From assembly GCF_013294115.1 (NCBI RefSeq), contig NZ_JABSNP010000024.1, positions 1 to 64,000 of the forward strand: a DNA stretch of 64,000 nucleotides. Direction: 5' to 3'. This DNA is from Hymenobacter caeli (GTDB lineage Bacteria; Bacteroidota; Bacteroidia; Cytophagales; Hymenobacteraceae). Below, one piece after another: positions 1 to 64,000 of the stretch. The position numbers and the translations under genes are program-made. The notes under the pieces were generated by a model, which made no database searches, was not told where the DNA came from, and was given only the letters and a program-made list of their open reading frames with translations. Within the stretch, counting starts at the first letter, position 1. Every line of letters begins with the position of its first letter.

Positions 1-167
1 CTCGTTCAGCAAGTGCCGCGCGAGCCATTATAACCGAATTAAAATTGCTATTGACCAGCATAATTTGGAAATCACCCTGCTTTAAGCCACTACCCAAATT
101 ATTAGTTTGTAATTAATTATTTAGCCGCGAAATAACAATTAGCACCCTAATAATTAGCAGCTAAAAA
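1..167. other. AT-rich intergenic region, no gene seen
   Basis: This stretch is clearly richer in A and T than its surroundings and holds no convincing reading frame. It contains several TAATTA/AATTAGC words, which loosely resemble the repeat units found elsewhere in the window, but I cannot define arms or a periodic unit with confidence. It lies downstream of the minus-strand carotenoid oxygenase gene. Confidence 0.5.
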
Positions 168-896
168 TCAGCCAATTTCGAACTGTGCCAACGGGTCGTG
201 GCCGTCCACGGTGCCCTCGCTGCGCAGCACTTGGAAGCGGGCAAATAATTCTTCCGAATACCAATTTTCGCGGCGCGTGAGCAGCATGGCTTCGCGGTGG
301 CGGGCGTCGTGGTAGGCGTACTGCTGCATGGCCGCCGCCGAGCGCCACACGCTGAACGTGGCCTGGCGCACCACCGGCAGCTCGCCCAGCCCGATGGCCA
401 GCGCCACGCCCGGGGCCCCGGCCAGCGCGGCGCTGGTGGGGGCCACGTAGCGCCAAAACCGGGGCGTTTTCAGCCAATGGATGCTGGCGCGGGTGAGCAC
501 GGCCACCGGCCCGTCGGCCGGGGCCCCGGGCGCGGCCGCCTCTGCGTAGTCGAACGGGTTGGTGCCGTCCCAGCGCCCCTGCGCCTTGAGGGGGCGCAAC
601 TGGGCCGTCCATATTTCGGCGGCCCGGCGCTCGTATTCCCGCCAAACGCCGCCGGCCGCGAAAAACGCCGCGGCGGCGGCCGGTTCGTCCCACACGGCCA
701 GCAGGCCGTAGCGGCGCAGGTTGGGCAGGGCCCCGAAGCCGCCGGCCCCACTGCCCAGCAGCTTGTGGAAGCGCAGGCCCGGCACGCGCCGCAGCAGCGG
801 CACTGCGGTGCCCATTTGGGCCAGGGCCCAGCGGGCGTGCCCGGGGCGCAGCGTAACGAGGGAAAGCGTGGTGAGGGGCAAAGCAGGGCGGGGCAA
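168..896 (-). CDS. Spheroidene monooxygenase-like carotenoid oxygenase (CrtA family)
   Basis: Related by sequence to CrtA, the haem enzyme that oxidises carotenoid end groups. Family-typical stretches are TTLSLVTLRPG near the N-terminus, then VPGLRFHKLLGSG, the LLAVWD segment, and the C-terminal SVWRSAAAMQQYAYHDARH followed by NWYSEELFARF. No ATG lies near the conserved N-terminus. An in-frame TTG at 957-959 falls within a few bases of the terminator hairpin of the upstream gene, so I place the start at TTG 894-896; a second TTG at 879-881 is also possible. Pigmented Hymenobacter make oxidised carotenoids, so the role fits, but the substrate cannot be read from the sequence and no other carotenoid gene is nearby. 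Confidence 0.75.
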   Translation of the reverse strand: MPRPALPLTTLSLVTLRPGHARWALAQMGTAVPLLRRVPGLRFHKLLGSGAGGFGALPNLRRYGLLAVWDEPAAAAAFFAAGGVWREYERRAAEIWTAQLRPLKAQGRWDGTNPFDYAEAAAPGAPADGPVAVLTRASIHWLKTPRFWRYVAPTSAALAGAPGVALAIGLGELPVVRQATFSVWRSAAAMQQYAYHDARHREAMLLTRRENWYSEELFARFQVLRSEGTVDGHDPLAQFEIG

Positions 897-927
897 CCAA
901 GTGAAGCGGACGGCAGGGCCCGCAAAA

Positions 928-954
928 AAGGGCCGGAATTGCTTCCGGCCCTTC
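928..954 (-). terminator. Intrinsic terminator of the PPOX gene
   Basis: AAGGGCCGGAA and TTCCGGCCCTT form an 11-bp stem. On the minus strand it is followed by a run of T (926-931 on the plus strand reads as A). It lies 40 bases after the stop of the flavoprotein gene and just before the carotenoid oxygenase gene. Confidence 0.8.
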
Positions 955-993
955 CTCAACAGCCAACGGCCCGGTAAGTCGGGACCTTAGCCA

Positions 994-1506
994 TTATTTT
1001 ACCTGCACCTGGGCGTGGGCGTTCACGTCGTCGTCCTTGCTGGCTTCGCCGGTGGCCACGGCGCGGGCGTAGCCGTAGGCGCGGCTCAGCAGGCTGCTGG
1101 GCGTGTCCCAGTACTCGCCGCGCTCGATGGTTACCTTCAAAATCATAATGTTGGGGTCGTCTTTGCCCTTCGGAAACCAGGCCCGCATGTCTTCGGTGTA
1201 CAGTTCGGCGGCCTGGGCCGCGTCGCGGTAGGCGTTGGCCGTGCCCGATACCGACACGTACACGTTGGCTTCGGGGCTGGCGTAGCTCAGGTTCACCTTG
1301 CTGTCTTTGTTGACTTCGTACACCTTGGCCGATTCGGCGTCGGTGAGGAAGAGGAGGGAGCCGTCGGCCGTGGGCCGGATGGTGGCCATGGGGCGGCTGT
1401 GCAGGTTCTGCTGCTCGTCAAAGGTGGTGAGCATGGCGATGCGCACGTCCTTGATTTTATCAAACAGCTTGTTCAGGTCGTTGGTAACGGGCGTTTTATC
1501 GGACAT
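994..1506 (-). CDS. Pyridoxamine 5'-phosphate oxidase family protein (general stress protein 26 type)
   Basis: A 170-residue protein of the split-barrel flavin-binding fold. Recognisable parts are IAMLTTFDEQQNLHSRPM, the HSRPM stretch typical of FMN-binding stress protein 26, then SLLFLTDAESAKVYEV and VNLSYASPEANVYVSVSG. The C-terminal WFPKGKDDPNIMILKVTI is also common in this group. These proteins bind FMN or F420-like cofactors; the substrate is usually unknown. The start ATG at 1506 follows a purine-poor leader, as is common in Bacteroidota. The gene ends in its own terminator, so it is probably a single transcription unit, divergent from acpH. Confidence 0.85.
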   Translation of the reverse strand: MSDKTPVTNDLNKLFDKIKDVRIAMLTTFDEQQNLHSRPMATIRPTADGSLLFLTDAESAKVYEVNKDSKVNLSYASPEANVYVSVSGTANAYRDAAQAAELYTEDMRAWFPKGKDDPNIMILKVTIERGEYWDTPSSLLSRAYGYARAVATGEASKDDDVNAHAQVQVK

Positions 1507-1623
1507 CGGAGGAAAAAGTTAGGGAGAGACGCGGCCCGGCCCGCGCCCAGGTTGGGCGCGGCCGGCCGTGTGCTTACGGCCGCCGCCCGGTTGGGGTTGA
1601 CGCCCGGGCCCGGGCTGGGTCCG

Positions 1624-1631
1624 TATCTTCC
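1624..1631 (+). promoter_or_regulatory. Possible -7 box of acpH
   Basis: TATCTTCC partly matches the Bacteroidota TAnnTTTG -7 box and ends only 7 bases before the acpH ATG at 1639. No clear -33 TTG box is placed correctly, so this is suggestive only. If used, the mRNA would have almost no leader. Confidence 0.35.
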
Positions 1632-1638
1632 GGGGTCG

Positions 1639-2223
1639 ATGAATTTCCTCGCCCATCTTTTCCTGGCCGGCCCGCCCGCCGCGCCCGGCTACCCCGACCG
1701 CCTCGTGGGCCAGTTCATTGCCGACGCCGTGCCCGGCCGCCGGCTCGACGCCTACGGGCCCGGCGTGCAGGCCGGCATCCGCCAGCACCGCGCCATCGAC
1801 GCCTTCACCGACCAGCACCCGGTGGTGCGCCGCGCCACGGCCCGCCTGCGCCTGGCCGGCCACGGCAAGTACGCCGGGGTGGTGTCGGACGTGTTTTTCG
1901 ACCATTTCCTGGCCCGTCGTTTTGAGCAGTTCTCGACGGAAACCCTGCCCGATTTCACCCACCGCGTGTACGCCCAGCTCGGGGCCCGGCAGGCGGAGTT
2001 TCCGGCCCGGGTGCAGCAGTTTTTTCCGCACCTGGTGCAGCACAACTGGCTGCTCCACTACGCCGAAATCGACGGCGTGGCCCGCACCCTGGCCGGCCTC
2101 AGCCGCCGCGCCGCGCCCGGCTCAGGCATGGCGGCCGGCCCGGTAGAACTGCTGGCCAACTACGCTGCCTACGAAGCCGATTTTCAGGAGTTTTTTCCGT
2201 TGCTGGTTTCCTCTTTCATTTAA
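1639..2223 (+). CDS. acpH: Acyl carrier protein phosphodiesterase
   Basis: A 194-residue protein opening with MNFLAHLFLAGP, which is the family signature, followed by LVGQFIADAVPG and GIRQHRAIDAFTDQHPVV. The H/D residues of GKYAGVVSDVFFDHFLA are the metal-binding HD-like core. AcpH removes the phosphopantetheine arm from holo-ACP, although the physiological role in Bacteroidota is not firmly known. The reading frame is open far upstream, but similarity begins only at this ATG. The stop codon TAA lies inside the left arm of a perfect 43-bp inverted repeat that separates this gene from the convergent fkpB/slyD-like gene. Confidence 0.88.
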   Translation: MNFLAHLFLAGPPAAPGYPDRLVGQFIADAVPGRRLDAYGPGVQAGIRQHRAIDAFTDQHPVVRRATARLRLAGHGKYAGVVSDVFFDHFLARRFEQFSTETLPDFTHRVYAQLGARQAEFPARVQQFFPHLVQHNWLLHYAEIDGVARTLAGLSRRAAPGSGMAAGPVELLANYAAYEADFQEFFPLLVSSFI

Positions 2224-2311
2224 ACAGTTAGCAGGCACCGTTTAGCAGCCGTTCCGCTAGCCAATTAAGCTAGCGGAACGGCTGCTAAACGGTGCCTGCT
2301 AACTGTTTAAA
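2219..2311. repeat. Perfect 43-bp inverted repeat between convergent genes
   Basis: The left arm at 2219-2261 and right arm at 2269-2311 are exact reverse complements; the loop is CAATTAA (2262-2268). The left arm contains the acpH stop codon, and the right arm ends 4 bases before the stop of the FKBP gene. There is no T-tract after the stem, so it is not a standard terminator, but it would block read-through from both sides. Parts of the arm (CAGTTAG, CGTTTAG) resemble the 7-bp units described for other repeats here. Confidence 0.95.
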
Positions 2312-2315
2312 TGAC

Positions 2316-2831
2316 TCAGTGCTGGTGGCCGCCCTCGCCGTGCACGTGGCCGTGGGCCAGCTCCTCGGCGGTGGCGGGGCGCACGTCGGCCACCTTGCCG
2401 TCGAAGTGCATCACCATGCCGGCCAGGGGGTGGTTGAAGTCCATCTGCACGGCGGTTTCGCCGATGCTGATGACCTTGGCCTGCATGTGGTTGCCCTCGT
2501 TGTCGGCCATGGGCAGAAAATTACCCTCTTGCAGCATCTCGTCGTCGAGCTTGCCGTCAACCAGGAACACGTCCTTCGGAATTTCAACCAGCGCCTGCTC
2601 GTCGTACTCGCCGTAGGCCTGTTCGGGGGTGAGGCTGAACTGGAAGGTGTCGCCGGCGTTTTTGCCGTCGAGCTGGCGCTCGAACTCTTCGGGCAGGCCG
2701 CTCTGGCCGTAGATGAACACCATCGGCGCGTCGGCCTCGGCCGATTCGACCAGTACTTTTTCGTCGTTTTCGTCGGTCACGCTCAGGTCGTAGGTGATGG
2801 TGACGACTTGGTTTTCGCTGATGGCAGTCAT
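2316..2831 (-). CDS. FKBP-type peptidyl-prolyl cis-trans isomerase, SlyD type
   Basis: A 171-residue isomerase that speeds proline isomerisation during folding. It begins MTAISENQVVTITYDLSV, typical of SlyD, has the FKBP flap insertion LTPEQAYGEYDEQ and the core motif FNHPLAGMVMHFDGKV. The C-terminus is histidine-rich (HGHVHGEGGHQH), like the nickel/zinc-binding tail of SlyD, so metal storage or delivery is a plausible second role. I chose the ATG at 2831 because the upstream open frame has no family similarity. It faces acpH and is separated from it by the perfect hairpin. Confidence 0.92.
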   Translation of the reverse strand: MTAISENQVVTITYDLSVTDENDEKVLVESAEADAPMVFIYGQSGLPEEFERQLDGKNAGDTFQFSLTPEQAYGEYDEQALVEIPKDVFLVDGKLDDEMLQEGNFLPMADNEGNHMQAKVISIGETAVQMDFNHPLAGMVMHFDGKVADVRPATAEELAHGHVHGEGGHQH

Positions 2832-2991
2832 GGGAGGGAAGTGGAGAGGTAGAAAAGAGCCGCCCGCCCGACGGGGCTGCAAAGAAAGGCAACCCCGCCC
2901 GGTCGCGCCGCGCTGGGGCCCCGGGCGGGGCAAAAAATTCCCCGCGCCGGCCGGGCCAGCGCGGGGAATGGGTGCGCGAAAAAACCGGGCC

Positions 2992-5202
<2,211 letters not shown>

Positions 5203-5512
5203 GGAAAGGAGGTTATTTGGGGTTGCTGTCACCTCAACGCACTTTTTAGTCGGGGGGTTGGTGCATGGTTTTATTCCGGTATGCACCCACTTTGGCGGCG
5301 CTTTTTGTTGTGTGCTGAGCGTCACAGCGTCGGTAGCCGGTAGGGAGGAGCCTGTGGGCCCGATAAATTTTTGGTAATGTTTTTCCAACCCCAACGCTAG
5401 CGCTGGGCTGGGCCCCAAAGCCGCGGCCGTCCAGTAACCCGGCCCCCGCACCGTGCGTACCGACTCGTCACGATCAACGATGTTCGAATCAACACCTTAC
5501 CCATTCTTCTCA
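5203..5512. other. Divergent intergenic region between katE and the SMP-30-like gene
   Basis: No gene is seen. It must hold the promoters of both flanking genes. A TAAATTTTTGG stretch near 5365 resembles a relaxed -7 box for the plus-strand gene, and CGCTAGCG near 5394 is a short palindrome, but neither is decisive. Confidence 0.5.
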
Positions 5513-6697
5513 ATGTCCCAATCAACCCGTTACTCGCTGGCGGCCCTGCTGCTCGGCGGCGCGCTGCTGCCCGCCTGCCAGTCCAACCCACCCAAAACCC
5601 AGGACGCGGCCGTGAACCGGGAAGCCGTGGTAAAAACCGACTCGACGGCCCTGAAAACGGCTTCGGCCGACACCATGGGCGTACCCGCCGGCTCCATTCC
5701 CACCATCGGCGACCCCAAGCTGCTCTTCACCTTGCCGGATGCGCACAACACGCCCGACGGCCTCGCCCTGGGCCCCGACGGCCGCCTCTTGCTCTCGACC
5801 CCCAACCTGGCCGACAACAGCAAGCCCGCGGCCATTGTCGAGATTGTGGGCAACACCTACAAGCCTTTCGCCGCCAACCTGCCCGTGGAGCCCACCACCA
5901 AAAAAGCCGCGCCGATGGACCTGGCCTTCGGGCCCGATGGTAACGTGTACTACGCGGAAAACCAGTACGAAAACAGCAAAAAATACGTGTCGCGCCTGAT
6001 GCGCATCAACCTGAAAAACGGCAAGCCCGGCACCATCGAAACCGTGGTGGACAGCTTTGCGCTGGCCAACGGTGTGGTGTGGAAGGGCAATAATCTGTAT
6101 GTGACGGATAGCCAGTGGGACATGCCCGGCAATACCAAGGGCAGCGCCATCATGCGCTTCACCCTCGAGGAGCTGAAAAAGCCCGGCGGCCCGCTGCACC
6201 TCAAGCCCAAAACCAAGGACTCGCACGTGCTGGCCATGTTCACGACCGTCGTGAACGAAACCGGCGTGGACAACGGCGCCGACGGCCTCGACTACGACAG
6301 CCAGGGCAACCTCTACACCGGCTCGTTTGGCGACGGTAGCTTCCACAAAGTCAGCCTCAAGCCCGACGGCACCTTCGCCAAGCAGGAAGTCGTGGCCCTG
6401 ACCGGCGACAAAATCACCTGCATCGACGGCCTCGTAATTGACCGCGCCACCGACAAAGCCTACGTGACCGGGGCCCGCCAAAACGCCATTTTCGTCATCA
6501 ACCTAAAGGACAACAGCGTGAGCACGCTGGCCCAAAACCCCGACACCGACGGGGCCGGCGGCAAACTCGACCAGCCCGCCGAGGTGCTGCTCAAAGGCAA
6601 GCGCTTGTACATCTCCAACTACGACAACCCGGTGAAACACTTCGTGAACACGAAGTCGGACGCGCCGCACACGGAGTCGTATATTGACCTAAAGTAG
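5513..6697 (+). CDS. SMP-30/gluconolactonase-like beta-propeller lipoprotein
   Basis: A 394-residue exported protein. It starts MSQSTRYSLAALLLGGALLPAC, a lipoprotein signal peptide with lipobox LPAC, so the mature protein is probably membrane anchored. The rest shows repeated propeller strands such as DGLALGPDGRLLLSTPN, MDLAFGPDGNVYYAEN, ANGVVWKGNNLYVTDS, DGLDYDSQGNLYTGSF and IDGLVIDRATDKAYVTG. This is the pattern of the SMP-30/gluconolaconase/LRE-like superfamily, whose members hydrolyse lactones or simply bind ligands. The substrate is unknown. The next beta-propeller gene at 9934 is of a different subfamily. A strong bidirectional terminator follows. Confidence 0.8.
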   Translation: MSQSTRYSLAALLLGGALLPACQSNPPKTQDAAVNREAVVKTDSTALKTASADTMGVPAGSIPTIGDPKLLFTLPDAHNTPDGLALGPDGRLLLSTPNLADNSKPAAIVEIVGNTYKPFAANLPVEPTTKKAAPMDLAFGPDGNVYYAENQYENSKKYVSRLMRINLKNGKPGTIETVVDSFALANGVVWKGNNLYVTDSQWDMPGNTKGSAIMRFTLEELKKPGGPLHLKPKTKDSHVLAMFTTVVNETGVDNGADGLDYDSQGNLYTGSFGDGSFHKVSLKPDGTFAKQEVVALTGDKITCIDGLVIDRATDKAYVTGARQNAIFVINLKDNSVSTLAQNPDTDGAGGKLDQPAEVLLKGKRLYISNYDNPVKHFVNTKSDAPHTESYIDLK

Positions 6698-6707
6698 GGC
6701 CCTGGCG

Positions 6708-6754
6708 CCAAAAAGAAAGCCCGCTGCACTAAGTGCAGCGGGCTTTCTTTTTGG
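6708..6754. terminator. Bidirectional intrinsic terminator
   Basis: A perfect 23-bp stem (6708-6730 with 6732-6754, single-base loop) begins with A5 and ends with T5, so it serves both the plus-strand propeller gene and the convergent minus-strand helicase gene. Confidence 0.92.
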
Positions 6755-6768
6755 TTTGAAGAACCATC

Positions 6769-8814
6769 TCAGTCCTGCATTTCCCAGGCCGTGCGGTAGC
6801 CGCCGATGCTTTCGATGTAGGCCAGCAGGCGCTTGAAGAACGGGTTGGCGCTGAGCGTGCTGGAGTCGCCGACGAGCAGCAGCTTGCGGCGGGCGCGGGT
6901 CATGCCCACGTTCATGCGGCGCACGTCGCTGAGGAAGCCGATTTCGCCGTGCGTGTTGCTGCGCGTCAGGCTGATGGCGATGATGTCGCGCTCCTGGCCC
7001 TGGAACGAATCGACGGTGCCGATGCTCAGCATCCGGTGGGCCATGAGGCCGTTCAGCTCGTCGTTTTCCTCCACCGCGTCCTTCAAATAGTTGATTTGGG
7101 CGCGGTACGGGGCGATTACGCCGATGCTGAGCAGGTCCTCCTCGTGGTCGGCGGGGTCGTAGGGTTCCAGCAGCTGGCCAAGGCGCTTGAGGAGCAGGTC
7201 GGCCTCCTCGGGGTTGGCCGTGGAGCGGCTCTCGGGAATGGTGAGCTCGGTGAACCCGAAGCCGGCCGTGTCGAGGAATTCCACCGGCAGGTCGGGGGCG
7301 AAGCGCAGGTCGTAATCCGCTAGGCCGGCGTGGCGCACGGTGCTGTAGGCCGTCAGCTGGCCGTCGTAAAACTCGTCGGAGCTGAACTGCATAATTTGCT
7401 CGTGCATGCGGTACTGCACCGTCAGCATCCGAGCGGCCTCGGGCTGGCGCTTGATGGCTTTCTCGAACAGCGTTTCGCGCAGGGCCCCGGCTTTCTCGCT
7501 TTTCACGGTGGGCGGTAGCTGGTGGTGGTCGCCGGCCAGCACCACGCGCTGGGCCTTGCTGATGGGAATCCAGCAGCCCGGCTCCAAGGCCTGGGCGGCC
7601 TCGTCGATGAACACCGTTTCGTAGGTGAGGTGGCGAATGTTGCGGTTAGAAGCCCCGACCAGCGTGCACGTTATCACCTGCACCTGCTCCAAGAGGTCCT
7701 CGGTGATGTAGCGCTCCAGGTCGTCGGCCTGCTGGTGCAGCATCTTGGCTTCCTCCTTCAGCATCCGGCGCTGCTGCATCTCCTCGTAGCCGTAGTTGCG
7801 CACGTGCTTGCTGGCCGTTTCGCGGTACTGCTCAGCGGTTTGGCGCATGCTGCGCAGTTCGTTGTAGCTCTTGTGGGCCATCACCTGGGCGTCCAAGGTG
7901 TGCTCGAGCAGCAGGTCCGACACGCGCGAGGGGTTGCCCATGCGGATGACGTTGACGCCGCGCTCGGCCAGCTTTTCGGTGAGCAAGTCTACCGCCGTGT
8001 TGCTGGGCGCGCAGACCAGCACCCGCCGCTCGCGCCGGATGGTTTCCAGGATGGCCTGCACCAGGGTGGTGGTTTTACCCGTGCCGGGGGGGCCGTGCAC
8101 GATGGCCACGTCGTGGGCCGCCAGCACGTGGCGCACGGCGGCCTGCTGCGAGTCGTTGAGCGGGCTGGGGTAAAAAATATCGTCGGGCTTTTCGGCGCGG
8201 AAGCGGGCCGGTTTGGCGCCCAGCAGGATGTCGCGCAGCTCGGCCAGGCGGTCGCCGTAGGCCCCCATCACCTTGCCCAGGGCGTAGTCCATCTCGCGGT
8301 AGCTCACCTCGTCGAAGGTGAGGTCGATGCCCAGCTTGTGGCCCTCGGTCACCCAGTCGGGCAGGTCTTCCTTGGTGGTGGCCAGCAGCAGCTTGTTGCG
8401 CCGCACGCTGGTAATCACCCCGTTGAGGGTGGGGCGGTCGGTGGCGGCGCGCCCGGCCACGTTGCCAAAGAGCGAGGCATTTTTGCCCACCTGAAACAGG
8501 TGCAGGCCCTGCTGCCCGGCGGGGCGCTCCAGCTCCAGCACCACCTTGCCGCCGAAGCCCACGTCTTCCTTGGTGATGGCGACCGGGTACCAGGTGAGGC
8601 CCCGCTGCTGGCGCTCCTGGATGCTGGCCTTGGCGTTTTTGAGCTTGAACTGCACCAGGTCTTCCTGCTGCTCCAGCTTCATCAGGGCCTGCACCTGGCG
8701 CAGCTCTTTCTCGATGGCGTAAGGGTCGGTGGGGGGGAGGGTAGTTTCAGTCAAAAGAAAGCGGATTGATTTCGTTGCGAAGGGAACAACGAAAAAGGGA
8801 AAAGGGTGGCCCAA
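6769..8814 (-). CDS. UPF1/IGHMBP2-like superfamily 1B helicase
   Basis: A 5'-3' DNA/RNA helicase of the Upf1-like SF1B group. Walker A is VHGPPGTGKTTTLVQAIL, motif II is FIDEAAQALEP, motif III GDHHQLPPTV, motif IV/V QYRMHEQIMQFSS and DSFQGQERDIIAISLTRSN, and motif VI MTRARRKLLLVGDSS. An N-terminal region of about 200 residues carries the family's small beta-barrel. The most upstream start is ATG 8814, but similarity really begins at a TTG (8752-8754) that would give TETTLPPTDPYAIEKEL; the true start is therefore uncertain by 20 residues. The biological role of these bacterial helicases is poorly known. A second, very different Upf1-like helicase lies at 12931. Confidence 0.9.
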   Translation of the reverse strand: MGHPFPFFVVPFATKSIRFLLTETTLPPTDPYAIEKELRQVQALMKLEQQEDLVQFKLKNAKASIQERQQRGLTWYPVAITKEDVGFGGKVVLELERPAGQQGLHLFQVGKNASLFGNVAGRAATDRPTLNGVITSVRRNKLLLATTKEDLPDWVTEGHKLGIDLTFDEVSYREMDYALGKVMGAYGDRLAELRDILLGAKPARFRAEKPDDIFYPSPLNDSQQAAVRHVLAAHDVAIVHGPPGTGKTTTLVQAILETIRRERRVLVCAPSNTAVDLLTEKLAERGVNVIRMGNPSRVSDLLLEHTLDAQVMAHKSYNELRSMRQTAEQYRETASKHVRNYGYEEMQQRRMLKEEAKMLHQQADDLERYITEDLLEQVQVITCTLVGASNRNIRHLTYETVFIDEAAQALEPGCWIPISKAQRVVLAGDHHQLPPTVKSEKAGALRETLFEKAIKRQPEAARMLTVQYRMHEQIMQFSSDEFYDGQLTAYSTVRHAGLADYDLRFAPDLPVEFLDTAGFGFTELTIPESRSTANPEEADLLLKRLGQLLEPYDPADHEEDLLSIGVIAPYRAQINYLKDAVEENDELNGLMAHRMLSIGTVDSFQGQERDIIAISLTRSNTHGEIGFLSDVRRMNVGMTRARRKLLLVGDSSTLSANPFFKRLLAYIESIGGYRTAWEMQD

Positions 8815-8826
8815 AGGCAGAGAAAG

Positions 8827-9084
8827 TCAGTAGCCCTGCGGATACCAAATGCCTCGAATGGTGCAGACGCCCATGTTTGGGAGGACGTGATTAGCATCAA
8901 GCTTACTTACGTCGATATTATTTATGACGCGCTTTGGGCGGGGTAGTTTGCCTGATTTGAAAATAATGGTTTCAAGAAGGAACACAGCATCTTCAAGTGT
9001 CCAAGCCGTCACTCCGAAATAACGGTTCTTAATCATGGGTTCGGGGCCCCAATCCATTTCAAACCAATACCTGGTCAGTTTCAT
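8827..9084 (-). CDS. Small conserved hypothetical protein (RGIWYPxGY family)
   Basis: An 85-residue cytosolic protein starting MKLTRYWFEMDWG. The C-terminal half has a pattern I associate with a widespread but uncharacterised small family: VINNIDVSKLDANHVLPNMG followed by RGIWYPQGY. GC content is lower than that of the neighbours. It lies 26 bases downstream of higA on the same strand and could be the third gene of the toxin-antitoxin transcript. No function can be assigned. Confidence 0.72.
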   Translation of the reverse strand: MKLTRYWFEMDWGPEPMIKNRYFGVTAWTLEDAVFLLETIIFKSGKLPRPKRVINNIDVSKLDANHVLPNMGVCTIRGIWYPQGY

Positions 9085-9110
9085 GGCTTGAATAAGTTTG
9101 CTGAAGCAGC

Positions 9111-9470
9111 TTAAGCCGCCGCTAGCAGTACCTCCGCCGATAATCCCAAGTGCTGGTGCAAAGCCTTCATCATCTTGGCGGTGAGCTTGCGCTTGCGGTT
9201 CAGGATTTCGCTTACCCGGCTCTCGCCGCCCAGCCACGCGGCGAGGTCGCGCTGGCGCAGGCCCTGTTCGGCCATTTTGTATTTGATGTACTCGATGGGG
9301 TCGGGTTCGGGAATGGGGTAGTGGCGGGCTTCGTACGCCTCAATCAGCGTAGCCAACACGTCCAGTTCGTCAAACTCCGGTTCGCCGGGCTGGGCCTGGA
9401 AAATGTGCTCCGCGCGGGCCAGGGCGGCGCGGTAGTCAGCTTCGGTACGGATGGGCTTGATGGCGTTCAT
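9111..9470 (-). CDS. higA: HigA-type antitoxin, XRE helix-turn-helix
   Basis: A 119-residue protein: an N-terminal helical part with PIRTEADYRAALARAEHIF and EFDELDVLATLIEAYE, then a C-terminal helix-turn-helix, MAEQGLRQRDLAAWLGGESRVSEIL, typical of HigA antitoxins. It would bind and neutralise HigB and repress its own operon. The ATG overlaps the stop of higB by 4 bases (9467-9470), so the two are translationally coupled in the order toxin then antitoxin, the usual higBA order. Confidence 0.9.
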   Translation of the reverse strand: MNAIKPIRTEADYRAALARAEHIFQAQPGEPEFDELDVLATLIEAYEARHYPIPEPDPIEYIKYKMAEQGLRQRDLAAWLGGESRVSEILNRKRKLTAKMMKALHQHLGLSAEVLLAAA

Positions 9471-9760
9471 ATGGTAGCGGCGTCTATTTTGTCGTATTCG
9501 GCGTGCGTGCCGACGAAGCGGATGTGCACAATGGCCGCCGCATAATTGATGGCCACAATCAGCCGAAAATCATTGCCTTTGATGTTGAAAACCACCCGGC
9601 TGTTGGCGATGATGCTGGAGTTTCGGTGCTGGGCTTTTACATCGTTGGGCGTTGGCCAGGTGGCGGCGGCTGTCTCTTTGTACCAAGCTTGTAGGGGCAG
9701 CGCGGCCGACGGGTAGCGTTCCCAAAATTCGCGCAGTAAGGCTTTGCTAATAATTCGCAT
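9467..9760 (-). CDS. higB: HigB-family mRNA interferase toxin
   Basis: A 97-residue RelE-fold ribosome-dependent endoribonuclease. Family-typical segments are RIISKALLREFWERYP, LQAWYKETAAATWPTPNDVK, SRVVFNIKGNDFRLIVAI and the C-terminal HIRFVGTHAEYDKID, the hallmark of the HigB_toxin family. I chose MRIISKALL at 9760 because upstream residues are not conserved. The promoter region holds a short palindrome at 9783-9799 that may be the operator for HigA. Confidence 0.92.
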   Translation of the reverse strand: MRIISKALLREFWERYPSAALPLQAWYKETAAATWPTPNDVKAQHRNSSIIANSRVVFNIKGNDFRLIVAINYAAAIVHIRFVGTHAEYDKIDAATI

Positions 9761-9782
9761 CGATTCACGAATATACGCCAAT

Positions 9783-9799
9783 CTTACCAAAATGGTAAG
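9783..9799. promoter_or_regulatory. Candidate HigA operator palindrome
   Basis: CTTACC-AAAAT-GGTAAG is a perfect 6-bp inverted repeat about 23 bases upstream of the higB start, where an autoregulatory antitoxin would be expected to bind. Binding by HigA is inference. Confidence 0.5.
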
Positions 9800-9933
9800 C
9801 TGGAGGAGGCCGGGGCCCCAGCCGAATTATTGCCATTAAACGAGATTGAAAGCTGGTGCAGCGCAGAAGCTGAAAAACGCGGCAACCCCATGCCCAATCT
9901 GCCGTGTAAGGAACGTCCTATCAAATCCTTCCC

Positions 9934-11088
9934 ATGCGCCGCCTCACCTCTATCCTCCCCGCCGCTGCTTTCCTGGCACTGGCCGCTTGCAACAGCACTA
10001 CCAAGCCCGACAAGCCGGAGACGTTGGCCACGGCTGCGCCGCCCGCCGTGCCCACCTCCGAGAGCGCCAAGAGCCTGGTGGCGGTGGCCTCGTCCGACAC
10101 AATTTGGAACGGCGTGACGGTGTCCGACGACGACCGGAAATTTGTGCTTTTCCCCCACAACGAGGGCGACCGGGGCACGCGCATCGGCGAGTTGCAGGCC
10201 GACGGCACGGTGCGGGCCTTTCCCAACCGCGCCTGGAACAGCTGGGGCCCCAACGACCCCGCGGCGGCCAGCAAGTTTGTGCGGGCCAACTCGCTGCGCT
10301 TCGGGCCCGACGGCAACCTGTGGATTGTGGACACGGGCACGCCCAAATCGGACGCCGCGCCGGTGGACCACGGACCCAAGCTGTTGGCGTTCGACATCAA
10401 AACCAACCAGCTGCTCAAGTCCATTCCGCTCGATAAGTACGTCAAGAAGAAGAGCTTCGTGGACGACCTGCGCTTCCACGGCGACATGATTTACGTGACC
10501 GACGCCGGGGCCCCGGGCCTGATCGTGCTCAACCAGAAAACCGGCCGGGGCCACCGCTTGCTCGACGACGACACGACCACCACCGCCCGCCGCCCGATGC
10601 TGGGCGAGGGCAAGAAAATGGTGAAGCCCAACGGCGACGACGTGGCCCTGCACGCCGACCAGATGGAGGTGTCGCCCGACGGCAAATACTACTATTTCCA
10701 GACCGCCGCGGGCCCCATGTACCGCGTCGAAACCCAGTACCTGGACGACCCGAACATCACGTCCGAAGCCCTGGCCAAGCGGGTGACGTACTTCTTCAAC
10801 TCGCCCACCTGCGGCGGCACCACCATCGACGCCTCTGGCAACCTCTACGTAACCGACGCCAACGAAAAGCGCATCCTGAAAGTGACGCCCACCGGCCAAC
10901 GCAGCGTGCTGGTGCAGGACCCGCGCCTCATTTGGGCCGATGCTTTGTGGATTGACCACGCCGGCAACCTCTGGATTCCGGCCGCGCAAATCAACCGCAC
11001 CGCCGGCCAGCAAAAGGGCGTGCAAACGGTGGCTTTCCCGGTGCAGCTCTTCAAAATGCCGATTGGCGCCAAGCCGTTTCGGGACTAG
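9934..11088 (+). CDS. Major royal jelly/yellow-related beta-propeller lipoprotein
   Basis: A 384-residue exported protein with signal MRRLTSILPAAAFLALAAC (lipobox LAAC). The body matches the MRJP/yellow family: LFPHNEGDRGTRIGELQAD, VRANSLRFGPDGNLWIVDTG, SFVDDLRFHGDMIYVTDAG, VALHADQMEVSPDGKYYYF, and GGTTIDASGNLYVTDANEK. The family is a six-bladed propeller; bacterial members have no agreed function, though some bind small amines or act as lactonases. It is transcribed divergently from higBA and followed by a palindromic element. Confidence 0.82.
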   Translation: MRRLTSILPAAAFLALAACNSTTKPDKPETLATAAPPAVPTSESAKSLVAVASSDTIWNGVTVSDDDRKFVLFPHNEGDRGTRIGELQADGTVRAFPNRAWNSWGPNDPAAASKFVRANSLRFGPDGNLWIVDTGTPKSDAAPVDHGPKLLAFDIKTNQLLKSIPLDKYVKKKSFVDDLRFHGDMIYVTDAGAPGLIVLNQKTGRGHRLLDDDTTTTARRPMLGEGKKMVKPNGDDVALHADQMEVSPDGKYYYFQTAAGPMYRVETQYLDDPNITSEALAKRVTYFFNSPTCGGTTIDASGNLYVTDANEKRILKVTPTGQRSVLVQDPRLIWADALWIDHAGNLWIPAAQINRTAGQQKGVQTVAFPVQLFKMPIGAKPFRD

Positions 11089-11115
11089 GAGCCTATCCGA
11101 ATAGGTAGAAAACGT

Positions 11116-11190
11116 GTCATTCCGACGCAGGAGGAATCTGGGTGAAATTAGTCAAGGACAGTCCTCAGATTCCTCCTGCGTCGGAATGAC
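11116..11190. repeat. Palindromic element with GTCATTCC ends
   Basis: A perfect 25-bp inverted repeat: the arm 11116-11140 (beginning GTCATTCCGACGCAGGAGG) pairs with 11166-11190, loop of 25 bases. It lies between the convergent MRJP-like and Imm51-like genes. The GTCAT start is shared with the element at 50305-50412, which suggests one family of intergenic palindromes. Confidence 0.9.
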
Positions 11191-11228
11191 AATCCCCTAA
11201 TCAAATAGCCGCCAGGGACCTCGGGCCC

Positions 11229-11588
11229 CTACTGGAAAAAGTCTTCCGGGTCGGTTTGCTGGAAGTATTTCTCCAGCTTGGCGAGGTCGCCGAAATAGGG
11301 CTGCACGCACGCCAGGAAGGCGCGCACCGCGTCGGGGGTGTCGGCGTAGGCCAGGAACGTATCGCCGGTTTCGTCGAATTCAAGGTGGTCGAGCAGCTCG
11401 GGCTGAAACTCTTCGATGATGGTTTCGAGGTGCTCGCGCCACGACGCGCCGCTGCCGCTGAAGCCGAAGTCCTCGAACAGGTCGTGGTAGTCGGCCAGCC
11501 GGCCCGCGTGGGCCACGATGGCGAACCGGCGGGCGGGGTTGGCGTTCGTTTTGGCGGCGGCTATTTCAAAAGGAAAGGTGCTGGTCAT
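11229..11588 (-). CDS. Imm51-like immunity protein
   Basis: A 119-residue acidic cytosolic protein. FAIVAHAGRLADYHDLFEDF, then FSGSGASWREHLETII, LLDHLEFDETGDTFLAYAD and AVRAFLACVQPYFGDLAKLE match my memory of the Imm51 family of immunity proteins from polymorphic toxin systems. No toxin gene lies in the window, so it would be an orphan immunity gene protecting against effectors from neighbours. The family assignment is from pattern memory and should be treated as probable. The start MTSTFPFEIAAAK at 11588 was chosen; the upstream open frame runs into the divergent gene's promoter. Confidence 0.65.
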   Translation of the reverse strand: MTSTFPFEIAAAKTNANPARRFAIVAHAGRLADYHDLFEDFGFSGSGASWREHLETIIEEFQPELLDHLEFDETGDTFLAYADTPDAVRAFLACVQPYFGDLAKLEKYFQQTDPEDFFQ

Positions 11589-11729
11589 TATCTTGGCGGG
11601 GCAACGGGGCGCCGGGGCGGCGGGACGGCAAGTACGGCCCGCGCCCCCGAACCGCCCTGGTCCGGGGCCCGCCCGGGCGTCGTGCTTGCTTTTCGTTGGT
11701 GGCCCCCAATGGCCTTTGCTTCGCGCGTG

Positions 11730-12185
11730 ATGGACCAGTTCGTTACCGATTTTATGCAAGTTGCCTACCGCCCCGACCTCGGCCAGGTGGCCGGCCGCTG
11801 GCTGCGCTCGGTGACGGAAGACGAGCTGCGCGCCGGCTACGACGCCCTGCGCCACGCGGCCCTGGCCCACGGCTGCGGCTACTGGCTCATCGATTCGCGC
11901 CGCCGCACCAACCGCAGCCTCAACGGCCCCGAATGGGTGCTCACCGAGTTCCTGCCCCGGGTGCAGCGCGAGCTAGTCAAGCCGCTGTGCGTGTGTTTCC
12001 TGGTGTTGCCCAACTACCTGCAAGCGGTGGAGGCGGAAACCGACCCCGCCGCGTCGCCGCGGGCCCCCGCGCCCGGCAGCCCCGTGCAGTTTGCCCGCTT
12101 CACCGACGAGGGCGCGGCCAATGCGTGGCTGGTGCAGTGGCAGGGGGCGAGCGGGTGGCCGGGCCCGGCCGCCGGCGTGCCGTAA
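11730..12185 (+). CDS. Hypothetical protein, possibly STAS/SpoIIAA-like fold
   Basis: A 151-residue cytosolic protein with no recognised family. Visible segments are YRPDLGQVAGRWLRSVTEDE, YDALRHAALAHGCGYWLID and the strand LCVCFLVLPNYLQ. The alternation of helices and strands and the WLIDSRR motif recall SpoIIAA-like proteins common in Bacteroidota, but this is only a guess. The start could also be the ATG at 11709 (MAFASRVMDQF). It is divergent from the Imm51-like gene. Confidence 0.65.
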   Translation: MDQFVTDFMQVAYRPDLGQVAGRWLRSVTEDELRAGYDALRHAALAHGCGYWLIDSRRRTNRSLNGPEWVLTEFLPRVQRELVKPLCVCFLVLPNYLQAVEAETDPAASPRAPAPGSPVQFARFTDEGAANAWLVQWQGASGWPGPAAGVP

Positions 12186-12218
12186 GCCGGATGAGTGCCC
12201 GTGGGCCCCAACGCGCCC

Positions 12219-12749
12219 CTACCGCCGCCTGCGCCGCCACAGCAGCACCGCGCAGGCCAGCCCGAGCCCGGCGATGAGGCCGTCGCGCCAGAGGCGGCCC
12301 AGCTGCGCCTCCTGCAGGTCCGCTTCCAGGAGCTGGCGGTCGGTGGCGGTTTGCTTCTCGCGCTCCTGGGCGTTCAGCTGCGCGCTTTGCAGCTCGGCCA
12401 GGCGCTCGCCGGTCGTGTTGCGGTCGGTGCGGCTGGTGGCCTGCACCGTGGTGGCCGTGGCCTGGGCGGCCTGGGCCGTTTGGTTGAGCACGGCCACGAT
12501 TTGCTCGTCTTTGTTCACGATGCCTTGCAGGGCGTCCACCACGGCCTGCAAGTCCTTCTTCGAGGGCTTGTCGCTGAGGCCGAACAGGCCGTTGTGCTGG
12601 GCCCGGGCGGCGGCGTAGTGCTGGGTGAGAGCCCGGCGCTCGGCCAGCAGGCGGGGCAGGGGCGAGGCGGGGGCCGGGGGCGGGGCGGGTTGGGCCCCGG
12701 CGAGCCGCTGGCTGGCCACGAGCAGCAGAAAAATCAGGCGAACGGTCAC
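12219..12749 (-). CDS. Secreted coiled-coil protein with C-terminal membrane anchor
   Basis: A 176-residue protein. The start is taken as GTG 12747-12749, giving MTVRLIFLLLVASQRLAGAQ, a signal peptide; a TTG at 12806 would extend it by 19 residues. After a proline-rich linker (PAPPPAPASPLP) there is a long helical region rich in Q, A, E and T (about residues 75-150), predicted coiled coil. It ends with one transmembrane helix DGLIAGLGLACAVLLW followed by RRRRR. The protein would sit in the inner membrane with its coiled coil in the periplasm. I do not recognise a family. Confidence 0.7.
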   Translation of the reverse strand: MTVRLIFLLLVASQRLAGAQPAPPPAPASPLPRLLAERRALTQHYAAARAQHNGLFGLSDKPSKKDLQAVVDALQGIVNKDEQIVAVLNQTAQAAQATATTVQATSRTDRNTTGERLAELQSAQLNAQEREKQTATDRQLLEADLQEAQLGRLWRDGLIAGLGLACAVLLWRRRRR

Positions 12750-12897
12750 GGGAAAAAGCGGGCGGGTGATGGCCGGTGTTCGGGAAAACGGGCGCGGGGG
12801 TTGCAAAAGTACCCGCCGCGCCGGGCGGCCCGGGGCAAAAAGTGCGTGGGCGGGGCCCGGGCCCGCCGCGAAAAACGACTTCCGGGGCCCGGGGGCG

Positions 12898-12905
12898 TAC
12901 CTTTA
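12898..12905 (+). promoter_or_regulatory. -7 promoter box of the Dna2-like gene
   Basis: TACCTTTA differs from TAnnTTTG at one base and lies 25 bases before the TTG start at 12931. No well placed -33 TTG is seen. Confidence 0.45.
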
Positions 12906-12930
12906 ATGCCCTGTTCCGCCCCGCTGCCCC

Positions 12931-15900
12931 TTGCCCGATTCTCCCCACGCCCGCCTCGCGGCCCTTGCCCTCCCCGCCGCGCCGGCCGACCAGCTCCCGC
13001 GCCTGCGCAAGCTGCTGGAGGCCCTGCTGCGCCACGCCTGCCAGCAGCACAAGGCCCCGTTCAGCAACCTGAGCCAGGCCATCGGGTGGGCGGGCTTTGC
13101 CTTGGCGCTGCCCGAGGCGCTGCGCCACCGCTTGCAGGCCCTGCGCCTGGCCGCCAACCTGGTGCTGCACGAGAGCTACCCCGGCACCCCCGCCGAGGCC
13201 GCCGCCGGCTTCGGCGCCCTGGCCGGGCTGCTGGCCTTCCTGACGCCCGAAGCGTACACCGGCCCCTGGCCCGCCGGCGCGGCCGAAGCCCTGGCAAGCC
13301 CGCTGCTTGTGGCTGCCCCCGTGGCGGGGGCCGCGCTGCCCCCGGCCCCCGACGCGGCCGCGGTGTGGCGGGTGCACGTGCTGCACGTCGAGCTGGCCAC
13401 CGGGGTGCTCACCGTGGAGCTGGCCGCGCCGGCCGACGACCGGCCCGCGGGGCCCTTTGCCGTGCGGGTGCCCGCGGCCTACGACAACCTGCTGCCGCTG
13501 GCCGCCGCCCTGCACCCCGGCCTCAACCTCGTGGGGCCGGTGCGCCAGGCCGACGGCCACTACCTGCCGCGCCGCGTGGTGCTGGAGCCCGACTACCTGA
13601 TAAACGTGACCACGCTGGCCGAATGCGCCCTCAAGGACGGCACCGTGCCCGAGCTGGCCGTGCTGCACTCGTTTTTGCCCGATGAGGTGTCGCGCCCGCT
13701 GGCCGTGGGAAACCTGGTCAACATCCTGCTCGACGAGGAAGTGAGCCACGCGGCCCGGCAGTTAATAATTAACAATGAGCAGTTAGCAGTTGACAGTGAG
13801 CAGTTAACAGTGAGCAGTGCGCAGTTAACAGTTGACGGTGAGCGGTTAATAATTAGCAACGAGCCGCTGGTGATTAGTGGCGATGGAAAACAATTAACTC
13901 TTACTGCTGAAGACGGAGCCGCTGCCGTACCAGAAGCTGCCGGTGCTTCAGCAGCACCAGAAACCCGGGCACCAGGCACCAAACAACAGGTACCGGGCCC
14001 CGGGCCCCGGGCCCCGAAAGACTTCGACCTCGACCATTTCCTCAAGCACCGCCTGTTTCGGTCGGCCCCGCTGCTACTGAGCACGCTGCCCGAATTCCAG
14101 AGCCGTAATGGGGTGCCGGAATTGCTGAACGACCTGCGCCGCCACCACCGCACCCTGCGCGAAACCCGGCAGCAGGGCTTCGTGGCCGCCTCGCGCACCG
14201 GCTACCAGCAGCAGCCCCTGCGGCCGGCCGACTGCTTCCTGGAGCCGGCATTTCTGTCGGCCACCTACGGCCTGCAGGGGCGGCTCGACCTGCTGCACGA
14301 AAGCCCCACCGGCTACGACCTGGTGGAGCTGAAGAGCAGCACCCGCGTGCCCTTCGACCAGCCCTGGAGCAACCACGCGGCCCAGGCCCAGCTCTACCGC
14401 CTGCTGCTGGAATCGGTGTTCGGGGCCGACGGCGAAACGGCCGGGCGCGGGCGCACCAGCATCCTCTATTCCAACGCCGCCACCGGCCAGGCCCCCGTGC
14501 GGCGCGTGGACCACGACCCGGCGCTGGTGGACCGCCTGCTGGCCGTGCGCAACTACGTGGTGGGCACCGAGCTGCTGCTGGCCCGCTCGCCGGGCCCCGG
14601 CCACACCGCCGCCCTGCTGGCCCCCGTGCTGCGCCCCAACCTGGCGCTGCTGCCGCCCTTCACCCGCGAGAAGGCCGAGAAAGTGGCCAACACCTGGGCC
14701 GCCGCCGACGTCACGGAGCGGGCCTATTGCCTGGAAATCATCCGCTTCGGGGCCCGGGAGATGCGCCTCTCGCTGCTCGGCGACGACACCCGCCCCGGCG
14801 ACGCCGGCGGCCAGGCCGGCCTGTGGCGGCTCTCGGCCCAGCGCAAGCACCAGAACTTCAGCCTGCTCGACGGCCTGACCCTGCTCGAAGACCAGACCGA
14901 CGCCCCCGACGACGCCCGCGACGGCCTGGGCCCCCACCTCGTGCTGCAACGGGCCCCCGGGGGCCGCGAAGTCAACTTCCGCGCCGGCGACACGCTCATT
15001 CTCTACCCGCGGATGAAAGCCGTTGACTCAAAGCTGCTGGCTGAGGACGCTTCGGCGGATGAAAAAGCTAACAGCCAGCAGCTAACCGCTAACAGCTTAA
15101 GCATCCTGGACGCGCAAATCGTGAAGGTGACGCTGGCCGAAGACCTGGGGGCCGACGGCCGCGTGGTGCTGGCCGTGCGCAACCGCCGCATTGCCCCGCG
15201 CTACCTGCGCGGCCACTCGCACTGGGCTCTGGAGCCCGACACGTTCGACACGTTCCGGCGCGAGTGGGCAGGCTTGTCGGCCTTCCTGATGCTGCCGCCC
15301 GAGCGCCGGGGCCGCCTGCTGGCCCGCACCGCCCCGCGCCCGCCCGAAGGCTGGGCCCCCGCCGACGCCCCCGCCACCGACGCCGCCGAAGTGGTGCGCC
15401 GCGCCCTGGCTGCCCCCGACTGGTTCGTGCTCTGCGGGCCCCCCGGCACCGGCAAAACCCGCGCGGTGCTGCGCGAGCTGGCCGTGCAGCTGGTGGCCGC
15501 CGACCAGCAAACCCTACTGGCCGCCTACACCAACCGCGCCGTGGACGAAATCTGCGAGCAGCTGGTGGCCGCCGGGCTGCCCTTCATCCGCCTTGGCTCG
15601 CGGCTGAGCACGGCCCCCGCGTACCGCCCGTACCTGCTCGACAACATGATTCGGGACCTGCCCTCGCGCCAGACCGTGCGGGCCCGCCTCACCGGCACGC
15701 CGCTCTACGTGGGCACCATTGCCAGCCTGCTGGGCAAGCCGGAGCTGTTTTTGCTGAAGAGCTTTGACGTGGCAGTGGTGGACGAGGCCAGCCAGGTGCT
15801 GGAAGCGCCCATGCTGGCCCTGCTGGCCAAGGTGCGCAAGTTCGTCCTCATCGGCGACCACCGCCAGCTGCCCGCCGTGGTGGCCCAGGAGCCGGCCAGC

Positions 15901-16692
15901 AGCGCCGTGGCCCCCGGCGTGGCCGAGCTGCTGCGCCACGAGCTAGGCCTCACCAACCTGCGCAATTCCTACTTTGAACGCCTGTTCCGCCGGGCCGAGG
16001 CGCGCTGGCCCTACGCCCACGGCACGTTGGCCCGCCAGTACCGCGCCCACCAGGAGCTGGCCGCGCTGGTCAACGACGACTTCTACGGCGGTTTGCTGCG
16101 CAGCCCCGAGCCCTGGCAGGCCGTCAGCCTCAACCCCCACGCCTGGCCCCCGGCCGCCGATGCCTTCGGCGAAGCCCTGCGCCGCCAGCGCCTGGTGTTC
16201 GTGCCCACCCAGCGCCGGCCCGACGACCTGTCGCAGAAGGAATCGGGCCAGGAGGCCGACCTCGCGGCCCGCGCCGCCCTGGCCGTGGCCCGGGGCGAGG
16301 GCCCCCGCTTCGACCCCGCCACCAGCCTGGGCATCATCGCCAGCTACCGCAACCAGGCCGCCCGCATCCGCGCCCGCCTGGCCCAGCTGGCCCAGCAGCA
16401 CGATTTGCCCGCCCTGCTCCAGGTCAGCGTCGATACCGTGGAGCGCTACCAGGGCTCGCAGCGCGACGTCATCGTCGTCAGCTTCTGCTGCCACCACGAG
16501 CACCAGCTGGAAATGATGGTGTCGCCCGACGAAACCGGCCGGGTGGACCGCAAGCTGAACGTGGCCCTCACCCGGGCCCGCCAGCAGCTGGTGCTGCTCG
16601 GCAACGCCGAGGTGCTGGCCCGCGCCCCCCACCACGCCGCGCTGCTGGCCCGGGTGCGGGCCGCCGGCGGCTGGGTAGCGGCTGATTCGTAG
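12931..16692 (+). CDS. Dna2-like nuclease-helicase (PD-(D/E)XK plus SF1B helicase)
   Basis: A 1253-residue protein starting at TTG 12931 (no in-frame ATG is near). Residues 1-275 are a helical region of unknown type. A nuclease domain at about 375-520 has GLQGRLDLL (about 450), YDLVELKSST (about 465) and the QxxxY-like motif AQAQLYRLLL, the PD-(D/E)XK pattern of Cas4/RecB/Dna2. The helicase follows: Walker A LCGPPGTGKTRAVL (about 836), motif II VVDEASQVLEA (about 948), GDHRQLPAVV (about 974), RYQGSQRDVIVVSFC (about 1172), NVALTRARQQLVLLGN (about 1212). This order is that of eukaryotic Dna2, a flap- and resection nuclease, but I see no four-cysteine iron-sulphur site. Two stretches (about 277-328 and 697-725) are repeat-derived insertions. 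A repair or defence role is inference. Confidence 0.88.
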   Translation: MPDSPHARLAALALPAAPADQLPRLRKLLEALLRHACQQHKAPFSNLSQAIGWAGFALALPEALRHRLQALRLAANLVLHESYPGTPAEAAAGFGALAGLLAFLTPEAYTGPWPAGAAEALASPLLVAAPVAGAALPPAPDAAAVWRVHVLHVELATGVLTVELAAPADDRPAGPFAVRVPAAYDNLLPLAAALHPGLNLVGPVRQADGHYLPRRVVLEPDYLINVTTLAECALKDGTVPELAVLHSFLPDEVSRPLAVGNLVNILLDEEVSHAARQLIINNEQLAVDSEQLTVSSAQLTVDGERLIISNEPLVISGDGKQLTLTAEDGAAAVPEAAGASAAPETRAPGTKQQVPGPGPRAPKDFDLDHFLKHRLFRSAPLLLSTLPEFQSRNGVPELLNDLRRHHRTLRETRQQGFVAASRTGYQQQPLRPADCFLEPAFLSATYGLQGRLDLLHESPTGYDLVELKSSTRVPFDQPWSNHAAQAQLYRLLLESVFGADGETAGRGRTSILYSNAATGQAPVRRVDHDPALVDRLLAVRNYVVGTELLLARSPGPGHTAALLAPVLRPNLALLPPFTREKAEKVANTWAAADVTERAYCLEIIRFGAREMRLSLLGDDTRPGDAGGQAGLWRLSAQRKHQNFSLLDGLTLLEDQTDAPDDARDGLGPHLVLQRAPGGREVNFRAGDTLILYPRMKAVDSKLLAEDASADEKANSQQLTANSLSILDAQIVKVTLAEDLGADGRVVLAVRNRRIAPRYLRGHSHWALEPDTFDTFRREWAGLSAFLMLPPERRGRLLARTAPRPPEGWAPADAPATDAAEVVRRALAAPDWFVLCGPPGTGKTRAVLRELAVQLVAADQQTLLAAYTNRAVDEICEQLVAAGLPFIRLGSRLSTAPAYRPYLLDNMIRDLPSRQTVRARLTGTPLYVGTIASLLGKPELFLLKSFDVAVVDEASQVLEAPMLALLAKVRKFVLIGDHRQLPAVVAQEPASSAVAPGVAELLRHELGLTNLRNSYFERLFRRAEARWPYAHGTLARQYRAHQELAALVNDDFYGGLLRSPEPWQAVSLNPHAWPPAADAFGEALRRQRLVFVPTQRRPDDLSQKESGQEADLAARAALAVARGEGPRFDPATSLGIIASYRNQAARIRARLAQLAQQHDLPALLQVSVDTVERYQGSQRDVIVVSFCCHHEHQLEMMVSPDETGRVDRKLNVALTRARQQLVLLGNAEVLARAPHHAALLARVRAAGGWVAADS
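13759..13881 (+). repeat. In-frame heptamer repeat array inside the Dna2-like gene
   Basis: The DNA is a run of degenerate 7-bp units (CAGTTAG, CAGTTGA, CAGTGAG, CAGTTAA and variants). Three units make 21 bp, so the protein shows five 7-residue repeats over 13777-13881: EQLAVDS, EQLTVSS, AQLTVDG, ERLIISN, EPLVISG. It begins with a stretch encoding QLIINNEQ that is also found at the end of the sigma factor gene. GC content drops sharply. The insertion lies between the N-terminal region and the nuclease domain. Confidence 0.93.
15032..15097 (+). repeat. In-frame palindromic repeat inside the Dna2-like gene, copy of the alaS element
   Basis: Bases 15058-15097 match the alaS insertion (30467-30506) at 37 of 40 positions and are read in the same frame, giving DEKANSQQLTANS. 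The left arm has decayed: only AGCTGCTGGCTG at 15032-15043 still pairs with 15072-15083. It lies in the linker before the helicase domain. Confidence 0.93.
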
Positions 16693-16743
16693 CGCCAGGG
16701 GTTTTACGTAGCCGCCCAAAAATAAACGGGTTGCCAATCGCTC

Positions 16744-16778
16744 GTTGTTAGTCAAACGATTGCTGATTGACTAACAAC
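16744..16778. repeat. Short hairpin of heptamer-type repeat
   Basis: GTTGTTAGTCAA (16744-16755) pairs with TTGACTAACAAC (16767-16778). The surrounding 16730-16785 can be read as 7-bp units such as AACAACC and AATAACC. It lies between the convergent Dna2-like and DUF2809 genes and may act as a weak terminator. Confidence 0.75.
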
Positions 16779-16785
16779 CAATAAC

Positions 16786-17193
16786 CTAGGAAGTGGGCCG
16801 CGCGTCGGGCCCGGTGGGAGCCGCGCGGGGCCGCCGCGCCCGCTCGGCCGCTACCACCGCCAGGGCCCCGAGCGTGTAGGCCAACAGGTCGGGCCATTCA
16901 AAATGACTGCCCAGCACGGTGCGGGCCAGGCGCGAGTGCTGCCACCCCAGGTACGTCAGCAAGTCGAGGTACTGCAAGCCCTCTACCAGGTACGAAACGA
17001 GCAGCGCCCCCGCCGCCGCGCGCCCCGCCGGGACCCGTACTACGCTCATTACGAGGCAATAGAGGAAAATGGTCGCCAAAAAATCGCCTACGTAGGGCCG
17101 CACGAACCGGTCGTGCAGGCGCAGGGCAATGAACACTTCCAGTAGAAACAAACCACTGGCCAGCAGGAAGTATGATTTTCGAAAGCGCAGCAT
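16786..17193 (-). CDS. DUF2809 membrane protein
   Basis: A 135-residue integral membrane protein with four predicted helices: YFLLASGLFLLEVFIAL, DFLATIFLYCLVMSVV, AAAGALLVSYLVEGLQYL and DLLAYTLGALAVVAAE. The segments RPYVGDFLATIFLYC and the WPDLLAYTLG end are typical of DUF2809. Function is unknown. It is followed on the same strand by nothing close and preceded by the MpaB-like gene with a 28-base gap, so the two may be co-transcribed. Confidence 0.82.
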   Translation of the reverse strand: MLRFRKSYFLLASGLFLLEVFIALRLHDRFVRPYVGDFLATIFLYCLVMSVVRVPAGRAAAGALLVSYLVEGLQYLDLLTYLGWQHSRLARTVLGSHFEWPDLLAYTLGALAVVAAERARRPRAAPTGPDARPTS

Positions 17194-17221
17194 CGAGGAA
17201 GCAAGACTGGCGTTGTGGGGG

Positions 17222-18040
17222 CTAATGCATCGGGCAGCGCCGGGGCGGGGGCGGCGCGGGGGCTGGGCTGGCCGGCAGGAGCGGGGCCGTGTTCAGGGCG
17301 TCGATGCGGGCCCGGTACGCGGCCGGGAGTAGCAGGCTTTTGGCCCACTGGCTCGCCGGCCAGCGCTTGGTGCGGCGGTAGAAGGCCACGGCCGGGCGTA
17401 TCCACGCGCCGGGGGGCAGGCGCAGCAGCGCCCCCACGCCCGGGGGCACCACCAGGCCCTGCACGGCCCGCAGCAGCGCGTAGCGCGGGCCGCCCAGGTG
17501 CTTGCGGTACTGCCGGTAGAGGTCGGCCGTGTAGCGGCTCGCGGCCAGGTTGCGGGCCAGGTGCTCGGCCCGCGCCACCTGCCACGCCGGGTAGGAATTC
17601 GGCAGGCCGGGGATGCCCAGGCGCTGGCCTACCCGGCCAAACACCGCCACAATTTCCTCCCGCTCGGGGCCCGTGAGCGGCCGTTCCAGCACTTCAAAGG
17701 CCCGCATCGAGTAGGCGATGAGCAGAAACAGCACGTCGCGGTACGCCCAGTCGGGGATGGCCTCGCCCCGCCGGGCCTCCACTGCTCCGTGGATGGCGGC
17801 AATGGCGTCGATGGCGCGTTCGGCCCCGGCCTGGTCGGCAAACACGATTTGGCGGGCGTAGTCCACCGTCGAAAACAGCCGGCCCAGCGGGTCGGCCGGC
17901 AGCCGGCCGGTGAAGTAGAGCCAGTCCACGGCCTTGTTGAGGGCAAACTCGGCCGCCGCGCCGGCAAAAATGAAGAGCACCGTGTCGGCCGTGCCCCAGA
18001 TGCGCCGCACGACGGAACCCGGCGCTACAAAATATGACAT
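17222..18040 (-). CDS. Oxygenase MpaB family protein (DUF2236)
   Basis: A 272-residue protein of the DUF2236/MpaB group. It has SVVRRIWGTADTVLFIFAGA near the N-terminus, the conserved RLFSTVDYARQIVFAD, then AIAAIHGAVEARRGEAIPDW and YRDVLFLLIAYSMRAFEVL. The HG-V histidine and the following tryptophan-tyrosine region correspond to the family's probable haem or metal site. MpaB cleaves a farnesyl chain in fungi and latex-clearing enzymes share the domain, but the substrate here is unknown. The C-terminus is an unusual proline- and alanine-rich tail. ATG at 18040, with an AT-rich upstream region shared with the divergent 2OG oxygenase gene. Confidence 0.85.
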   Translation of the reverse strand: MSYFVAPGSVVRRIWGTADTVLFIFAGAAAEFALNKAVDWLYFTGRLPADPLGRLFSTVDYARQIVFADQAGAERAIDAIAAIHGAVEARRGEAIPDWAYRDVLFLLIAYSMRAFEVLERPLTGPEREEIVAVFGRVGQRLGIPGLPNSYPAWQVARAEHLARNLAASRYTADLYRQYRKHLGGPRYALLRAVQGLVVPPGVGALLRLPPGAWIRPAVAFYRRTKRWPASQWAKSLLLPAAYRARIDALNTAPLLPASPAPAPPPPRRCPMH

Positions 18041-18150
18041 AGATATTTATAAAGAACTTTGAAATACAAAGCTAGCTTGTTTCTTCCACTCAACCCCATT
18101 GCACGCCGAAAATTGCGCTGGGTAGCAAGCCCAACACTTTAACTTGCGTT

Positions 18151-18705
18151 ATGAAATACACCCAGTTGACGGATTCTATTTTCACGGTGGACGACTTTTT
18201 GACCCGGCAGGAATGCCTGGAGAACATCGTGCTAAGCGAAAAAATTGGGTACGAGCTGGCCAAGGTCAATACCGCGGCCGGTAGCCGGGTGCGCACGGAC
18301 GTGCGCAACAACAACCGGGCGTTTCACCGCAGCGGGGAGCTGGCCGAGGCGCTGTGGGAAAAAGCTGCGCCCTTCGTGCCCACGCGGCTGGGCAACAGCC
18401 AAGCCCTCGGGCTCAACGAGCTGTTCCGCTTCTACCGCTACCAGCGGGGGCACCGCTTCAAAGGCCATTTCGACGAGAGCTACATCCGCAACGAGCACGA
18501 AGCGAGCTATTTCACCTTTATGGTGTACCTGAACGATAATTTTCAGGGCGGCGACACGGCCTTTCGGGGGCTGCGCATCCGCCCCCGGCAGGGCACGGCG
18601 CTCGTCTTCCTGCACAGCCTGTACCACGAAGGCAGCGAGGTCACGCAGGGCGTCAAGTACGTCCTGCGGTCGGACGTGATGTTCCGCACCCGCGTACCGA
18701 TATAG
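18151..18705 (+). CDS. 2OG-Fe(II) oxygenase, prolyl 4-hydroxylase-like
   Basis: A 184-residue dioxygenase using iron and 2-oxoglutarate. The jelly-roll core shows LFRFYRYQRGHRFKGHFDES, which holds the HxD iron motif (H-F-D), the strand YFTFMVYLNDNFQGGDTAF, and FLHSLYHEGSEVTQGVKYV with the distal histidine and the basic residue that binds 2-oxoglutarate. Target is unknown; relatives hydroxylate prolines in proteins or free substrates. Start MKYTQLTDSIFTVDDFL at 18151. Single gene, divergent from the MpaB-like gene. Confidence 0.9.
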   Translation: MKYTQLTDSIFTVDDFLTRQECLENIVLSEKIGYELAKVNTAAGSRVRTDVRNNNRAFHRSGELAEALWEKAAPFVPTRLGNSQALGLNELFRFYRYQRGHRFKGHFDESYIRNEHEASYFTFMVYLNDNFQGGDTAFRGLRIRPRQGTALVFLHSLYHEGSEVTQGVKYVLRSDVMFRTRVPI

Positions 18706-18791
18706 AGTTGATGCGCTTTTAACAAAAAGCCGGGCCCCACGTGCGCCTGCGCATTTTTTTGAGCCCCATGGTGCCGGCCCCGGCGCGGCGG

Positions 18792-21092
18792 CTAGTTCGG
18801 CACCGCCTGCACCGCCGGCTTGGGGTGGCGGTAAAAAAACAGGATTAGCAGCGGCAGCAGCGTCAGCTCGGCCACCACGCCGAAAAGCAGCGTGAGGCCG
18901 ATGAGGAAGCCGACGTAAAACGTGCCGTCGAACGACGAAAACAGCAGCGTGGAGAAGCCGCCCACCAAAATGAGCGAGGTGACGATGACGGCCTTGCCGG
19001 CCAGCAGGTAGGTGTGGCGCACGGCCCGGAACACGGACGTTTCGTGGGCCAGGGTGAGCCGCAGCTTGCTGATGAAGTGAATGGTGTCGTCGACGGCGAT
19101 GCCAAAGGCAATGGTGAAAATAATGCTCGTGCTCACCTTCATGCTCACGCCGGCCAGGCCCATCACGCCGGCCACAATCAGGATGGGCACCAGGTTGGGG
19201 ATGAGCACGACCACCACCATCCGGAACGATTTGAACAGCGCCAGCACGATGAGCGTAACCATGAGCACGTCGATGCTCATGCCGGTTATCATGTTGACGG
19301 TCAGGTTTTCGTTGTTCTTGTCGATGAGATTAGACGAGCCCGTGAGGCGCGTGCCCAGCACCGTTGAATCCACCGACGTGCGCAGGAACCGCCGCAGCCC
19401 GGCGTTGAGCGCGTCGGCGCGGATGCTGCCCACGTCGGCCATGCGGCCGGTGAGGCGGCCGGCGCGGCCGTCGGGCAGCGCCAGGGCCCGGAACTCGGCT
19501 TTTTTGCGGAACAGGTGCAGCTTGCTTTGCAGGCCGCGCAGCTCGGCCGAATCGGCGGGCAGGCGGTATTCGGCCAGCCCGCCGCCGTGCAGGGCTTTGC
19601 GCATCGACTTGACGAGCGTGACCGGCGAGGCGGCGAAGCGCAGGCCGTAGGGGCCCCGCAGGTAGTTTTCGATGCGCTCGGTTTGGCGCAGCACGGCCAG
19701 GTCGTACACGGTGCGGCCGGGGCCCGGCTTCAGCTCCAGCTCGAAGGGCCGCACGCCGGCAAACTGGCGCTCAAAAAAAGCAAAATCCAGCCGCACGGGG
19801 TCGGTTTTCGACAAGTCATCGAGCAGCATGGAGTTGATGTGCACCCGCGTGGCCAGCCCGATTGAAATTGCCACTACCAGCCCGCTGACGGTGAAAATGA
19901 GCCGCCGCCGCGCCAGCACCTGCCGGAACAGGCGGCTCAGCACCCCGTCCCAGCCGTGGCCCTGCTGGCGCGGCACCCGCAGCTGCGGCTTTTTGAGCAG
20001 CGTGAGCAGCGCCGGCAGCAGCGTGAAGCTGAGCACGAACGCCAGCAGCACGGCGATGCCCGTAAAGAGCCCGAAGTTGTAGATGGGCCGGATGGAGCTG
20101 GTCATCAGCGTGAAAAAGCCCAGGCTGGTGGTGATGGCCGACAGCGCCGAGCCGAACCCCGATTCCTTGATGGTGACGCGCAGGGCGTCTTTTTTGGTGG
20201 CCCCGTAGCCCAGCTCGGCCACGTAGCGGGTGATGATGTGCACCGTGTCGGAGGTGCCCACCACGAACATCATCACCGGCAGCAGGGCCGTCATCAGGTC
20301 GATGCGCACGCCGCAGGCCCCCATCACGCCCAGCCCCCACAGGATGGCCCCCAGCACCACCACCAGCGGCAGCGCCACGCCCCACCACGTGCGAAACGTG
20401 AACCAGAGCAGCCCCGTGACGAGCAGTACCGACAGGCTCATGAACACGATAAGCTCGCGCTGGAGCCGGTCCACGAACACGGACTGGGCCACGGCGCGGC
20501 CCGCCAGGTGGTAGCTTTTTTCCGGGAAGCCGTACCGCGCCAGGCCGCCGCGCAGCACGGCCAGCAGCGAGTCGCCGGGGGGCTTTTTGAGGTCGGGCGT
20601 GGTTTGCACCACCAGCGTCACGGCCCGGGCATCGGGGCTGAACACGTTGCCCACCAGGCCCGGCGTGCGGTAAATCAGCGCGGAGTCGCGGGCCCGCTGG
20701 GCCGGGTCGGCGCGGTAGGCGGCCGGGTGCAGGTAGGGCAGGTTGAACACGCCCAGGCCCTCCACCACGGGGTTGGCCAGGGTGGTGGGGGAAGTGACGG
20801 CCACCACGTGGCGCTGCCGCCGGGCCAGGCGCGAGAGCGAATCGACGCGCCCCAGGAAAGCGCCGTCGAAGACGGTGCGGCCGGCGGGGGCCTCCAGGCC
20901 CAGCAGCAGGTAGTCGTTGTCGTTGCCGAAGCGCTTGGTGTAGCCCTGGTAGTAGTCGAGGTCGGGGTCGCCGGCGGGGTAGAAGTCGTTGAAGTTATAG
21001 TTGAACCGCAGCTGCGCTACGTAGTAAGCGCTGAGGGCGGAAAACAGCCCCAGCACGAGCAGGGCCAGGTAAGAAGTGCGGCGAAGGGACAT
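18792..21092 (-). CDS. MMPL/RND-family exporter
   Basis: A 766-residue inner-membrane transporter. It has one N-terminal helix (SYLALLVLGLFSALSAYYVA), a large periplasmic loop, then a five- to six-helix bundle beginning LIVFMSLSVLLVTGLLWFTF with MTALLPVMMFVVGTSDTVH, a second loop and a second bundle ending in AFGIAVDDTIHFISKLR and GFSTLLFSSFDGTFYVGFLI. The twin GT/AVDDTIH motifs with an acidic residue are the proton relay of RND/MMPL and patched-like proteins. Cargo is probably lipid or hydrophobic. Start MSLRRTSYL at 21092 was preferred to an upstream codon because similarity begins there. Confidence 0.9.
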   Translation of the reverse strand: MSLRRTSYLALLVLGLFSALSAYYVAQLRFNYNFNDFYPAGDPDLDYYQGYTKRFGNDNDYLLLGLEAPAGRTVFDGAFLGRVDSLSRLARRQRHVVAVTSPTTLANPVVEGLGVFNLPYLHPAAYRADPAQRARDSALIYRTPGLVGNVFSPDARAVTLVVQTTPDLKKPPGDSLLAVLRGGLARYGFPEKSYHLAGRAVAQSVFVDRLQRELIVFMSLSVLLVTGLLWFTFRTWWGVALPLVVVLGAILWGLGVMGACGVRIDLMTALLPVMMFVVGTSDTVHIITRYVAELGYGATKKDALRVTIKESGFGSALSAITTSLGFFTLMTSSIRPIYNFGLFTGIAVLLAFVLSFTLLPALLTLLKKPQLRVPRQQGHGWDGVLSRLFRQVLARRRLIFTVSGLVVAISIGLATRVHINSMLLDDLSKTDPVRLDFAFFERQFAGVRPFELELKPGPGRTVYDLAVLRQTERIENYLRGPYGLRFAASPVTLVKSMRKALHGGGLAEYRLPADSAELRGLQSKLHLFRKKAEFRALALPDGRAGRLTGRMADVGSIRADALNAGLRRFLRTSVDSTVLGTRLTGSSNLIDKNNENLTVNMITGMSIDVLMVTLIVLALFKSFRMVVVVLIPNLVPILIVAGVMGLAGVSMKVSTSIIFTIAFGIAVDDTIHFISKLRLTLAHETSVFRAVRHTYLLAGKAVIVTSLILVGGFSTLLFSSFDGTFYVGFLIGLTLLFGVVAELTLLPLLILFFYRHPKPAVQAVPN

Positions 21093-21172
21093 AAATAGAA
21101 GTAGCGCGAAACCGGGTTGCGCGGAGGGAAACGGGCCCCGGCCGGCCGCGCCAAACATTGGGCCGTGCGTTG

Positions 21173-21180
21173 TACTTTTA
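21173..21180 (+). promoter_or_regulatory. -7 box of the small Cys-rich secreted protein gene
   Basis: TACTTTTA is a near match to TAnnTTTG, 70 bases upstream of the ATG at 21250. A TTG at 21158-21160 is closer than the usual spacing. Confidence 0.4.
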
Positions 21181-21249
21181 GGGACCGCAAGCGGAAAACG
21201 CCCCGTTTTGTCCTTTTGTTTCTTCCAAGCCCCTACCTAATTTTCTGCC

Positions 21250-21504
21250 ATGAAAAATACCCTGCTCGCCCTCGCCCTGTTCGCCTTCGCCGGTACCGCT
21301 ACCTTCGCCCACGAAACACCGGGCAAGCCCGCCAAGGGCAAAAAAGACAATTGCCCCGCCATGGCCGCCGCCCAGTGCACCCGCGGCATGGCCAGCGGCA
21401 ACACCGCCGGCATGCCCGCCTGCTGCCGCGCCAAAATGGCGAAAATGGCCGCCGCCTCGGCCGCTACCGCCCAGGTGAAAGCCCCGGTAACGAAGACGAT
21501 GTAA
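21250..21504 (+). CDS. Small secreted alanine/methionine/cysteine-rich protein
   Basis: An 84-residue protein beginning MKNTLLALALFAFAGTATFA, a signal peptide. The mature part is small, basic, and has four cysteines and many methionines (DNCPAMAAAQCTRGMASG, then MPACCRAKMAKMAAA), a composition that could bind copper or other soft metals. That role is inference; I know no family. A near-canonical terminator follows, so the gene is expressed on its own. Confidence 0.78.
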   Translation: MKNTLLALALFAFAGTATFAHETPGKPAKGKKDNCPAMAAAQCTRGMASGNTAGMPACCRAKMAKMAAASAATAQVKAPVTKTM

Positions 21505-21526
21505 ATGGCTTAACTTACATTTAATT

Positions 21527-21558
21527 AAAAGGCTGCCTTGGTAACAGGGCAGCCTTTT
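21527..21558 (+). terminator. Intrinsic terminator
   Basis: AAAAGGCTGCC (21527-21537) pairs with GGCAGCCTTTT (21548-21558), followed by T. The A-rich left side may let it work in both directions for the convergent membrane protein gene. Confidence 0.9.
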
Positions 21559-21576
21559 TAATTGTCAATTTTTGAT

Positions 21577-22131
21577 TCATTGCCTTTCGCGCAATAACTG
21601 CTGGGCCGCTGTTATTGCTGAAGGCACTAGCTTTCTACGTATCACTATTTGAGTGAGGTCCTCCGTGGATTTTCGAGAAAACTTATTTTTAAATTCTTCG
21701 ATTTCTTCTTGCTGTATTCTATTTGTTTTTTCATCCGATGGCTTTATAAGCGCAAATAGAAGAAAATTTATTCTTCCATAATTCAGTAAATAAGTCAAGA
21801 AGATAACTGCTAATATTACAAGATTGAGCCCGATATTCAACCCTCCAAATGCTAATCCCGCATTGTATTGGACCGCAGTAAAATTGATGATTCCGAACAA
21901 CCCGAATAATAGAGTTAGCGCAAAGCAGTACTTGTAATATTTCTTCGCAAGAAAATACGAAATAAGCGCTGCGCCGACTGCTGCTAGGGCCCCATAGTGC
22001 TTAGGGCCGAGTGCAAAGGCATAAGCAGTGCCGTCCAGTTCAACGGTTCCCTTGAGGGCAGTTACAATGGTGCTAACGCAGCAAATTACCAGTAGCAGCA
22101 ACGGTAATAATTGACGGTAGCGGTGAAGCAT
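21577..22131 (-). CDS. Low-GC integral membrane protein, hypothetical
   Basis: A 184-residue protein with about four membrane helices: YRQLLPLLLLVICCVSTIV, YGALAAVGAALISYFLA, FALTLLFGLFGIINFTAV and IGLNLVILAVIFLTYLLN. The cytosolic C-terminus ends with RKSTEDLTQIVIRRKLVP and an AAQQLLRER motif, a tail I have seen on several Bacteroidota membrane proteins with unknown roles. GC content is much lower than the flanks, which suggests acquisition or a late-arriving gene. No function can be assigned. Confidence 0.75.
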   Translation of the reverse strand: MLHRYRQLLPLLLLVICCVSTIVTALKGTVELDGTAYAFALGPKHYGALAAVGAALISYFLAKKYYKYCFALTLLFGLFGIINFTAVQYNAGLAFGGLNIGLNLVILAVIFLTYLLNYGRINFLLFALIKPSDEKTNRIQQEEIEEFKNKFSRKSTEDLTQIVIRRKLVPSAITAAQQLLRERQ

Positions 22132-22277
22132 TGGTTTTGTTAGTGCGGCCGGAGTTAATACCTCAAATATAGCAAGTGTTAAAGCTGATGCTGGCTTGCA
22201 AACGGACCAAAGCAGACGGTTTAAATAATAAATTCTTCGCCGGAAACCTTGGCCAAACCAAGCGGGTTACAAAGCTC

Positions 22278-22574
22278 ATGAAACCCGCCTCCGCTACTTT
22301 CGACCACCTCTCCGTCGCCGACATCGACCGCATCATCGAGATGGGGTGGGAGGACCGCACGCCGTTTGAGGCCATCGAGCTGCAATTCGGCCTGTTGGAA
22401 AAAGACGTGGTGGCCCTGATGCGCCGCGAAATGAAGGTGTCGTCGTTTCGGATGTGGCGGGCGCGGATGGCCGGCCGCGCCACCAAGCACCTGGCCCTGC
22501 GCGCCGATGAGGTGGACGGGTTTAAGAGCGCCAGCCAGCGCAGCATCTCGCTCAACAAAATCAGCAAGCGGTAG
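22278..22574 (+). CDS. TIGR03643 family protein
   Basis: A 98-residue protein matching the TIGR03643 pattern: [57 protein letters not shown], and the C-terminal ISLNKISKR. The middle resembles a helix-turn-helix. Function is unknown. I chose [11 protein letters not shown] at 22278; an ATG upstream at 22176 would add 34 residues without similarity. It is followed after 32 bases by thyA, which has its own promoter box. Confidence 0.88.
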
Positions 22575-22590
22575 GGGCCCCCCGGCGTTT

Positions 22591-22598
22591 TACCTTTG
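22591..22598 (+). promoter_or_regulatory. -7 promoter box of thyA
   Basis: TACCTTTG is a perfect TAnnTTTG. It ends 8 bases before the thyA ATG at 22607, so transcription would start at or within a few bases of the start codon. Confidence 0.6.
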
Positions 22599-22606
22599 GG
22601 CCACCT

Positions 22607-23401
22607 ATGCGCCAGTACCAAGCCCTCCTCCGCCAGATTCTCGCCCACGGCACGCTCAAAACCGACCGCACCGGCACCGGCACCAAGTCCATTTTCGGGC
22701 CCCAGATGCGGTTCAATTTGGCCGATGGCTTTCCGCTCGTCACCACCAAAAAGGTGCATCTGAAAAGCATCATTCACGAATTGCTGTGGTTTTTGCGCGG
22801 TGACACCAACATCGCCTACCTCAAGGAAAACGGCGTGAGAATCTGGGACGAGTGGGCCGACGCCAACGGCGACTTAGGCCCCGTGTACGGCCACCAGTGG
22901 CGCAGCTGGCCCGACGGCCGCGGCGGCCACATCGACCAGATTAGCCAAATTATCCAGCAGCTGCGCACCACGCCCGATTCGCGCCGCATGGTTGTCTCGG
23001 CTTGGAACGTGGCCGATTTGCCGGCCATGAAGCTGCCCGCCTGCCACGCCCTGTTCCAGTTCTACGTGGCCGACGGCCGGCTCTCGTGCCAGCTTTACCA
23101 GCGCTCGGCCGACGTGTTCCTGGGCGTGCCGTTCAACATCGCCTCCTACGCCCTGCTCACGCTGATGGTGGCCCAAGTGACGGGCCTGCAACCCGGCGAA
23201 TTCATCTGGACCGGCGGCGACACGCACGTGTACGCCAACCACTTGGAGCAGGCCGAGCTGCAGCTCACGCGGGAGCCCCGCCCGCTGCCGCAGATGCACC
23301 TGAACCCGGCCGTGGCGGACATCTTTGGTTTCCAGTACGACGATTTCCGGCTGGAGAATTACGACCCCTGGCCGGCCATCAAGGCCCCGGTGGCCGTATA
23401 G
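22607..23401 (+). CDS. thyA: Thymidylate synthase
   Basis: A 264-residue enzyme, the same length as E. coli ThyA, that methylates dUMP to dTMP with methylenetetrahydrofolate. The catalytic cysteine is in [13 protein letters not shown]; other signatures are [46 protein letters not shown], and [15 protein letters not shown]. The ATG sits 8 bases after a -7 promoter box, so the mRNA may be leaderless. No dihydrofolate reductase gene follows; a TonB-CTD protein gene starts 7 bases after the stop. Confidence 0.98.
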
Positions 23402-23408
23402 CGGGGCC

Positions 23409-23936
23409 ATGAAAAACTGCATCCTGGGGCTGGCGTTGGGGGGAGGGTTGCTGCTGGCCGGCCCGCCGGCCCGCGCCCAAACCGGCGAGTACGCGGCCCC
23501 GGGCTTCCCGATGCTGCCGCAGCGCCGCGCCGTACCGCCCGCCCCGGCCGAGGCCCGGCTGCGCTCGCCCGTGCTGCCCCGGTTCTGGCACGAGGCCGAC
23601 CCGGACCGGCAGGCGGCCGGCCGCACCCAGTTTTTCGATTTTGTGTCGGCCCAGGCCAAGTACCCCGAGGCGGCGCGGCCGCCCAAAAACCAGCCCGCGG
23701 CCCCCCTGCCCACCGGCCGCCTGCTCGTGCGCGTGCTGGTGCGGCCCGACGGCTCGGTGCGCCAGCCGCCCCGCGTGACCCGGCGCGAGCTGGCCCGCCC
23801 CGAAGCCGAGTACCGGCCCGCCGCCCTCCAGGCCCTCGACGCGGAGGCGCTGCGGGTGCTGGGGGCCCTGCGCTTCGTGCGCTCCAAGGCCGTAGAGGAT
23901 TCGCTGGTGGTGCCCATTCGCTTCGTGGCGGAATGA
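23409..23936 (+). CDS. TonB C-terminal domain-like secreted protein
   Basis: A 175-residue protein with signal peptide MKNCILGLALGGGLLLAGP and cleavage near ARAQ. The C-terminal 90 residues have the TonB-CTD pattern: GRLLVRVLVRPDGSVRQP, then LDAEALRVLGALRFVRS and VVPIRFVAE. There is no transmembrane anchor after the signal and no long proline linker, so it is not a classical TonB. Such proteins are numerous in Bacteroidota and their partner receptors are mostly unknown. Starts 7 bases after thyA and is probably co-transcribed. Confidence 0.78.
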   Translation: MKNCILGLALGGGLLLAGPPARAQTGEYAAPGFPMLPQRRAVPPAPAEARLRSPVLPRFWHEADPDRQAAGRTQFFDFVSAQAKYPEAARPPKNQPAAPLPTGRLLVRVLVRPDGSVRQPPRVTRRELARPEAEYRPAALQALDAEALRVLGALRFVRSKAVEDSLVVPIRFVAE

Positions 23937-24025
23937 CGAAAACCCCGGCCGGGCCCGGGCTTGGGGCCCGCCCCCGGAATGGTTAGATTTGGTGTTCAAA
24001 GCTGGCCCAATCACCATTCCTCCCC

Positions 24026-24907
24026 GTGAAAAAAATAATCCCTTTGGCCCTTGGGGCCGCGCTGCTGCTGGGAGCCACGCCGCCCCCCGCGCCCCGGGCC
24101 TGGGAGCCGTTGCTGGACAAAAGCCTGAGCAAGTGGCGCAATTTTGAAAGCTACCGGCACCAGCCCGGTTACCAAGGCCAGCCGCCCACCGACGCCCAGG
24201 GCCAGCCGGTGCCGCTCATTGGCTACGATAAAAACGAAGCGAACGTCTTTTCGGTCGTGGTGCTGGCGGGCGAGCCCGTGCTGCGCATCAGCGGCGAGAT
24301 ATACGGCTGCGTCTTCACCAAACAGGATTTTGCTAACTACGACCTCAAGCTCAAGGTGAAGTGGGGCGAAAAGAAATGGGTGCCCCGCCTGCACGAGCCC
24401 CGCGACAGCGGCCTGCTGTACAACAGCCAGGGCCCGTGCGGGGCAGACTACTGGCACAGCTGGATGCTGGCCCAGGAATTTCAGGTGTCGGAGCACCAAA
24501 AGGGCAACGCCATGGGCGACTACTGGTGCATCGCCTCATCAACCGCCGCCATCCACGCCGCCTACAACGCCACCCGCGACACGCTGAAGTACGCCCCCGC
24601 CGCCGCCCCGGTAAAAATGGGCAACGGCGGCCCCTACTTCTGCCAGGCGGCCGCCAATTACGAGCGGCCCAACGGCCAGTGGAACGAGCTGGAACTCATC
24701 AACGTGAACGGCCGGAGCGTGCACCTGGTGAACGGCCACGTGGTACTGGCCGTGGACAATTCGGGGGCCGTGCTGAGCGGGCAGCCCCAGCCGCTCACGC
24801 ACGGCAAAATCCAGCTGCAAAGCGAGGCCGCCGAAGTGTTCTACAAAAGTATTTTCATCAAGCCGCTCGACGCCATGCCGGCGCAGTACGCGCAGTATTT
24901 CAAGTAG
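24026..24907 (+). CDS. DUF1080 (3-keto-disaccharide hydrolase-like) protein
   Basis: A 293-residue secreted protein starting at GTG 24026 with signal MKKIIPLALGAALLLGATPP. WEPLLDKSLSKWRNFESY, ISGEIYGCVFTKQDFANYDL, LKLKVKWGEKKW, DSGLLYNSQGPCG and GKIQLQSEAAEVFYKSIFIK are the hallmarks of the DUF1080 concanavalin-like fold, described as 3-keto-disaccharide hydrolase. It probably acts in the periplasm on oxidised sugars or glycosides. An isolated gene with no sugar-utilisation partners nearby. Confidence 0.87.
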   Translation: MKKIIPLALGAALLLGATPPPAPRAWEPLLDKSLSKWRNFESYRHQPGYQGQPPTDAQGQPVPLIGYDKNEANVFSVVVLAGEPVLRISGEIYGCVFTKQDFANYDLKLKVKWGEKKWVPRLHEPRDSGLLYNSQGPCGADYWHSWMLAQEFQVSEHQKGNAMGDYWCIASSTAAIHAAYNATRDTLKYAPAAAPVKMGNGGPYFCQAAANYERPNGQWNELELINVNGRSVHLVNGHVVLAVDNSGAVLSGQPQPLTHGKIQLQSEAAEVFYKSIFIKPLDAMPAQYAQYFK

Positions 24908-25041
24908 GTGATGCGAAAAATACGGCCCAGTGCCTTACGCCGCCCAGGTTTAGCGGCCCCGGCGCAGCCTCTGGAGATTGCCACGAATAACAATAGTTGA
25001 GCTAACCGGACGTTCACGAGTAAGTAGCTTATCTGCCGTCG

Positions 25042-25374
25042 ATGGAAACCTTTTTGAGTGAGCTGTTCGCCGAAATTATTGGCCGCTACGTCTTGGGCCT
25101 TATTATTTCGGGGTTGCGACAAACGCTTTACTGGGTCGCGTTTCCAGGCCTTGTGCTACTCGGCTGGGTGAGCCTGTGGACGGTGGCACGCCAGCGGGTC
25201 TCTTTCGCGCAGCTTTGGCAAAAGCTGGGGGCCCGGCAGCTGCACCAAGCCGGCCGGGCCGTGCTGGTGCGGGGCAGTGCGTACGCGGGAGCCGCGCTGG
25301 TGTGTGCGCCGCTGGCCTTGTTGTTGGGAGCCGGGCTGTGGGCGGGGGCGCGGGCGGTGCTACGGTTTCCCTGA
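25042..25374 (+). CDS. Small membrane protein, hypothetical
   Basis: A 110-residue protein with two to three hydrophobic segments: YWVAFPGLVLLGWVSLW, and SAYAGAALVCAPLALLLGAGLW near the C-terminus, with a basic loop (RQRVSFAQLWQKLGARQLH) between them. No family is recognised. The end overlaps the convergent aminotransferase gene by 15 bases. Confidence 0.62.
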   Translation: METFLSELFAEIIGRYVLGLIISGLRQTLYWVAFPGLVLLGWVSLWTVARQRVSFAQLWQKLGARQLHQAGRAVLVRGSAYAGAALVCAPLALLLGAGLWAGARAVLRFP

Positions 25375-26184
25375 AGCCAAGCCGAAGCGAACCAGTAGGA
25401 CCGAATCGACCGATAAAAAATTCACGTTTTCAACCCGCTGCACCGTTCGCACCGCCGCCACGTTGGCGGTGAAAACGGTGTCAGCCGCGAGTAAATCTTC
25501 CTTTGAAAATAATCCTTCGCAGCACGCCACGTCAGCGGCCTTCGCCGCTCGCAGCACCTGCGCCCGCCGCACCCCGGCCACGCAGCCGCTGGCCAGCGCC
25601 GGGGTAAAAAGCACGCCTTTCTTAAGCCAGAAAATGGCCGCCGCGCCGGCTTCGGCCACGTGCCCGGCCGCGTCGCAAAGAATGATTTCGTCCAGGCCGC
25701 GTTGCTGGCGCTCGTGAGCCGCCCGCACGTAGAGCCACGCCTGGGGCCCTTTGCAAAAGCTGAGCGGGGAATAAATGGAGTGGGTTTCCAGCGCGAAGTC
25801 TGCTTGCTGAACCGGCGCGTCGTCGGGGGCAAAGGCTTCGGCGGTGGCCAGCCACTCGGCCGCGGCGGTGGGCGGGGCGTAGCGGCCGCCGCCGCCGCGC
25901 CACAGTTGCAGGCGCAGGCGGGCGGCGGGCAAGGCATTGGCGGCGGCCAGGGCCCCCAGCGTGGCGGCCAACGCCTCCGGCGTGGCCAGGGCGGCGGGCA
26001 GCGTCAGGTACAGCGCGGCGGCGGCTTGCTGCATCCGCGACACATGGTCGGCCGCCAGGCGCAGGCGGTTATCGTTGAATATCAGGGTTTCAAAAAAGCC
26101 GTCGCCAAAGGCCAGGCCCCGGTTGGGCAGGGGCAGGGCGAAGTCCGTCTGGGCCAGCAGCTGGCCGTTGTGAAGCAGATACAT
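25360..26184 (-). CDS. Aminotransferase class IV (branched-chain aminotransferase / aminodeoxychorismate lyase family)
   Basis: A 274-residue PLP enzyme of fold type IV. N-terminal LLHNGQLLAQTDFALPLPNR and GLAFGDGFFETLIF are typical. The Schiff-base lysine is in SFCKGPQAWL; GLDEIILCDAAGHVAEAGAA, then AIFWLKKGVLFTPALASGCV and AGVRRAQVL carry the cofactor-binding segments. It could be a PabC lyase (folate pathway) or a branched-chain aminotransferase; the short length and the rather divergent substrate pocket favour PabC-like, without certainty. Last gene of a minus-strand cluster after dprA. Confidence 0.83.
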   Translation of the reverse strand: MYLLHNGQLLAQTDFALPLPNRGLAFGDGFFETLIFNDNRLRLAADHVSRMQQAAAALYLTLPAALATPEALAATLGALAAANALPAARLRLQLWRGGGGRYAPPTAAAEWLATAEAFAPDDAPVQQADFALETHSIYSPLSFCKGPQAWLYVRAAHERQQRGLDEIILCDAAGHVAEAGAAAIFWLKKGVLFTPALASGCVAGVRRAQVLRAAKAADVACCEGLFSKEDLLAADTVFTANVAAVRTVQRVENVNFLSVDSVLLVRFGLASGKP

Positions 26185-26414
26185 AGCGGTGACGGGTGCG
26201 GTGAAGCGGGGGCGAAAGGGTAAGCGGGGGCTCTGGGGATTGATAGGAGCCCCGGTGATTGGTAGGGGCCCCAGCAATTACCGGGCAGCCGGCGGAAAAG
26301 CCGGCAGCCCGGGCCGTAACCAACCTAAGCCAGGCGGTCCAAAGCTGGCCATTTGCCCCGCCTGAATCGTCCCCAAAATCCGCGCAATCCGAGAAATTCG
26401 CCCGAATCCGTGGT

Positions 26415-27551
26415 TCAGACAAGCGCGAATTTCTTGCCCGGCAGGGCCCGCACCACGCCCCGGAACTCCAGGCCCAGCAGCAGCGCGGCCACGGCGTGGA
26501 TGGCCAGCTGGGCCTTCCAGGCGAGGTCGTCCATCTGGGCTTCGCGGCCGTCGGCCCCGGCCAGCACGGTGATTAGCGCGAACTCGTCGGCCGTAAAGTC
26601 GTCGGGTGCGTAGGCGGGGGCGGGTTTGAATTTGCCCGATTGGTGCAGGGCCGCATCCCAATTCAATAATTCTTCGAGGTCCTTGGGCTCGGCGTACAGT
26701 GCAGCTTTGTTGTTTTTAATCAGCGCGTTGCAGCCCTCGGAGGTGAGGGCCCCCAGGTTGCCGGGCACGGCCAGCACGTCGCGGTCGTAGCTCAGGGCCA
26801 GCTCAGCGGTGATGAGGGCCCCGCCCTTGATGGCCGCTTCCACCACCACGGTGCCGTCGGCCAGGCCGGCGATGATGCGGTTGCGGGCCGGGAAATTGTA
26901 CCGGTCGGGCGGCGTGCCGAACGGAAACTCGGTGAGCAGGCCGCCCACTTCGCGCATTTTCTCGGCCGTTTTGCGGTGCGCGGGCGGGTAGATGCGGTCG
27001 AGGCCAGTGGCCATCACGCCCACCGTGGGCAGGCCTTCCTGCAGGGCGGCGCGGTGGGCGATGATGTCGATGCCGTAGGCCAGGCCGCTGACGACCAGCG
27101 GCTGGTGCGGCAGCAGGCCGCGCACGATGCGCTCGGTTTGCTCGCGGCCGTAGTCGGTGGCCTGGCGCGTGCCCACCAGGGCCACCACTTTGGGCGCGTT
27201 CAGGTCGGCGGGCCCTTGGTAATAGAGGATGACCGGCGCGTCGGGAATGAGTTTGAGGCGGTGCGGGTAGCGCTTGCTGGTGTAAAACAGGATTTCGACG
27301 CCCTCTTTCTCCGCCTGCCGCAGGTCTTTTTCGGCGCGGCTGAGGGCCGTGGCCCGCTCGGCCCCGGTGAGGGCCGTTACCGCCTTGGGCCCCACCCCCG
27401 GAATGCGCCGCAGCCGGCCCGGCGGCATCAGCAGCACGTTTTTGGCCGAGCCACCGTAGCTCATCAGCTGCCGCGTAAGCTGCGGGCCGACGCCGGGGAT
27501 GAGCGTGAGGGCTAGCTCGTAGAAGAGGTCGTCGGTAATAGTTTGAGGCAT
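26415..27551 (-). CDS. dprA: DNA processing protein DprA
   Basis: A 378-residue protein that loads RecA on incoming single-stranded DNA during natural transformation. N-terminal helix-hairpin-helix region (LIPGVGPQLTRQLMSYGGSA and RIPGVGPKAVTALTG), Rossmann-like core with ALVGTRQATDYGREQ, SGLAYGIDIIAHRAAL, GVMATGLDRIYPPAHR, and PARNRIIAGLADGTVVVEA, then GGALITAELALSYDRDV. The C-terminal winged helix (LAWKAQLAIHAVAALLLGLE) is present. Full length and intact. Cluster order on the minus strand is GH53, merR, a low-GC ORF, dprA, then the aminotransferase. Confidence 0.96.
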   Translation of the reverse strand: MPQTITDDLFYELALTLIPGVGPQLTRQLMSYGGSAKNVLLMPPGRLRRIPGVGPKAVTALTGAERATALSRAEKDLRQAEKEGVEILFYTSKRYPHRLKLIPDAPVILYYQGPADLNAPKVVALVGTRQATDYGREQTERIVRGLLPHQPLVVSGLAYGIDIIAHRAALQEGLPTVGVMATGLDRIYPPAHRKTAEKMREVGGLLTEFPFGTPPDRYNFPARNRIIAGLADGTVVVEAAIKGGALITAELALSYDRDVLAVPGNLGALTSEGCNALIKNNKAALYAEPKDLEELLNWDAALHQSGKFKPAPAYAPDDFTADEFALITVLAGADGREAQMDDLAWKAQLAIHAVAALLLGLEFRGVVRALPGKKFALV

Positions 27552-27580
27552 CTAATATGTAATAAGTTCTATCCGTCTTG

Positions 27581-28003
27581 TTACTGTTTGCTTAAATCCT
27601 TTAGCCAATTCCACTCTGGATTGTTAATAATTTCTGTCACAAAATCCGTCCCTTTCATTAACTGGCCACAATCATTATCAACTAATATTTGATCTGAGTT
27701 TGCAATTCTGACCAAGATTTTTTTGACAGTATTAATGGTTCTATACTGAATGCTGTAGGCATAATATTCTGCTGGAAATTGTTGAGAAATCCAATCGATT
27801 TCTGATTCATTCCAGCCAATTGAAATCAGGTCATTACCGCAGTAATCGACGTAGAGACGGTTTGAGCCCGCATTCTGTACTATAAATCCGACGGTCGGGT
27901 CGCCTTGGTCGGTTACGGTACTTTTTGGCAGAGCATCGCCAATTGTTTGTTTGAAATAGGGAAGTGATTCGGAACTCCCCGTAATGAGCATAATGGTCTC
28001 CAT
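27581..28003 (-). CDS. Low-GC hypothetical protein between merR and dprA
   Basis: A 140-residue acidic protein with no family I recognise. It is far richer in A and T than its neighbours. Visible segments: TIMLITGSSESLPYFKQTIG, DPTVGFIVQNAGSNRLYVDY, WNESEIDWISQQFPAEYYAY, and NNPEWNWLKDL at the end. The composition and length are like those of immunity proteins, but this is weak. Its ATG lies 5 bases after the merR stop, so it is read through from the same promoter. It may be an insertion into a conserved merR-dprA arrangement. Confidence 0.7.
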   Translation of the reverse strand: METIMLITGSSESLPYFKQTIGDALPKSTVTDQGDPTVGFIVQNAGSNRLYVDYCGNDLISIGWNESEIDWISQQFPAEYYAYSIQYRTINTVKKILVRIANSDQILVDNDCGQLMKGTDFVTEIINNPEWNWLKDLSKQ

Positions 28004-28008
28004 TGGAA

Positions 28009-28362
28009 TTACTCCGGCCGGGCCACGTCCAGCTCCTTCTTCAGGCTCACCAAAAAGGCCCGCACGCGCTCGATGGCCTGCACGGCGTCGATTTTGTCCT
28101 TGAGCTGGGGCCCCTTCTGCTTGAGCATTTCGCGGGCCCCGGGGATGGTGTAGCCGCGCTCCTTCACGAGGTGGAAAATGGTGCGGAACGTGTCGATGTC
28201 CTGCGGCGTGTAGAGGCGGTTGCCCTTCTTGCTGCGGCGCGGTTTCAGCTCGTCGAACTCGGTTTCCCAGAAGCGCACCAGCGACTCGGCCACCTTGAAC
28301 TGGGCGGCCACCTCGCCGATGGTAAAGTACTGTTTCTCAATGGTGCGCTCCTTGTAAGGCAT
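28009..28362 (-). CDS. MerR family transcriptional regulator
   Basis: A 117-residue regulator with the MerR winged helix: QYFTIGEVAAQFKVAESLVR, FWETEFDELKPRRSKKGNR, LYTPQDIDTFRTIFHLVKER and GYTIPGAREMLKQKG. The effector domain is very short and has no metal-binding cysteines, so it is not a metal sensor. Such short MerR proteins sit near alaS and dprA in many Bacteroidota. The target is unknown. Confidence 0.92.
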   Translation of the reverse strand: MPYKERTIEKQYFTIGEVAAQFKVAESLVRFWETEFDELKPRRSKKGNRLYTPQDIDTFRTIFHLVKERGYTIPGAREMLKQKGPQLKDKIDAVQAIERVRAFLVSLKKELDVARPE

Positions 28363-28374
28363 AAGTCGGTGAGG

Positions 28375-29412
28375 TTATTTTACGCGGTATTTCCGGCTGA
28401 TTTCGTCGTACATCAGCAGCATGTCGTTGGCCTGGCCCTGCTTGTCGAACACGGCTTCCCAGGTGTTCAGCGGCTCCCAAATGAAGGTGCCCTTGCCTTT
28501 GCCGCCGGGCAGGTTGAAGGCCACGTCGTTCACCTCGCGCTTGCGCTCGGAGTACTCCACCACCACAATGTCCTGCGGGTAGCGCTTGGCTAAATCAGTT
28601 AGGTTGGCCTTCAGGTCGGGAATGGTGCCGTGCCACTTGGGGTAGTACGACTCGCCGATGACGTCGAACGCCACCCCGCGGGCCGCCATGCGGTCGAGCC
28701 ACCGCGTGGAATACCCGTTTTGGCCGCCCAGCGCGATGTGCAGCATCACCAGGGCCCCCGGGTCGGCCTCGTGCACGGCGCGGATGCCGGCCTTCACCAA
28801 GCCGGCCAGGGCGTCGAAGCGGGCCAGGCTGTCGGCGTGCTGCACGTCGCCGTCGGGCCAAATCATACCGTGGTTGATTTCGTTGCCCACCTGCACCATG
28901 TCGGGCGGCGTGCCCTGGGCGGCCAGGGCCCCCAGCACCTCCTTGGTGTAGTCGTGCACGGCGGCTTCCAGGGCGGGGCCGCTTAAGCCCTTCCAGGCCA
29001 GGGGCTTGAACTGCTTCTGCGGGTCGGCCCAGGTGTCGGAGTAGTGGAAGTCGAGCAGCAGCTTCAGGCCGGCCGCCCGCACGCGCTTGGCCATCGCCAG
29101 GGTGTGCGGCAGGTCGCAGAAACCCTTGCCCGGCGAGTAGCCGCTGTCGGCGGCGGGGTTGTTGAAAATGCGCAGCCGGATGTAATTGAAGCCGTGCTCT
29201 TTGAGAATCTGGATGGCGTCTTTCGGACCGGTTTTATCGGCGAATTTCACGCCCCGCGCCTCCAGCTGGGGCAGGAAAGAAATATCGGCTCCGAGCACCT
29301 TGCCCAGCCGGGCCGGGCGCGGGCGGGCTGCCCCCGCGGCACCGCCCGCCAGCAGCAGCAAAACGACCAGCGCGAGCGGCCGGCGCAACAAATTCAGCGA
29401 AAACGAGCGCAT
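28375..29412 (-). CDS. Arabinogalactan endo-beta-1,4-galactanase (GH53)
   Basis: A 345-residue secreted glycosidase with signal MRSFSLNLLRRPLALVVLL and an AGAA cleavage region. The GH53 barrel shows GADISFLPQLEARGVKFAD, FNYIRLRIFNNP, KLLLDFHYSDTWADPQKQF, and the acid/base glutamate in VQVGNEINHGMIWP. The nucleophile glutamate is most likely in IVVVEYSERKRE. It would cut beta-1,4-galactan side chains of pectin. There is no SusCD pair nearby, so it is a stand-alone enzyme. Stop is 12 bases before the merR start. Confidence 0.92.
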   Translation of the reverse strand: MRSFSLNLLRRPLALVVLLLLAGGAAGAARPRPARLGKVLGADISFLPQLEARGVKFADKTGPKDAIQILKEHGFNYIRLRIFNNPAADSGYSPGKGFCDLPHTLAMAKRVRAAGLKLLLDFHYSDTWADPQKQFKPLAWKGLSGPALEAAVHDYTKEVLGALAAQGTPPDMVQVGNEINHGMIWPDGDVQHADSLARFDALAGLVKAGIRAVHEADPGALVMLHIALGGQNGYSTRWLDRMAARGVAFDVIGESYYPKWHGTIPDLKANLTDLAKRYPQDIVVVEYSERKREVNDVAFNLPGGKGKGTFIWEPLNTWEAVFDKQGQANDMLLMYDEISRKYRVK

Positions 29413-29504
29413 CAGCGGCGGAGAAGGGCGGGGGGAAGGGGCGGGGCCGGGCAGAAGCCGCAAGTTAGGGGCCCGGGCCCTACCGGGCCGCGGGGCCCCG
29501 GCGC

Positions 29505-29512
29505 TACCTTTG
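29505..29512 (+). promoter_or_regulatory. -7 promoter box of alaS
   Basis: TACCTTTG is a perfect TAnnTTTG box. The alaS ATG is at 29579, giving a leader of about 60 bases. Confidence 0.6.
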
Positions 29513-29578
29513 CGGGGCCGGTCCCGTGGCCCACCCAAAACCGCCGCGGGGCCCCGATTCGCCTTTTCTCCGCTCCCC

Positions 29579-32320
29579 ATGTCGCTCCCCACCGCCGCGC
29601 ACGTCCGCCAGCAATTCCTCGATTTCTTCGCCTCCAAGGGCCACCACATCGTGCCCTCGGCCCCGCTCGTGGTGAAAGACGACCCCACGCTGCTGTTCAT
29701 CAACAGCGGCATGGCCCCGTTCAAAGACTACTTCCTGGGCAACCGGCCCGCGCCCTTCAAGCGCATCGCCGATACCCAGAAGTGCCTGCGCGTGAGCGGC
29801 AAGCACAACGATTTGGAGGAGGTGGGCTACGATACCTACCACCACACCATGTTCGAAATGCTGGGCAACTGGTCGTTCGGCGATTACTTCAAAACCGACG
29901 CCATCGCCTGGGCCTGGGAGCTGCTAACGGACGTGTTCAAGCTCGAAAAAGACCGGCTCTACGTCACGTACTTCGAGGGCGACCAGGGCGACGACCTGGG
30001 CCCCGACGCCGAAACGCAGGCCCTGTGGCGGCAGTACACCACCGACGACCGCATCCTGCCCGGCAACAAGAAGGACAACTTCTGGGAGATGGGCGACACG
30101 GGCCCCTGCGGCCCCTGCACCGAAATCCACGTGGACCTGCGCACCGCCGAGGAGCGCGCCCAAACCCCTGGCAGCCAGCTTGTGAACGCCGACCACCCGC
30201 AGGTGGTGGAAGTGTGGAACAACGTGTTTATGGAGTTCCAGCGCCTGGCCGACAAGTCGCTCATCAAGCTGCCCGCCCAGAGCGTGGACACCGGCATGGG
30301 TTTCGAGCGCCTGATGATGGCCGTGTCGGGCGTGCGCTCGAACTACGACACCGACGTGTTTCAGCCGCTCATCCAGTTCATTGCCAAGGAGGTAGGCATC
30401 GAATACCACGGCACCACGCCTCACTTAGCTGTTAGCTCTCAGCTGTTAGCTATTAGCTCTTCTCCCGATGAAAAAGCTAACAGCCAACAGCTAATGGCTA
30501 ACAGCTCAAACGAAAAGACTGACATCGCCATCCGGGTGCTGGCCGACCACATCCGCGCCATCGCCTTCACCATCGCCGACGGCCAGCTACCCAGCAACGT
30601 GAAGGCCGGCTACGTGATTCGCCGCATCCTGCGCCGGGCCGTGCGCTACGCTTTTTCGAGCCTGAACCAGAAGCAGCCCTTCCTCTACAAACTGGTGCCG
30701 GTGCTGGCCGACCAGATGCGCAACATCTTCCCCGAACTAAAAGCCCAGCAGGCGTTCGTGACGCGCGTGATTGAGGAAGAGGAAATTGCGTTCCTGAAAA
30801 CGCTCGAAACCGGCCTGCGCCGCCTCGATGCGCTGGAAGAAGCCGCCCGCGCCAACGGCGGCGTCATCGACGGCGCCACGGCCTTCGAGCTAAGCGACAC
30901 TTTCGGCTTTCCGCTCGACCTCACGGCCCTCATCGCCCGCGAAAAGGGCCTGACGGTGGACGAGGCCGGCTTCCAGCAGGCCCTGGCCCAGCAGAAAAAC
31001 CGCAGCCGCAACGCCCAGGAAACCGAGCAGAGCGACTGGGTGACGGTGGCCGAGGCCGAGGGCCCCAACGTGTTCGTGGGCTACGACCAGGACGAGGCCA
31101 CCGCCCGCCTGCTGCGCTACCGCAAAATCGACAAGAAGGGCAAGACGGAATACCAATTGGTGCTCGACCAGACGCCGTTTTACGCCGAAAGCGGCGGCCA
31201 GATTGGCGACACCGGCTACCTCGAAAGCGACCTGGACCGGCTGCGCGTGCTGGACACGAAGCGCGAAAACGACCTCATCATCCACACCGTGCTGGAGCTG
31301 CCGCAGGAGCTGACGGCCGAGTTCCGGGCCCGGCCCGATGCGGCCCGGCGCACGCTCATCCGCAACAACCACACGGCCACCCACTTGCTGCAAGCTGCCC
31401 TGCGCCGCGTGCTCGGCGAGCACGTGCAGCAAAAAGGCTCGCTGGTGAACGACAAGCTGCTGCGCTTCGACTTCTCGCACTTCACGAAGGTGAGCGATGC
31501 GCAATTGCGTGAGATTGAGCAGCTCGTGAACGAGCGCATCCGCCGGCAAATCCCGCTCGACGAGCGCCGCAACGTGCCCATTGCCGAAGCCAAAACGCTG
31601 GGCGCCATGGCCCTGTTCGGCGAGAAGTACGGCGAGTTCGTGCGCGTCATTACCTTCGATAAAGACTACTCGGTGGAGCTGTGCGGCGGCCTGCACGTGG
31701 CCAACACGGGCAGCATCGGCTACTTCAAAATCGTGGCCGAGAGCGCCGTGGGGGCCGGCGTGCGCCGCATCGAGGCCGTGACGGCCGGCACCGCCGAAGC
31801 CTACGTGGACCAGCAAATTGACCTGCTCACCCAGGTGCGCGAGGCCCTCGGCAACCCCCAGCACCTGCTGACCTCGCTCGAAAAGCAGACCGAGGAAATT
31901 GGGGCCCTGCGCAAGCAAATCGAGCAGTTTGCCCAGCAAAGCATCAACCAGCAGAAGGACCAGCTCGCCGGCCAGGTGAAGCCCCTGAACGGCGTGAATT
32001 TCCTCGCCGCCCAGGTGCAGGCCACCAGCGCCGAGGGCCTCAAAACCCTGGCCTTCCACCTGCGCCAGGCCGTGCCCCACCTCGTGCTGGTGCTCGGCGC
32101 CGAAATCGACGGCAAGCCCCAGCTGGCCGTGATGCTGGCCGACGAGCTGGCCAAAGCCGGCAAGCTCAACGCCACGGCGCTGGTGCGCGAGCTGGCCAAG
32201 GAAATCCAGGGCGGCGGCGGCGGCCAGCCGTTCTTCGCCACCGCCGGCGGCAAAAACCTGGCGGGCCTGGGCGCGGCCATCGCCAAGGCGGGGGGGTTGG
32301 TGGGGCAGGCTATTGCTTAA
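29579..32320 (+). CDS. alaS: Alanyl-tRNA synthetase with repeat-derived insertion
   Basis: A 913-residue essential enzyme that charges tRNA-Ala. Catalytic core: QQFLDFFASKGHHIVPSAPL, TLLFINSGMAPFKDYFLG, and NWSFGDYFKTDAIAWAWELL. The editing domain has NNHTATHLLQAALRRVLG (HxxxH) and VELCGGLHVANTG (CxxxH); the C-terminal DHHA1 domain ends GKNLAGLGAAIAKAGG. Between GIEYHGTTPH and DIAIRVLADHIRAIAF about 30 residues (roughly 281-311) are encoded by a palindromic repeat with low GC; in relatives this junction is only a few residues long. The frame is kept, so the protein is expected to work. Start MSLPTAAHVRQQF at 29579. Confidence 0.97.
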   Translation: MSLPTAAHVRQQFLDFFASKGHHIVPSAPLVVKDDPTLLFINSGMAPFKDYFLGNRPAPFKRIADTQKCLRVSGKHNDLEEVGYDTYHHTMFEMLGNWSFGDYFKTDAIAWAWELLTDVFKLEKDRLYVTYFEGDQGDDLGPDAETQALWRQYTTDDRILPGNKKDNFWEMGDTGPCGPCTEIHVDLRTAEERAQTPGSQLVNADHPQVVEVWNNVFMEFQRLADKSLIKLPAQSVDTGMGFERLMMAVSGVRSNYDTDVFQPLIQFIAKEVGIEYHGTTPHLAVSSQLLAISSSPDEKANSQQLMANSSNEKTDIAIRVLADHIRAIAFTIADGQLPSNVKAGYVIRRILRRAVRYAFSSLNQKQPFLYKLVPVLADQMRNIFPELKAQQAFVTRVIEEEEIAFLKTLETGLRRLDALEEAARANGGVIDGATAFELSDTFGFPLDLTALIAREKGLTVDEAGFQQALAQQKNRSRNAQETEQSDWVTVAEAEGPNVFVGYDQDEATARLLRYRKIDKKGKTEYQLVLDQTPFYAESGGQIGDTGYLESDLDRLRVLDTKRENDLIIHTVLELPQELTAEFRARPDAARRTLIRNNHTATHLLQAALRRVLGEHVQQKGSLVNDKLLRFDFSHFTKVSDAQLREIEQLVNERIRRQIPLDERRNVPIAEAKTLGAMALFGEKYGEFVRVITFDKDYSVELCGGLHVANTGSIGYFKIVAESAVGAGVRRIEAVTAGTAEAYVDQQIDLLTQVREALGNPQHLLTSLEKQTEEIGALRKQIEQFAQQSINQQKDQLAGQVKPLNGVNFLAAQVQATSAEGLKTLAFHLRQAVPHLVLVLGAEIDGKPQLAVMLADELAKAGKLNATALVRELAKEIQGGGGGQPFFATAGGKNLAGLGAAIAKAGGLVGQAIA
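30427..30506 (+). repeat. In-frame palindromic heptamer element inside alaS
   Basis: The left arm 30427-30457 pairs with the right arm 30476-30506 at 26 of 31 positions; the loop is 30458-30475. Both arms are runs of 7-bp units (AGCTNTT on the left, AAYRGCY on the right). It encodes DEKANSQQLMANS and flanking residues. The right part is 37/40 identical to 15058-15097. Confidence 0.95.
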
Positions 32321-32349
32321 ATGCTCGCCTTGTGTGCGCACGTCGGTGT

Positions 32350-33066
32350 ATGGTGCTTTTCTGCTGCCTGGTTTTGCCGCTCTGCCTACGGGCCCAGGCG
32401 GTGAAAAAGCAGATAGTATATTTTGACGCGCAACACCGGTCGTTGCTAACACCCAAAAATGCTAGTTATGCCGTGGAAACCGAATTCCTTGACAGCCTGC
32501 GGGCTGTGGAGAAATGGTATTTCGCGCCGCAAAAGGTGCGGGGAATTGCTTCATTTTCCAACTTGCGTCGGCGCTTGCGAGATGGTGAAACCACGATTTA
32601 CTACGATAACGGCAGCGTTAAGCGGCGAACGACTTATCGGGCGGGTGATGCGCAGGAAGAATCTGCCTATTATCCCAATGGCAAGTTGCGTCGCCACCGC
32701 ATATTTGGTAAAGAAGCAGTTGCCGAAAGCAAGTGTTTTGACGAGCACGGTACGCCGCTAAATTGCGATACCTTGGCCTGGCAAATAAAATGTCCGCCCA
32801 GGCCAGCAACTCCTTCAGAATACATGAGTATCCGATATCCTACGAAGGCGTTAAAGCTTGGCATTGAGGGCGAAGTGAGGGTGGAGTTTATGGTCGACCG
32901 TTTCGGACGGTTAGTAGATGTATGGGTTGTTGAATCCCCTTCTGTTTTACTCAACGAAGAAGCCATTGCTGCCATCAAGCGCGTAAAAAAATGGTACAAT
33001 GTCATTGTGGATTGTGAACCGATTGATACATTATTCACGCTGCCTGTTACTTTTCATATAGAATAA
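32350..33066 (+). CDS. TonB-CTD protein with MORN-like repeats
   Basis: A 238-residue secreted protein. Start ATG 32350 gives signal MVLFCCLVLPLCLRAQA; a GTG at 32332 is an alternative. The middle has YwqK/MORN-like units (GETTIYYDNGSVKRRTTY, then ESAYYPNGKLRRHRIF), and the C-terminus has a TonB-CTD: GIEGEVRVEFMVDRFGRLVD, VLLNEEAIAAIKRVKKW, LFTLPVTFHIE. Its GC content is lower than average. A paralogue with the same plan lies at 34027. Role is unknown; probably envelope-associated. Confidence 0.8.
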   Translation: MVLFCCLVLPLCLRAQAVKKQIVYFDAQHRSLLTPKNASYAVETEFLDSLRAVEKWYFAPQKVRGIASFSNLRRRLRDGETTIYYDNGSVKRRTTYRAGDAQEESAYYPNGKLRRHRIFGKEAVAESKCFDEHGTPLNCDTLAWQIKCPPRPATPSEYMSIRYPTKALKLGIEGEVRVEFMVDRFGRLVDVWVVESPSVLLNEEAIAAIKRVKKWYNVIVDCEPIDTLFTLPVTFHIE

Positions 33067-33091
33067 ACTGAACTGCGCCGATAGCTTGCAC

Positions 33092-33116
33092 GGCCCGCTG
33101 CTTCGCGCAGCGGGCC
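33092..33116 (+). terminator. Possible terminator hairpin
   Basis: GGCCCGCTGC and GCAGCGGGCC form a perfect 10-bp stem with loop TTCGC. There is no T-tract, so termination is uncertain. A possible promoter box (TACCTTAG) follows at once. Confidence 0.5.
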
Positions 33117-33176
33117 CCGGCGCTACCTTAGGGCTCCTATCTTTTCCGCGCCCGCGCAATAGCCGTTGCCCCCGCC

Positions 33177-33896
33177 ATGATTGAAGCCGACCTCGTTAAC
33201 AAGCACGCCAAAAAAGCGCTCGGGATGGAAGAACACGGCCACCGGCCGCAAACGTGGCGGCAGCGCCTGCCCGACATCCTGTTGGAAATCGGCATCATCG
33301 TGTTTGCCATCACGCTGTCCATCCAGCTCCACACCTGGCACGAGCACAGTTTGGACCGCGAGAAGGAACGTAAATTCCTGACCGGGTTGCGGCAGGACTT
33401 TCGGCAAGACCTGCGCGAAATGCGTTCGGATTCGGACTCGTACGTTACCCAGCTGCGGGCCTCTCGTTACTACCGGTCCCTGACGCCGCAAACCCTGCGG
33501 CCCGACAGCCTCCGTAATTATAGCTGGACCTTGCGGAACTCCACGGTGCTGGTGCCCAATTCTTCGCGCTTCGAGGGCCTGAAGTCAGCCGGCGACCTGG
33601 ATATCGTCGAGAACGAAGAATTACTCAACAGCATCCTCGACCATTACCAGGAGTTAATTCCCCAATTAGTAACCAACGCTAAGCAGTATTCTGACTACAA
33701 GCAGCAAAACCTGGGCCGTTACCTCGACGAGCACCTGGCCCCCAACCAGCAAAACCTGGTGGCCGTGATGGCCACGGGGCCCGCACAAAACTACCTGAGC
33801 CGGTCGGGGGCCATACTCGACATCCTAGACAAATACCACGGCGTAATGCAGCACAGCCGCCAATTGATTCGGCAAATTGACGCGCAGTTGCGCTAG
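33177..33896 (+). CDS. Single-pass membrane protein with helical periplasmic domain, hypothetical
   Basis: A 239-residue protein. Residues 1-30 are cytosolic and polar, followed by one membrane helix LPDILLEIGIIVFAITLSIQ and the family-like HTWHEHSLDREKERKFL. The rest is predicted helical and soluble. This plan (short N-terminus, LLEIxIIVFAITLSI, then W-x-E and KxRKxxExxYL) is common in Bacteroidota and I recall it under recent DUF names such as DUF6090, but I am not sure. Function is unknown. Confidence 0.72.
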   Translation: MIEADLVNKHAKKALGMEEHGHRPQTWRQRLPDILLEIGIIVFAITLSIQLHTWHEHSLDREKERKFLTGLRQDFRQDLREMRSDSDSYVTQLRASRYYRSLTPQTLRPDSLRNYSWTLRNSTVLVPNSSRFEGLKSAGDLDIVENEELLNSILDHYQELIPQLVTNAKQYSDYKQQNLGRYLDEHLAPNQQNLVAVMATGPAQNYLSRSGAILDILDKYHGVMQHSRQLIRQIDAQLR

Positions 33897-34026
33897 GGAC
33901 CGGCCGGGTTGGAGCTTTTTGCAGCGCTTGTACTGCCAGGGGACCCGACCCTACGGCCTGCGGCTAAAACAATTGGGCCCCGAACAGCGATTGTAATTGG
34001 TCTTTCTGCCCTTCCCGCGCCCCCTA

Positions 34027-34881
34027 ATGCCCACCTTGCGCCCGTTGTTGCCGTTGCTACTGGTCCTGCTGGGCGGGGCGGCCTGGGCCCAGGGCACCGC
34101 TCCGGTGGCGTACCCTAACAAAACAGTTACCTATTTCGACGCGGACGACCGCCCGCTGCCGGGCCCCGCCGGGGCCGACCACTGGGCCGAGGTGGCCCGC
34201 TACGACAGCGTCCGCGCCGTGGTGCGCCGCTACTACGCCGCGGGGGCCTTGCAGGAATACACGCCGTACCTCGACTTGCCCCGGGGCGTGGTGCACGGCA
34301 CGCGCACCACCTGGTACGAAAACGGGCAGCTGCGCACCAAAGAAGAGTACGTGGGCGGGCAGCGGCAGGGCGAGCTGCTGGCCTACTACCCCGACGGCAC
34401 CCTGAAGCGGCGCGATACGTTTGCCGCCGGCCAGAACCTGCCCGGGGCCTGCTACGACCCCGAGGGCCGGCCGGTGCCGTACTTCCCCTTCGAGCAGCCG
34501 CCGCTCTACCCCGGCGGGGCCCTGCTGCTCTACCACGACGTGACGCGGCGCGTGCGCCCCAGCAGCGCCGAAATGCGCCAGTTCGCGGGCTATGGCTTCG
34601 CCGGCCTGCCCGCCGACGGGGCGGCCGCCGACCGCTGGCCGGTGGGGGAAATCGACGTGGCCTTCACCGTGACCGAGCGCGGCGAGGTGGCCGACCCTTA
34701 CGTGGCCCGGTCCACGGCCCCGTGGCTCGACGAAAAAGTGCTGGCCGCCGTGCGCGGCATTACCAAACGGTTCCGGCCCGGCGTGCGCGACGGCCAGCTC
34801 GTGCGCACCAGCTGCCGGGTGCCCGTGGTGTTTTACGTGGCCGTGCCGGGCCGCCGCATCCGGCGCGGCGGGGGCGAGTAG
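34027..34881 (+). CDS. TonB-CTD protein with MORN-like repeats, paralogue of the gene at 32350
   Basis: A 284-residue secreted protein with signal MPTLRPLLPLLLVLLGGAAW. It shares its plan with the gene at 32350: KTVTYFDADDRPLPGP near the N-terminus (compare KKQIVYFDAQHRSLLTP), a YDSVRAVVRRYYA segment, MORN-like TRTTWYENGQLRTKEEY and GELLAYYPDGTLKRRDTF, and a TonB-CTD at the end (GEIDVAFTVTERGEVADPYV). The GC content is high, unlike its paralogue. An AT-rich stretch separates it from ompA. Confidence 0.8.
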   Translation: MPTLRPLLPLLLVLLGGAAWAQGTAPVAYPNKTVTYFDADDRPLPGPAGADHWAEVARYDSVRAVVRRYYAAGALQEYTPYLDLPRGVVHGTRTTWYENGQLRTKEEYVGGQRQGELLAYYPDGTLKRRDTFAAGQNLPGACYDPEGRPVPYFPFEQPPLYPGGALLLYHDVTRRVRPSSAEMRQFAGYGFAGLPADGAAADRWPVGEIDVAFTVTERGEVADPYVARSTAPWLDEKVLAAVRGITKRFRPGVRDGQLVRTSCRVPVVFYVAVPGRRIRRGGGE

Positions 34882-35090
34882 CGGCGAGCCCCGGCCCGGG
34901 GCGGGCCCGGCGGCCCCAAACGAAACCCCGTAGAACGGTGCATCTTATGTTATCGTATCATTTCAATTAAAACCTCCTTCCGCCTGTCTGCGTACCTCGG
35001 CACTAGAATGCAGCCAGGGACTGCATATCTGCACCTATATCAGCGCTACTTACCCACGGGGTCTCCCCCAACTTTCACTTTTTTTCTTTT

Positions 35091-36710
35091 ATGAAACACC
35101 TGTTATCATCCACCGCCTTGCTTGGCCTGAGCGTACTGGCAGCGGCCCCCCGCAGCCAGGCCCAGTCGGCCGACCGAAAATTTGGCATCAGTGGGTACGG
35201 TACCACGCTCCAGTACATGGGCGACATGGGCAACACGTACTTTAAGGCCAAGAACGGCACCTATGGCGGTGGCCTCACCCTGAGCCGCTACATCAGCAAA
35301 GGCTTCGACATCAACTTGTCGGCCAACCAGGCCACGCTGCGCTTCCCCTCGCCCACGGGCGCATTTGCCAACAACGGCACGCGTTTCTACGCCAACATCA
35401 GCACCTACGGCCTGGGCTTTAAGTTCAAGTTGCCGCTGAAGGACGACGCCGTTATCCGGCCTTATTTCCTGATTCAGCCGGGCGTGGCCCGCGTCAATTC
35501 CGACCGTTACGCTTCGCCCACGGCGGCCGCCAACCACCTCGACTTTACGTCGTTCGACGCGCAGGGGGCCATTGGCTTGGACTTCCGCCTCACGCCAGGA
35601 TTTAGCCTGTTTGCCCAAGCCGGCGAGCACATGCTCGTCACCGGTGACGACAAGCTCGACGGCTCGGCCAGCAACGCCACCGGTTTTTACTACGACCACG
35701 ACCGCTACCTCCAGTTTTCGGCCGGCTTCACCGCTAACATCGGCAAGGCCAAGGACACGGACGGCGACGGCGTGGCCGACCGCAAGGACAAGTGCCCCGA
35801 CACGCCCACCGGCGTGAAAGTGGATGCCAACGGCTGCCCGCTCGACACCGACGGCGACGGCGTGGCCGACTACCAGGACAAGTGCCCCGACGTGAAGGGC
35901 CTGGCCGCCCTGCAGGGTTGCCCCGACGCCGACGGCGACGGCGTGGCCGACGCCGACGACAAGTGCCCCAACACGCCGGCCGGCGTGAAAGTGGACGCCA
36001 CGGGTTGCCCGCTCGACGCCGACGGCGACGGCGTGGCCGACTACCTCGACAAGTGCCCCAACACGCCTAGCGGCGTGAAAGTAGACGCCACGGGTTGCCC
36101 GCTTGACAGCGACGGCGACGGCGTGCCGGATTACCAAGACAAGTGCCCCGACCGCGCCGGCCCCGCCAGCAATCAGGGCTGCCCCGAAATGAAGGCCGAG
36201 TCGAAGAAGGTGCTCCAGGAAGCCACCAAATACATCCAGTTTGCCTACAACAAGGCCACACTGCTGCCAGTGTCCTACAAGCGCCTCGACCAAATCGTGG
36301 GTGTGCTGACCGAGTACCCGGACTACAGCCTGGGCATGTCGGGCCACACGGACGACGTGGGTAACGAAGCCTTCAACCTGCGCCTGAGCTACGACCGGGC
36401 CGAGGCCGTGCGCACGTACCTCATTGCCAAAGGCATCCCGGCGGCCCGCATCGAGGCCCGCGGCTACGGCAAGCTCAAGCCGATTGCCAGCAACAAGACC
36501 AAGGCCGGCCAGGCCCTGAACCGCCGCGTGGAGATGGACCCCTACCTGACGGGCGAAGCCAACCCCGACGAGGCCAAGTACGGCCCTGCCCCCACGGTAG
36601 CCGAGCTGAAGGCCAAGGGCAAAACCGCCCCCAAAGCGGCCGCTCCGGCCCGCAAAAAGGCCCCGGCCAAAAAGAAGGCCCCCGCTAAAAAAGCCGCTGC
36701 CAAGAAATAG
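35091..36710 (+). CDS. OmpA-family outer membrane protein with TSP3 repeats and basic tail
   Basis: A 539-residue outer membrane protein. Signal MKHLLSSTALLGLSVLAAA; a beta-barrel at about 25-220; five thrombospondin-3 calcium repeats (TDGDGVADRKDKCPDTPTG pattern) at about 222-360; then an OmpA-like peptidoglycan-binding domain (YIQFAYNKATLLP, GMSGHTDDVGNEAFNLRLSY, RIEARGYGKLKPI). The last 35 residues are Lys/Ala/Pro-rich (APARKKAPAKKKAPAKKA), like a histone H1 tail, which is unusual for this family. It probably links the outer membrane to peptidoglycan. Followed by a strong terminator. Confidence 0.93.
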   Translation: MKHLLSSTALLGLSVLAAAPRSQAQSADRKFGISGYGTTLQYMGDMGNTYFKAKNGTYGGGLTLSRYISKGFDINLSANQATLRFPSPTGAFANNGTRFYANISTYGLGFKFKLPLKDDAVIRPYFLIQPGVARVNSDRYASPTAAANHLDFTSFDAQGAIGLDFRLTPGFSLFAQAGEHMLVTGDDKLDGSASNATGFYYDHDRYLQFSAGFTANIGKAKDTDGDGVADRKDKCPDTPTGVKVDANGCPLDTDGDGVADYQDKCPDVKGLAALQGCPDADGDGVADADDKCPNTPAGVKVDATGCPLDADGDGVADYLDKCPNTPSGVKVDATGCPLDSDGDGVPDYQDKCPDRAGPASNQGCPEMKAESKKVLQEATKYIQFAYNKATLLPVSYKRLDQIVGVLTEYPDYSLGMSGHTDDVGNEAFNLRLSYDRAEAVRTYLIAKGIPAARIEARGYGKLKPIASNKTKAGQALNRRVEMDPYLTGEANPDEAKYGPAPTVAELKAKGKTAPKAAAPARKKAPAKKKAPAKKAAAKK

Positions 36711-36734
36711 GTAGCAGCCGCTTTGGCCGATTGT

Positions 36735-36770
36735 AAAAACAGCCCGCTCCCCTTGGAGCGGGCTGTTTTT
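36735..36770 (+). terminator. Intrinsic terminator of the OmpA gene
   Basis: A 16-bp stem (36735-36750 with 36755-36770), CCTT loop, followed by T. Confidence 0.94.
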
Positions 36771-36926
36771 TTTTCAATGCGGCGGCCGTTTCGCCCGGCC
36801 CGGCGGCCGCGCCGGGGATGGGGGGGGCCGGGCCCCGGGCCCGGCGTGCGGCAGCGCCGCCAAAATCGGTTTTAACTTGCGGCCGGGTTGCGTCGGCCCC
36901 TGCCGCGGCCCACTTATTTCTCTTGT

Positions 36927-38393
36927 ATGGACGAAGCCCTGATTGCTAAATACCAGCCCGTGATTGGGCTGGAAGTACACGCCCAGCTGCTCACGCGCAG
37001 CAAAATGTACTCGTCGGACGAAAACGAGTACGGCGTGGCCCCTAACACCAACCTCTCGGTCATCACCCTGGGCCACCCCGGCACCTTGCCCAAGGTGAAC
37101 CGCACGGCCGTGGAGTTTGCCATGAAAATGGGCCTGGCCACCAACTGCCACATCCGGCGCGACAACCTGTTTGCCCGCAAAAACTACTTCTACCCCGACC
37201 TGCCCAAGGGCTACCAGATTACGCAGGACAAAACCCCGATTTGCTACGAGGGCCACCTCGACGTGCGCGTGGGAGAGGCCATGAAGCGCATCGGCGTCAC
37301 GCGCATCCACATGGAGGAGGACGCGGGCAAAAGCATGCACCTGGCCGGCGAAACCGAAACCCTGGTGGACCTGAACCGCGCCGGCGTGCCGCTGATTGAG
37401 ATTGTGAGCGAGCCCGACATCCGCACCGGCGAGGAAGCCTACGCCTACCTCACCGAAATCAAGAAACTGGTGGAGTACCTCGGCATCTGCGACGGCAACA
37501 TGGAGGAAGGCTCGCTGCGCTGCGACGCCAACATCTCGGTGATGCTGCACGGGGCCCCCGAGTTCGGAATGAAGGTGGAGGTGAAGAACATGAACTCCTT
37601 CCGCAACGTGCAGCGGGCCATTGCCTACGAGATTGAGCGGCAGATTGCCATCGTGGAGGCCGGCGGCGAGGTGGCCAGCGAAACCCGCGGCTTCGACGCC
37701 GTGACCGGCACCACCAACGGCCAGCGCAGCAAGGAGACGATGAACGACTACCGCTACTTCCCCGAGCCCGACCTGCCGCCGCTGGTGATTGACGACGCCT
37801 GGCTGCACCGCGTGCAGGCCGGGCTGCCGGCCCTGCCCCAGCAGCTCTACGCCCGCTTCACCGGCGAGCTGGGCCTGAGCGACTACGATGCCTCGGTGCT
37901 GGTGGACCAGAAAGAGGTAGCCCTGTACTTCGACGAACTGGCCCGCCAAACGCCCAACGCCAAGGCCGCCGCCAACTGGGTGATGGGCCCCGTGAAATCG
38001 TACCTCAACGAGCGGGCCCTGCCGATGGAAGACTTCCCGCTCGACCCCGCCCAGCTGGCCGGCGTGATTGAGCTGATTGACGAAGACAAAATCAATTACT
38101 CGGTGGCCAGCAAGCAGTTGTTCCCGTACCTGCTGGCGCACCCCACGGCCAACGCCACCGGCGCGGCCGAGGCCCTGGGCCTGCTCACCAAAACCGACGG
38201 CGACGAGTTGGGGGCCCTGGTGGCGCAGGTGCTGGCCGCCAACCCGGCCAAAGTGGCCGAGTACCGGGCGGGCAAAAAATCCCTCACCGGCATGTTCATG
38301 GGCGAGCTGATGAAGCTAACCGGTGGCAAGGCCGACCCCAAGCAAGCCAACCAGCTGCTGCGCGCCGCGCTGGAAGGCGGACTCGTGGAATAG
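36927..38393 (+). CDS. gatB: Aspartyl/glutamyl-tRNA amidotransferase subunit B
   Basis: A 488-residue GatB. Part of GatCAB, which converts Glu-tRNA-Gln or Asp-tRNA-Asn to the amide form. Signatures: YQPVIGLEVHAQLLTRSKM, LGHPGTLPKVNRTAVEFAM, RKNYFYPDLPKGYQITQ, MEEDAGKSMHLAGETETLVD and LIEIVSEPDIRTGEEAYAYL; the C-terminal YqeY-like tail domain is intact (KKSLTGMFMGELMKLTGGKA). Start MDEALIAKYQPV at 36927 matches the family N-terminus. gatA and gatC are not in the window. Confidence 0.97.
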   Translation: MDEALIAKYQPVIGLEVHAQLLTRSKMYSSDENEYGVAPNTNLSVITLGHPGTLPKVNRTAVEFAMKMGLATNCHIRRDNLFARKNYFYPDLPKGYQITQDKTPICYEGHLDVRVGEAMKRIGVTRIHMEEDAGKSMHLAGETETLVDLNRAGVPLIEIVSEPDIRTGEEAYAYLTEIKKLVEYLGICDGNMEEGSLRCDANISVMLHGAPEFGMKVEVKNMNSFRNVQRAIAYEIERQIAIVEAGGEVASETRGFDAVTGTTNGQRSKETMNDYRYFPEPDLPPLVIDDAWLHRVQAGLPALPQQLYARFTGELGLSDYDASVLVDQKEVALYFDELARQTPNAKAAANWVMGPVKSYLNERALPMEDFPLDPAQLAGVIELIDEDKINYSVASKQLFPYLLAHPTANATGAAEALGLLTKTDGDELGALVAQVLAANPAKVAEYRAGKKSLTGMFMGELMKLTGGKADPKQANQLLRAALEGGLVE

Positions 38394-38466
38394 GTGAAGC
38401 TGCTTAGGAAGTTGCCAAAATCGGTGAGCAGGGCGTTCAATTGTGTTTTCTAAACAGCTTCGTTAC

Positions 38467-38552
38467 CAATGAACAACGGGCAGTCAAAACGTTGTTGCCA
38501 GGCAAACTCAGCCATTGCCCGCTGTCGTATGTTCGTTCCCAGTTGTTCGTTG
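38467..38552. repeat. Imperfect hairpin made of heptamer-like units
   Basis: CAATGAACAACGGGCA (38467-38482) pairs imperfectly with TCCCAGTTGTTCGTTG (38537-38552); the right side can be read as 7-bp units (TGTTCGT, TCCCAGT, TGTTCGT, TGCCACT). It fills the spacer between gatB and the TlpA gene. Weaker than the other elements. Confidence 0.5.
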
Positions 38553-38563
38553 CCACTTGCTTT

Positions 38564-39700
38564 ATGCGTTACCTTATGATAAAATCCGTGTTGCTGGCCG
38601 CCGCCGTATTGGGCGGGGCCAACGCCTGCCAGCCCGCCTCGGCGGCCGCGGGCTACGAAATTACCGGCCAGCTGCAAAACGCGCCGGCCGGCACCGAGCT
38701 GCACCTGGCCGAGCTGCAATCGAACCAGTTCGTGGAGCGGGCTTCGGCCAAAACCGACGCCGCGGGCAAGTTTGCCTTCAAGGGCACGGCCCCCACGGCC
38801 GGCCTCTACCAGCTCAAAATCAACGAGGCCAACCAAGTGCTGCTGCTGCTCGACGACCAAACCCGGGTGGCCGTGGCCGGCGACGCCCAGCGCCTGCCCG
38901 CCACCTACACCGTGACCGGCAGCCCCGACGCCGAGCTGCTCCGCCAGCTGACGCAGGTGATGGAAGGCACCAAAACCCAGATGGACGGCCTCAAAGCCCG
39001 CTACACCGCCGCGGCCGCGGCCGGTAAAGCCGACGCCACGCAGGCCATTGAGCAGGAAGCCGCCACCATCCAGAACGGCACCGCCGCCCGGGTGAAAAGC
39101 GTGCTGCGCCGCTACCCCACGGCCGTGGCCACGGGCTTCGCGGTTGGGGCCTTCCTCAGCCCCGAAGAGAACTTCCAATTCGCCGATTCCATCGCCGCCG
39201 TGCAGCGCAAAGCCAACCCCGGCTCGCCCTTCACCAAGGAGCTGACGGCCCGGCTGGAGCCGTTGCGGGCCACCGCCCCCGGCACCAAGGCCCCCGAAAT
39301 CAACCTGCCCACGCCCGCCGGCCCCAAGCTGGCCCTCAGCAGCCTGCGCGGCAAGTACGTGCTCGTGGACTTCTGGGCCAGCTGGTGCGGCCCCTGCCGC
39401 GCCGAAAACCCCAACGTGGTGAAGGCCTACAACAAGTTCAAGGACAAGGGCAAAGGCTTCACCGTCTACTCGGTGTCGCTGGACCAGGAGAAGGGCCGCT
39501 GGATCAAAGCCATTGCCGCCGATGGACTGCTCTGGCCCAGCCACGTGTCGGACCTGGCCTACTGGCAGAGCGTGGCCGCCGCCGCCTACGGCATCACGGC
39601 CATCCCGCAGTCGTTTTTGCTCGATCCCAACGGCGTCATCATCGCCAAAAACCTGCGCGGGGCCGAGCTGGACGCTAAGCTGGCCGAAGTGCTGAAGTAG
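38564..39700 (+). CDS. TlpA-like thioredoxin lipoprotein with DUF4369
   Basis: A 378-residue periplasmic thiol-disulphide oxidoreductase. Signal with lipobox (SVLLAAAVLGGANAC). N-terminal DUF4369 domain (YEITGQLQNAPAGTELHLAE to FAFKGTAPTAGLYQLKI). C-terminal thioredoxin domain with GKYVLVDFWASWCGPCRAE, active site CGPC, cis-proline AIPQSFLLDPNG. These proteins reduce disulphides in cytochrome maturation or envelope proteins. Two starts are possible, 38564 (MRYLMIKS) and 38576 (MIKSVLL). Confidence 0.92.
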   Translation: MRYLMIKSVLLAAAVLGGANACQPASAAAGYEITGQLQNAPAGTELHLAELQSNQFVERASAKTDAAGKFAFKGTAPTAGLYQLKINEANQVLLLLDDQTRVAVAGDAQRLPATYTVTGSPDAELLRQLTQVMEGTKTQMDGLKARYTAAAAAGKADATQAIEQEAATIQNGTAARVKSVLRRYPTAVATGFAVGAFLSPEENFQFADSIAAVQRKANPGSPFTKELTARLEPLRATAPGTKAPEINLPTPAGPKLALSSLRGKYVLVDFWASWCGPCRAENPNVVKAYNKFKDKGKGFTVYSVSLDQEKGRWIKAIAADGLLWPSHVSDLAYWQSVAAAAYGITAIPQSFLLDPNGVIIAKNLRGAELDAKLAEVLK

Positions 39701-39735
39701 CGCGCGTTGAATTGCGGAAGAATAACTGCTAAAAG

Positions 39736-39762
39736 AGGCCGGCTCTCCCCAAGAGCCGGCCT
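39736..39762 (+). terminator. Intrinsic terminator of the TlpA gene
   Basis: AGGCCGGCTCT (39736-39746) pairs with AGAGCCGGCCT (39752-39762) and is followed by TTTTT. Confidence 0.93.
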
Positions 39763-39820
39763 TTTTTAACGTCCCCCCGCGCCCTGATTTTCCGGCCCGA
39801 AACGCAAGTAGCGCGGGCCG

Positions 39821-39850
39821 TTGCCGAATTGTGCGCAGCGCCTATATTTG
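39821..39850 (+). promoter_or_regulatory. Bacteroidota-type promoter of the gene at 39895
   Basis: TTG at 39821-39823 and TATATTTG at 39843-39850 are 19 bases apart, the usual spacing of the -33 and -7 boxes. This is the best complete promoter in the window. Confidence 0.7.
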
Positions 39851-39894
39851 GCACGGCAGCAACTCTTCCTCAGTTCATTAGCCGGGTGGTTCTC

Positions 39895-40725
39895 ATGAAA
39901 AGCTCACATCTCTTGCCCGTTTTGGGAATAGTGGCCCTTGGGGTGGTCGGGGCCGCGGCTGCCACGCGCCCCACGGGCTTTGTGCAGGAGTTTTCGACGG
40001 GGGCAGTGCTGTTGGCCAGCGGCGATACGCTGCGCGGGCCCGTGCGCTTATACCGCGAGCTGGACATGGTAAGCCTGCCGGGGAACAGCCAGACAACAGC
40101 CGCCTTTTCGGCAGCTCAGGTGAAAATATTTGCAGTAAAGGGCGGGCAACTGGTCGACTCGGACCCCCGCGATTTTAATCCTGCGCCCCAGGAGCCGCGC
40201 AGCGTTTCGAATAATCTCAGTAGCCCTCTTTTTAACCAGCGCACGGTTCGGAAGGCATCGCTGCAGGCGCCGCTAGATGCCTGGACTTCGCAAACCTATT
40301 CTGGGCGGCGCGGCTACCTGCCGCCCAGCCAACACTTTCTGTCGGACACAGCGTCCGTGCGCACCTTCCGCACCTTTTTGTGGGACCACGACCGGGTGGG
40401 TGCCCAGCGGCCGACGCCAGCGTTTTTCGAGCAGCTCAGCAACGGACCGTACCTGCTGCTACGCCGCCAGCGGCTCGCCCCCGGGCCCGCTGAGGCCGGC
40501 CAGGGGGCCTACTACGTGCCCCCCGTTCTCGCCGACCACTATTATTTGGCCGACCCCGAGGGCCATGTCTTGCGGTTGCTCAAGCCCGAAAAAGCGCTGC
40601 TGGCGGTGTTTCGGCCCCAGGCCCAGGCCATTACGGCTTACGCTGCCCAACACAAGCTGGACTTTTACGACCCCGCGCACCTAGCCGAGCTGGTGACGTA
40701 CGGCAATTCGTTGCTGGCGCAATAG
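39895..40725 (+). CDS. Secreted hypothetical protein
   Basis: A 276-residue protein with signal MKSSHLLPVLGIVALGVVGAA. The mature start GAVLLASGDTLRGPVRLYRE and the later GPYLLLRRQRLAPGP, YYLADPEGHVLRLLKPEKAL are a pattern I associate with uncharacterised Bacteroidota envelope proteins that monitor or build beta-structured domains. The C-terminal TAYAAQHKLDFYDPAHLAEL motif is common in these. No function is known. The ATG is 44 bases after the -7 box. Confidence 0.75.
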   Translation: MKSSHLLPVLGIVALGVVGAAAATRPTGFVQEFSTGAVLLASGDTLRGPVRLYRELDMVSLPGNSQTTAAFSAAQVKIFAVKGGQLVDSDPRDFNPAPQEPRSVSNNLSSPLFNQRTVRKASLQAPLDAWTSQTYSGRRGYLPPSQHFLSDTASVRTFRTFLWDHDRVGAQRPTPAFFEQLSNGPYLLLRRQRLAPGPAEAGQGAYYVPPVLADHYYLADPEGHVLRLLKPEKALLAVFRPQAQAITAYAAQHKLDFYDPAHLAELVTYGNSLLAQ

Positions 40726-40763
40726 GTAGGCTTGCTGCCGCGCACAACCGTCCCACGAATTCC

Positions 40764-41462
40764 TTAGCCCAAAAACATGCGCTGCAAGCCCGGCCAGAGG
40801 CGTTTTTTCAAGCTTACGTCGTACTCCACCATCTCAATTTCGGCGGCGGCGAGGTAGGAGAGGCCCTGGGCGGCGAACTGCACGGGCTCGTAAATCTGGG
40901 TGTTGCGCACGGCCACGTCGAGCAGGTTGCGGCCGAAGGCCACGACCTGGGTGGCGGCCAGCTCGCGGCGCAGGCCGGCCAGGGCCACCGGCAGGTGCGA
41001 CTCCACGTTCACCAGCACCACGTCGGCCATCACCAGGCCCAGGGCCTGCAACATCTTGTTGAGGAACACGTTGCGGTGCAGCTTGACAAACTGGTCGGGG
41101 GGCAGGCGCACCAGCAGCACCACGCCGTCGGCCCGGCTGCCTTGGGTAGTGAAGGGCGTGGGCGGGGCGGGCGGTCCGGGAACCGCGGGGGCCGCAGGTA
41201 CCACTGCGGGAGCCGCGGCGGGGACGGCCAGAGCGGCTTCGGGCAGGCGGGCGGGCGGCACGGGCACAGGCGGGGCCGCCGGTGGCGGGGCCGGCGCGGG
41301 GGCCAGTGCTGGAACGACGATTTGGGCCTCCGGGGCCGCTTCGGCAACGGGTGCCGGGGGCTCCGGCGCGGCCGGTGCGGGCCGCGAAACGGGCTCAACG
41401 GGCACGTAGAGCGTCACGTCGGTGTAGAAGTTCTGGAGGAAGGCCAGCTTTTCGGCGGACAT
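40764..41462 (-). CDS. Hypothetical protein with Pro/Ala linker, possibly DNA polymerase III psi-like
   Basis: A 232-residue protein. Residues 1-20 (AEKLAFLQNFYTDVTLYVP) are followed by a long Pro/Ala/Val linker (about 25-105) and a compact C-terminal domain: VVLLVRLPPDQFVKLHRNVF, LQALGLVMADVVLVNVESH, TQVVAFGRNLLDVAVRN and YDVSLKKRLWPGLQRMFLG. The order of elements (a short N-terminal peptide, a Leu-rich core, LNxLxxLxxxxxK-LW-xLQ at the end) recalls the psi subunit HolD of the clamp loader, but similarity is too weak to name it. Next to the thioesterase gene and separated from it by a heptamer hairpin. Confidence 0.6.
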   Translation of the reverse strand: MSAEKLAFLQNFYTDVTLYVPVEPVSRPAPAAPEPPAPVAEAAPEAQIVVPALAPAPAPPPAAPPVPVPPARLPEAALAVPAAAPAVVPAAPAVPGPPAPPTPFTTQGSRADGVVLLVRLPPDQFVKLHRNVFLNKMLQALGLVMADVVLVNVESHLPVALAGLRRELAATQVVAFGRNLLDVAVRNTQIYEPVQFAAQGLSYLAAAEIEMVEYDVSLKKRLWPGLQRMFLG

Positions 41463-41494
41463 GGGCGTTGGGTAGCTTTTAGCTGTCGGCTGCC

Positions 41495-41553
41495 AGCTGT
41501 CAGCTTTTGTTTTTATTATTATTTAAGGCTCATCAGCGCAAAAGCTGACAGCT
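41495..41553. repeat. Heptamer hairpin between the psi-like and thioesterase genes
   Basis: AGCTGTCAGCTTTTG (41495-41509) pairs perfectly with CAAAAGCTGACAGCT (41539-41553). Both sides extend as 7-bp units such as TAGCTTT and CAGCTGT, the same type as in alaS. The thioesterase stop codon at 41568-41570 is 15 bases away. Confidence 0.9.
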
Positions 41554-41567
41554 AAAAGCTGAAAAAG

Positions 41568-42086
41568 CTATTCCAGCGCGAACAGGGCTTTCAGCTCCTG
41601 GGCTTCGGCGGGCTTCATGCGGCCGGCCAGCACCAGGCGCAGCTGGCGGCGGCGCAGGGCCCCTTCGTAAAGAGAAATTTCCTCCGCCGTTTCGGGCACG
41701 GCCTCCGGCACGTCGATGGGCCGGCCCGACTGGTCCACGGCCACGAAGGTGAAGAACGCCTCGTTGGTTTTGAATTTGGTGCCGTTGGGGATGTCCTCGG
41801 CCCACACGTCGATGTGCACCTCCATGCTGGAGCTGAACGAGCGGGTGACCTGCGCCTGGAGCGTGACCACGTTGCCGAGCCGGATGGCGTCGCGGAACGA
41901 CACGTTGTCGACCGAGGCCGTGACGACGATGCGGTTGGAGTGCTTCTGGGCGGCAATGGCCCCGGCGATGTCCATCAGGTGCATCATGCGGCCGCCCATC
42001 AGGTTGTTGAGCGTGTTGGTGTCGTTGGGCAGCACCAGCTCGGTCATGATGACGAACGAGTCGGCCACGGGCTTTTGCTTGCGCAT
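41568..42086 (-). CDS. Acyl-CoA thioesterase (YciA-like hotdog)
   Basis: A 172-residue hotdog-fold thioesterase. ELVLPNDTNTLNNLMGGRMM, HLMDIAGAIAAQKHSNRIVV, ASVDNVSFRDAIRLGNVVTL and EAFFTFVAVDQSGRPIDVP are typical for the YciA/BACH group that hydrolyses medium- and long-chain acyl-CoA. Start MRKQKPVADSFVIM at 42086; a longer open frame upstream has no similarity. The gene lies between pcm and the psi-like gene on the same strand. Confidence 0.92.
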   Translation of the reverse strand: MRKQKPVADSFVIMTELVLPNDTNTLNNLMGGRMMHLMDIAGAIAAQKHSNRIVVTASVDNVSFRDAIRLGNVVTLQAQVTRSFSSSMEVHIDVWAEDIPNGTKFKTNEAFFTFVAVDQSGRPIDVPEAVPETAEEISLYEGALRRRQLRLVLAGRMKPAEAQELKALFALE

Positions 42087-42145
42087 TGCTCTCGGGTAAA
42101 AAAATGACGGCGGGCACGGGCCCCCGGCGCAAAGGTAGGGCCCCG

Positions 42146-42856
42146 CTAGCCCTGCCAGCCGCCGGCCCCAAGCAGCGGCACGAACCGAAACGGCTCGAAC
42201 TCCTCGCGGGCAAACGCATCGGGCCCCTCGCGCACCACCCGCACCATGCGCTGGGCGTGGGCGGGCCCCACCGGAATGACGAGCTGCCCGCCCACGGCCA
42301 GCTGGCGCAGCAGGGCCGGCGGCAGCCCCGGGGCCCCGGCCGTGACGAGGATGCGGTCGAAGGGCGCGGCCTCGGGCCAGCCCAGCGAGCCGTCGCCGCA
42401 GCGCAGGCGGGGGGCCGGGCCGTCGGGGGGCAGCAGGGCGGCCAGGCGGCGCTGGGTGGCGGCAAAGAGCGTGGCGTTCAGCTCGATGCTGTGCACGTGG
42501 GGCGTGAGGCGCAGCAGCACGGCGCACTGGTAGCCCGAGCCGGTGCCCACTTCCAGCACCCGGTGGTGGGGGGCGGGGGCCAGCAGCGCGGTCTGGTAGG
42601 CCACGGTGTAGGGCTGCGAAATGGTTTGGCCCTCGCCGATGGGAAAGGCCTTGTCGTGGTAGGCGTGGGCCTCGAAGGCGGGGGCGAAAAACTGGTGGCG
42701 CGGCACGGCGGCCAGCGCCGCCAGCACCCGCTCGTCGCGGATGCCGCGGGCGCGCAGGGCCGCCACCAGGGCCCGGCGCTGGCCGCGGTGGCGGTAGGTG
42801 TCGGGGGCGGGCGCGGCGGCGTTAGAAGCGGGGAGGGGCACGGAAACGGGGAGCAA
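42146..42856 (-). CDS. pcm: Protein-L-isoaspartate O-methyltransferase
   Basis: A 236-residue SAM-dependent enzyme that repairs damaged aspartate and asparagine. Motifs: PRHQFFAPAFEAHAYHDKAF, PIGEGQTISQPYTVAYQTAL, SAM loop VLEVGTGSGYQCAVLLRL, IELNATLFAATQ and FDRILVTAGAPGLPPALLRQ. The most upstream start is a TTG at 42856; similarity starts around DTYRHRGQRRALVAALRARG, so the true start may be a little downstream (GTG 42841). Divergent from the sugar transferase gene. Confidence 0.94.
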   Translation of the reverse strand: MLPVSVPLPASNAAAPAPDTYRHRGQRRALVAALRARGIRDERVLAALAAVPRHQFFAPAFEAHAYHDKAFPIGEGQTISQPYTVAYQTALLAPAPHHRVLEVGTGSGYQCAVLLRLTPHVHSIELNATLFAATQRRLAALLPPDGPAPRLRCGDGSLGWPEAAPFDRILVTAGAPGLPPALLRQLAVGGQLVIPVGPAHAQRMVRVVREGPDAFAREEFEPFRFVPLLGAGGWQG

Positions 42857-42908
42857 AATCGGGGGCCGGGGGCCGGGCCCGGGGCCCCGGGCCCGGCCGC
42901 GGCGGCGT

Positions 42909-42916
42909 TACCTTTG
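42909..42916 (+). promoter_or_regulatory. -7 promoter box of the sugar transferase gene
   Basis: TACCTTTG, a perfect TAnnTTTG, 47 bases before the GTG start at 42963. Confidence 0.6.
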
Positions 42917-42962
42917 GGGCGGCGCGGGCCCCGGCCCGCGAAAATACGCCCTAAACCACTCC

Positions 42963-44387
42963 GTGCCCCTCCTCCGCCGCCTGCAATACGCCAAGCTCGT
43001 GGCCGCCGACTTTGCGGCGGCGCTGCTGGCCTGGGCGGCGTTCTTCGGCCTGCGCAAGTACTTGCTGCACGAGCTGGCGGGCTTCCACTTCACCCCGCCG
43101 GTGGCCGAGGCGCTGGCGTCGGCGGCCCTGGCCGTGGGCCTGGGCTGGACGGCCCTCTACGCCTTGCTGGGGCAGTACCGCGACGTGTTCCGCAAGTCGC
43201 GCCTGGCCGAGCTGCTGCGCCTGTTCCGGGTGACCACGCTGGGCGTGGTGGTGCTGTTTTTCGCCCTGCTGCTCGACGACCAGGGCGTGAGCAACTACCA
43301 CCTCTACTACCGCACCGTGGCCACGTACTTCCTGGTCCACTACACGTTCACGGCGGTGCTGCGCATCGCGGCCGTGCGCAGCGTGCAGCGGCTGGTGCGG
43401 CGCGGCGACATTTTTTTTCCGACCCTGCTGGTGGGCAGCACCGCGCTGGTGCTCGACACGGCCCGCGAGCTGGGCCGCACCGGCCGCCACCTGGGCCTGC
43501 GGGTGGTGGGCTTCGTGGCCCCCGCCGGCGGGCCCGTCGACGCCGCCCTGGCGGCCGCCCTGCCCGCGCTGGGCACCTACGAGCAGCTGCCGGCGCTGGT
43601 GGCGGCCCAGCGCCTCGAGGAAGTCATCATCGCCATCGAGCCCAGCGAGCACCGCCGCATCCAGCACATCCTCAACCTGCTGGAGGGCAGCCCCGTGCGC
43701 ATCAGCATCCTGCCCGACCTCTACCAAATCCTGCTGGGCTCGGTGAAGGTGAGCCATTCGTTTGGCACGCCGCTCATCGAAATCAAGCACGACCTGCTGC
43801 CCCTCTGGCAGGCGGTGGTGAAGCGCCTGCTCGACGTGCTCGGCGCGGCCCTGTTCCTGGGGCTGGCCTGGTGGGTGTACGCCTTCGCGGCCGCGATGGT
43901 GCGGCTCTCGTCGCCGGGGCCCGTGTTCTACCGCCAGGAGCGCATCGGGCGCAACGGCCGGCCCTTCCGCATCATCAAGTTCCGCTCGATGTACGTCGAT
44001 GCCGAGCGCGGCGGGCCGGCCCTCAGCTCCGACCACGACCCGCGCATCACGCCCTGGGGCCGGTTCATGCGCCGCGTGCGCCTCGACGAGCTGCCCCAGT
44101 TCTGGAACGTGCTCAAGGGCGACATGGCCGTGGTGGGCCCGCGCCCCGAGCGCCAGTTTTTCATCGACCAAATCGTGTGCGTGGCCCCCCACTACCGCCA
44201 CCTGCACCGCGTGCGCCCCGGCCTCACCAGCCTCGGCCAGGTGAAGTACGGCTACGCCGAAACCGTGCCCCAGATGGTGGAACGCCTGAAATTCGACATC
44301 CTCTACATCGAAAACATGAGCCTGGCCATGGACTTCCGAATAATGCTGTTCACGCTGAAAATCATCTTCGAAGGCCGGGGCAAATAA
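42963..44387 (+). CDS. Polyprenyl glycosylphosphotransferase (exopolysaccharide initiation)
   Basis: A 474-residue membrane enzyme that puts the first sugar-phosphate on undecaprenyl phosphate. N-terminal helices (about 10-130), a Rossmann-like CoA-binding domain (LLVGSTALVLDTARELGRT, then LEEVIIAIEPSE), and a C-terminal bacterial sugar transferase domain: SSPGPVFYRQERIGRNGRPF, RIIKFRSMYVDAE, DELPQFWNVLKGDMAVVGPR and GLTSLGQVKYGYAETV. The start is GTG 42963 (MPLLRRLQYAKLV). A single gene, without a surrounding polysaccharide cluster in the window. Confidence 0.93.
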   Translation: MPLLRRLQYAKLVAADFAAALLAWAAFFGLRKYLLHELAGFHFTPPVAEALASAALAVGLGWTALYALLGQYRDVFRKSRLAELLRLFRVTTLGVVVLFFALLLDDQGVSNYHLYYRTVATYFLVHYTFTAVLRIAAVRSVQRLVRRGDIFFPTLLVGSTALVLDTARELGRTGRHLGLRVVGFVAPAGGPVDAALAAALPALGTYEQLPALVAAQRLEEVIIAIEPSEHRRIQHILNLLEGSPVRISILPDLYQILLGSVKVSHSFGTPLIEIKHDLLPLWQAVVKRLLDVLGAALFLGLAWWVYAFAAAMVRLSSPGPVFYRQERIGRNGRPFRIIKFRSMYVDAERGGPALSSDHDPRITPWGRFMRRVRLDELPQFWNVLKGDMAVVGPRPERQFFIDQIVCVAPHYRHLHRVRPGLTSLGQVKYGYAETVPQMVERLKFDILYIENMSLAMDFRIMLFTLKIIFEGRGK

Positions 44388-44390
44388 ATC

Positions 44391-44555
44391 GCTGATTAGT
44401 CGTGATTAACCGTGATTGCGCTGATTAATTGTGACGGACTTGTTTTCGGCGGGCGGGGCCACATCAACCAGTTGTTTGTTGCCTGTTTATCTCCTAACAT
44501 CTCCAAGCCGTGCCGCTACCATCAGCGAAATCACGGTTAATCACGATTAATCAGC
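44391..44555. repeat. Long-range inverted repeat between the sugar transferase and riboflavin synthase genes
   Basis: The arm 44391-44425 (starting GCTGATTAGTCGTGATTAAC) pairs with 44521-44555 at 33 of 35 positions. The loop of 95 bases holds no gene. The right arm ends 5 bases before the ribE ATG at 44561, so the folded RNA would hide the start region. The units here repeat about every 10 bases (AATCACGRTT) rather than 7. Confidence 0.9.
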
Positions 44556-44560
44556 AATTT

Positions 44561-45151
44561 ATGTTTACCGGAATCATCGAAGCCCTGGGCACCGTCGTGG
44601 CCGTCGAAAACGCGGGCACCAACCGCCAGTTCACCGTGCAGTCGCCGTTTGCGGGCGAATTGAAAATTGACCAGAGCGTGGCCCACGACGGCGTGTGCCT
44701 GACGGTGGTGGCCGTGGACGCGGCCGCCGGCACGCACGTGGTGACGGCCATCGACGAAACCCTGCGCGTGACCAACCTGCGCCAGTGGGCCCCCGGCCGC
44801 AAAGTCAACCTGGAGCGCTGCTTGGCCGCCAACGGCCGCTTCGACGGCCACATTGTGCAGGGCCACGTGGACGCCACCGCCGAATGCCTTAGCGTGGACG
44901 ACCAGGACGGCTCCTGGATTTTCCGGTTCCGGCACGCGCCGGGGCCCGGCCGCGTCACGGTCGAGAAAGGCTCCATCTGCGTGAACGGCACCAGCCTGAC
45001 CTGCTTCGAGAGCACCGACGACGGCTTCGCGGTGGCCATCATTCCGTACACCTACGAGCACACCAGCTTCCACCAGCTGCACGCCGGCGAGGTGGTGAAC
45101 CTGGAGTTCGACATCGTGGGCAAGTACGTGGCCAAGCTGCTGGGGCGCTGA
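44561..45151 (+). CDS. ribE: Riboflavin synthase, alpha subunit
   Basis: A 196-residue enzyme that joins two lumazine molecules to riboflavin. It has the family start MFTGIIEALGTVVAV and two tandem lumazine-binding barrels: the first with DQSVAHDGVCLTVVAVD, the second with SGWIF-like DGSWIFRFRH, VTVEKGSICVNGTSLTC and a GKYVAKLL end. Start at 44561. Preceded by a long inverted repeat whose right arm abuts the ATG. No FMN riboswitch is seen. The other rib genes are absent from the window. Confidence 0.96.
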   Translation: MFTGIIEALGTVVAVENAGTNRQFTVQSPFAGELKIDQSVAHDGVCLTVVAVDAAAGTHVVTAIDETLRVTNLRQWAPGRKVNLERCLAANGRFDGHIVQGHVDATAECLSVDDQDGSWIFRFRHAPGPGRVTVEKGSICVNGTSLTCFESTDDGFAVAIIPYTYEHTSFHQLHAGEVVNLEFDIVGKYVAKLLGR

Positions 45152-45207
45152 GCCCCGCCGGGGCCGCCCGCAAGCACCGGTGCCGCCGCGCCCCGCCGGG
45201 GCGGCCT

Positions 45208-45215
45208 TACCTTGC
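45208..45215 (+). promoter_or_regulatory. Possible -7 box of the EamA exporter gene
   Basis: TACCTTGC is a partial match to TAnnTTTG, 6 bases before the ATG at 45222. If it is used the mRNA is leaderless. Confidence 0.4.
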
Positions 45216-45221
45216 CGGCCC

Positions 45222-46088
45222 ATGAACCGCGCTGCCCGCTTTTCGCTCCCCGCGGTGCCCGCCGTGCTCCTGTCCATCGGGAGCGTGCAGGGCGGGGCCG
45301 CCATCGCCAAGGGCCTGTTTCCGCTGCTGGGGGCGGCCGGCACCACCAGCCTGCGCATCGGGCTGTCGGCGCTGGTGCTGCTGGTGGCGGTGCGCCCGCG
45401 GCTGGGGCGGCTGCGGCCGGCGCAGTGGCGGGCCGTGGTGCCCTACGGCCTGGCCCTGGGCCTGATGAACTTTTTGTTTTACTGCGCCCTGGCCCGCGTG
45501 CCGCTCGGGCTGGCCGTGCCGCTGGAGTTTGTGGGGCCGCTGGGCCTGGCGGTGGCCGGCTCGCGGCGCTGGGCCGACGCCGGGTGGGCCGGGCTGGCCG
45601 CCGCGGGCATCGCGCTCATTGCCCCGTGGCACGGCCGGGGCCCCGACCCGTTGGGGCTGGCCCTGGCCCTGGCCGCCGGGGGGTGCTGGGCGGGGTACAT
45701 CGTGCTGGGCCGGCGCACGGCGGCCGTGCTGCCGGGCCCGCAGGCCGTGGCCATCGGGATGCTGTTCGCGGCGCTGCCCGTGCTGCCCTTCGGCGTGGCC
45801 AGCGGCAGCCTGCGGGCCCTCACCCCGCACCTGCTGGGGCTGGGGGCCCTGCTGGCGCTGTTTTCCAGCGTGCTGCCCTTTTCGCTCGAGATGCGGGCCC
45901 TGCGCACCCTGCCCACGCGCACCTTCAGCATCCTGATGAGCCTGGAGCCCGTGGCCGCGGCCCTGTCCGGCTGGTGGCTGCTCCACGAGCGGCTGCTCGG
46001 CAGCCAGTGGCTGGCCGTGGGCCTCATCGTGGCGGCCAGCGCGGGGGCCACGCTGACGCAGGGCCGCCCCCGGCCGGCCCCCGGGTAG
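45222..46088 (+). CDS. EamA-family exporter (RhtA-like)
   Basis: A 288-residue inner-membrane protein with ten helices in two EamA halves. Segments: LLSIGSVQGGAAIAKGLFPL, LGAAGTTSLRIGLSALVLLV, FLFYCALARVPLGLAVPLEF, and SSVLPFSLEMRALRTLPTRT, ILMSLEPVAAALSGWWLLHE in the second half. The pattern is closest to RhtA, which exports threonine and homoserine; the true cargo here is unknown. Start MNRAARFSLPAVPAVLLS at 45222. Confidence 0.88.
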   Translation: MNRAARFSLPAVPAVLLSIGSVQGGAAIAKGLFPLLGAAGTTSLRIGLSALVLLVAVRPRLGRLRPAQWRAVVPYGLALGLMNFLFYCALARVPLGLAVPLEFVGPLGLAVAGSRRWADAGWAGLAAAGIALIAPWHGRGPDPLGLALALAAGGCWAGYIVLGRRTAAVLPGPQAVAIGMLFAALPVLPFGVASGSLRALTPHLLGLGALLALFSSVLPFSLEMRALRTLPTRTFSILMSLEPVAAALSGWWLLHERLLGSQWLAVGLIVAASAGATLTQGRPRPAPG

Positions 46089-46206
46089 CCCCCGGGGGGC
46101 GCGGCCCGGGGGCTACCCGGCGGTTGGTATTTTTAAAACAGCGCAAAATGCAAAACACTACGGACTCGGTAAACGTAACGTTTAGACCAACTTAACGCCC
46201 CCGCCC

Positions 46207-46403
46207 ATGCCCAGCAAACGCGAAGCCTCGGGCCCAAACCTGGCGACAAGCGCTACATCCGGCGCGCCAAAGACGGTGAAATTGACACGTCCGTCGAGCT
46301 GCACAAGTCGCTCTCGCAGGACGATACGCACAACGCCAAAAAGACCAGCAAGCCCGGCCAGGGCGACCACGGCGACGGCCACACTGGCAACCGCAAACCG
46401 TAA
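46207..46403 (+). pseudogene. Frameshifted small basic protein gene
   Basis: From ATG 46207 the first nine codons read MPSKREASG. Adding one C in the run GGGCCC-AAA near 46235 continues the frame as PKPGDKRYIRRAKDGEID, then TSVELHKSLSQDDTHNAK and a Gly/His-rich end GDHGDGHTGNRKP with stop TAA at 46401-46403. As sequenced, the original frame does not give this peptide and the second frame has no start codon. The codon usage and the small hydrophilic product look like real coding DNA. Either the gene is broken or the sequence has a one-base error in a C run. A terminator follows directly. Confidence 0.6.
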
Positions 46404-46405
46404 AG

Positions 46406-46440
46406 AAAAGGGCTCCCAGCGCAACGCTGGGGGCCCTTTT
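46406..46440. terminator. Bidirectional intrinsic terminator
   Basis: AAAAGGGCTCCCAGC (46406-46420) pairs with GCTGGGGGCCCTTTT (46426-46440), one mismatched position that forms a wobble pair. A-run on the left and T-run on the right suit both strands. Confidence 0.88.
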
Positions 46441-46443
46441 TAC

Positions 46444-47040
46444 TTATGCAACTTCGCGGCCCAGGGTGCCCCAGCGGCCCGTGGGGGCGGTGAGGCGGCG
46501 AAAAATGGTGGCCGCCCCCCAGCCCAGCCCCGCGCCGATGAGGGCCCCGCCCAGCACGTCGGTGGGGAAGTGGGCCCCCAGGTAGATGCGGCTGTAAGAG
46601 AGCCAACCGGCCCACAGAAACACCCCGGTTTTCAGGGCCCGGTAGCGACCGGCGGGCAGCGTCAGCAACAGGAACACCGCCAGGGCAAACGCGTTGGCCG
46701 CGTGCGACGAGAGGAAGCCGAACTGCCCGCCGCAGCCGTCGGGCAGGTACAGCCGGGCCTCCAGGGCCGGGTTGTGGCAGGGGCGCAGGCGGCCAAAAAA
46801 AGGCTTGAACAAGCGGCTCGTGATGCTGTCGGCCAGGGCCACGGCGGCCACCACCAGCGGCAGCAGCACCGCCGCCCGCCGCCGGAAGTGCCAAATCAGC
46901 CAGCCGATGAGCACGGCGTAAAAGGGAAACCACACCAGGCGGTTCGAGGCGAAGGTCATCACGGCGTCGAGGGCGGGGCCCCGGGCGTGGTTCACGGCCA
47001 GCAGCAGCCGGTCGTCGAGGGCGTGCAGGGCCCTAAACAT
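46444..47040 (-). CDS. PAP2-family lipid phosphatase
   Basis: A 198-residue membrane phosphatase with six helices. The acid phosphatase signature is complete: KPFFGRLRP (motif C1), FGFLSSHAANAFALA (C2) and SRIYLGAHFPTDVLGG (C3, catalytic histidine in GAH). It may dephosphorylate undecaprenyl pyrophosphate or phosphatidyl substrates. Start ATG 47040 (MFRALHALDDRLLLAV); this overlaps the hemF stop by 8 bases, so the pair is co-translated. Confidence 0.93.
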   Translation of the reverse strand: MFRALHALDDRLLLAVNHARGPALDAVMTFASNRLVWFPFYAVLIGWLIWHFRRRAAVLLPLVVAAVALADSITSRLFKPFFGRLRPCHNPALEARLYLPDGCGGQFGFLSSHAANAFALAVFLLLTLPAGRYRALKTGVFLWAGWLSYSRIYLGAHFPTDVLGGALIGAGLGWGAATIFRRLTAPTGRWGTLGREVA

Positions 47041-47953
47041 GGCCAATCCAATCCACGCCCTTGCGCAGCCAGGCCTGGGTGGCGGCCTCCGGGGTGCCGG
47101 GGGCGGGCGGGTGGGGCTGGTAGCTCCAGCCGGTGCGCGGGGGCAGGCTCATGAGGATGGACTCGGTGCGGCCGCCGGTTTCGAGGCCGAAGCGGGTGCC
47201 GCGGTCGAAGGCCAGGTTGAACTCGGCGTAGCGGGCGCGGCGCAGCATCTGCCAGGCCTCCTCGGCGGGGCCAAAGGGCAGGGCCTGGTTTTCGGCCATG
47301 ATTGCGGTGTAAAAGGGCCCGAACAGCTCGGCCACGTCCTTTATCAGTTGGAATAATTCCCCGGCGGTGCCGTCGGGGCCCACCGTCAATCTATCGAAGA
47401 AAATGCCGCCCACGCCGCGGGTTTCCTGGCGGTGGGGCAGGTAGAAGTAGTCGTCGGCCCAGCGCGTGAAGCGCGGGTAGTAGGCCGGGTTGTGGGCGTC
47501 GCAGACTTCCTTTAGCCGTTGGTGGAAGCGCCGGGCCTGGGCTTCGTCCACGTAAATGGGCGTCAGGTCGATGCCGCCGCCGAACCAGGCCTCGCCGTTG
47601 CCGGCCTCGAAGTAGCGCACGTTCATGTGGACGATGGGCACGCGCGGGCTGCGCGGGTGCAGCACCAGGCTCACGCCGGTGGCGTAGAAGCGCGGGTCGG
47701 GCATGTGGAGCTGGCGGGCGGCGGCCTCGCTCATGGCGCCCCACACGGCCGAGAAGCCCACGCCGCCTTTTTCCAGCACGGCCCCGTTTTCGAGCACTTT
47801 GCTGCGGCCGCCGCCGCCGCCGGGGCGCTCCCAGGCGTCGGTGCCGAAGCGGGCGGGGCCCCCGTCGGCGGCTTCGAGGTGGGCGCAGAGGCGGAGCTGG
47901 AAATCGGCCAGCCAGGCTTCGATTTCGGGGCGAACGGTGGGGGAGGTGGGCAC
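47033..47953 (-). CDS. hemF: Oxygen-dependent coproporphyrinogen III oxidase
   Basis: A 306-residue haem biosynthesis enzyme that decarboxylates coproporphyrinogen III using oxygen. Signatures: GAVLEKGGVGFSAVWG, PRVPIVHMNVRYFEAG, EAWFGGGIDLTPIYVDE, RWADDYFYLPHRQETRGVGG and RYAEFNLAFDRGTRFGLETG. The GTG start at 47953 gives a length close to E. coli HemF (299). The frame is open upstream to 48055. Preceded by a perfect -7 box at 48001-48008 and divergent from the fused E1 gene. PAP2 overlaps its end. Confidence 0.95.
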   Translation of the reverse strand: MPTSPTVRPEIEAWLADFQLRLCAHLEAADGGPARFGTDAWERPGGGGGRSKVLENGAVLEKGGVGFSAVWGAMSEAAARQLHMPDPRFYATGVSLVLHPRSPRVPIVHMNVRYFEAGNGEAWFGGGIDLTPIYVDEAQARRFHQRLKEVCDAHNPAYYPRFTRWADDYFYLPHRQETRGVGGIFFDRLTVGPDGTAGELFQLIKDVAELFGPFYTAIMAENQALPFGPAEEAWQMLRRARYAEFNLAFDRGTRFGLETGGRTESILMSLPPRTGWSYQPHPPAPGTPEAATQAWLRKGVDWIGHV

Positions 47954-48000
47954 GGGCAGGGCCGGCGCGGGGCCGGCAGAAAACGCGAAACTTACGGCCC

Positions 48001-48008
48001 CAAAAGTA
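48001..48008 (-). promoter_or_regulatory. -7 promoter box of hemF
   Basis: On the minus strand TACTTTTG matches TAnnTTTG, about 48 bases upstream of the hemF GTG. Confidence 0.6.
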
Positions 48009-48038
48009 CGGCCACATCCGGCCGGGCCCCGCCGCCCG

Positions 48039-48046
48039 TACCTTTG
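48039..48046 (+). promoter_or_regulatory. -7 promoter box of the fused E1 gene
   Basis: TACCTTTG, a perfect match, 23 bases before the ATG at 48069; back to back with the hemF box. Confidence 0.6.
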
Positions 48047-48068
48047 CCGGGCCACCCTCCCGCCCTGT

Positions 48069-50261
48069 ATGCTCCCTCACCCGACCCCGGCGGCCCTGGC
48101 CACCGAGGACCTAACCCCCGCGATGCTGCGCCGCGCCTACGCCCTGATGCACACCGCTGCCGCCCTGGCGGCCCTCTACGAAGACCAGAAAGCCACCGCC
48201 GCCCGCTACGTGCACGCCACGGCCCGCGGCCACGAGGCCGTGCAGCTGGCCGCCGCCTTCCTGCTCACCGAAACCGACTACGCCGCCCCGTACTACCGCG
48301 ACGACGCTTTTTTGCTGGGCCTGGGCCTGCGGCCCTACGAGCTGATGCTTCAGCTGCTGGCCAAGGCCGACGACCCTTTTAGCGGGGGGCGCACCTACTA
48401 CGCCCATCCTTCGCTGCGGCGGCCGGGGGTGCCCGTCATCCCGCACCAAAGCTCGGCCACGGGCATGCAGGCCATTCCGGCCACCGGCATGGCCCACGCC
48501 CTGGCCTACCTGGAGGGGCAGGGCCTGCGCCCCGCCCCGGCGGCCAACGGCGGCACCGGGGCCCCCGGCAGCGCCTGGCTGCAAGAGGCCCTGCGCCCGC
48601 TGCTGGGCACCCGCGCCGACCCCGACGAGGCCCCCGAGCCGCTGCCGCCGCTGGTGCTCTGCTCGCTCGGCGACGGGGCCATGACCGAGGGCGAGGTGAG
48701 CGAGGCCCTGCAAATGGCCGTGCTGCACCGGCTGCCCATCGTGTACCTGGTGCAGGACAACGACTGGGGCATTTCGGCCACCGGGAAGGAAATGCGGGCC
48801 ATGGACGCCTACGAATTCGCCGCCGGCTTCCCCGGCCTGCACCGCGTGCGGGTGGACGGGGCCGACCTGATTTCCTCCTACAAGGGCCTGGCCGAGGCCT
48901 ACGCCCACGTGCGCCAGCGCCGGGGCCCCGCCCTGGTGCACGCCAAGTGCCCGCTGCTGGGCCACCACACCAGCGGCGTGCGCCGCGAGTGGTACCGCGG
49001 CGACGACCTGGCCCAGCACCAGGCCCAGGACCCGCTGCCCCGCCTGCACCGCCGCCTGCTGGCCGCCGGCATCGGCGAGGCCGAGCTGGCCGGCCTCGCC
49101 GCCCGGGCCCAGGCCACCGTGGCCGCCGACTGGGCCCTGGCCCTGGCCGCCCCGGGCCCCGACCCGGCCACCTTCGCCGACCACGAGTTTGCCCCGCCCG
49201 CCGTGCTGGCCGAGGCCGGCGAGCGGGCCCCCGCCGGGGCCGAAAAAGTGCTGATGGTGGACGCCGCCCTGCACGCCGTGGACGACATCCTGGCCGAGTT
49301 CCCCGAGGCCCTGTTCTACGGCCAGGACGTGGGCGGCGAGCTGGGCGGCGTGTTCCGCGAGGCGGCGCTGCTGGCTAAGAAGTACGGCGATAAGCGCGTG
49401 TTCAACACGCCCATCCAGGAGGCCTACATCGTGGGCAGCACGGCCGGCATGGCGGCGGTAGGGGCCCGGCCGATTGTTGAAATTCAGTTCGCCGACTACA
49501 TCTGGCCGGCTTTAAATCAATTAGTTGAAGAATTAAGTAAGAGCTGCTACCTGAGCATGGGCAAGTTTCCGGTGCCGGCGCTGATTCGGGTGCCGGTGGG
49601 GGCCTACGGCGGCGGCGGGCCCTACCACTCGGGCTCCATTGAAAGCACATTGCTCACCATCCGCGGCATCAAGGTGGTGTACCCCAGCAACGCGGCCGAC
49701 ATGAAAGGCCTGCTGCGGGCGGCGTTCCTCGACCCCAACCCGGTCGTCATGCTCGAGCACAAGGGCTTGTACTGGAGTAAGGTGCCCGGCACGGAGGACG
49801 CCAAAACCCTGGAGCCCGCCGCCGGCTACGTCATCCCCCTGGGAAAAGCGGCCGTGGCCCAGGCCGCCGACCCCGCGCACCTGCGGCGCGGCGACACGGC
49901 CCTGGTCATCGCCTACGGCATGGGCGTGCACTGGGCCCGCACGGCCAGCCGCGACTTCCCCGGCCGCGTCGAAATCCTGGACCTGCGCACCCTCAACCCG
50001 CTCGATTTCGACGGGGTGCAGGCCGCCGTTGGCCGCCACGGCAAAGTACTGGTCCTCACCGAAGAACCTTTAATGAATTCCTTCGCCGAGAGCCTGGCCG
50101 GGCGCATCCAGCGCCACTGCTTCCTGGCCCTCGACGCGCCGGTGCACACCCTCGGGGCCGCCAACCTGCCCGCCATCCCCCTCAACGTGGAGCTGGAAAA
50201 GATGATGCTGCCCAGCGCCGCCAAAGTAGCCGCGGCCCTCGGGGAGCTGCTGGCTTTTTAG
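48069..50261 (+). CDS. 2-oxoisovalerate dehydrogenase E1, fused alpha and beta subunits
   Basis: A 730-residue thiamine-diphosphate enzyme for branched-chain 2-oxoacid breakdown. The alpha half has HATARGHEAVQLAAAFLLTE, the TPP motif LGDGAMTEGEVSEALQMAVL with QDNDWGIS, and HTSGVRREWYRGDDLAQHQ. The beta half begins about residue 390 with MVDAALHAVDDILAEFP and YGQDVGGELGGVFREAALL, then FNTPIQEAYIVGSTAGMAAV and VRVPVGAYGGGGPYHSGSIE. The fusion is normal in Bacteroidota, where E2 and E3 are encoded elsewhere. All seven Gly-Ala pairs use GGG-GCC codons. Confidence 0.93.
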   Translation: MLPHPTPAALATEDLTPAMLRRAYALMHTAAALAALYEDQKATAARYVHATARGHEAVQLAAAFLLTETDYAAPYYRDDAFLLGLGLRPYELMLQLLAKADDPFSGGRTYYAHPSLRRPGVPVIPHQSSATGMQAIPATGMAHALAYLEGQGLRPAPAANGGTGAPGSAWLQEALRPLLGTRADPDEAPEPLPPLVLCSLGDGAMTEGEVSEALQMAVLHRLPIVYLVQDNDWGISATGKEMRAMDAYEFAAGFPGLHRVRVDGADLISSYKGLAEAYAHVRQRRGPALVHAKCPLLGHHTSGVRREWYRGDDLAQHQAQDPLPRLHRRLLAAGIGEAELAGLAARAQATVAADWALALAAPGPDPATFADHEFAPPAVLAEAGERAPAGAEKVLMVDAALHAVDDILAEFPEALFYGQDVGGELGGVFREAALLAKKYGDKRVFNTPIQEAYIVGSTAGMAAVGARPIVEIQFADYIWPALNQLVEELSKSCYLSMGKFPVPALIRVPVGAYGGGGPYHSGSIESTLLTIRGIKVVYPSNAADMKGLLRAAFLDPNPVVMLEHKGLYWSKVPGTEDAKTLEPAAGYVIPLGKAAVAQAADPAHLRRGDTALVIAYGMGVHWARTASRDFPGRVEILDLRTLNPLDFDGVQAAVGRHGKVLVLTEEPLMNSFAESLAGRIQRHCFLALDAPVHTLGAANLPAIPLNVELEKMMLPSAAKVAAALGELLAF

Positions 50262-50304
50262 TTGTTCGTTGTTAGTTACTGGTTGTCAGGGGGTTAAGAA
50301 GGGT

Positions 50305-50412
50305 GTCATGCTGAGCGGAGCGCAGCGGAGTCGAAGCATCTCTCCCGCGTTAGTAAACCCAATCGATTGGATTGCTTGCGCGGGAGAGATGCTTCACTAC
50401 GTTCAGCATGAC
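50305..50412. repeat. Palindromic element with GTCATGC ends
   Basis: Outer arms GTCATGCTGA (50305-50314) and TCAGCATGAC (50403-50412) and inner arms 50333-50349 with 50379-50395 (17 bp, GAAGCATCTCTCCCGCG) pair; a long hairpin with a bulge. The flanks (GTTGTTCGTTGTTAG near 50263 and the hairpin at 50428-50450) are heptamer units, so one family is nested around another. Confidence 0.9.
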
Positions 50413-50427
50413 GGTCTTAATTCGCTC

Positions 50428-50450
50428 GCTGACAACTGAAAATTGTCAGC
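50428..50450. repeat. Small hairpin overlapping the end of the hybrid kinase gene
   Basis: GCTGACAA (50428-50435) pairs with TTGTCAGC (50443-50450). It includes the TGA stop of the kinase gene (complement of 50446-50448). Confidence 0.8.
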
Positions 50451-53400
50451 TGCTCACCGCTGCGGCCCGCGGGCGGGCCTCGCTGGGCGGGTAGCCGAAG
50501 TGGCGCGAGAAGCTGGTGGAGAAGTTGGCGGGGTTGCCGTAGCCCACCCGGTAGCCGGCCTCGGCCACGGTGGCCGCGCCGCCGGCCAGCAGCTCGTGGG
50601 CGTGGGTGAGGCGCACGAGGCGGATGAAGTCGCCGGGGGCGTGGCCGGTGAGGGCCTTGAGCTTGCGGTGCAGCTGGGTGCGGCTCAGGGCCAGGGCGTG
50701 GGCCAGGGCTTCCACGTCGAGGGCTTCGTCGTCGAGGGCCAGCTCCACGGCCGCCCGCACGCGGGCCAGAAACGCTTCCTCCAGCGTGGGCGGGCCGGGC
50801 GGGGGCGCGTCGGCCACCGCCCGGCGGTACGCCTCCTGGAGCTGCTGGCGGCCGTGGACGAGGTTGCGCAGCTGGGCCAGCAGCTCCTCGCGCCGGAAGG
50901 GCTTGGTGAGGTAGGCGTCGGCCCCGGTGTCGAGGCCCTGGAGGCGGCTGGGCAGGTCGGCCTTGGCCGTGAGCAACACGATGGGAATGTGGCTCGTGCG
51001 CTCGTCCTCCTTCAGGGCCCGGCACACGCCGTAGCCGTCGAGGCGGGGCATCATGGCGTCGGTCAGCACGAGGTCGGGCAGGTGCTCGCGGGCCAGGGCC
51101 ACGCCGGCTTCGCCGTCTTCGGCTTCGAGCAGGTGGTAGGCGGGGCCCAGCACGGCCCGCAGGTAGGCCCGCACGTCGGCGTTGTCTTCGATGAGCAGCA
51201 CCAGCGGCGCGTCCGGCGCGGGGGCCGGGCCGGGGGCCGGAGCGTCGGCGGCGTCGGCGGCGTCGGCGGCGGGCAAAGCAACGGCCCGTAACGCCGGCTT
51301 GGCCGGGGCCTCAGCCGGGGCCAGCGACGCCGGCGCGGCTTCGGCGGCGGGCCGCAGCGGCAGGCGCACGGTGGCGGTGGTGCCGCGGCCCGGCTCGCTG
51401 GCCAGGGCAATGGTGCCGCCGTGCAGCTCCACCAGCTCCTTGGTGAGGGCCAGGCCGATGCCGGAGCCCTCGTGGGCGCGGGTGTCGGAGGCGTCGGCCT
51501 GGTAAAAGCGGTCGAAGACGTGCGGCAGCTGCGCCGCCGCGATGCCGCAGCCCGTGTCGCGCACCGTCAGCTCCAGCCAGGCGGGGGCCCCGGGGGCCCC
51601 TTCGGTCCCGGCCACGCGCAGGCCCACGGCCACGGTGCCGGCGCTGGGCGTGAACTTGAAGGCGTTGGCGAGCAGGTTGACCAGGATTTTCTCCAGCTTG
51701 TCGGCGTCGAACGCGGCGGGCAGTACGGGCCGGTCGGCCTCGAACGAGTACCCGATGCCGCGCTGCTCGGCCAGCGACTCGAACGAGCCCACCAGCCCGC
51801 GCACGAAGGCCACCGCGTCGCCCGGGGCGAGGGCCAGGGCCTGCTGGCCGGCCTCGAGGCGGCCCAGGTCGAGGAGCTGGTTGATGAGGTGCAGCAGGCG
51901 CTGGGCGTTGCGCTGCACCAGGGCGGCCTGCTGGCGGGTGGCCGGCTCGCGGGTGTCGGCCGCGATTTGGGCGGCGGGCCCGAGCATGAGCGTGAGCGGG
52001 GTGCGGAACTCGTGGGTGATGTTGGTGAAGAAGCGCGTTTTCTCTTGGTCCAGGGCCCGGAGGCGGTCGGCCTGCGCCGTGATTTCGTCTTTCTGCGCGG
52101 CCAGCACGTGGTTTTGCTGACTGATTTCCTCGGTGCGGGCCCGCACGGTGGCCTCCAGGCGCTCGTTCTGGGCGCTGACGAGCCGGCGGCGCTCGGTTTC
52201 CTGGGCCAGGGTTTGGGCCGAGAGTTGCTCCACCTGCCGCAGCTGCGCTTCCAGGTGGCGGCGGGTGGCGGCAAACTCGCGGGCCAGGTACACCGACATG
52301 CACACGGGCAGCAGTAGAAAGCCCAGCTGAATGGTGAGCAGCTGGGCCAGCGAATAGTACCGGACCCACACGTGAAAGACGTCGTACGCCGCAAACACCT
52401 GCACCAGAATGGTGGCCACCACGCCCACGGCCACCGGGCCGATGCCGGGCCGCCCCCGCCGCCACGCCCGGCCCAGCACCCGCAGCATGTCCAGCCACGG
52501 CAGCAGAAAAATGGCCGCCAGCAGCGGCTGGTGGGGCCATTCCTGGGCCTGCGCGGCGGGCTGCGCCAGCCACATTGCCACCAGCGCCGCGCGCAACAGC
52601 CCCACCAGCGCCAGCCAGCGCCAGGGCAGGTGCCCTTCGCACACCGAATAGAGAAAGACCAGCAGCAACACCGAATTAACGGCTTGCGCCACCGCGAAAC
52701 CCAGCTGCAGCCACTGCAGCAAGGCCACGTCGGACTCGGTGCTGCGGAAGTACACCACCAGGGCGGTGCCCATGAGCGCCCCCGCGTAGAGGCTGAAGTA
52801 CAGGTTGGCCCGCTGGGGCCGGTAGAACAGGAACAAAAAGAAGTGCAGCAGCGCCAGCAGCCCGGTGCCGGTTATCACCATCAGGTGCAGCGAGCGCACC
52901 CGCATGAGGCGGATTTGCTCGGCCTGGAGGCGAACGGCCGGGGCCACGCGCAGGGCAAAGCCCCCGTAGGGCGGCGGCCAGGCCCCGAAGCGGGCGTAGC
53001 GCACGGCCAGCAAGTGCGGCCCCGCGGTGCGGAGCAGGAAGGGCAGCGTGAGGTAGCGCGGGCTGAGGCCCCGGGTGGTTTGGGCCGAAGTACCCACGGT
53101 GCCGATGCTCCCCAGCCGCTGCCCGTCGAGGTAGATGTCGGAAGCCCCCTGCTGCACAATGGCCAGGCCCAGCGGCTGGCCCAGCAGGGCCGAATCGAGG
53201 GTGAAGCGCAGCCGGAAGCAGCCCAGCCCGCGCCAGCCGGGCGGCGGTGCCTCCACCAGAAAGTTGGGGTCGGCCAGCGGCCAGCCCTGGTCGGGCGTGG
53301 CGGGGCTGGCCCAGCCGGGCGGCTGGCCCGGCTGGTAGCGCCAGCGCCCGGTGTCGTCGAGGCGCTGCATGGCCGGTGCGTTGACCAGGGCCGCCCGCAG

Positions 53401-53526
53401 GAGCAGCAGGGCGCTGGCGGGCGCGGCCGAACGGAGAACCGGCCGGCCGGCAGCGCGGGCCGCGGGCCTACCCAGCAGGCCGTGGCCAACGAGTAGGGCG
53501 AGGATAAGCAGGCAGCGGATTTTCAT
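50446..53526 (-). CDS. Hybrid sensor histidine kinase/response regulator with AraC output (7TMR-DISM)
   Basis: A 1026-residue one-protein two-component system. Signal peptide MKIRCLLILALLVGHGLLG; a periplasmic jelly-roll DISM domain (about 30-215); seven membrane helices (about 220-420); a coiled coil; HisKA with the phospho-acceptor in FFTNITHEFRTPLTLMLGPA (about 504); HATPase with LVNLLANAFKFTP and DTGCGIAAAQLPHVFDRFYQ; receiver VLLIEDNADVRAYLRAVLG with DAMMPRLDG (about 822); and an AraC helix-turn-helix at the C-terminus (LALSRTQLHRKLKALTGHAP, YGNPANFSTSFSRHFGYPPS). The ligand is unknown; carbohydrates or envelope signals are typical. Stop lies within a small repeat hairpin. Confidence 0.94.
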   Translation of the reverse strand: MKIRCLLILALLVGHGLLGRPAARAAGRPVLRSAAPASALLLLRAALVNAPAMQRLDDTGRWRYQPGQPPGWASPATPDQGWPLADPNFLVEAPPPGWRGLGCFRLRFTLDSALLGQPLGLAIVQQGASDIYLDGQRLGSIGTVGTSAQTTRGLSPRYLTLPFLLRTAGPHLLAVRYARFGAWPPPYGGFALRVAPAVRLQAEQIRLMRVRSLHLMVITGTGLLALLHFFLFLFYRPQRANLYFSLYAGALMGTALVVYFRSTESDVALLQWLQLGFAVAQAVNSVLLLVFLYSVCEGHLPWRWLALVGLLRAALVAMWLAQPAAQAQEWPHQPLLAAIFLLPWLDMLRVLGRAWRRGRPGIGPVAVGVVATILVQVFAAYDVFHVWVRYYSLAQLLTIQLGFLLLPVCMSVYLAREFAATRRHLEAQLRQVEQLSAQTLAQETERRRLVSAQNERLEATVRARTEEISQQNHVLAAQKDEITAQADRLRALDQEKTRFFTNITHEFRTPLTLMLGPAAQIAADTREPATRQQAALVQRNAQRLLHLINQLLDLGRLEAGQQALALAPGDAVAFVRGLVGSFESLAEQRGIGYSFEADRPVLPAAFDADKLEKILVNLLANAFKFTPSAGTVAVGLRVAGTEGAPGAPAWLELTVRDTGCGIAAAQLPHVFDRFYQADASDTRAHEGSGIGLALTKELVELHGGTIALASEPGRGTTATVRLPLRPAAEAAPASLAPAEAPAKPALRAVALPAADAADAADAPAPGPAPAPDAPLVLLIEDNADVRAYLRAVLGPAYHLLEAEDGEAGVALAREHLPDLVLTDAMMPRLDGYGVCRALKEDERTSHIPIVLLTAKADLPSRLQGLDTGADAYLTKPFRREELLAQLRNLVHGRQQLQEAYRRAVADAPPPGPPTLEEAFLARVRAAVELALDDEALDVEALAHALALSRTQLHRKLKALTGHAPGDFIRLVRLTHAHELLAGGAATVAEAGYRVGYGNPANFSTSFSRHFGYPPSEARPRAAAVSS

Positions 53527-53932
53527 GGGCAGCGGCCCCGCGGGGGCCCGGCGTGGGGCGGCGCACCAGGGGCAGCGGGCCCCGGCACTGCCCAAACCAC
53601 GGTTGGTAGAGGACTATTTTATGAAGATATAGCGAAATTTTTATGCTTGCTCATCAGCAGTCAAATAAACTGGTTTTTCCGCCCAAAAAAACCGCAAATC
53701 CGGGCTGTGCAACTTCCCCAAACGCCTTTGCAACCTGCGCAAACGCCGCCGCTCCGTGGGCACATGCTTTTGCCCGTTCCGCAAACGCCGCCCGGGGCGG
53801 GGGCTTCGTGCTTTGCAATCGTTCAAACGGTCCACTTTTCCATTCCCTTACCGCCATGCAAGCCCGCCCGCCGCCCGGTTTCCCCGCCCCAGTCTTTTCC
53901 CCCTTTTCCCCACCCTTTCACCTCTCCCGACC
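53527..53932. other. Intergenic region upstream of the hybrid kinase and the small secreted gene
   Basis: This 405-base region has no convincing gene. Short open frames exist on both strands but have no start context or family signal. A word close to CAAACGCC recurs three or four times between 53730 and 53800, and the kinase promoter must lie near 53600. Confidence 0.45.
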
Positions 53933-54313
53933 ATGAAAACCTGCTCCCACCGCTGGGCCTTCGGGCTGCTCTTCCTCTTAGGCTTGCTGGCGGGCCCCGC
54001 CCGGGCCCAGGCCCCGGCGGCCCGCCCGGGCCCGGGCTATTGGAACGTCGAAACCAACCTCGCCACGCACGACTACACCCTGGTGCGCTTCTACGACGGC
54101 CACGACCGGCTCGTGTACCAGGAGCGGCTGGCGGGCCTGTGCCTCGACCTGGCCCGCCCCGCCGCCCACCGCTGCCGCCGCACCGCCCGCCAGCTCAACC
54201 GCGCCCTGGCCCGCGTGCTGCGCGACCCCGCCGCGGCCGCCCGGGCCCCCGGCCTGCTGGCCCGGCAGCTCGGCCCCGACCGCCGCCTGCAACACCTGTA
54301 CGCCGTCCGCTAA
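53933..54313 (+). CDS. Small secreted hypothetical protein
   Basis: A 126-residue exported protein with signal MKTCSHRWAFGLLFLLGLLA and cleavage after ARAQ. The mature part contains ETNLATHDYTLVRFYDGHDR, LVYQERLAGLCLDLARPA and a helical basic C-terminus. It appears distantly related to the next gene: both have a beta-strand start and a LVYQE/VLYEQ strand. No known function. Confidence 0.72.
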   Translation: MKTCSHRWAFGLLFLLGLLAGPARAQAPAARPGPGYWNVETNLATHDYTLVRFYDGHDRLVYQERLAGLCLDLARPAAHRCRRTARQLNRALARVLRDPAAAARAPGLLARQLGPDRRLQHLYAVR

Positions 54314-54398
54314 GCCGTTCGTCCCCACCCGCCGCGTTCGCCGCGCTTTTCGCCGTTCGCTTTCCTTTTTTTCCTGCTTTGCCCACTCTTTCCGAGCC

Positions 54399-54866
54399 AT
54401 GAAAACTTTCCCATTGCCCAGCCCTTCCCTCCCGTTCGTTGCCGCCCGTTGGGGCCAGTGGCGCACCGTATTGCTGCTGAGCGCGCTGCTGGGGGCCTTT
54501 GGGCCCCGCGCCGCCCGCGCCCAGCAAAACACCCCCTTGGCCGGGGCCTACCAAACCCACGACCTGACCTACCGGGTCTGGGGCTGCAACCCCGCCCGCC
54601 TGGCCGGCCGGGTCCAGGTACTCGGCGACAACGGCGCGGTCCTGTACGAGCAGCGCAGCTCGGCCCTCAGCTTCGGCGGGCTGCTCAACCTGAGCGACCT
54701 GCCGGACGGCCGCTACGCGCTGGTGGTCGAAATCGGGCGCGAGAAGCACCGTTTCGGCGTGCAGCTGCGCACCACCGAGCAGCGCCTGGCGGAGGTGAGC
54801 GGCGACCAGACGCCGGCCGCCCCGCGCCTGCTGAGCGCCTTCCGCCCCGCCCCAACGGAGCGCTGA
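54399..54866 (+). CDS. Small secreted hypothetical protein, similar in plan to its neighbour
   Basis: A 155-residue protein with a long signal region (RWGQWRTVLLLSALLGAF, cleavage near ARAQ). The mature part AYQTHDLTYRVWGCNPARLA, VQVLGDNGAVLYEQRSSALS, LLNLSDLPDGRYALVVEIG and KHRFGVQLRTTEQ looks like an immunoglobulin-like beta sandwich of the kind seen in T9SS-linked or DUF3244 proteins. It is tandem with the previous gene. A perfect 68-base palindrome follows the stop. Confidence 0.72.
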   Translation: MKTFPLPSPSLPFVAARWGQWRTVLLLSALLGAFGPRAARAQQNTPLAGAYQTHDLTYRVWGCNPARLAGRVQVLGDNGAVLYEQRSSALSFGGLLNLSDLPDGRYALVVEIGREKHRFGVQLRTTEQRLAEVSGDQTPAAPRLLSAFRPAPTER

Positions 54867-54873
54867 CCGGACC

Positions 54874-54941
54874 GGCGGGCCCCGTTCGGCCCCCGCCCCG
54901 CCCGCCCGGGCGGGCGGGGCGGGGGCCGAACGGGGCCCGCC
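54874..54941. repeat. Perfect 34-bp GC-rich palindrome
   Basis: The arm 54874-54907 is the exact reverse complement of 54908-54941, with no loop. It consists almost only of G and C. It lies 8 bases after a stop codon and has no T-tract. In vivo it would extrude as a cruciform or act as an RNA hairpin. Confidence 0.95.
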
Positions 54942-55043
54942 GCTGCCCGGGTGCTTCAACTATTTACTTAACAAATACTTACAAGGTAATTTTTCACCCG
55001 TCACCCTCCCTTCACCAATCCCTTCCCTCAGTTGCCTGCTCTT

Positions 55044-56345
55044 ATGAAAAACATTTTTCTACTCTCCTGCGCCGCGCCGCTGGCCGCGGGCCTGTTGCTG
55101 GCCTCCTCCTCCTGCCAGAAAGACGCGACCGAAGCCCCCGGGGCCGTGGCCCCCACCGCCGTGCTGGCCTGGAACCAGGCCGGCACCGTGGCCGTCACGC
55201 GCCTGACCAACCCGGCCACCGGCTTCTTCGTGCTGCCCCACATCGAGGCGCGGGTGTACGCCATCGAGAACCTGGCCATGTACGACGCGCTGAACAACAT
55301 CCAGCAAAAAAATACCCCCTACGCCTTGCAGGGGCCCCTGGTGCCCGCCGCCGCGCCCGATGCCGCGGTGGCCGCCGCCGCCCACGACGCGCTGGTGGCG
55401 GTGCTGCCCGACGAGAAAGCCTACGTCGATTCGCTCTACCTCGCCACGCTGGCAAAAATCGGCGACGGCGACGCCAAGGCCCAGGGCGTGGCCCTGGGCC
55501 AGGCGGCGGCCAAGGCCGTGCTGGCCAAGCGGGCGGGCGACGGCGCGGACGCGGCCCAGACGCCGTTTCCGATTGGCCCCAACCCCGGCGACTACCAGTA
55601 CACCCCGCCCTTCGACGGGCCCCCGTTCAACGGCTACTACGCCCTGGCGGGCTGGAAAGACGTGAAGCCCTTCGTGCTCACGGCGGGCAACCAGTTCCGC
55701 CCCGGGCCCCCGCCGGCGCTGACCTCGGACGCCTACACCGCCGACTTTAACGAAGTGAAGGCGGTGGGCGGGGCCACCAGCGCCACCCGCACGGCCGACC
55801 AGGCCGCCAGCGCCCAGTTCTGGCTCGACAACTCGCCCCTGGTCTGGTTCCGCGTGGCCCGCGCCGCCCTGGCCGCCAAGCCCGCCGATGCCTACGCCAC
55901 CGTGCGGCTGCTGGCCCAGCTGGAAATGGCCGAAACCGATTCCTACATCGCCATGTGCGACGCCAAGTACGCCTACAAGCGCTGGCGGCCCATCACCGCC
56001 ATCCGCCAGGCCGCCGCCGACGGCAACCCCAACACCGCGCCCGACGCCGCCTGGCTGCCTTTCGCCTTTCCCAACCCGCCCGACGCCGACTACCCCTCGG
56101 GCCACGGCTCGGCGGGCGGGGCCGCCACCGCCGTGCTGCAAAGCTATTTCGGCACCGACGCCGTGGCGTTTGCCATCACCAGCAACGCCGGCAAAACCCG
56201 CAGCTACACCAGCTTCAGCCAGGCGGCCGCCGAAAACTCCCTCTCGCGGCTGTACGCCGGCTACCATTTCCGCACGTCCACGATGCAGGGCCAGGCCATG
56301 GGCGCCCAAGTGGGGGCCTTCGTGGCGGCCAACGCGCTGAAGTAG
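55044..56345 (+). CDS. Vanadium-dependent haloperoxidase-like lipoprotein
   Basis: A 433-residue exported protein with lipobox LASSSC. The C-terminal half carries the vanadate site of the PAP2/haloperoxidase superfamily: KRWRPITAIRQ, DYPSGHGSAGGAATAVL and SRLYAGYHFRTSTMQGQ. The N-terminal half is helical and fits the two-domain bundle of these enzymes. It could oxidise halides or be an acid phosphatase; both reactions occur in the superfamily. Start MKNIFLLSCAAPLAAG at 55044. A strong bidirectional terminator follows. Confidence 0.87.
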   Translation: MKNIFLLSCAAPLAAGLLLASSSCQKDATEAPGAVAPTAVLAWNQAGTVAVTRLTNPATGFFVLPHIEARVYAIENLAMYDALNNIQQKNTPYALQGPLVPAAAPDAAVAAAAHDALVAVLPDEKAYVDSLYLATLAKIGDGDAKAQGVALGQAAAKAVLAKRAGDGADAAQTPFPIGPNPGDYQYTPPFDGPPFNGYYALAGWKDVKPFVLTAGNQFRPGPPPALTSDAYTADFNEVKAVGGATSATRTADQAASAQFWLDNSPLVWFRVARAALAAKPADAYATVRLLAQLEMAETDSYIAMCDAKYAYKRWRPITAIRQAAADGNPNTAPDAAWLPFAFPNPPDADYPSGHGSAGGAATAVLQSYFGTDAVAFAITSNAGKTRSYTSFSQAAAENSLSRLYAGYHFRTSTMQGQAMGAQVGAFVAANALK

Positions 56346-56414
56346 GGCCCCGGGGCGGGCCCAGCCGGTCCCTCACCCAAGCACTGGGGGCGGTTCCCAG
56401 GCGAAGAAGAAAAT

Positions 56415-56467
56415 AAAAAGGGAAGGAATAAAAATCTGACGACCAGGTTTTTATTCCTTCCCTTTTT
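56415..56467. terminator. Bidirectional intrinsic terminator
   Basis: A perfect 20-bp stem (56415-56434 with 56448-56467) starts with A5 and ends with T5, between the convergent haloperoxidase-like and tamL genes. Confidence 0.93.
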
Positions 56468-56527
56468 TACTTTACCCCAAAGCCGTTTCGGCGCCGGCGC
56501 ACATGCCACCCCACCCGAAGAACTGTG

Positions 56528-59173
56528 CTAAAACGGGTACCCGATGCCCAGGTTGAAGGCCGGCACGTGGTCGCCGTCTTTGTAGACGTATTTCACGGCC
56601 CAGCGCGCATTGCTTGGGGCGGTGGGGTCATAAATTTTGGCCGCCAGGTCAAGGCGCAGGATGAGGAAGGTGAAGTCCAGGCGGATGCCCACGCCCGAGC
56701 CCACCGCGAACTGCCGGTAGAACGAACCCAGCGCAAACTCGGAACCCGGGCGCTGGGGGTCGGCGGTGATGTTCCAGGTGTTGCCGTAGTCCGTGAAGAA
56801 GGCCCCCTTGATGAACGAGTAGATGGGGAAGCGGTACTCCACGCTGCCTTCGAGCAGCAGCTCGCCGGGCTGTTCCGATTTGTAGTCGCGCTGCACCGAG
56901 CCGTCGGGGTTCGTGACGGTGGCCGAGAAGCCGCCCACGCCCAGGCGGCGCGGCTTCCAGGCCCGCACGCTGTTGCTGCCCCCGGCAAACAGGTACTTGT
57001 CGTAGGCCACAGTGTAGAGTCCGTCGGTTTTGGTGAGGGCGTGCACCACGCCCCCGTTGAAGCGGTACACCAGGAAATGGTCGGGCGAGAGCTTGTGGTA
57101 GCGGCGGTAATCGGCCGTGAACTTGGCGAAGTCGTACACTGCCACGTTGGGGTTGTACCAACGGGCGTTGCGGTACAGGTCGCGGGTGAGGCCGCCCACT
57201 TCTAAAAACAGGCGCAGGTAGTGCGCGTCGCGGGTTTCGTTGAAGTCGTTGGAGTTGTAGAGCGACGTGGCGCTCATGCTCGGCTCGTAGAGCCGCACAA
57301 AGGAGCGGTACAGCGGCGAGCCGAGGTAGGTGCGCAACGAGTCGAGCTGGTGCTGAAAAAAACTGTCAATTTTGGTTGTGTTCACCACGTTTTGCACAAA
57401 CGGCGAAATCACGAACTGGTGAAACGCCGAGCGCTGCCAGATGTAGTCGTAGGTCAGCTCCACGTTGGTGCGCGTGTACTCGGGGCGGCTCACGTAGGTA
57501 TCGGACAGCGAGAAGCGCGTTTTGGGGTTGTAGCGCGAGAGGTAGCGGTTGGTGCGGAACGGCACCAGGAACTGCGGCAGCACCAGGGCCGCTGTGGCCC
57601 CGAACAACGTAGTGTACTCGTCGCCGCCCGTCACCCGGTTGAACTGCCCCTCGAAGCCCACGCGCACGCCCAGCTCCAGCACCTCGGCCCCGCCGAAGGG
57701 GTTGCGGGTTTTGAAGCGCACATTGACGAAGGGCCCCGGCAAGTTGGCCACGTAAGTGCCCCCAAATTCGGTGGTTTCCTGAAACCTGGGGGCCGGTGTG
57801 GCCGTCACCACCGCGTCGAGCAGGCCGGTGGCGGCGGTGCTGTCGGCCGGGGCGCCCGTTCCCACCTTGCGGTACGTCACGGGGTTGAAGCGGAACATGT
57901 CGAGGTCGGCGAACTGGCGCTGCGTGAGCTGGGTGCGCGGCAGGCTGTAGCGCTGGCCCGGGCGCACGGCCACCTTGCCGGCCAGCAGGCGGGGGTTGTA
58001 GCGCTGGCGGTAGGCGCTGAACTGCACCGAATCGACTTCCGTCGTGTCGGTGCGCGGGCCCAGGCGGGCGCGGGGGCCCGCGCCCAGCGGGTTCGACTGG
58101 CCGGCCTGGCCCAGGCGGCCGGGCCCGCGGGTGCGCCGGGCGGTGTCGGCCACGGCCACGCGCAGCGAGCGGCCCACCCCGGCGTCGGTCACGACCGCCA
58201 CCTGGCGCAGCGTGTACACCCGGTGCGGCAGGCCGGGCCCCGGGTTGGCGATGAGCGTGCGCAGGCGCACGGTGAAGGCCTGGTAGCTGGTGTCGGCCTC
58301 GAGGGTGACGTAGGCCTGGCGGAAATCGTAGTAGCCCTGGCTTTTGAGCAAGGCCTCGAGCCGGGCCCGCTCCTGGCCGATGAGGTCCTCGTTGTAGTGG
58401 TCGCCCACCTTCAGCAAGCTCGCGCCCTGGGCCCGGCGCACCGCGGCGGCCACGCCCGAGTCGGGAATGCTCTGCGTGAGCTGGCTCACCACGAAGGCGG
58501 CCCCCTCGCGCACGCGGTACGTCACCGTCACGCGCTGGTAGAGCTTGGCGCGGTCGGCCGAGTCGGCGGCGGCGTTGCGGCCGGCCAGCAGCCGCAGCAG
58601 CAGCCCGTGGCGGTAGCGGGCCGTGTCGGCGGCCACCACCCGGGCCCGGAAATAGCCCTGGCTGCGCAAAAAGGTTGTCATCTGCTCCACCGAGCGCCGG
58701 GTGCTGGCCGAGTCGTAAATGACGGGGGCCTCGCCCAGGCGCATGATGGCGTTGCCCTTGTCGAGCACCAGCTGCTTGCGGTTCAGCTGCCGCTCGCGGC
58801 GGGCCAGCAGCTGGCCCAGCCTGGCCGAGTCGGAGCCGGCGGCGGCGCGGCGCTTTTCAAAGTCCTGGCGGATGGCCGCCAGCTGCTTTTTGATGCGGGC
58901 CGAGTCGTAAAAGCGGTTCCCCAGCTGGTAGATGGCTAACTTGGGCAGCGGAAAGCGGGTGTTGGGTTTCTGCTGGGCCAGGGCCAGCAGGCGCTCCTCG
59001 TTGGCCCGCGAGGGCCCCACCACCGCCATTTTGCTGAGCAGGCGCTGGCCCGGGCGCAGCAGCCGCAGCGGCGAGCAGGCCGCCAAGGCCGCCGCGCCGG
59101 CCAGCAGCAGCCAGGCCAGGGGCCGCCAGGGGCGCCGGCCGCTAAGTTTCGTTACCAACAGCAATGATTTCAA
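56528..59173 (-). CDS. tamL: TamL-like BamA-family outer membrane lipoprotein
   Basis: An 881-residue protein. The start is a TTG at 59173 (MKSLLLVTKLSG); the signal with lipobox AALAAC is followed by CSPLRLLRPGQRLLSKMAVV. About 40-430 are POTRA-like domains (VNTVTYRVREGAAFVVSQL pattern and YYDFRQAYVTLEADTS), then a 16-strand barrel ends with DFTFLILRLDLAAKIYDP and HVPAFNLGIGYPF. The BamA-family signature GGSNSVRAWKPRRLG (the L6 loop VRGF-like motif) is present. In Bacteroidota this lipoprotein works with TamB in lipid or protein transport to the outer membrane. Its 5' end overlaps the divergent trmH gene. Confidence 0.9.
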   Translation of the reverse strand: MKSLLLVTKLSGRRPWRPLAWLLLAGAAALAACSPLRLLRPGQRLLSKMAVVGPSRANEERLLALAQQKPNTRFPLPKLAIYQLGNRFYDSARIKKQLAAIRQDFEKRRAAAGSDSARLGQLLARRERQLNRKQLVLDKGNAIMRLGEAPVIYDSASTRRSVEQMTTFLRSQGYFRARVVAADTARYRHGLLLRLLAGRNAAADSADRAKLYQRVTVTYRVREGAAFVVSQLTQSIPDSGVAAAVRRAQGASLLKVGDHYNEDLIGQERARLEALLKSQGYYDFRQAYVTLEADTSYQAFTVRLRTLIANPGPGLPHRVYTLRQVAVVTDAGVGRSLRVAVADTARRTRGPGRLGQAGQSNPLGAGPRARLGPRTDTTEVDSVQFSAYRQRYNPRLLAGKVAVRPGQRYSLPRTQLTQRQFADLDMFRFNPVTYRKVGTGAPADSTAATGLLDAVVTATPAPRFQETTEFGGTYVANLPGPFVNVRFKTRNPFGGAEVLELGVRVGFEGQFNRVTGGDEYTTLFGATAALVLPQFLVPFRTNRYLSRYNPKTRFSLSDTYVSRPEYTRTNVELTYDYIWQRSAFHQFVISPFVQNVVNTTKIDSFFQHQLDSLRTYLGSPLYRSFVRLYEPSMSATSLYNSNDFNETRDAHYLRLFLEVGGLTRDLYRNARWYNPNVAVYDFAKFTADYRRYHKLSPDHFLVYRFNGGVVHALTKTDGLYTVAYDKYLFAGGSNSVRAWKPRRLGVGGFSATVTNPDGSVQRDYKSEQPGELLLEGSVEYRFPIYSFIKGAFFTDYGNTWNITADPQRPGSEFALGSFYRQFAVGSGVGIRLDFTFLILRLDLAAKIYDPTAPSNARWAVKYVYKDGDHVPAFNLGIGYPF

Positions 59174-59922
59174 AAGCCCAAGTCAAATACGTGCAGTCGC
59201 TGCACCAAAAAAAATACCGCCAGCGCCACGCCGCCTTCCTCGTGGAAGGCGGCAAGAGCGTCATCGAGCTGCTAAGTTCCGGGTTGGAAACCGAATCCGT
59301 GTGCTGCACCCCCGAATTTGCTGCCCAAAACCGGGCCAAACTGGCCGCCGGCCCGCCCCCGGTGCTGGTGAGCGCGGCCGAGCTGGCCCAGCTCGGCACG
59401 CTGGCCACCAACACCACCGCCCTGGCCGTGGCCCGCCGCCCCCCCGAAGCGCCGTTGCCGCCCGCCCTGGCCCAGGGGGCCCTGGTGCTGGCCCTCGACG
59501 AAGTGCGCGACCCCGGCAACCTGGGCACGCTCCTGCGCCTGGCCGACTGGTACGGCCTGCCCGGGGTGGTGCTCAGCGACACCTGCGCCGACCCCTGGGC
59601 CCCCAAAACCGTGGCCGCCAGCATGGGCAGCTTCGCCCGGGTGCGCGTCTGGCCCCGCGAGCTGGCCGCCTGGCTGGGCACGCTGCCCGCCGGCACCGCC
59701 GTCTACGGGGCCGATTTGCACGGCACCAACGTGCACCGCGCCGCCCTGGCCCCGGCCGGCGTGCTCGTCATGGGCTCCGAGTCGCACGGCCTCACGCCGG
59801 CCGTGGCCGCCCGCCTCACCCAGCGCCTGCACATCCCGCGGGGCCCCGGCGGCGGCGCCGAAAGCCTGAACGTGGCCATCTCCGCGGCCATTTTGCTGGA
59901 TAATTTCTTCCGCGGGCAGTAG
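59164..59922 (+). CDS. TrmH-family RNA 2'-O-methyltransferase (SpoU)
   Basis: A 252-residue SPOUT methyltransferase with a trefoil knot. N-terminal substrate domain KYVQSLHQKKYRQRHAAFLV and EGGKSVIELLSSG; SPOUT motifs LALDEVRDPGNLGTLLRLAD, VAASMGSFARV, LVMGSESHGLTPAVAARLTQ and IPRGPGGGAESLNVAISAAI. It methylates rRNA or tRNA ribose; the target cannot be read from the sequence. ATG 59164 is certain from the family start. It overlaps the 5' end of tamL by 10 bases. Confidence 0.94.
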   Translation: MISKAQVKYVQSLHQKKYRQRHAAFLVEGGKSVIELLSSGLETESVCCTPEFAAQNRAKLAAGPPPVLVSAAELAQLGTLATNTTALAVARRPPEAPLPPALAQGALVLALDEVRDPGNLGTLLRLADWYGLPGVVLSDTCADPWAPKTVAASMGSFARVRVWPRELAAWLGTLPAGTAVYGADLHGTNVHRAALAPAGVLVMGSESHGLTPAVAARLTQRLHIPRGPGGGAESLNVAISAAILLDNFFRGQ

Positions 59923-59935
59923 AGCGGATGCAGAT

Positions 59936-59996
59936 AACAAGCAAGCGAACCGCCGAGTCGAACGATGCGCTCGTTCGGCCTAGCGGCTCGCTTGTT
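59936..59996. repeat. Imperfect palindrome at the end of the trmH gene
   Basis: The core CGAACGA (59959-59965) pairs with TCGTTCG (59971-59977), and the outer AACAAGC and GCTTGTT pair, with a few mismatches and a 4-base bulge. It lies 14 bases after the stop and 12 bases before the stop of the convergent porin gene. Confidence 0.75.
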
Positions 59997-60007
59997 CGGT
60001 AGGTTAG

Positions 60008-61159
60008 CTAATTTGCAAACAGGCGGATGCCGAAGCTGACGACCTGCGTGTCGGGGCCCTGGCCGGCTTTGAAGAGCGGGTTCAGGTTGTACTTGGCGAA
60101 CAGGCTGAATTCGCCGTAGCCGACAACGGCTTGCAGGCCGTACTGGAAGTCTTCGAGGTTGTAGCTGTTGTGGTCCTTGTCCTTATAAGTAGTGCCGTCA
60201 GTGGTGTACTTGAGCTTGGTCCAGGAGCCGAGGCGGTAGCCCACGAAGCCCCCGGCGGCCAGCGAAAACGTGGGGTGATAGTGGGCGTCGTGCAGGTTCA
60301 GCCGGAGCATGAGCGGCAGGTTCACGGCGGCCGTGGCCAGCTTGGTTTTTTCGTACTGGCGGGTGGGGTCGGCTTCGCGCACCACACCCGTTACGCTGTT
60401 CTGGTTCACCCACTTGTCGTTGCCGTTCAACATGTAGTTGTTGAAGGCAAACTCAGGGCCCACCACCAGGAACACAGGGCTGTTTTTGCCGCCCAAGCGG
60501 TGCGAGTAGTCGAAGCCCAGGTTGACGTAGCGCGAGCCGCCGGGGCGCAGGTCCACGGCCGATTGGCCGACGCCGGGGTGCTGGTTGGCCAGGGCGTTCA
60601 GGCCCAGGTCGAACACGAAGTTGGTTACGCCTTGGCTGTTGCGCTCGTAAGTTTTGGCACCCACCGAGTCGCGGTGGGCTTCGCGCTCGGCACGGTTACG
60701 GCCCGGGGTGGGGTTAATTTTTACGCTCCGGTTGCCGTCGGCGTCGGTGTCGACCTTGATGCGGAAGGCCTTGTTCAGGGCCACGTCCACGCGCTTGGCG
60801 TTGGGGGTTTGCCGGTGGGTGGTGATGCGGATTTGCTCGGGCAGGCGCTGGCCGGGGGTGTCTTTGTCGGGGTAAAATTCCATCGTTACCTGCTCGGTTT
60901 TGGCCGTTTTGGCCGCTGCCTCGGCCTGGGCAATGTAGCCGGCGAGGCGGGTCGTGAGCGAATCAAGGTGGTACTTGGGCAGCTCGCGCAGCTGGGCCGC
61001 GTCGCGCACCAGCAGCGTGAGGGTGGCCTGGTTGGGCAGCCGCACCACGATGGTATCGGCGGGGGCGGGGGCCCCGGGCGGGCGGGCGGCGCGGGCCGTG
61101 GCAGGGGCGGCGGCGCAGGCGGCGGCGAGGAGGAGCAGGGCGAAGAAGGGGCGTTTCAT
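60008..61159 (-). CDS. Outer-membrane beta-barrel (porin family) protein
   Basis: A 383-residue exported protein with signal MKRPFFALLLLAAACAAAPA. After a helical N-terminal region (TIVVRLPNQATLTLLVRDAA and LPKYHLDSLTTRLAGYIAQA) it has a barrel with alternating strands (SRYVNLGFDYSHRLGGKNSP, FLVVGPEFAFNNYMLNG, and LFAKYNLNPLFKAGQGPD at the end). It is the third gene of the ECF sigma and anti-sigma cluster on the same strand, so it is probably a target or partner of that sigma system. Confidence 0.83.
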   Translation of the reverse strand: MKRPFFALLLLAAACAAAPATARAARPPGAPAPADTIVVRLPNQATLTLLVRDAAQLRELPKYHLDSLTTRLAGYIAQAEAAAKTAKTEQVTMEFYPDKDTPGQRLPEQIRITTHRQTPNAKRVDVALNKAFRIKVDTDADGNRSVKINPTPGRNRAEREAHRDSVGAKTYERNSQGVTNFVFDLGLNALANQHPGVGQSAVDLRPGGSRYVNLGFDYSHRLGGKNSPVFLVVGPEFAFNNYMLNGNDKWVNQNSVTGVVREADPTRQYEKTKLATAAVNLPLMLRLNLHDAHYHPTFSLAAGGFVGYRLGSWTKLKYTTDGTTYKDKDHNSYNLEDFQYGLQAVVGYGEFSLFAKYNLNPLFKAGQGPDTQVVSFGIRLFAN

Positions 61160-61185
61160 GGCGTTGGGGGCAGGCAATGGTAAGG

Positions 61186-62292
61186 TTAGAGTCGAATGGT
61201 GCGGGAAAGGGTGCGGCCGCCGAGGTTGGCTTGCAGCGTGAGGTTTTCGGGCAGGCCGGTGGCTTCGGCCAGGCTCACCCGCTCGCCCCGCACCACGTGG
61301 CGGGCCTGGCGGAGCAGCCCCCCCAGCACGCGGCGGCCAACGGGCCGGTCGTCGTCGTCGGAGAAGGTTTCGGCCGTCGCCGCCGCCACGGGGGCCGGGG
61401 CAGCGCTGCCCCGGCGGACTTCCACCTCAATCACCGCGCTGGCCGGCGCGGCGGTGGGGGTAGGGGCCACGGCCAGGGCCCCCGCGTCCAGGGGCTTCGG
61501 GCCGCGCACCGCCGGGGCTGGCGCGTCCGGGGCCCCGGACCGCGCCGGCCCCGGTCGGGCCGCTACTGAAGGGGAAACCGCCGCCCGTTTGGTGGCCGAT
61601 GAACCGCTAGATGCCGGCACCGCAAGCCGGGTTGCCTGGTGCGAAAAATTATTTTCAGCAGCGGCCAATGAAGTCGATTTCATGGCCCGCGCTGCGCGAG
61701 GACCCTCTTGGCCCGTGGCCGCCCGGGCAACCTGTGGCGCGGTAGTAGCCGGTGTGGCCGCGGTAGCCAGGGTGCCCTTGGGGGCCCCAGCCGTTGCATC
61801 CAAGGCATCTGCCGGGGCCCCAGTAGCGGCGGCTACGGCGTTTTGCTGGTTGGTTTTGCTCGTTCCACTAATCTCACTGGGGCGCAGGGGCCCAGCGGTG
61901 CCTTGCGTGCCGCGGGCTGAGGTGCGGGCCGCCAGCTCGGTGCCGGGGCGCAGGCCCGCGGCGTGGCGCCACAGCAGCCCGGCGCCGCCGGCTACCAGCA
62001 GCAGGGCCACCGCGGCGGCCAGGGCCCGGGGCCACCAGGCGGCCGCGCGCCGCGGGCGCGGCGGGCGCAGGTGCTCGTCTTCCAGCCGCTCCCAGAGGGC
62101 GCGGCCGGGCGGGGTGGCGTGGGCGGCCAGCCCGGCGCGGAACAGCTCGTCGAGGCGGGCGTCATCGGCGGCGGGTGGGGCCCCGGCGGCGTTGGTGGCA
62201 TCGGCCAGGCGGGCCCACAGCGCCGGGTCGGGCGGGGTGACGTGCCCGTCGAGGCCGTCGCGGAACAAGTTATCAATGTCTTCGGGAAGCAT
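61186..62292 (-). CDS. Putative anti-sigma factor, single-pass membrane protein
   Basis: A 368-residue protein. The cytosolic N-terminus holds two homologous motifs (DIDNLFRDGLDGHVTPPDPA and LDELFRAGLAAHATPPGRA), each ending in a tryptophan-rich LWxRL; this repeated unit is typical of Bacteroidota anti-sigma factors. One membrane helix follows (ALAAAVALLLVAGGAGLLW), then a long disordered Ala/Pro/Thr-rich periplasmic part. Start MLPEDIDNLF at 62292; the repeat upstream supplies an in-frame alternative start at 62331 (MSIAHCQLLIAKPM). It would hold the sigma factor inactive until an envelope signal. Confidence 0.82.
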   Translation of the reverse strand: MLPEDIDNLFRDGLDGHVTPPDPALWARLADATNAAGAPPAADDARLDELFRAGLAAHATPPGRALWERLEDEHLRPPRPRRAAAWWPRALAAAVALLLVAGGAGLLWRHAAGLRPGTELAARTSARGTQGTAGPLRPSEISGTSKTNQQNAVAAATGAPADALDATAGAPKGTLATAATPATTAPQVARAATGQEGPRAARAMKSTSLAAAENNFSHQATRLAVPASSGSSATKRAAVSPSVAARPGPARSGAPDAPAPAVRGPKPLDAGALAVAPTPTAAPASAVIEVEVRRGSAAPAPVAAATAETFSDDDDRPVGRRVLGGLLRQARHVVRGERVSLAEATGLPENLTLQANLGGRTLSRTIRL

Positions 62293-62330
62293 GGGTTTGG
62301 CAATTAGCAATTGACAATGAGCGATTGACA

Positions 62331-62414
62331 ATGAGCAGTGAACAATGAGTAGTGAGCCAGTAAGGCACCATTACTCATTGTTCACTGCTCATTATTAATT
62401 ATTAATTGATGCGT
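62331..62414 (-). repeat. Heptamer palindrome between the sigma and anti-sigma genes
   Basis: The arm 62331-62351 pairs perfectly with 62372-62392 (21 bp, loop 20). 7-bp units CAATTAG, CAATTGA, CAATGAG and CAGTGAA run from about 62301. On the minus strand 62382-62414 is the end of the sigma gene, giving the tail THQLIINNEQ; this peptide is also in the Dna2-like protein. Confidence 0.95.
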
Positions 62415-62930
62415 AACCCGGCGCTGCAACAGGGCCCGGGCCTTGCTGAGCTGCGACTTGCTGGTGCCCTCCGAAATGCCCAGCAGCGCGGCGATTTCCT
62501 GGTGGCCGTAGCCCTCCAGGGCGTAGAGGTTGAACACGGTGCGGTAGCCGGCGGGTAGCTCGGCCAGCAGGGCCAGCAGGTCGTCGGCCTGCAGCTGGGT
62601 ATCGGCCGTGGCGGGGGTGCTGGCCAGGTTTTCGGGCTGCGCGAAGTCGTCGAACGAGAGCGTGAGGGGCTCGCGGCGGCGCAGCTCCATCAGGGCCCGG
62701 TTCACCATGATGCGGCGCACCCAGCCCTCGAAGCTGCCCTCGCCGCGGTAAGTAGGCAGGGCCCGGAACATCTGGGCAAAGCCCAGCAGCAGGGCTTCTT
62801 CGGCGTCTTCGCGGCGCTTGAGGTAGCGGCGGCACACCGTGAGCATGAGGCCCGCCAGGCGCTCGTAAAGCTGGCGCTGGGCCCGGGGCTCGCCCCGCTG
62901 GCAGGCGGCAATGAGGTCGGCTTCGGTCAC
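62382..62930 (-). CDS. ECF-type RNA polymerase sigma factor
   Basis: A 182-residue sigma-70 factor, starting at GTG 62930 (MTEADLIAACQRGEPRAQRQ). Region 2: YLKRREDAEEALLLGFAQMF, YRGEGSFEGWVRRIMVNRAL. Region 4: LPAGYRTVFNLYALEGYGHQ and EIAALLGISEGTSKSQLSKA with RALLQRRV. The last nine residues (QLIINNEQ) come from the repeat and replace whatever the original end was; the repeat also provides the stop. It heads an operon with the anti-sigma and porin genes. Confidence 0.93.
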   Translation of the reverse strand: MTEADLIAACQRGEPRAQRQLYERLAGLMLTVCRRYLKRREDAEEALLLGFAQMFRALPTYRGEGSFEGWVRRIMVNRALMELRRREPLTLSFDDFAQPENLASTPATADTQLQADDLLALLAELPAGYRTVFNLYALEGYGHQEIAALLGISEGTSKSQLSKARALLQRRVTHQLIINNEQ

Positions 62931-63031
62931 GGGTGAAAGGTAGAGAAGGGCGGGGGCAAGGCGGTTTGGGCGCGGTAGATGCGGGAAGTGGGGGCGGGGT
63001 TGCCCGGGGCGGGAAATTTATTTTTGGGGCG

Positions 63032-63059
63032 TAAAAAAACCCCGGCGGGGCGGCCGGGG
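63032..63059 (-). terminator. Intrinsic terminator of the lipoprotein gene
   Basis: CCCCGGC (63040-63046) pairs with GCCGGGG (63053-63059); on the minus strand it ends in a T-run (63032-63039 reads A). It lies 23 bases after the lipoprotein stop. Confidence 0.85.
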
Positions 63060-63081
63060 CTTTTTATTAATAAAAATGTTC

Positions 63082-63921
63082 CTATTCATTACGAGATTTT
63101 TTCATCAAAATACCCGGACTATTGGAAGCATCAAATCCTTGAAATACTCCGTACTGCGCCAGGATGTTCCGCCTTGTTAAAATCGAATCAAGTACCAGTC
63201 CGGTTGGCCTTACCTCGTAATACAGGACAGGATTGTATGTTGTCCAACGTTTGCCTTGGTCATCATCCCACACTTCTCCGAAACCACCGGATCCGGCAAA
63301 CTCCAACTTTCCATCGTTGTCAACATCCTTCGCGGGCCCGTTGAATGTCAGCAGCGTATCAGTTTTAACAACTTGGTTATTTTTTATGTAAAATCGCCGG
63401 GCCAATTCTTTAGAAGGCCGATTATTAAATGCAACCAACAGTTCGCCGGCTCCGGGCCCCGTTGGTACCCAAATAGGGTAAAGCCTTTCGGTTTCGGGCA
63501 TAGTATAGAAACTGTACATAAAGCCGTCGTCGGCTGTATCACAGAAAATGACTTTGTGGTCACGTTTGATGGTAAAAATTAATTTTAATTCGCTCGAGTC
63601 GCGGATAATGTCTGTGGCCGCGACGGGAACAGAGTTAATAATGACCAACAGCCCGGGTGCCACCGTCTTAATTTTTTCGAAGGGTTGGTGCAGCGTCGGC
63701 ACGTCTTCCGAAGGGTCTTTGGGCGAGGCATACCCTGGAAAGGCCAGCGGTGATTCCTGGATGATGGTAGCGGTATCGGCCTGAGCCGATGGCTGCGCGG
63801 CGGACGGCACCTTGCTACTGCTTTGCACAACGGCCGGTGCGGGTTTGCTTTCGCAGCCGCTAAGCAGCACGTGAGTCACCAGTGCGCCGGCCAGCTTGCC
63901 GTATTTCCAAGCGAGCGACAT
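63082..63921 (-). CDS. Low-GC lipoprotein, hypothetical
   Basis: A 279-residue lipoprotein with signal ending in VLLSGC. The mature part has PAPAVVQSSSKVPSAAQPS, then a folded region with TIKRDHKVIFCDTADDGFMY, ERLYPIWVPTGPGAGELLVA, KDVDNDGKLEFAGSGGFG (a calcium-binding-like loop) and RWTTYNPVLYYEVRPTGLVL. The GxVDxDGDGxxEF-like loop resembles FG-GAP or VCBS repeats, used in surface proteins. GC content is well below that of the neighbours. No function is known. Confidence 0.75.
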   Translation of the reverse strand: MSLAWKYGKLAGALVTHVLLSGCESKPAPAVVQSSSKVPSAAQPSAQADTATIIQESPLAFPGYASPKDPSEDVPTLHQPFEKIKTVAPGLLVIINSVPVAATDIIRDSSELKLIFTIKRDHKVIFCDTADDGFMYSFYTMPETERLYPIWVPTGPGAGELLVAFNNRPSKELARRFYIKNNQVVKTDTLLTFNGPAKDVDNDGKLEFAGSGGFGEVWDDDQGKRWTTYNPVLYYEVRPTGLVLDSILTRRNILAQYGVFQGFDASNSPGILMKKSRNE

Positions 63922-64000
63922 ATTAAATTTAGGTAGTGGATTAATTCAGGGTGGCGGTTGTAGATTGGTTTATGGTTTACACCCAGCATTATTGCGCCAA
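63922..64000. other. Upstream region of the last gene
   Basis: AT-rich, no gene seen. It probably contains the promoter of the minus-strand lipoprotein gene. Confidence 0.4.

Follow-up and report, generated by a model that had tools for sequence, protein, structure and literature searches.

The DNA that encodes the peptide DEKANSQQL is not specific to the helicase and alaS genes in which it was noticed: it is a member of a genome-wide family of heptamer hairpins. We favor the view that the feature represents a single copy from a dispersed family of heptamer repeats, spread by replication-type errors and filtered by selection. The two starting copies and their host genes lie as follows in the window, that is, the whole 64,000-nucleotide stretch of Hymenobacter DNA that was analyzed.

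Positions 12931 to 16692, plus strand: host gene, an SF1-type AAA_11/AAA_12 helicase by Pfam (a PD-(D/E)XK nuclease match is weak).
Positions 13764 to 13860, plus strand: a further heptamer array within this helicase gene, built of a different unit (CAGTTAA/CAGTGAG).
Positions 15031 to 15098, plus strand: in-frame copy in the helicase gene, with a left-arm remnant (15031-15043), a core and a right arm (15064-15098); translated KLLAEDASADEKANSQQLTANSL.
Positions 29186 to 32320, plus strand: host gene alaS (alanyl-tRNA synthetase; TIGR00344, 905.9 bits).
Positions 30425 to 30506, plus strand: in-frame copy in alaS, with a left arm (30425-30461), a core (30462-30471) and a right arm (30472-30506); translated LAVSSQLLAISSSPDEKANSQQLMANS.

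Direct reading of positions 15058-15097 (GATGAAAAAGCTAACAGCCAGCAGCTAACCGCTAACAGCT) and 30467-30506 (GATGAAAAAGCTAACAGCCAACAGCTAATGGCTAACAGCT) gave mismatches at 3/40 positions, bearing out the 37/40 identity of the original prediction; both stretches also encode DEKANSQQL(T/M)ANS in frame, as had been claimed. Chance is ruled out as the source of this match: a 19-base core found 11 matches with up to 3 mismatches in the window versus 0.01 expected, and 318 matches with up to 2 mismatches in the 4.98 Mb host genome versus 0 for a reversed control. A common protein domain was ruled out by Pfam and profile searches of the hosts. A BLAST search with the 91-bp alaS copy hit 88 places in the host genome; these and the 318 core matches overlap each other, and neither number is a copy count. 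Near-identical peptides were found beyond the two genes, and many copies are intergenic, upholding a repeat family. The two unrelated proteins have a peptide in common because each contains a copy of one palindromic repeat family, found in frame in unrelated genes (nine copies) and between genes (about 70 intergenic regions).

We read and classified 89 copies with their flanks, sampled by pattern and not a complete census. The 7-bp units of the family are AGCTAAC and its complement; in a copy they make up two arms of opposite orientation, which enclose a short core without homology between copies. Each arm holds four to five units (TTAGCTG... / ...CAGCTAA) and the core spans 10 to 100+ bp, so that a full copy reads as a TTAGCTG-type left arm ending T-rich, the core, and the inverse right arm AAAAGCTAACAGCCAGC... 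The units vary (AGCTAAC, AGCTAAT, AGCCAGC, AGCTAAA), and among 39 cores compared no pair had an E-value below 1e-3, so there is no full-length consensus that includes the core. Pure tandem AGCTAAC runs reach ~13 units, which points to slippage.

As RNA, full copies form strong folds (z -4.6 to -10.7). In alaS, inverted arms of 35 nt, 83% complementary, enclose a 10-nt loop (z -7.3). The helicase copy has a 12-bp stem in which the shortened left arm GCTGCTGGCTG pairs with CAGCCAGCAGC (z -2.9). Calling this left arm decayed, as was done originally, is fair because the orthologous helicase gene of G012, the closest relative (a sister species), has a more complete AGCTAAC-family copy with a longer left arm; other species have unrelated linkers there. 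In other Hymenobacter (L092, L094) the orthologous linkers hold different short repeats (CACTCAGT, CCAAGCCC) in place of AGCTAAC units. At the site of the second array, the G012 orthologue has inverted GTCAGTT arms. Single examples had led us to expect strong arm-to-arm covariation, and over 57 copies the effect was small: an arm matched its own partner at 20.6 versus 19.4 for other partners (permutation p 0.0007, a modest effect), and the true partner was the best match in only 4/57 copies, so arm-to-arm matching is weak overall.

The nine in-frame copies lie in AlaRS, ValRS, IspG, TopB, Pnkp, IcmF, an RND transporter, a polysaccharide deacetylase and the helicase, and all translate near LAVSSQLLAVSS-core-(K/L)xANSxQL. 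Two registers are used, KANSQQL and KLTANS, each yielding ANSxQL. The frame is open through the whole element in 9/9 coding entries (gene C33 counted as two overlapping entries, the helicase copy outside the set) versus 1/48 intergenic copies. An array made purely of AGCTAAC leaves none of the six frames open, and AGCCAAC (TAA to CAA) is open. The earlier observation that the DNA sits in the same frame in both genes stands, but targeting of the frame is superfluous: most other registers of a heptamer array hold stop codons, and only the stop-free variants survive in genes. Stop-free units thus give a simple rule for the entry of repeats into proteins.

The AlaRS insert lies between the conserved blocks HGT and NEKTDIA. 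It is absent from 22 same-genus AlaRS orthologues, which have ~12 residues (SPATVNDQPATE) in its place, implying that ~29 bp were replaced by ~86 bp in the host alaS. An AlphaFold model of AlaRS (14 close orthologues) was poor (pLDDT 41) and was set aside; insert sites were instead placed by sequence alignment to solved structures, on which the AlaRS insert maps to a four-residue gap of the Escherichia coli enzyme (271-276) and the ValRS insert to a two-residue gap of the Thermus thermophilus enzyme (205-208). The tryptic peptide predicted for the AlaRS insert is ANSQQLMANSSNEK. The alaS open frame also includes ~131 codons (29186-29578) upstream of the start conserved in orthologues, and from this alignment the true start may be near 29579.

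Near-identical peptides in several unrelated proteins could also mean that DEKANSQQL is a common functional peptide, a targeting or interaction motif selected at the protein level. We give this hardly any credence: most copies are non-coding and the DNA is conserved across the arms, stop-avoiding variants occur almost only in genes, orthologues lack the peptide, and the host proteins have no common location or pathway. Low-complexity heptamer repeats can thus write the same foreign insert of 20-35 residues into essential conserved enzymes, and annotators should not take such common peptides as homology.

Most of the 89 sampled copies lie between genes, with arms near both flanking gene ends. 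Three further loci of the window are listed below, one in the AGCTAAC family and two with inverted arms of other families.

Positions 41471 to 41562, no strand assigned: intergenic AGCTAAC-family copy (AGCTGAC/AGCTAAA variants) between co-directional minus-strand genes; fold z -4.6.
Positions 44384 to 44562, no strand assigned: intergenic inverted arms of another family adjoining both gene ends; unit near CGTGATTAA.
Positions 62330 to 62393, no strand assigned: another heptamer family (ATGAGCA/GTGAACA), whose inverted arms are perfect over 22 bp and separated by a 20-bp gap.

Two palindromes of other kinds also occur in the window: a perfect 46-bp inverted repeat with a 7-bp loop (2216-2314), which fills a convergent gene gap and has no 7-bp periodicity, and a perfect GC-rich 35-bp palindrome without spacer (54873-54942).

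In the 70 intergenic regions, the arms begin near gene ends, mostly on both sides. Among 68 scored regions with 124 arms, both arms were present in 45/68 and one arm in 20/68. An arm typically starts no more than ~10 bp from the neighboring gene end, and the median outer distance stays at 10 bp even where the region is at least 200 bp long; AGCTAAC is directed to the nearer gene in 107/124 arms. Genes were called with our own codon-usage model, so single arm-to-gene distances may be wrong; several gene ends were confirmed by conservation in G012. By gap type, 66/77 copies lie between co-directional, 9/77 between convergent and 2/77 between divergent genes, versus 35/158 divergent gaps in the same segments (p 4e-5).

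This placement, together with the strong folds of full copies and the spacing of 2-15 bp from stop and start codons, makes a translation-coupling hairpin a serious rival for the intergenic copies: they would be functional RNA that couples a stop to the next start, or that stabilizes or ends transcripts. We nevertheless consider it rather improbable. Convergent gaps also hold copies, single-armed copies exist, covariation is slight, and orthologous G012 spacers often lack the stem. Rfam gave 0 matches above the gathering score in six loci, ruling out known structured RNA families there, and promoter avoidance would likewise deplete divergent gaps.

We compared the host with its relatives. The core is present in 95/120 same-genus genomes, with 0 to 175 matches each. 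Among 18 comparable G012 sites, about five keep the AGCTAAC family, some with a recognizably homologous core; several have inverted arms of another unit (GACAACT type or TGAATGAG) where the host has AGCTAAC; two have a REP-like GTCATGCTGAGC palindrome; and the remaining sites have none. We looked for a clean empty site with exact insertion ends among the 18 and saw none; the spacer was usually replaced rather than simply interrupted. No target-site duplication was seen at these sites, which were too diverged or had the spacer replaced. The AGCTAAC and GACAACT families were uncorrelated across 61 genomes (rho 0.12), with 17 favoring one and 15 the other; other Hymenobacter often carry a related unit, AACTGAC. 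In two further Hymenobacter, TopB has KANSQQLTAN at the linker that also contains it in the host strain.

Gene-flush inverted arms were found in 32 intergenic regions in 1.27 Mb of G012 versus 1.0 after shuffling. At least 13 of these pairs have period 7 (AATTATG, AACAGTT, GTTGTCA, GGAGCGG, AGCTAAC), and among the others are ordinary terminators and palindromes of REP-like type. Most arrays escaped a plain, strictly scored lag-7 scan of G012.

The analysis did not bear out the description of the DNA as mobile: no conserved core, target-site duplication or associated transposase was seen, and G012 often has another repeat family or a replaced spacer at comparable sites. A palindromic element mobilized by a transposase, like a Rickettsia palindromic element (RPE) or a MITE, and inserted at many sites, some of them in frame within genes, would fit the dispersed inverted repeats, the in-frame copies in unrelated genes and the patchy copy number across Hymenobacter. 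It is unlikely given that the 39 cores have no common sequence, that the arms vary in unit order and number and track gene ends even where the spacer is long, and that the diverged or replaced G012 sites showed no duplication. REP-like elements moved by RAYT (Y1 transposase, PF01797) are very unlikely. Genomes with strong PF01797 matches do have more core matches (median 13 versus 3, p 0.005, without phylogenetic correction), but G008 has 78 matches and no PF01797 match; AGCTAAC arms occur at 1/11 PF01797 loci read (in H. aerophilus, ~2 kb from the gene) and at neither of the two PF01797 loci of the host genome.

Arrays of the AGCTAAC type also occur in cyanobacteria, Desulfobacteria, Acidobacteria, Planctomycetes and others. 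A 29-base pattern matched at least 112 stretches in Hymenobacter and in other taxa (Dyadobacter, Chitinophaga, Flavobacterium, Prevotellaceae, Desulfotignum, Acidobacteria, Planctomycetes, Pseudanabaena, Vibrio, Photobacterium and others); many of the records beyond the genus are MAGs and several are isolate genomes. Among the 112 matches listed, 46 have inverted left-type units within 220 bp upstream, and among the matches listed outside genes, 48% lie within 15 bp of a gene end. The same 10-residue peptide, KANSQQLTAN, is encoded in frame within the YbeY protein of a Chitinophaga MAG, and also in a protein from Bacteroidales for which a Pfam search of the fragment gave no assignment.

Several known systems resemble the family in part. 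RPEs are palindromic, occur in intergenic DNA as well as in frame within unrelated protein genes, and have a defined family consensus of ~100-150 bp; the AGCTAAC family is likewise palindromic, intergenic and in frame in unrelated genes, but its copies share only the 7-bp unit and have unrelated cores. Cyanobacterial short tandemly repeated repetitive (STRR) heptamers are, like our family, 7-bp tandem units in non-coding DNA; to our knowledge they have not been reported to bracket spacers as inverted arms or to form inserts in frame. REP/BIME elements with RAYT are also intergenic hairpins near stop codons, but the AGCTAAC family is built of heptamers and showed no link to RAYT genes in the loci read. 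TAACTGA heptamers are arranged as direct repeats (a single indirect one was reported) in Beggiatoaceae, cyanobacteria and a few Bacteroidetes; they are intergenic, near start codons and scattered across phyla, and a few ORFs carry the repeat-encoded peptide in unrelated proteins, with stops restricting the frame (MacGregor 2015, PMC4679880). The AGCTAAC family shares with them the 7-bp units in tandem, the location in non-coding DNA close to gene ends, the scatter across phyla, and repeat-encoded peptides in unrelated proteins with a frame limited by stops. Unlike these direct repeats, it has another unit, mostly paired inverted arms adjoining both gene ends, and copies inserted inside conserved essential enzymes. 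A search of the available literature for the AGCTAAC array string found no paper.

Spread by errors of replication type on short repeats is the most likely origin. Units would be gained by slippage within an arm and by template switching or fold-back copying between arms, with occasional copying to new sites; this last step we infer only, because no clean empty site with exact ends was found. Selection would remove gene-breaking copies, so that repeats come to fill non-coding gaps, and a genic copy would survive only if in frame, in a loop or linker, and made of stop-free unit variants. Such a copy would be translated as ~20-35 extra residues (LAVSSQLLAVSS-core-KANSQQLTANS), probably a neutral passenger. 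Slippage alone does not explain the dispersal or the recurrence of the unit in distant phyla.

The arms differ by genome and site: besides the replaced units described above, AATTATG and AACAGTT arms occur elsewhere in G012. We tentatively raise the possibility of an unnamed widespread bacterial process that would place inverted 7-bp arms at both edges of spacers, with a unit that differs by genome and turns over per site, a stem that links a stop to the next start codon, and foreign peptides put into essential enzymes. The question raised is what sets inverted heptamer arms beside gene ends, with units that vary from one sister species to the other and yet reappear across phyla.

Other palindromes were seen in the same comparison. 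REP-like palindromes GTCATGCTGAGC...GCATCTCT occur in many G012 spacers (L177-L210, e.g., G012:C1:884030), sometimes at positions that a heptamer element occupies in the host strain. A separate palindromic family of ~90 bp (L171:457-557, L171:15840-15930) has dozens of G012 copies at ~82-92% identity, and copies in the host genome as well.

Follow-up and report, generated by a model that had tools for sequence, protein, structure and literature searches.

A heptamer repeat as the source of the C-terminus and stop codon of an ECF sigma factor in Hymenobacter caeli

Sequence comparison indicates that the last eight residues and the stop codon of an ECF sigma factor of Hymenobacter caeli are supplied by an inverted repeat made of seven-base units, and are not native to the gene. 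The tail is a side effect of a broader repeat class that has seldom been described, and the arm order and turnover of that class are a more interesting finding than the copy at the sigma/anti-sigma junction. By the window we mean the whole stretch of DNA analysed (64,000 nucleotides, contig C24, from a genome with 66% GC). Its relevant features are as follows:

62382–62930, minus strand: ECF sigma factor gene, 182 aa (ORF; Pfam Sigma70_r2 at residues 21–86 and Sigma70_r4_2 at 117–168, both above cut-off)
62382–62408, minus strand: repeat-coded end of the sigma gene, QLIINNEQ plus TGA stop (sequence and ORF translation; tail missing from homologues)
62368–62409, plus strand: F arm, whose complementary heptamers extend into the 3' end of the sigma gene (heptamer scan)
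62330–62393, no strand assigned: near-perfect 24-bp stem (62330–62353 with 62370–62393) and its loop (repeat finding, RNA folding)
62300–62355, plus strand: R arm of tandem heptamers RHARTKA; on the minus strand it lies just upstream of the anti-sigma start (heptamer scan)
61186–62292, minus strand: putative anti-sigma gene with native start ATG at 62292 (start and N-terminus MLPEDIDNLFRDGLDGH conserved in relatives beside the same sigma gene)
60008–61177, minus strand: gene of an outer-membrane beta-barrel protein, 3' of the sigma/anti-sigma pair (Pfam OMP_b-brl_2)
13758–13862, plus strand: R-type heptamer array, in frame, coding for QLIINNEQLAVDSEQLTVSSAQLTVDGERLIISNE in the linker of a Dna2-like helicase/nuclease encoded at 12931–16692 (heptamer scan, Pfam, translation)

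Sigma-70 regions 2 and 4 were both found in the sigma gene product with Pfam and NCBIfam, as expected of an ECF sigma factor. Translation of the ORF at 62382–62930 (minus strand) ends in QRRVTHQLIINNEQ followed by the stop, also written as SKARALLQRRVTHQLIINNEQ and stop, and its last 27 nt (62408–62382) belong to the array of seven-base units. The codons CAA TTA ATA ATT AAT AAT GAG CAG TGA are all located within one heptamer arm of the inverted repeat, and the original prediction that QLIINNEQ and the stop codon are heptamer-encoded was thus borne out. The units of this junction copy are TCATTGT, CAATTGC and similar ones, and not the exact TAACTGA. RNA folding of the hairpin with its 24-bp stem gave −62.9 kcal/mol and a z-score of −5.7 against dinucleotide shuffles, and the search of Rfam 15 with the hairpin returned nothing above the gathering score, with sub-threshold hairpin matches only. 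Since the Pfam match to sigma region 4 stops at residue 168 and the repeat-coded tail lies outside known domains, the function of the sigma protein is probably unaltered.

For the downstream gene, searches of Pfam and NCBIfam revealed no family, and hence no anti-sigma domain, above cut-off; it is designated as anti-sigma because of its conserved pairing and position with the sigma gene. The heptamer array stops 7 nt short of the ATG of this gene, a start-codon-proximal position of the TAACTGA type. The suggestion that the repeat offers the anti-sigma gene an alternative in-frame ATG at 62331 did not hold, the codon at this position being TTG. From the native ATG (62292) upstream to the TAA at 62373, the in-frame codons contain no ATG, with TTGs at 62331 and 62310, and the ATGs that do occur within the repeat (62392, 62378 and 62371) are all out of the anti-sigma frame; a start at a 62331 ATG was consequently ruled out.

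The origin of the sigma tail was assessed by comparison with about 55 other Hymenobacter junctions from two partly overlapping genome collections, in all of which QLIINNEQ was absent. The sequence after QRRV is strongly variable among these relatives: it reads GRAAAVAVGN in the congener G012, GRAAAVAVGS in H. coccineus and GQAAAVAY in H. nivis, QFSAITNN and variants of it in the next clade, and a longer tail ending with YATGRY in other relatives, whose sigma gene runs into the start of the anti-sigma gene. The metagenome-derived MAG 341R is the only relative with a comparable tail, NHQLTMST followed by the stop, likewise heptamer-coded (TCAATTGACGATGAGCACTTAG). Homologues therefore do not share the nine terminal positions, which could have spoken for a native tail, and the absence of QLIINNEQ together with the variability after QRRV shows the repeat to be the source of both tail and stop. 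The heptamer tails of the window and MAG 341R may be common by descent or may have originated twice. A native tail resembling the repeat by chance was rejected as extremely improbable: LIINN has a slight likeness to tails like QFSTIINN (IS2118, next clade), but the DNA keeps to the heptamer register and forms 24 bp with the other arm, heptamers are in excess genome-wide, and a heptamer array in another, unrelated gene yields the identical peptide.

The latter gene is that of the Dna2-like protein, where LIINNEQ is indeed encoded by the array at 13758–13862, as had been noticed earlier. Heptamer-like peptides with other letters occupy the linker in several of nine aligned relatives. The Dna2-like protein shows 93% identity to that of MAG 341R over residues 337–1252 and 77–79% to those of G012 and H. 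nivis, while the sigma factor is closest to that of G012. Such disagreement would be consistent with mosaic ancestry or transfer, and the genes imply no single branching order of the window's genome, G012, H. coccineus/H. nivis and MAG 341R.

The commonest layout of the junction, found in 15 of 29 relatives in one collection, has the sigma stop about 20 nt inside the anti-sigma gene, and gaps of 3–14 nt predominate in the next clade, against 89 nt in the window. The gap extends to 79 nt in G012 and 86 nt in H. coccineus, both with the exact TAACTGATAACTGA right before the anti-sigma ATG, and H. nivis has a gap of 24 nt without heptamers. For H. coccineus, the predicted fold pairs the downstream array with a heptamer-like stretch (GCAGTTAG) in which the sigma stop lies, and in MAG 341R the stop-bearing arm is likewise predicted to pair with the array preceding the start; among the five junctions folded, the window's alone was clearly better than shuffles. 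In G036, which is more distant, the anti-sigma start is likewise preceded by a heptamer array. The original prediction of an insertion at the junction was right in that a repeat is present, but too simple, as G012, H. coccineus and MAG 341R have arrays with other letters at the same place and H. nivis lacks them. A private recent insertion was ruled out on these grounds, and the junction would rather be a persistent or recurrent home of heptamers; a cleanly bordered empty site was not encountered at this locus. Since relatives mostly show an overlap or a gap of 3–14 nt, whereas the window has 89 nt and a strong hairpin, altered coupling of the two genes is plausible from distance and predicted structure.

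To place the junction copy in its genomic context, a census of heptamer arrays was based on pattern hits, on fetched stretches of the window's genome and on 1.2 Mb of G012. A three-heptamer pattern gave 92 matches in the window's genome versus five for the backwards control, a locally shuffled sister genome yielded 0–1 arrays, and exact three-heptamer matches ranged from 0 to about 200 among congeners. In total, 64 heptamer-array sites were placed, 38 in the fetched parts of the window's genome and 26 in G012. Two-armed elements made up 33 of the 64, and all 33 had the R-F order, i.e. 5'-RHARTKA arm followed by the complementary arm-3', with no F-R case. Exact patterns of equal information, applied to 61 Hymenobacter genomes, recovered the RF order at 17 distinct loci and the FR order at none (p about 1.5e-5, on the assumption of equal orders and independent loci; the loci of G005 and G020 are identical).

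Element ends are typically 0–10 nt from the flanking genes, so that the gap is filled, although these distances are approximate because genes were called with a crude purpose-made caller; with the same calls, gaps between divergent genes hold three of 58 elements versus 17% expected (p = 0.007). Arrays with a single arm are common; those of type R mostly adjoin the left gene, and most of those of type F adjoin the right one. The arms of an element match each other better than those of different elements do (19.1 within versus 11.3 between, with none of 10,000 permutations as high). The letters of the arms differ from copy to copy, and the cores of the 33 two-armed elements vary in sequence and in length (54–228 nt). 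Four sites compared with G012 carry heptamers of different letters in the two genomes, and a fifth (L102) is without heptamers in G012. Tails of about seven residues or more that are encoded by the repeat also end three other genes: two in the window's genome, with KQLTVSS and KQLTMSSE each followed by the stop, and one in G012, with SQLTISSEQ and its stop.

The two-armed form is not universal, as other congeners have long one-armed arrays, and a separate family in G045 shows F-F arrangements. Long one-armed arrays of near-uniform GAAGTGA were observed in G016 (14 copies at L248 1228–1325) and are a candidate for length variation between strains. Some cores were recognisable: a distinct palindromic repeat (GTCATGCTGAGCGCAGC... 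/ GCCATGCTGAACGCAGTG...), with further copies in G012, constitutes the core between heptamer arms at L070 1842–1988 and L091 2033–2136, and an ordinary bidirectional terminator (AAAAAAGGCCCGCTTG...CAAGCGGGCTTTTTT) does so at L093 1937–2021, which is resembled by a further element with a terminator-like core at G065:C177:8255–8312. Elsewhere in the window, the segment at about 50305–50418 had many matches in all five compared genomes, often on both strands at one place, and from this pattern looks like a high-copy palindromic repeat.

Taken as a whole, these data lead us to favour, with some reservation, the reading in which a fast-turning class of intergenic inverted repeats, probably maintained by slippage and template switching, spaced out a sigma/anti-sigma pair that was ancestrally overlapping or nearly so. 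What we term an RF element has A-rich heptamers (RHARTKA) in its 5' arm, complementary ones in its 3' arm and a variable core in between, and it fills the gap between genes. An A-rich-then-T-rich order is that of bidirectional terminators, and as a guess RF elements might grow out of terminator hairpins. Replication slippage would expand and shrink the heptamer arrays, and intrastrand template switching may copy one arm onto the other, thus preserving complementarity (compare the hairpins treated in the abstract of PMC8794818). Because both heptamer strands carry stop codons, a gene touched by an element at its 3' end terminates at the element border, acquiring a new stop and a short QL-rich tail. 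At the sigma locus the gain was the last eight residues and the stop, leaving an 89-nt spacer with the 24-bp hairpin; translational coupling may have become looser and the sigma to anti-sigma ratio changed, or the effect may be neutral. A bolder version, which we put forward tentatively and hold to be rather doubtful in full, is that RF elements form a distinct class arising from hairpin-templated replication in intergenic gaps and not from transposition, with an order fixed by the mechanism, and that by rewriting 3' ends and spacers they slowly re-tune gene pairs such as sigma/anti-sigma.

A non-autonomous, MITE-like transposon, i.e. a unit with heptamer terminal repeats that was inserted into the sigma/anti-sigma gap and moved by some transposase, is in our opinion unlikely, even though terminal inverted repeats, dozens of scattered copies, the fixed arm order and the lack of the element in H. 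nivis and most relatives would all suit it. The variable cores leave the 33 elements with no sequence shared from end to end, arm letters vary with each copy, lone R or F arrays are common, and the borders, read by eye only, displayed no obvious or consistent target duplications. A lower probability still is assigned to a selected regulatory RNA, whose hairpin would set translational coupling or mRNA decay and be kept by selection. Such a role would agree with the strong fold of the window's copy (z −5.7), with the predicted pairing of stop arm and start array in H. coccineus and MAG 341R despite other letters, and with TAACTGA units right before the start in G012 and H. coccineus, a position tied to translation (MacGregor 2015, PMC4679880). 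Against it stand the folding results, in which one junction of five, the window's, was clearly better than shuffles, and the heptamer-free junction of H. nivis; moreover, the same architecture occurs between convergent genes with no start codon nearby, which argues against a purpose specific to the sigma/anti-sigma pair.

That the copy acts on transcription as a terminator or attenuator between sigma and anti-sigma genes appears very improbable. The polarity of an A-rich and then a T-rich arm does recall bidirectional terminators, and two other elements (L093 and that of G065) possess terminator-like cores, but the stem in the window is AT-rich where a GC-rich one would be expected, no T-run follows it, and termination inside the pair would silence the anti-sigma gene. 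For want of a T-run, a terminator was ruled out for the window's copy.

The origin of bacterial heptamer repeats is unsettled in the literature we found. The strict arm order, gap filling and letter turnover make this question testable, because close Hymenobacter species provide before-and-after pairs, and the sigma/anti-sigma junction offers a clean case in which a repeat has altered both a protein end and the spacing of a regulatory pair. Our literature search on heptamer inverted repeats of Hymenobacter and Bacteroidetes identified MacGregor 2015 as the closest work, and in the open-licence literature we found neither a description of the two-armed, fixed-order, gap-filling form nor a paper on translational coupling of ECF and anti-sigma genes in Bacteroidetes.

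MacGregor 2015 (PMC4679880) reported mostly intergenic TAACTGA heptamers from Beggiatoaceae, Cyanobacteria and five Bacteroidetes. These heptamers frequently sit immediately ahead of a start codon, and one of their strands has stop codons in every frame; certain copies run over the stop of the preceding gene, and others are located in frame within ORFs. The Hymenobacter arrays are similarly tandem direct heptamers, mostly intergenic, and at the same junction G012 and H. coccineus have exact TAACTGA doublets (TAACTGATAACTGA), whereas the window's copy lacks the exact TAACTGA unit that defines this type. TAACTGA repeats run in direct orientation, and only one inverted case is given for the main genome (PMC4679880); in the Hymenobacter elements, by contrast, each of the two arms is a heptamer array, their R-F order is fixed, the units are degenerate, and the element fills the gap. 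Enterobacterial RU-1, RU-2 and RU-3 are small mobile repeats that give genes new C-termini (Delihas 2007, PMC2759123), and as there, the repeat described here takes the place of a gene's stop codon and extends the protein past its conserved domain by a new C-terminal peptide; together with MacGregor 2015, this makes stop capture a known kind of event. The RU repeats are, however, fixed-sequence units of 103–168 bp, unlike the Hymenobacter elements with their heptamer-array arms and no shared core. Template switching can, according to the abstract of PMC8794818, create and maintain hairpins whose arms are kept complementary by copying one from the other, as we propose for RF elements; that abstract deals with the stems of RNA structures and does not mention tandem heptamer arms. 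With MITEs and REP palindromes, finally, the elements have in common that they are short, dispersed, intergenic inverted repeats, and they differ from both in the lack of a shared core and of a demonstrated target duplication and in arms of tandem heptamers that are specific to each copy.
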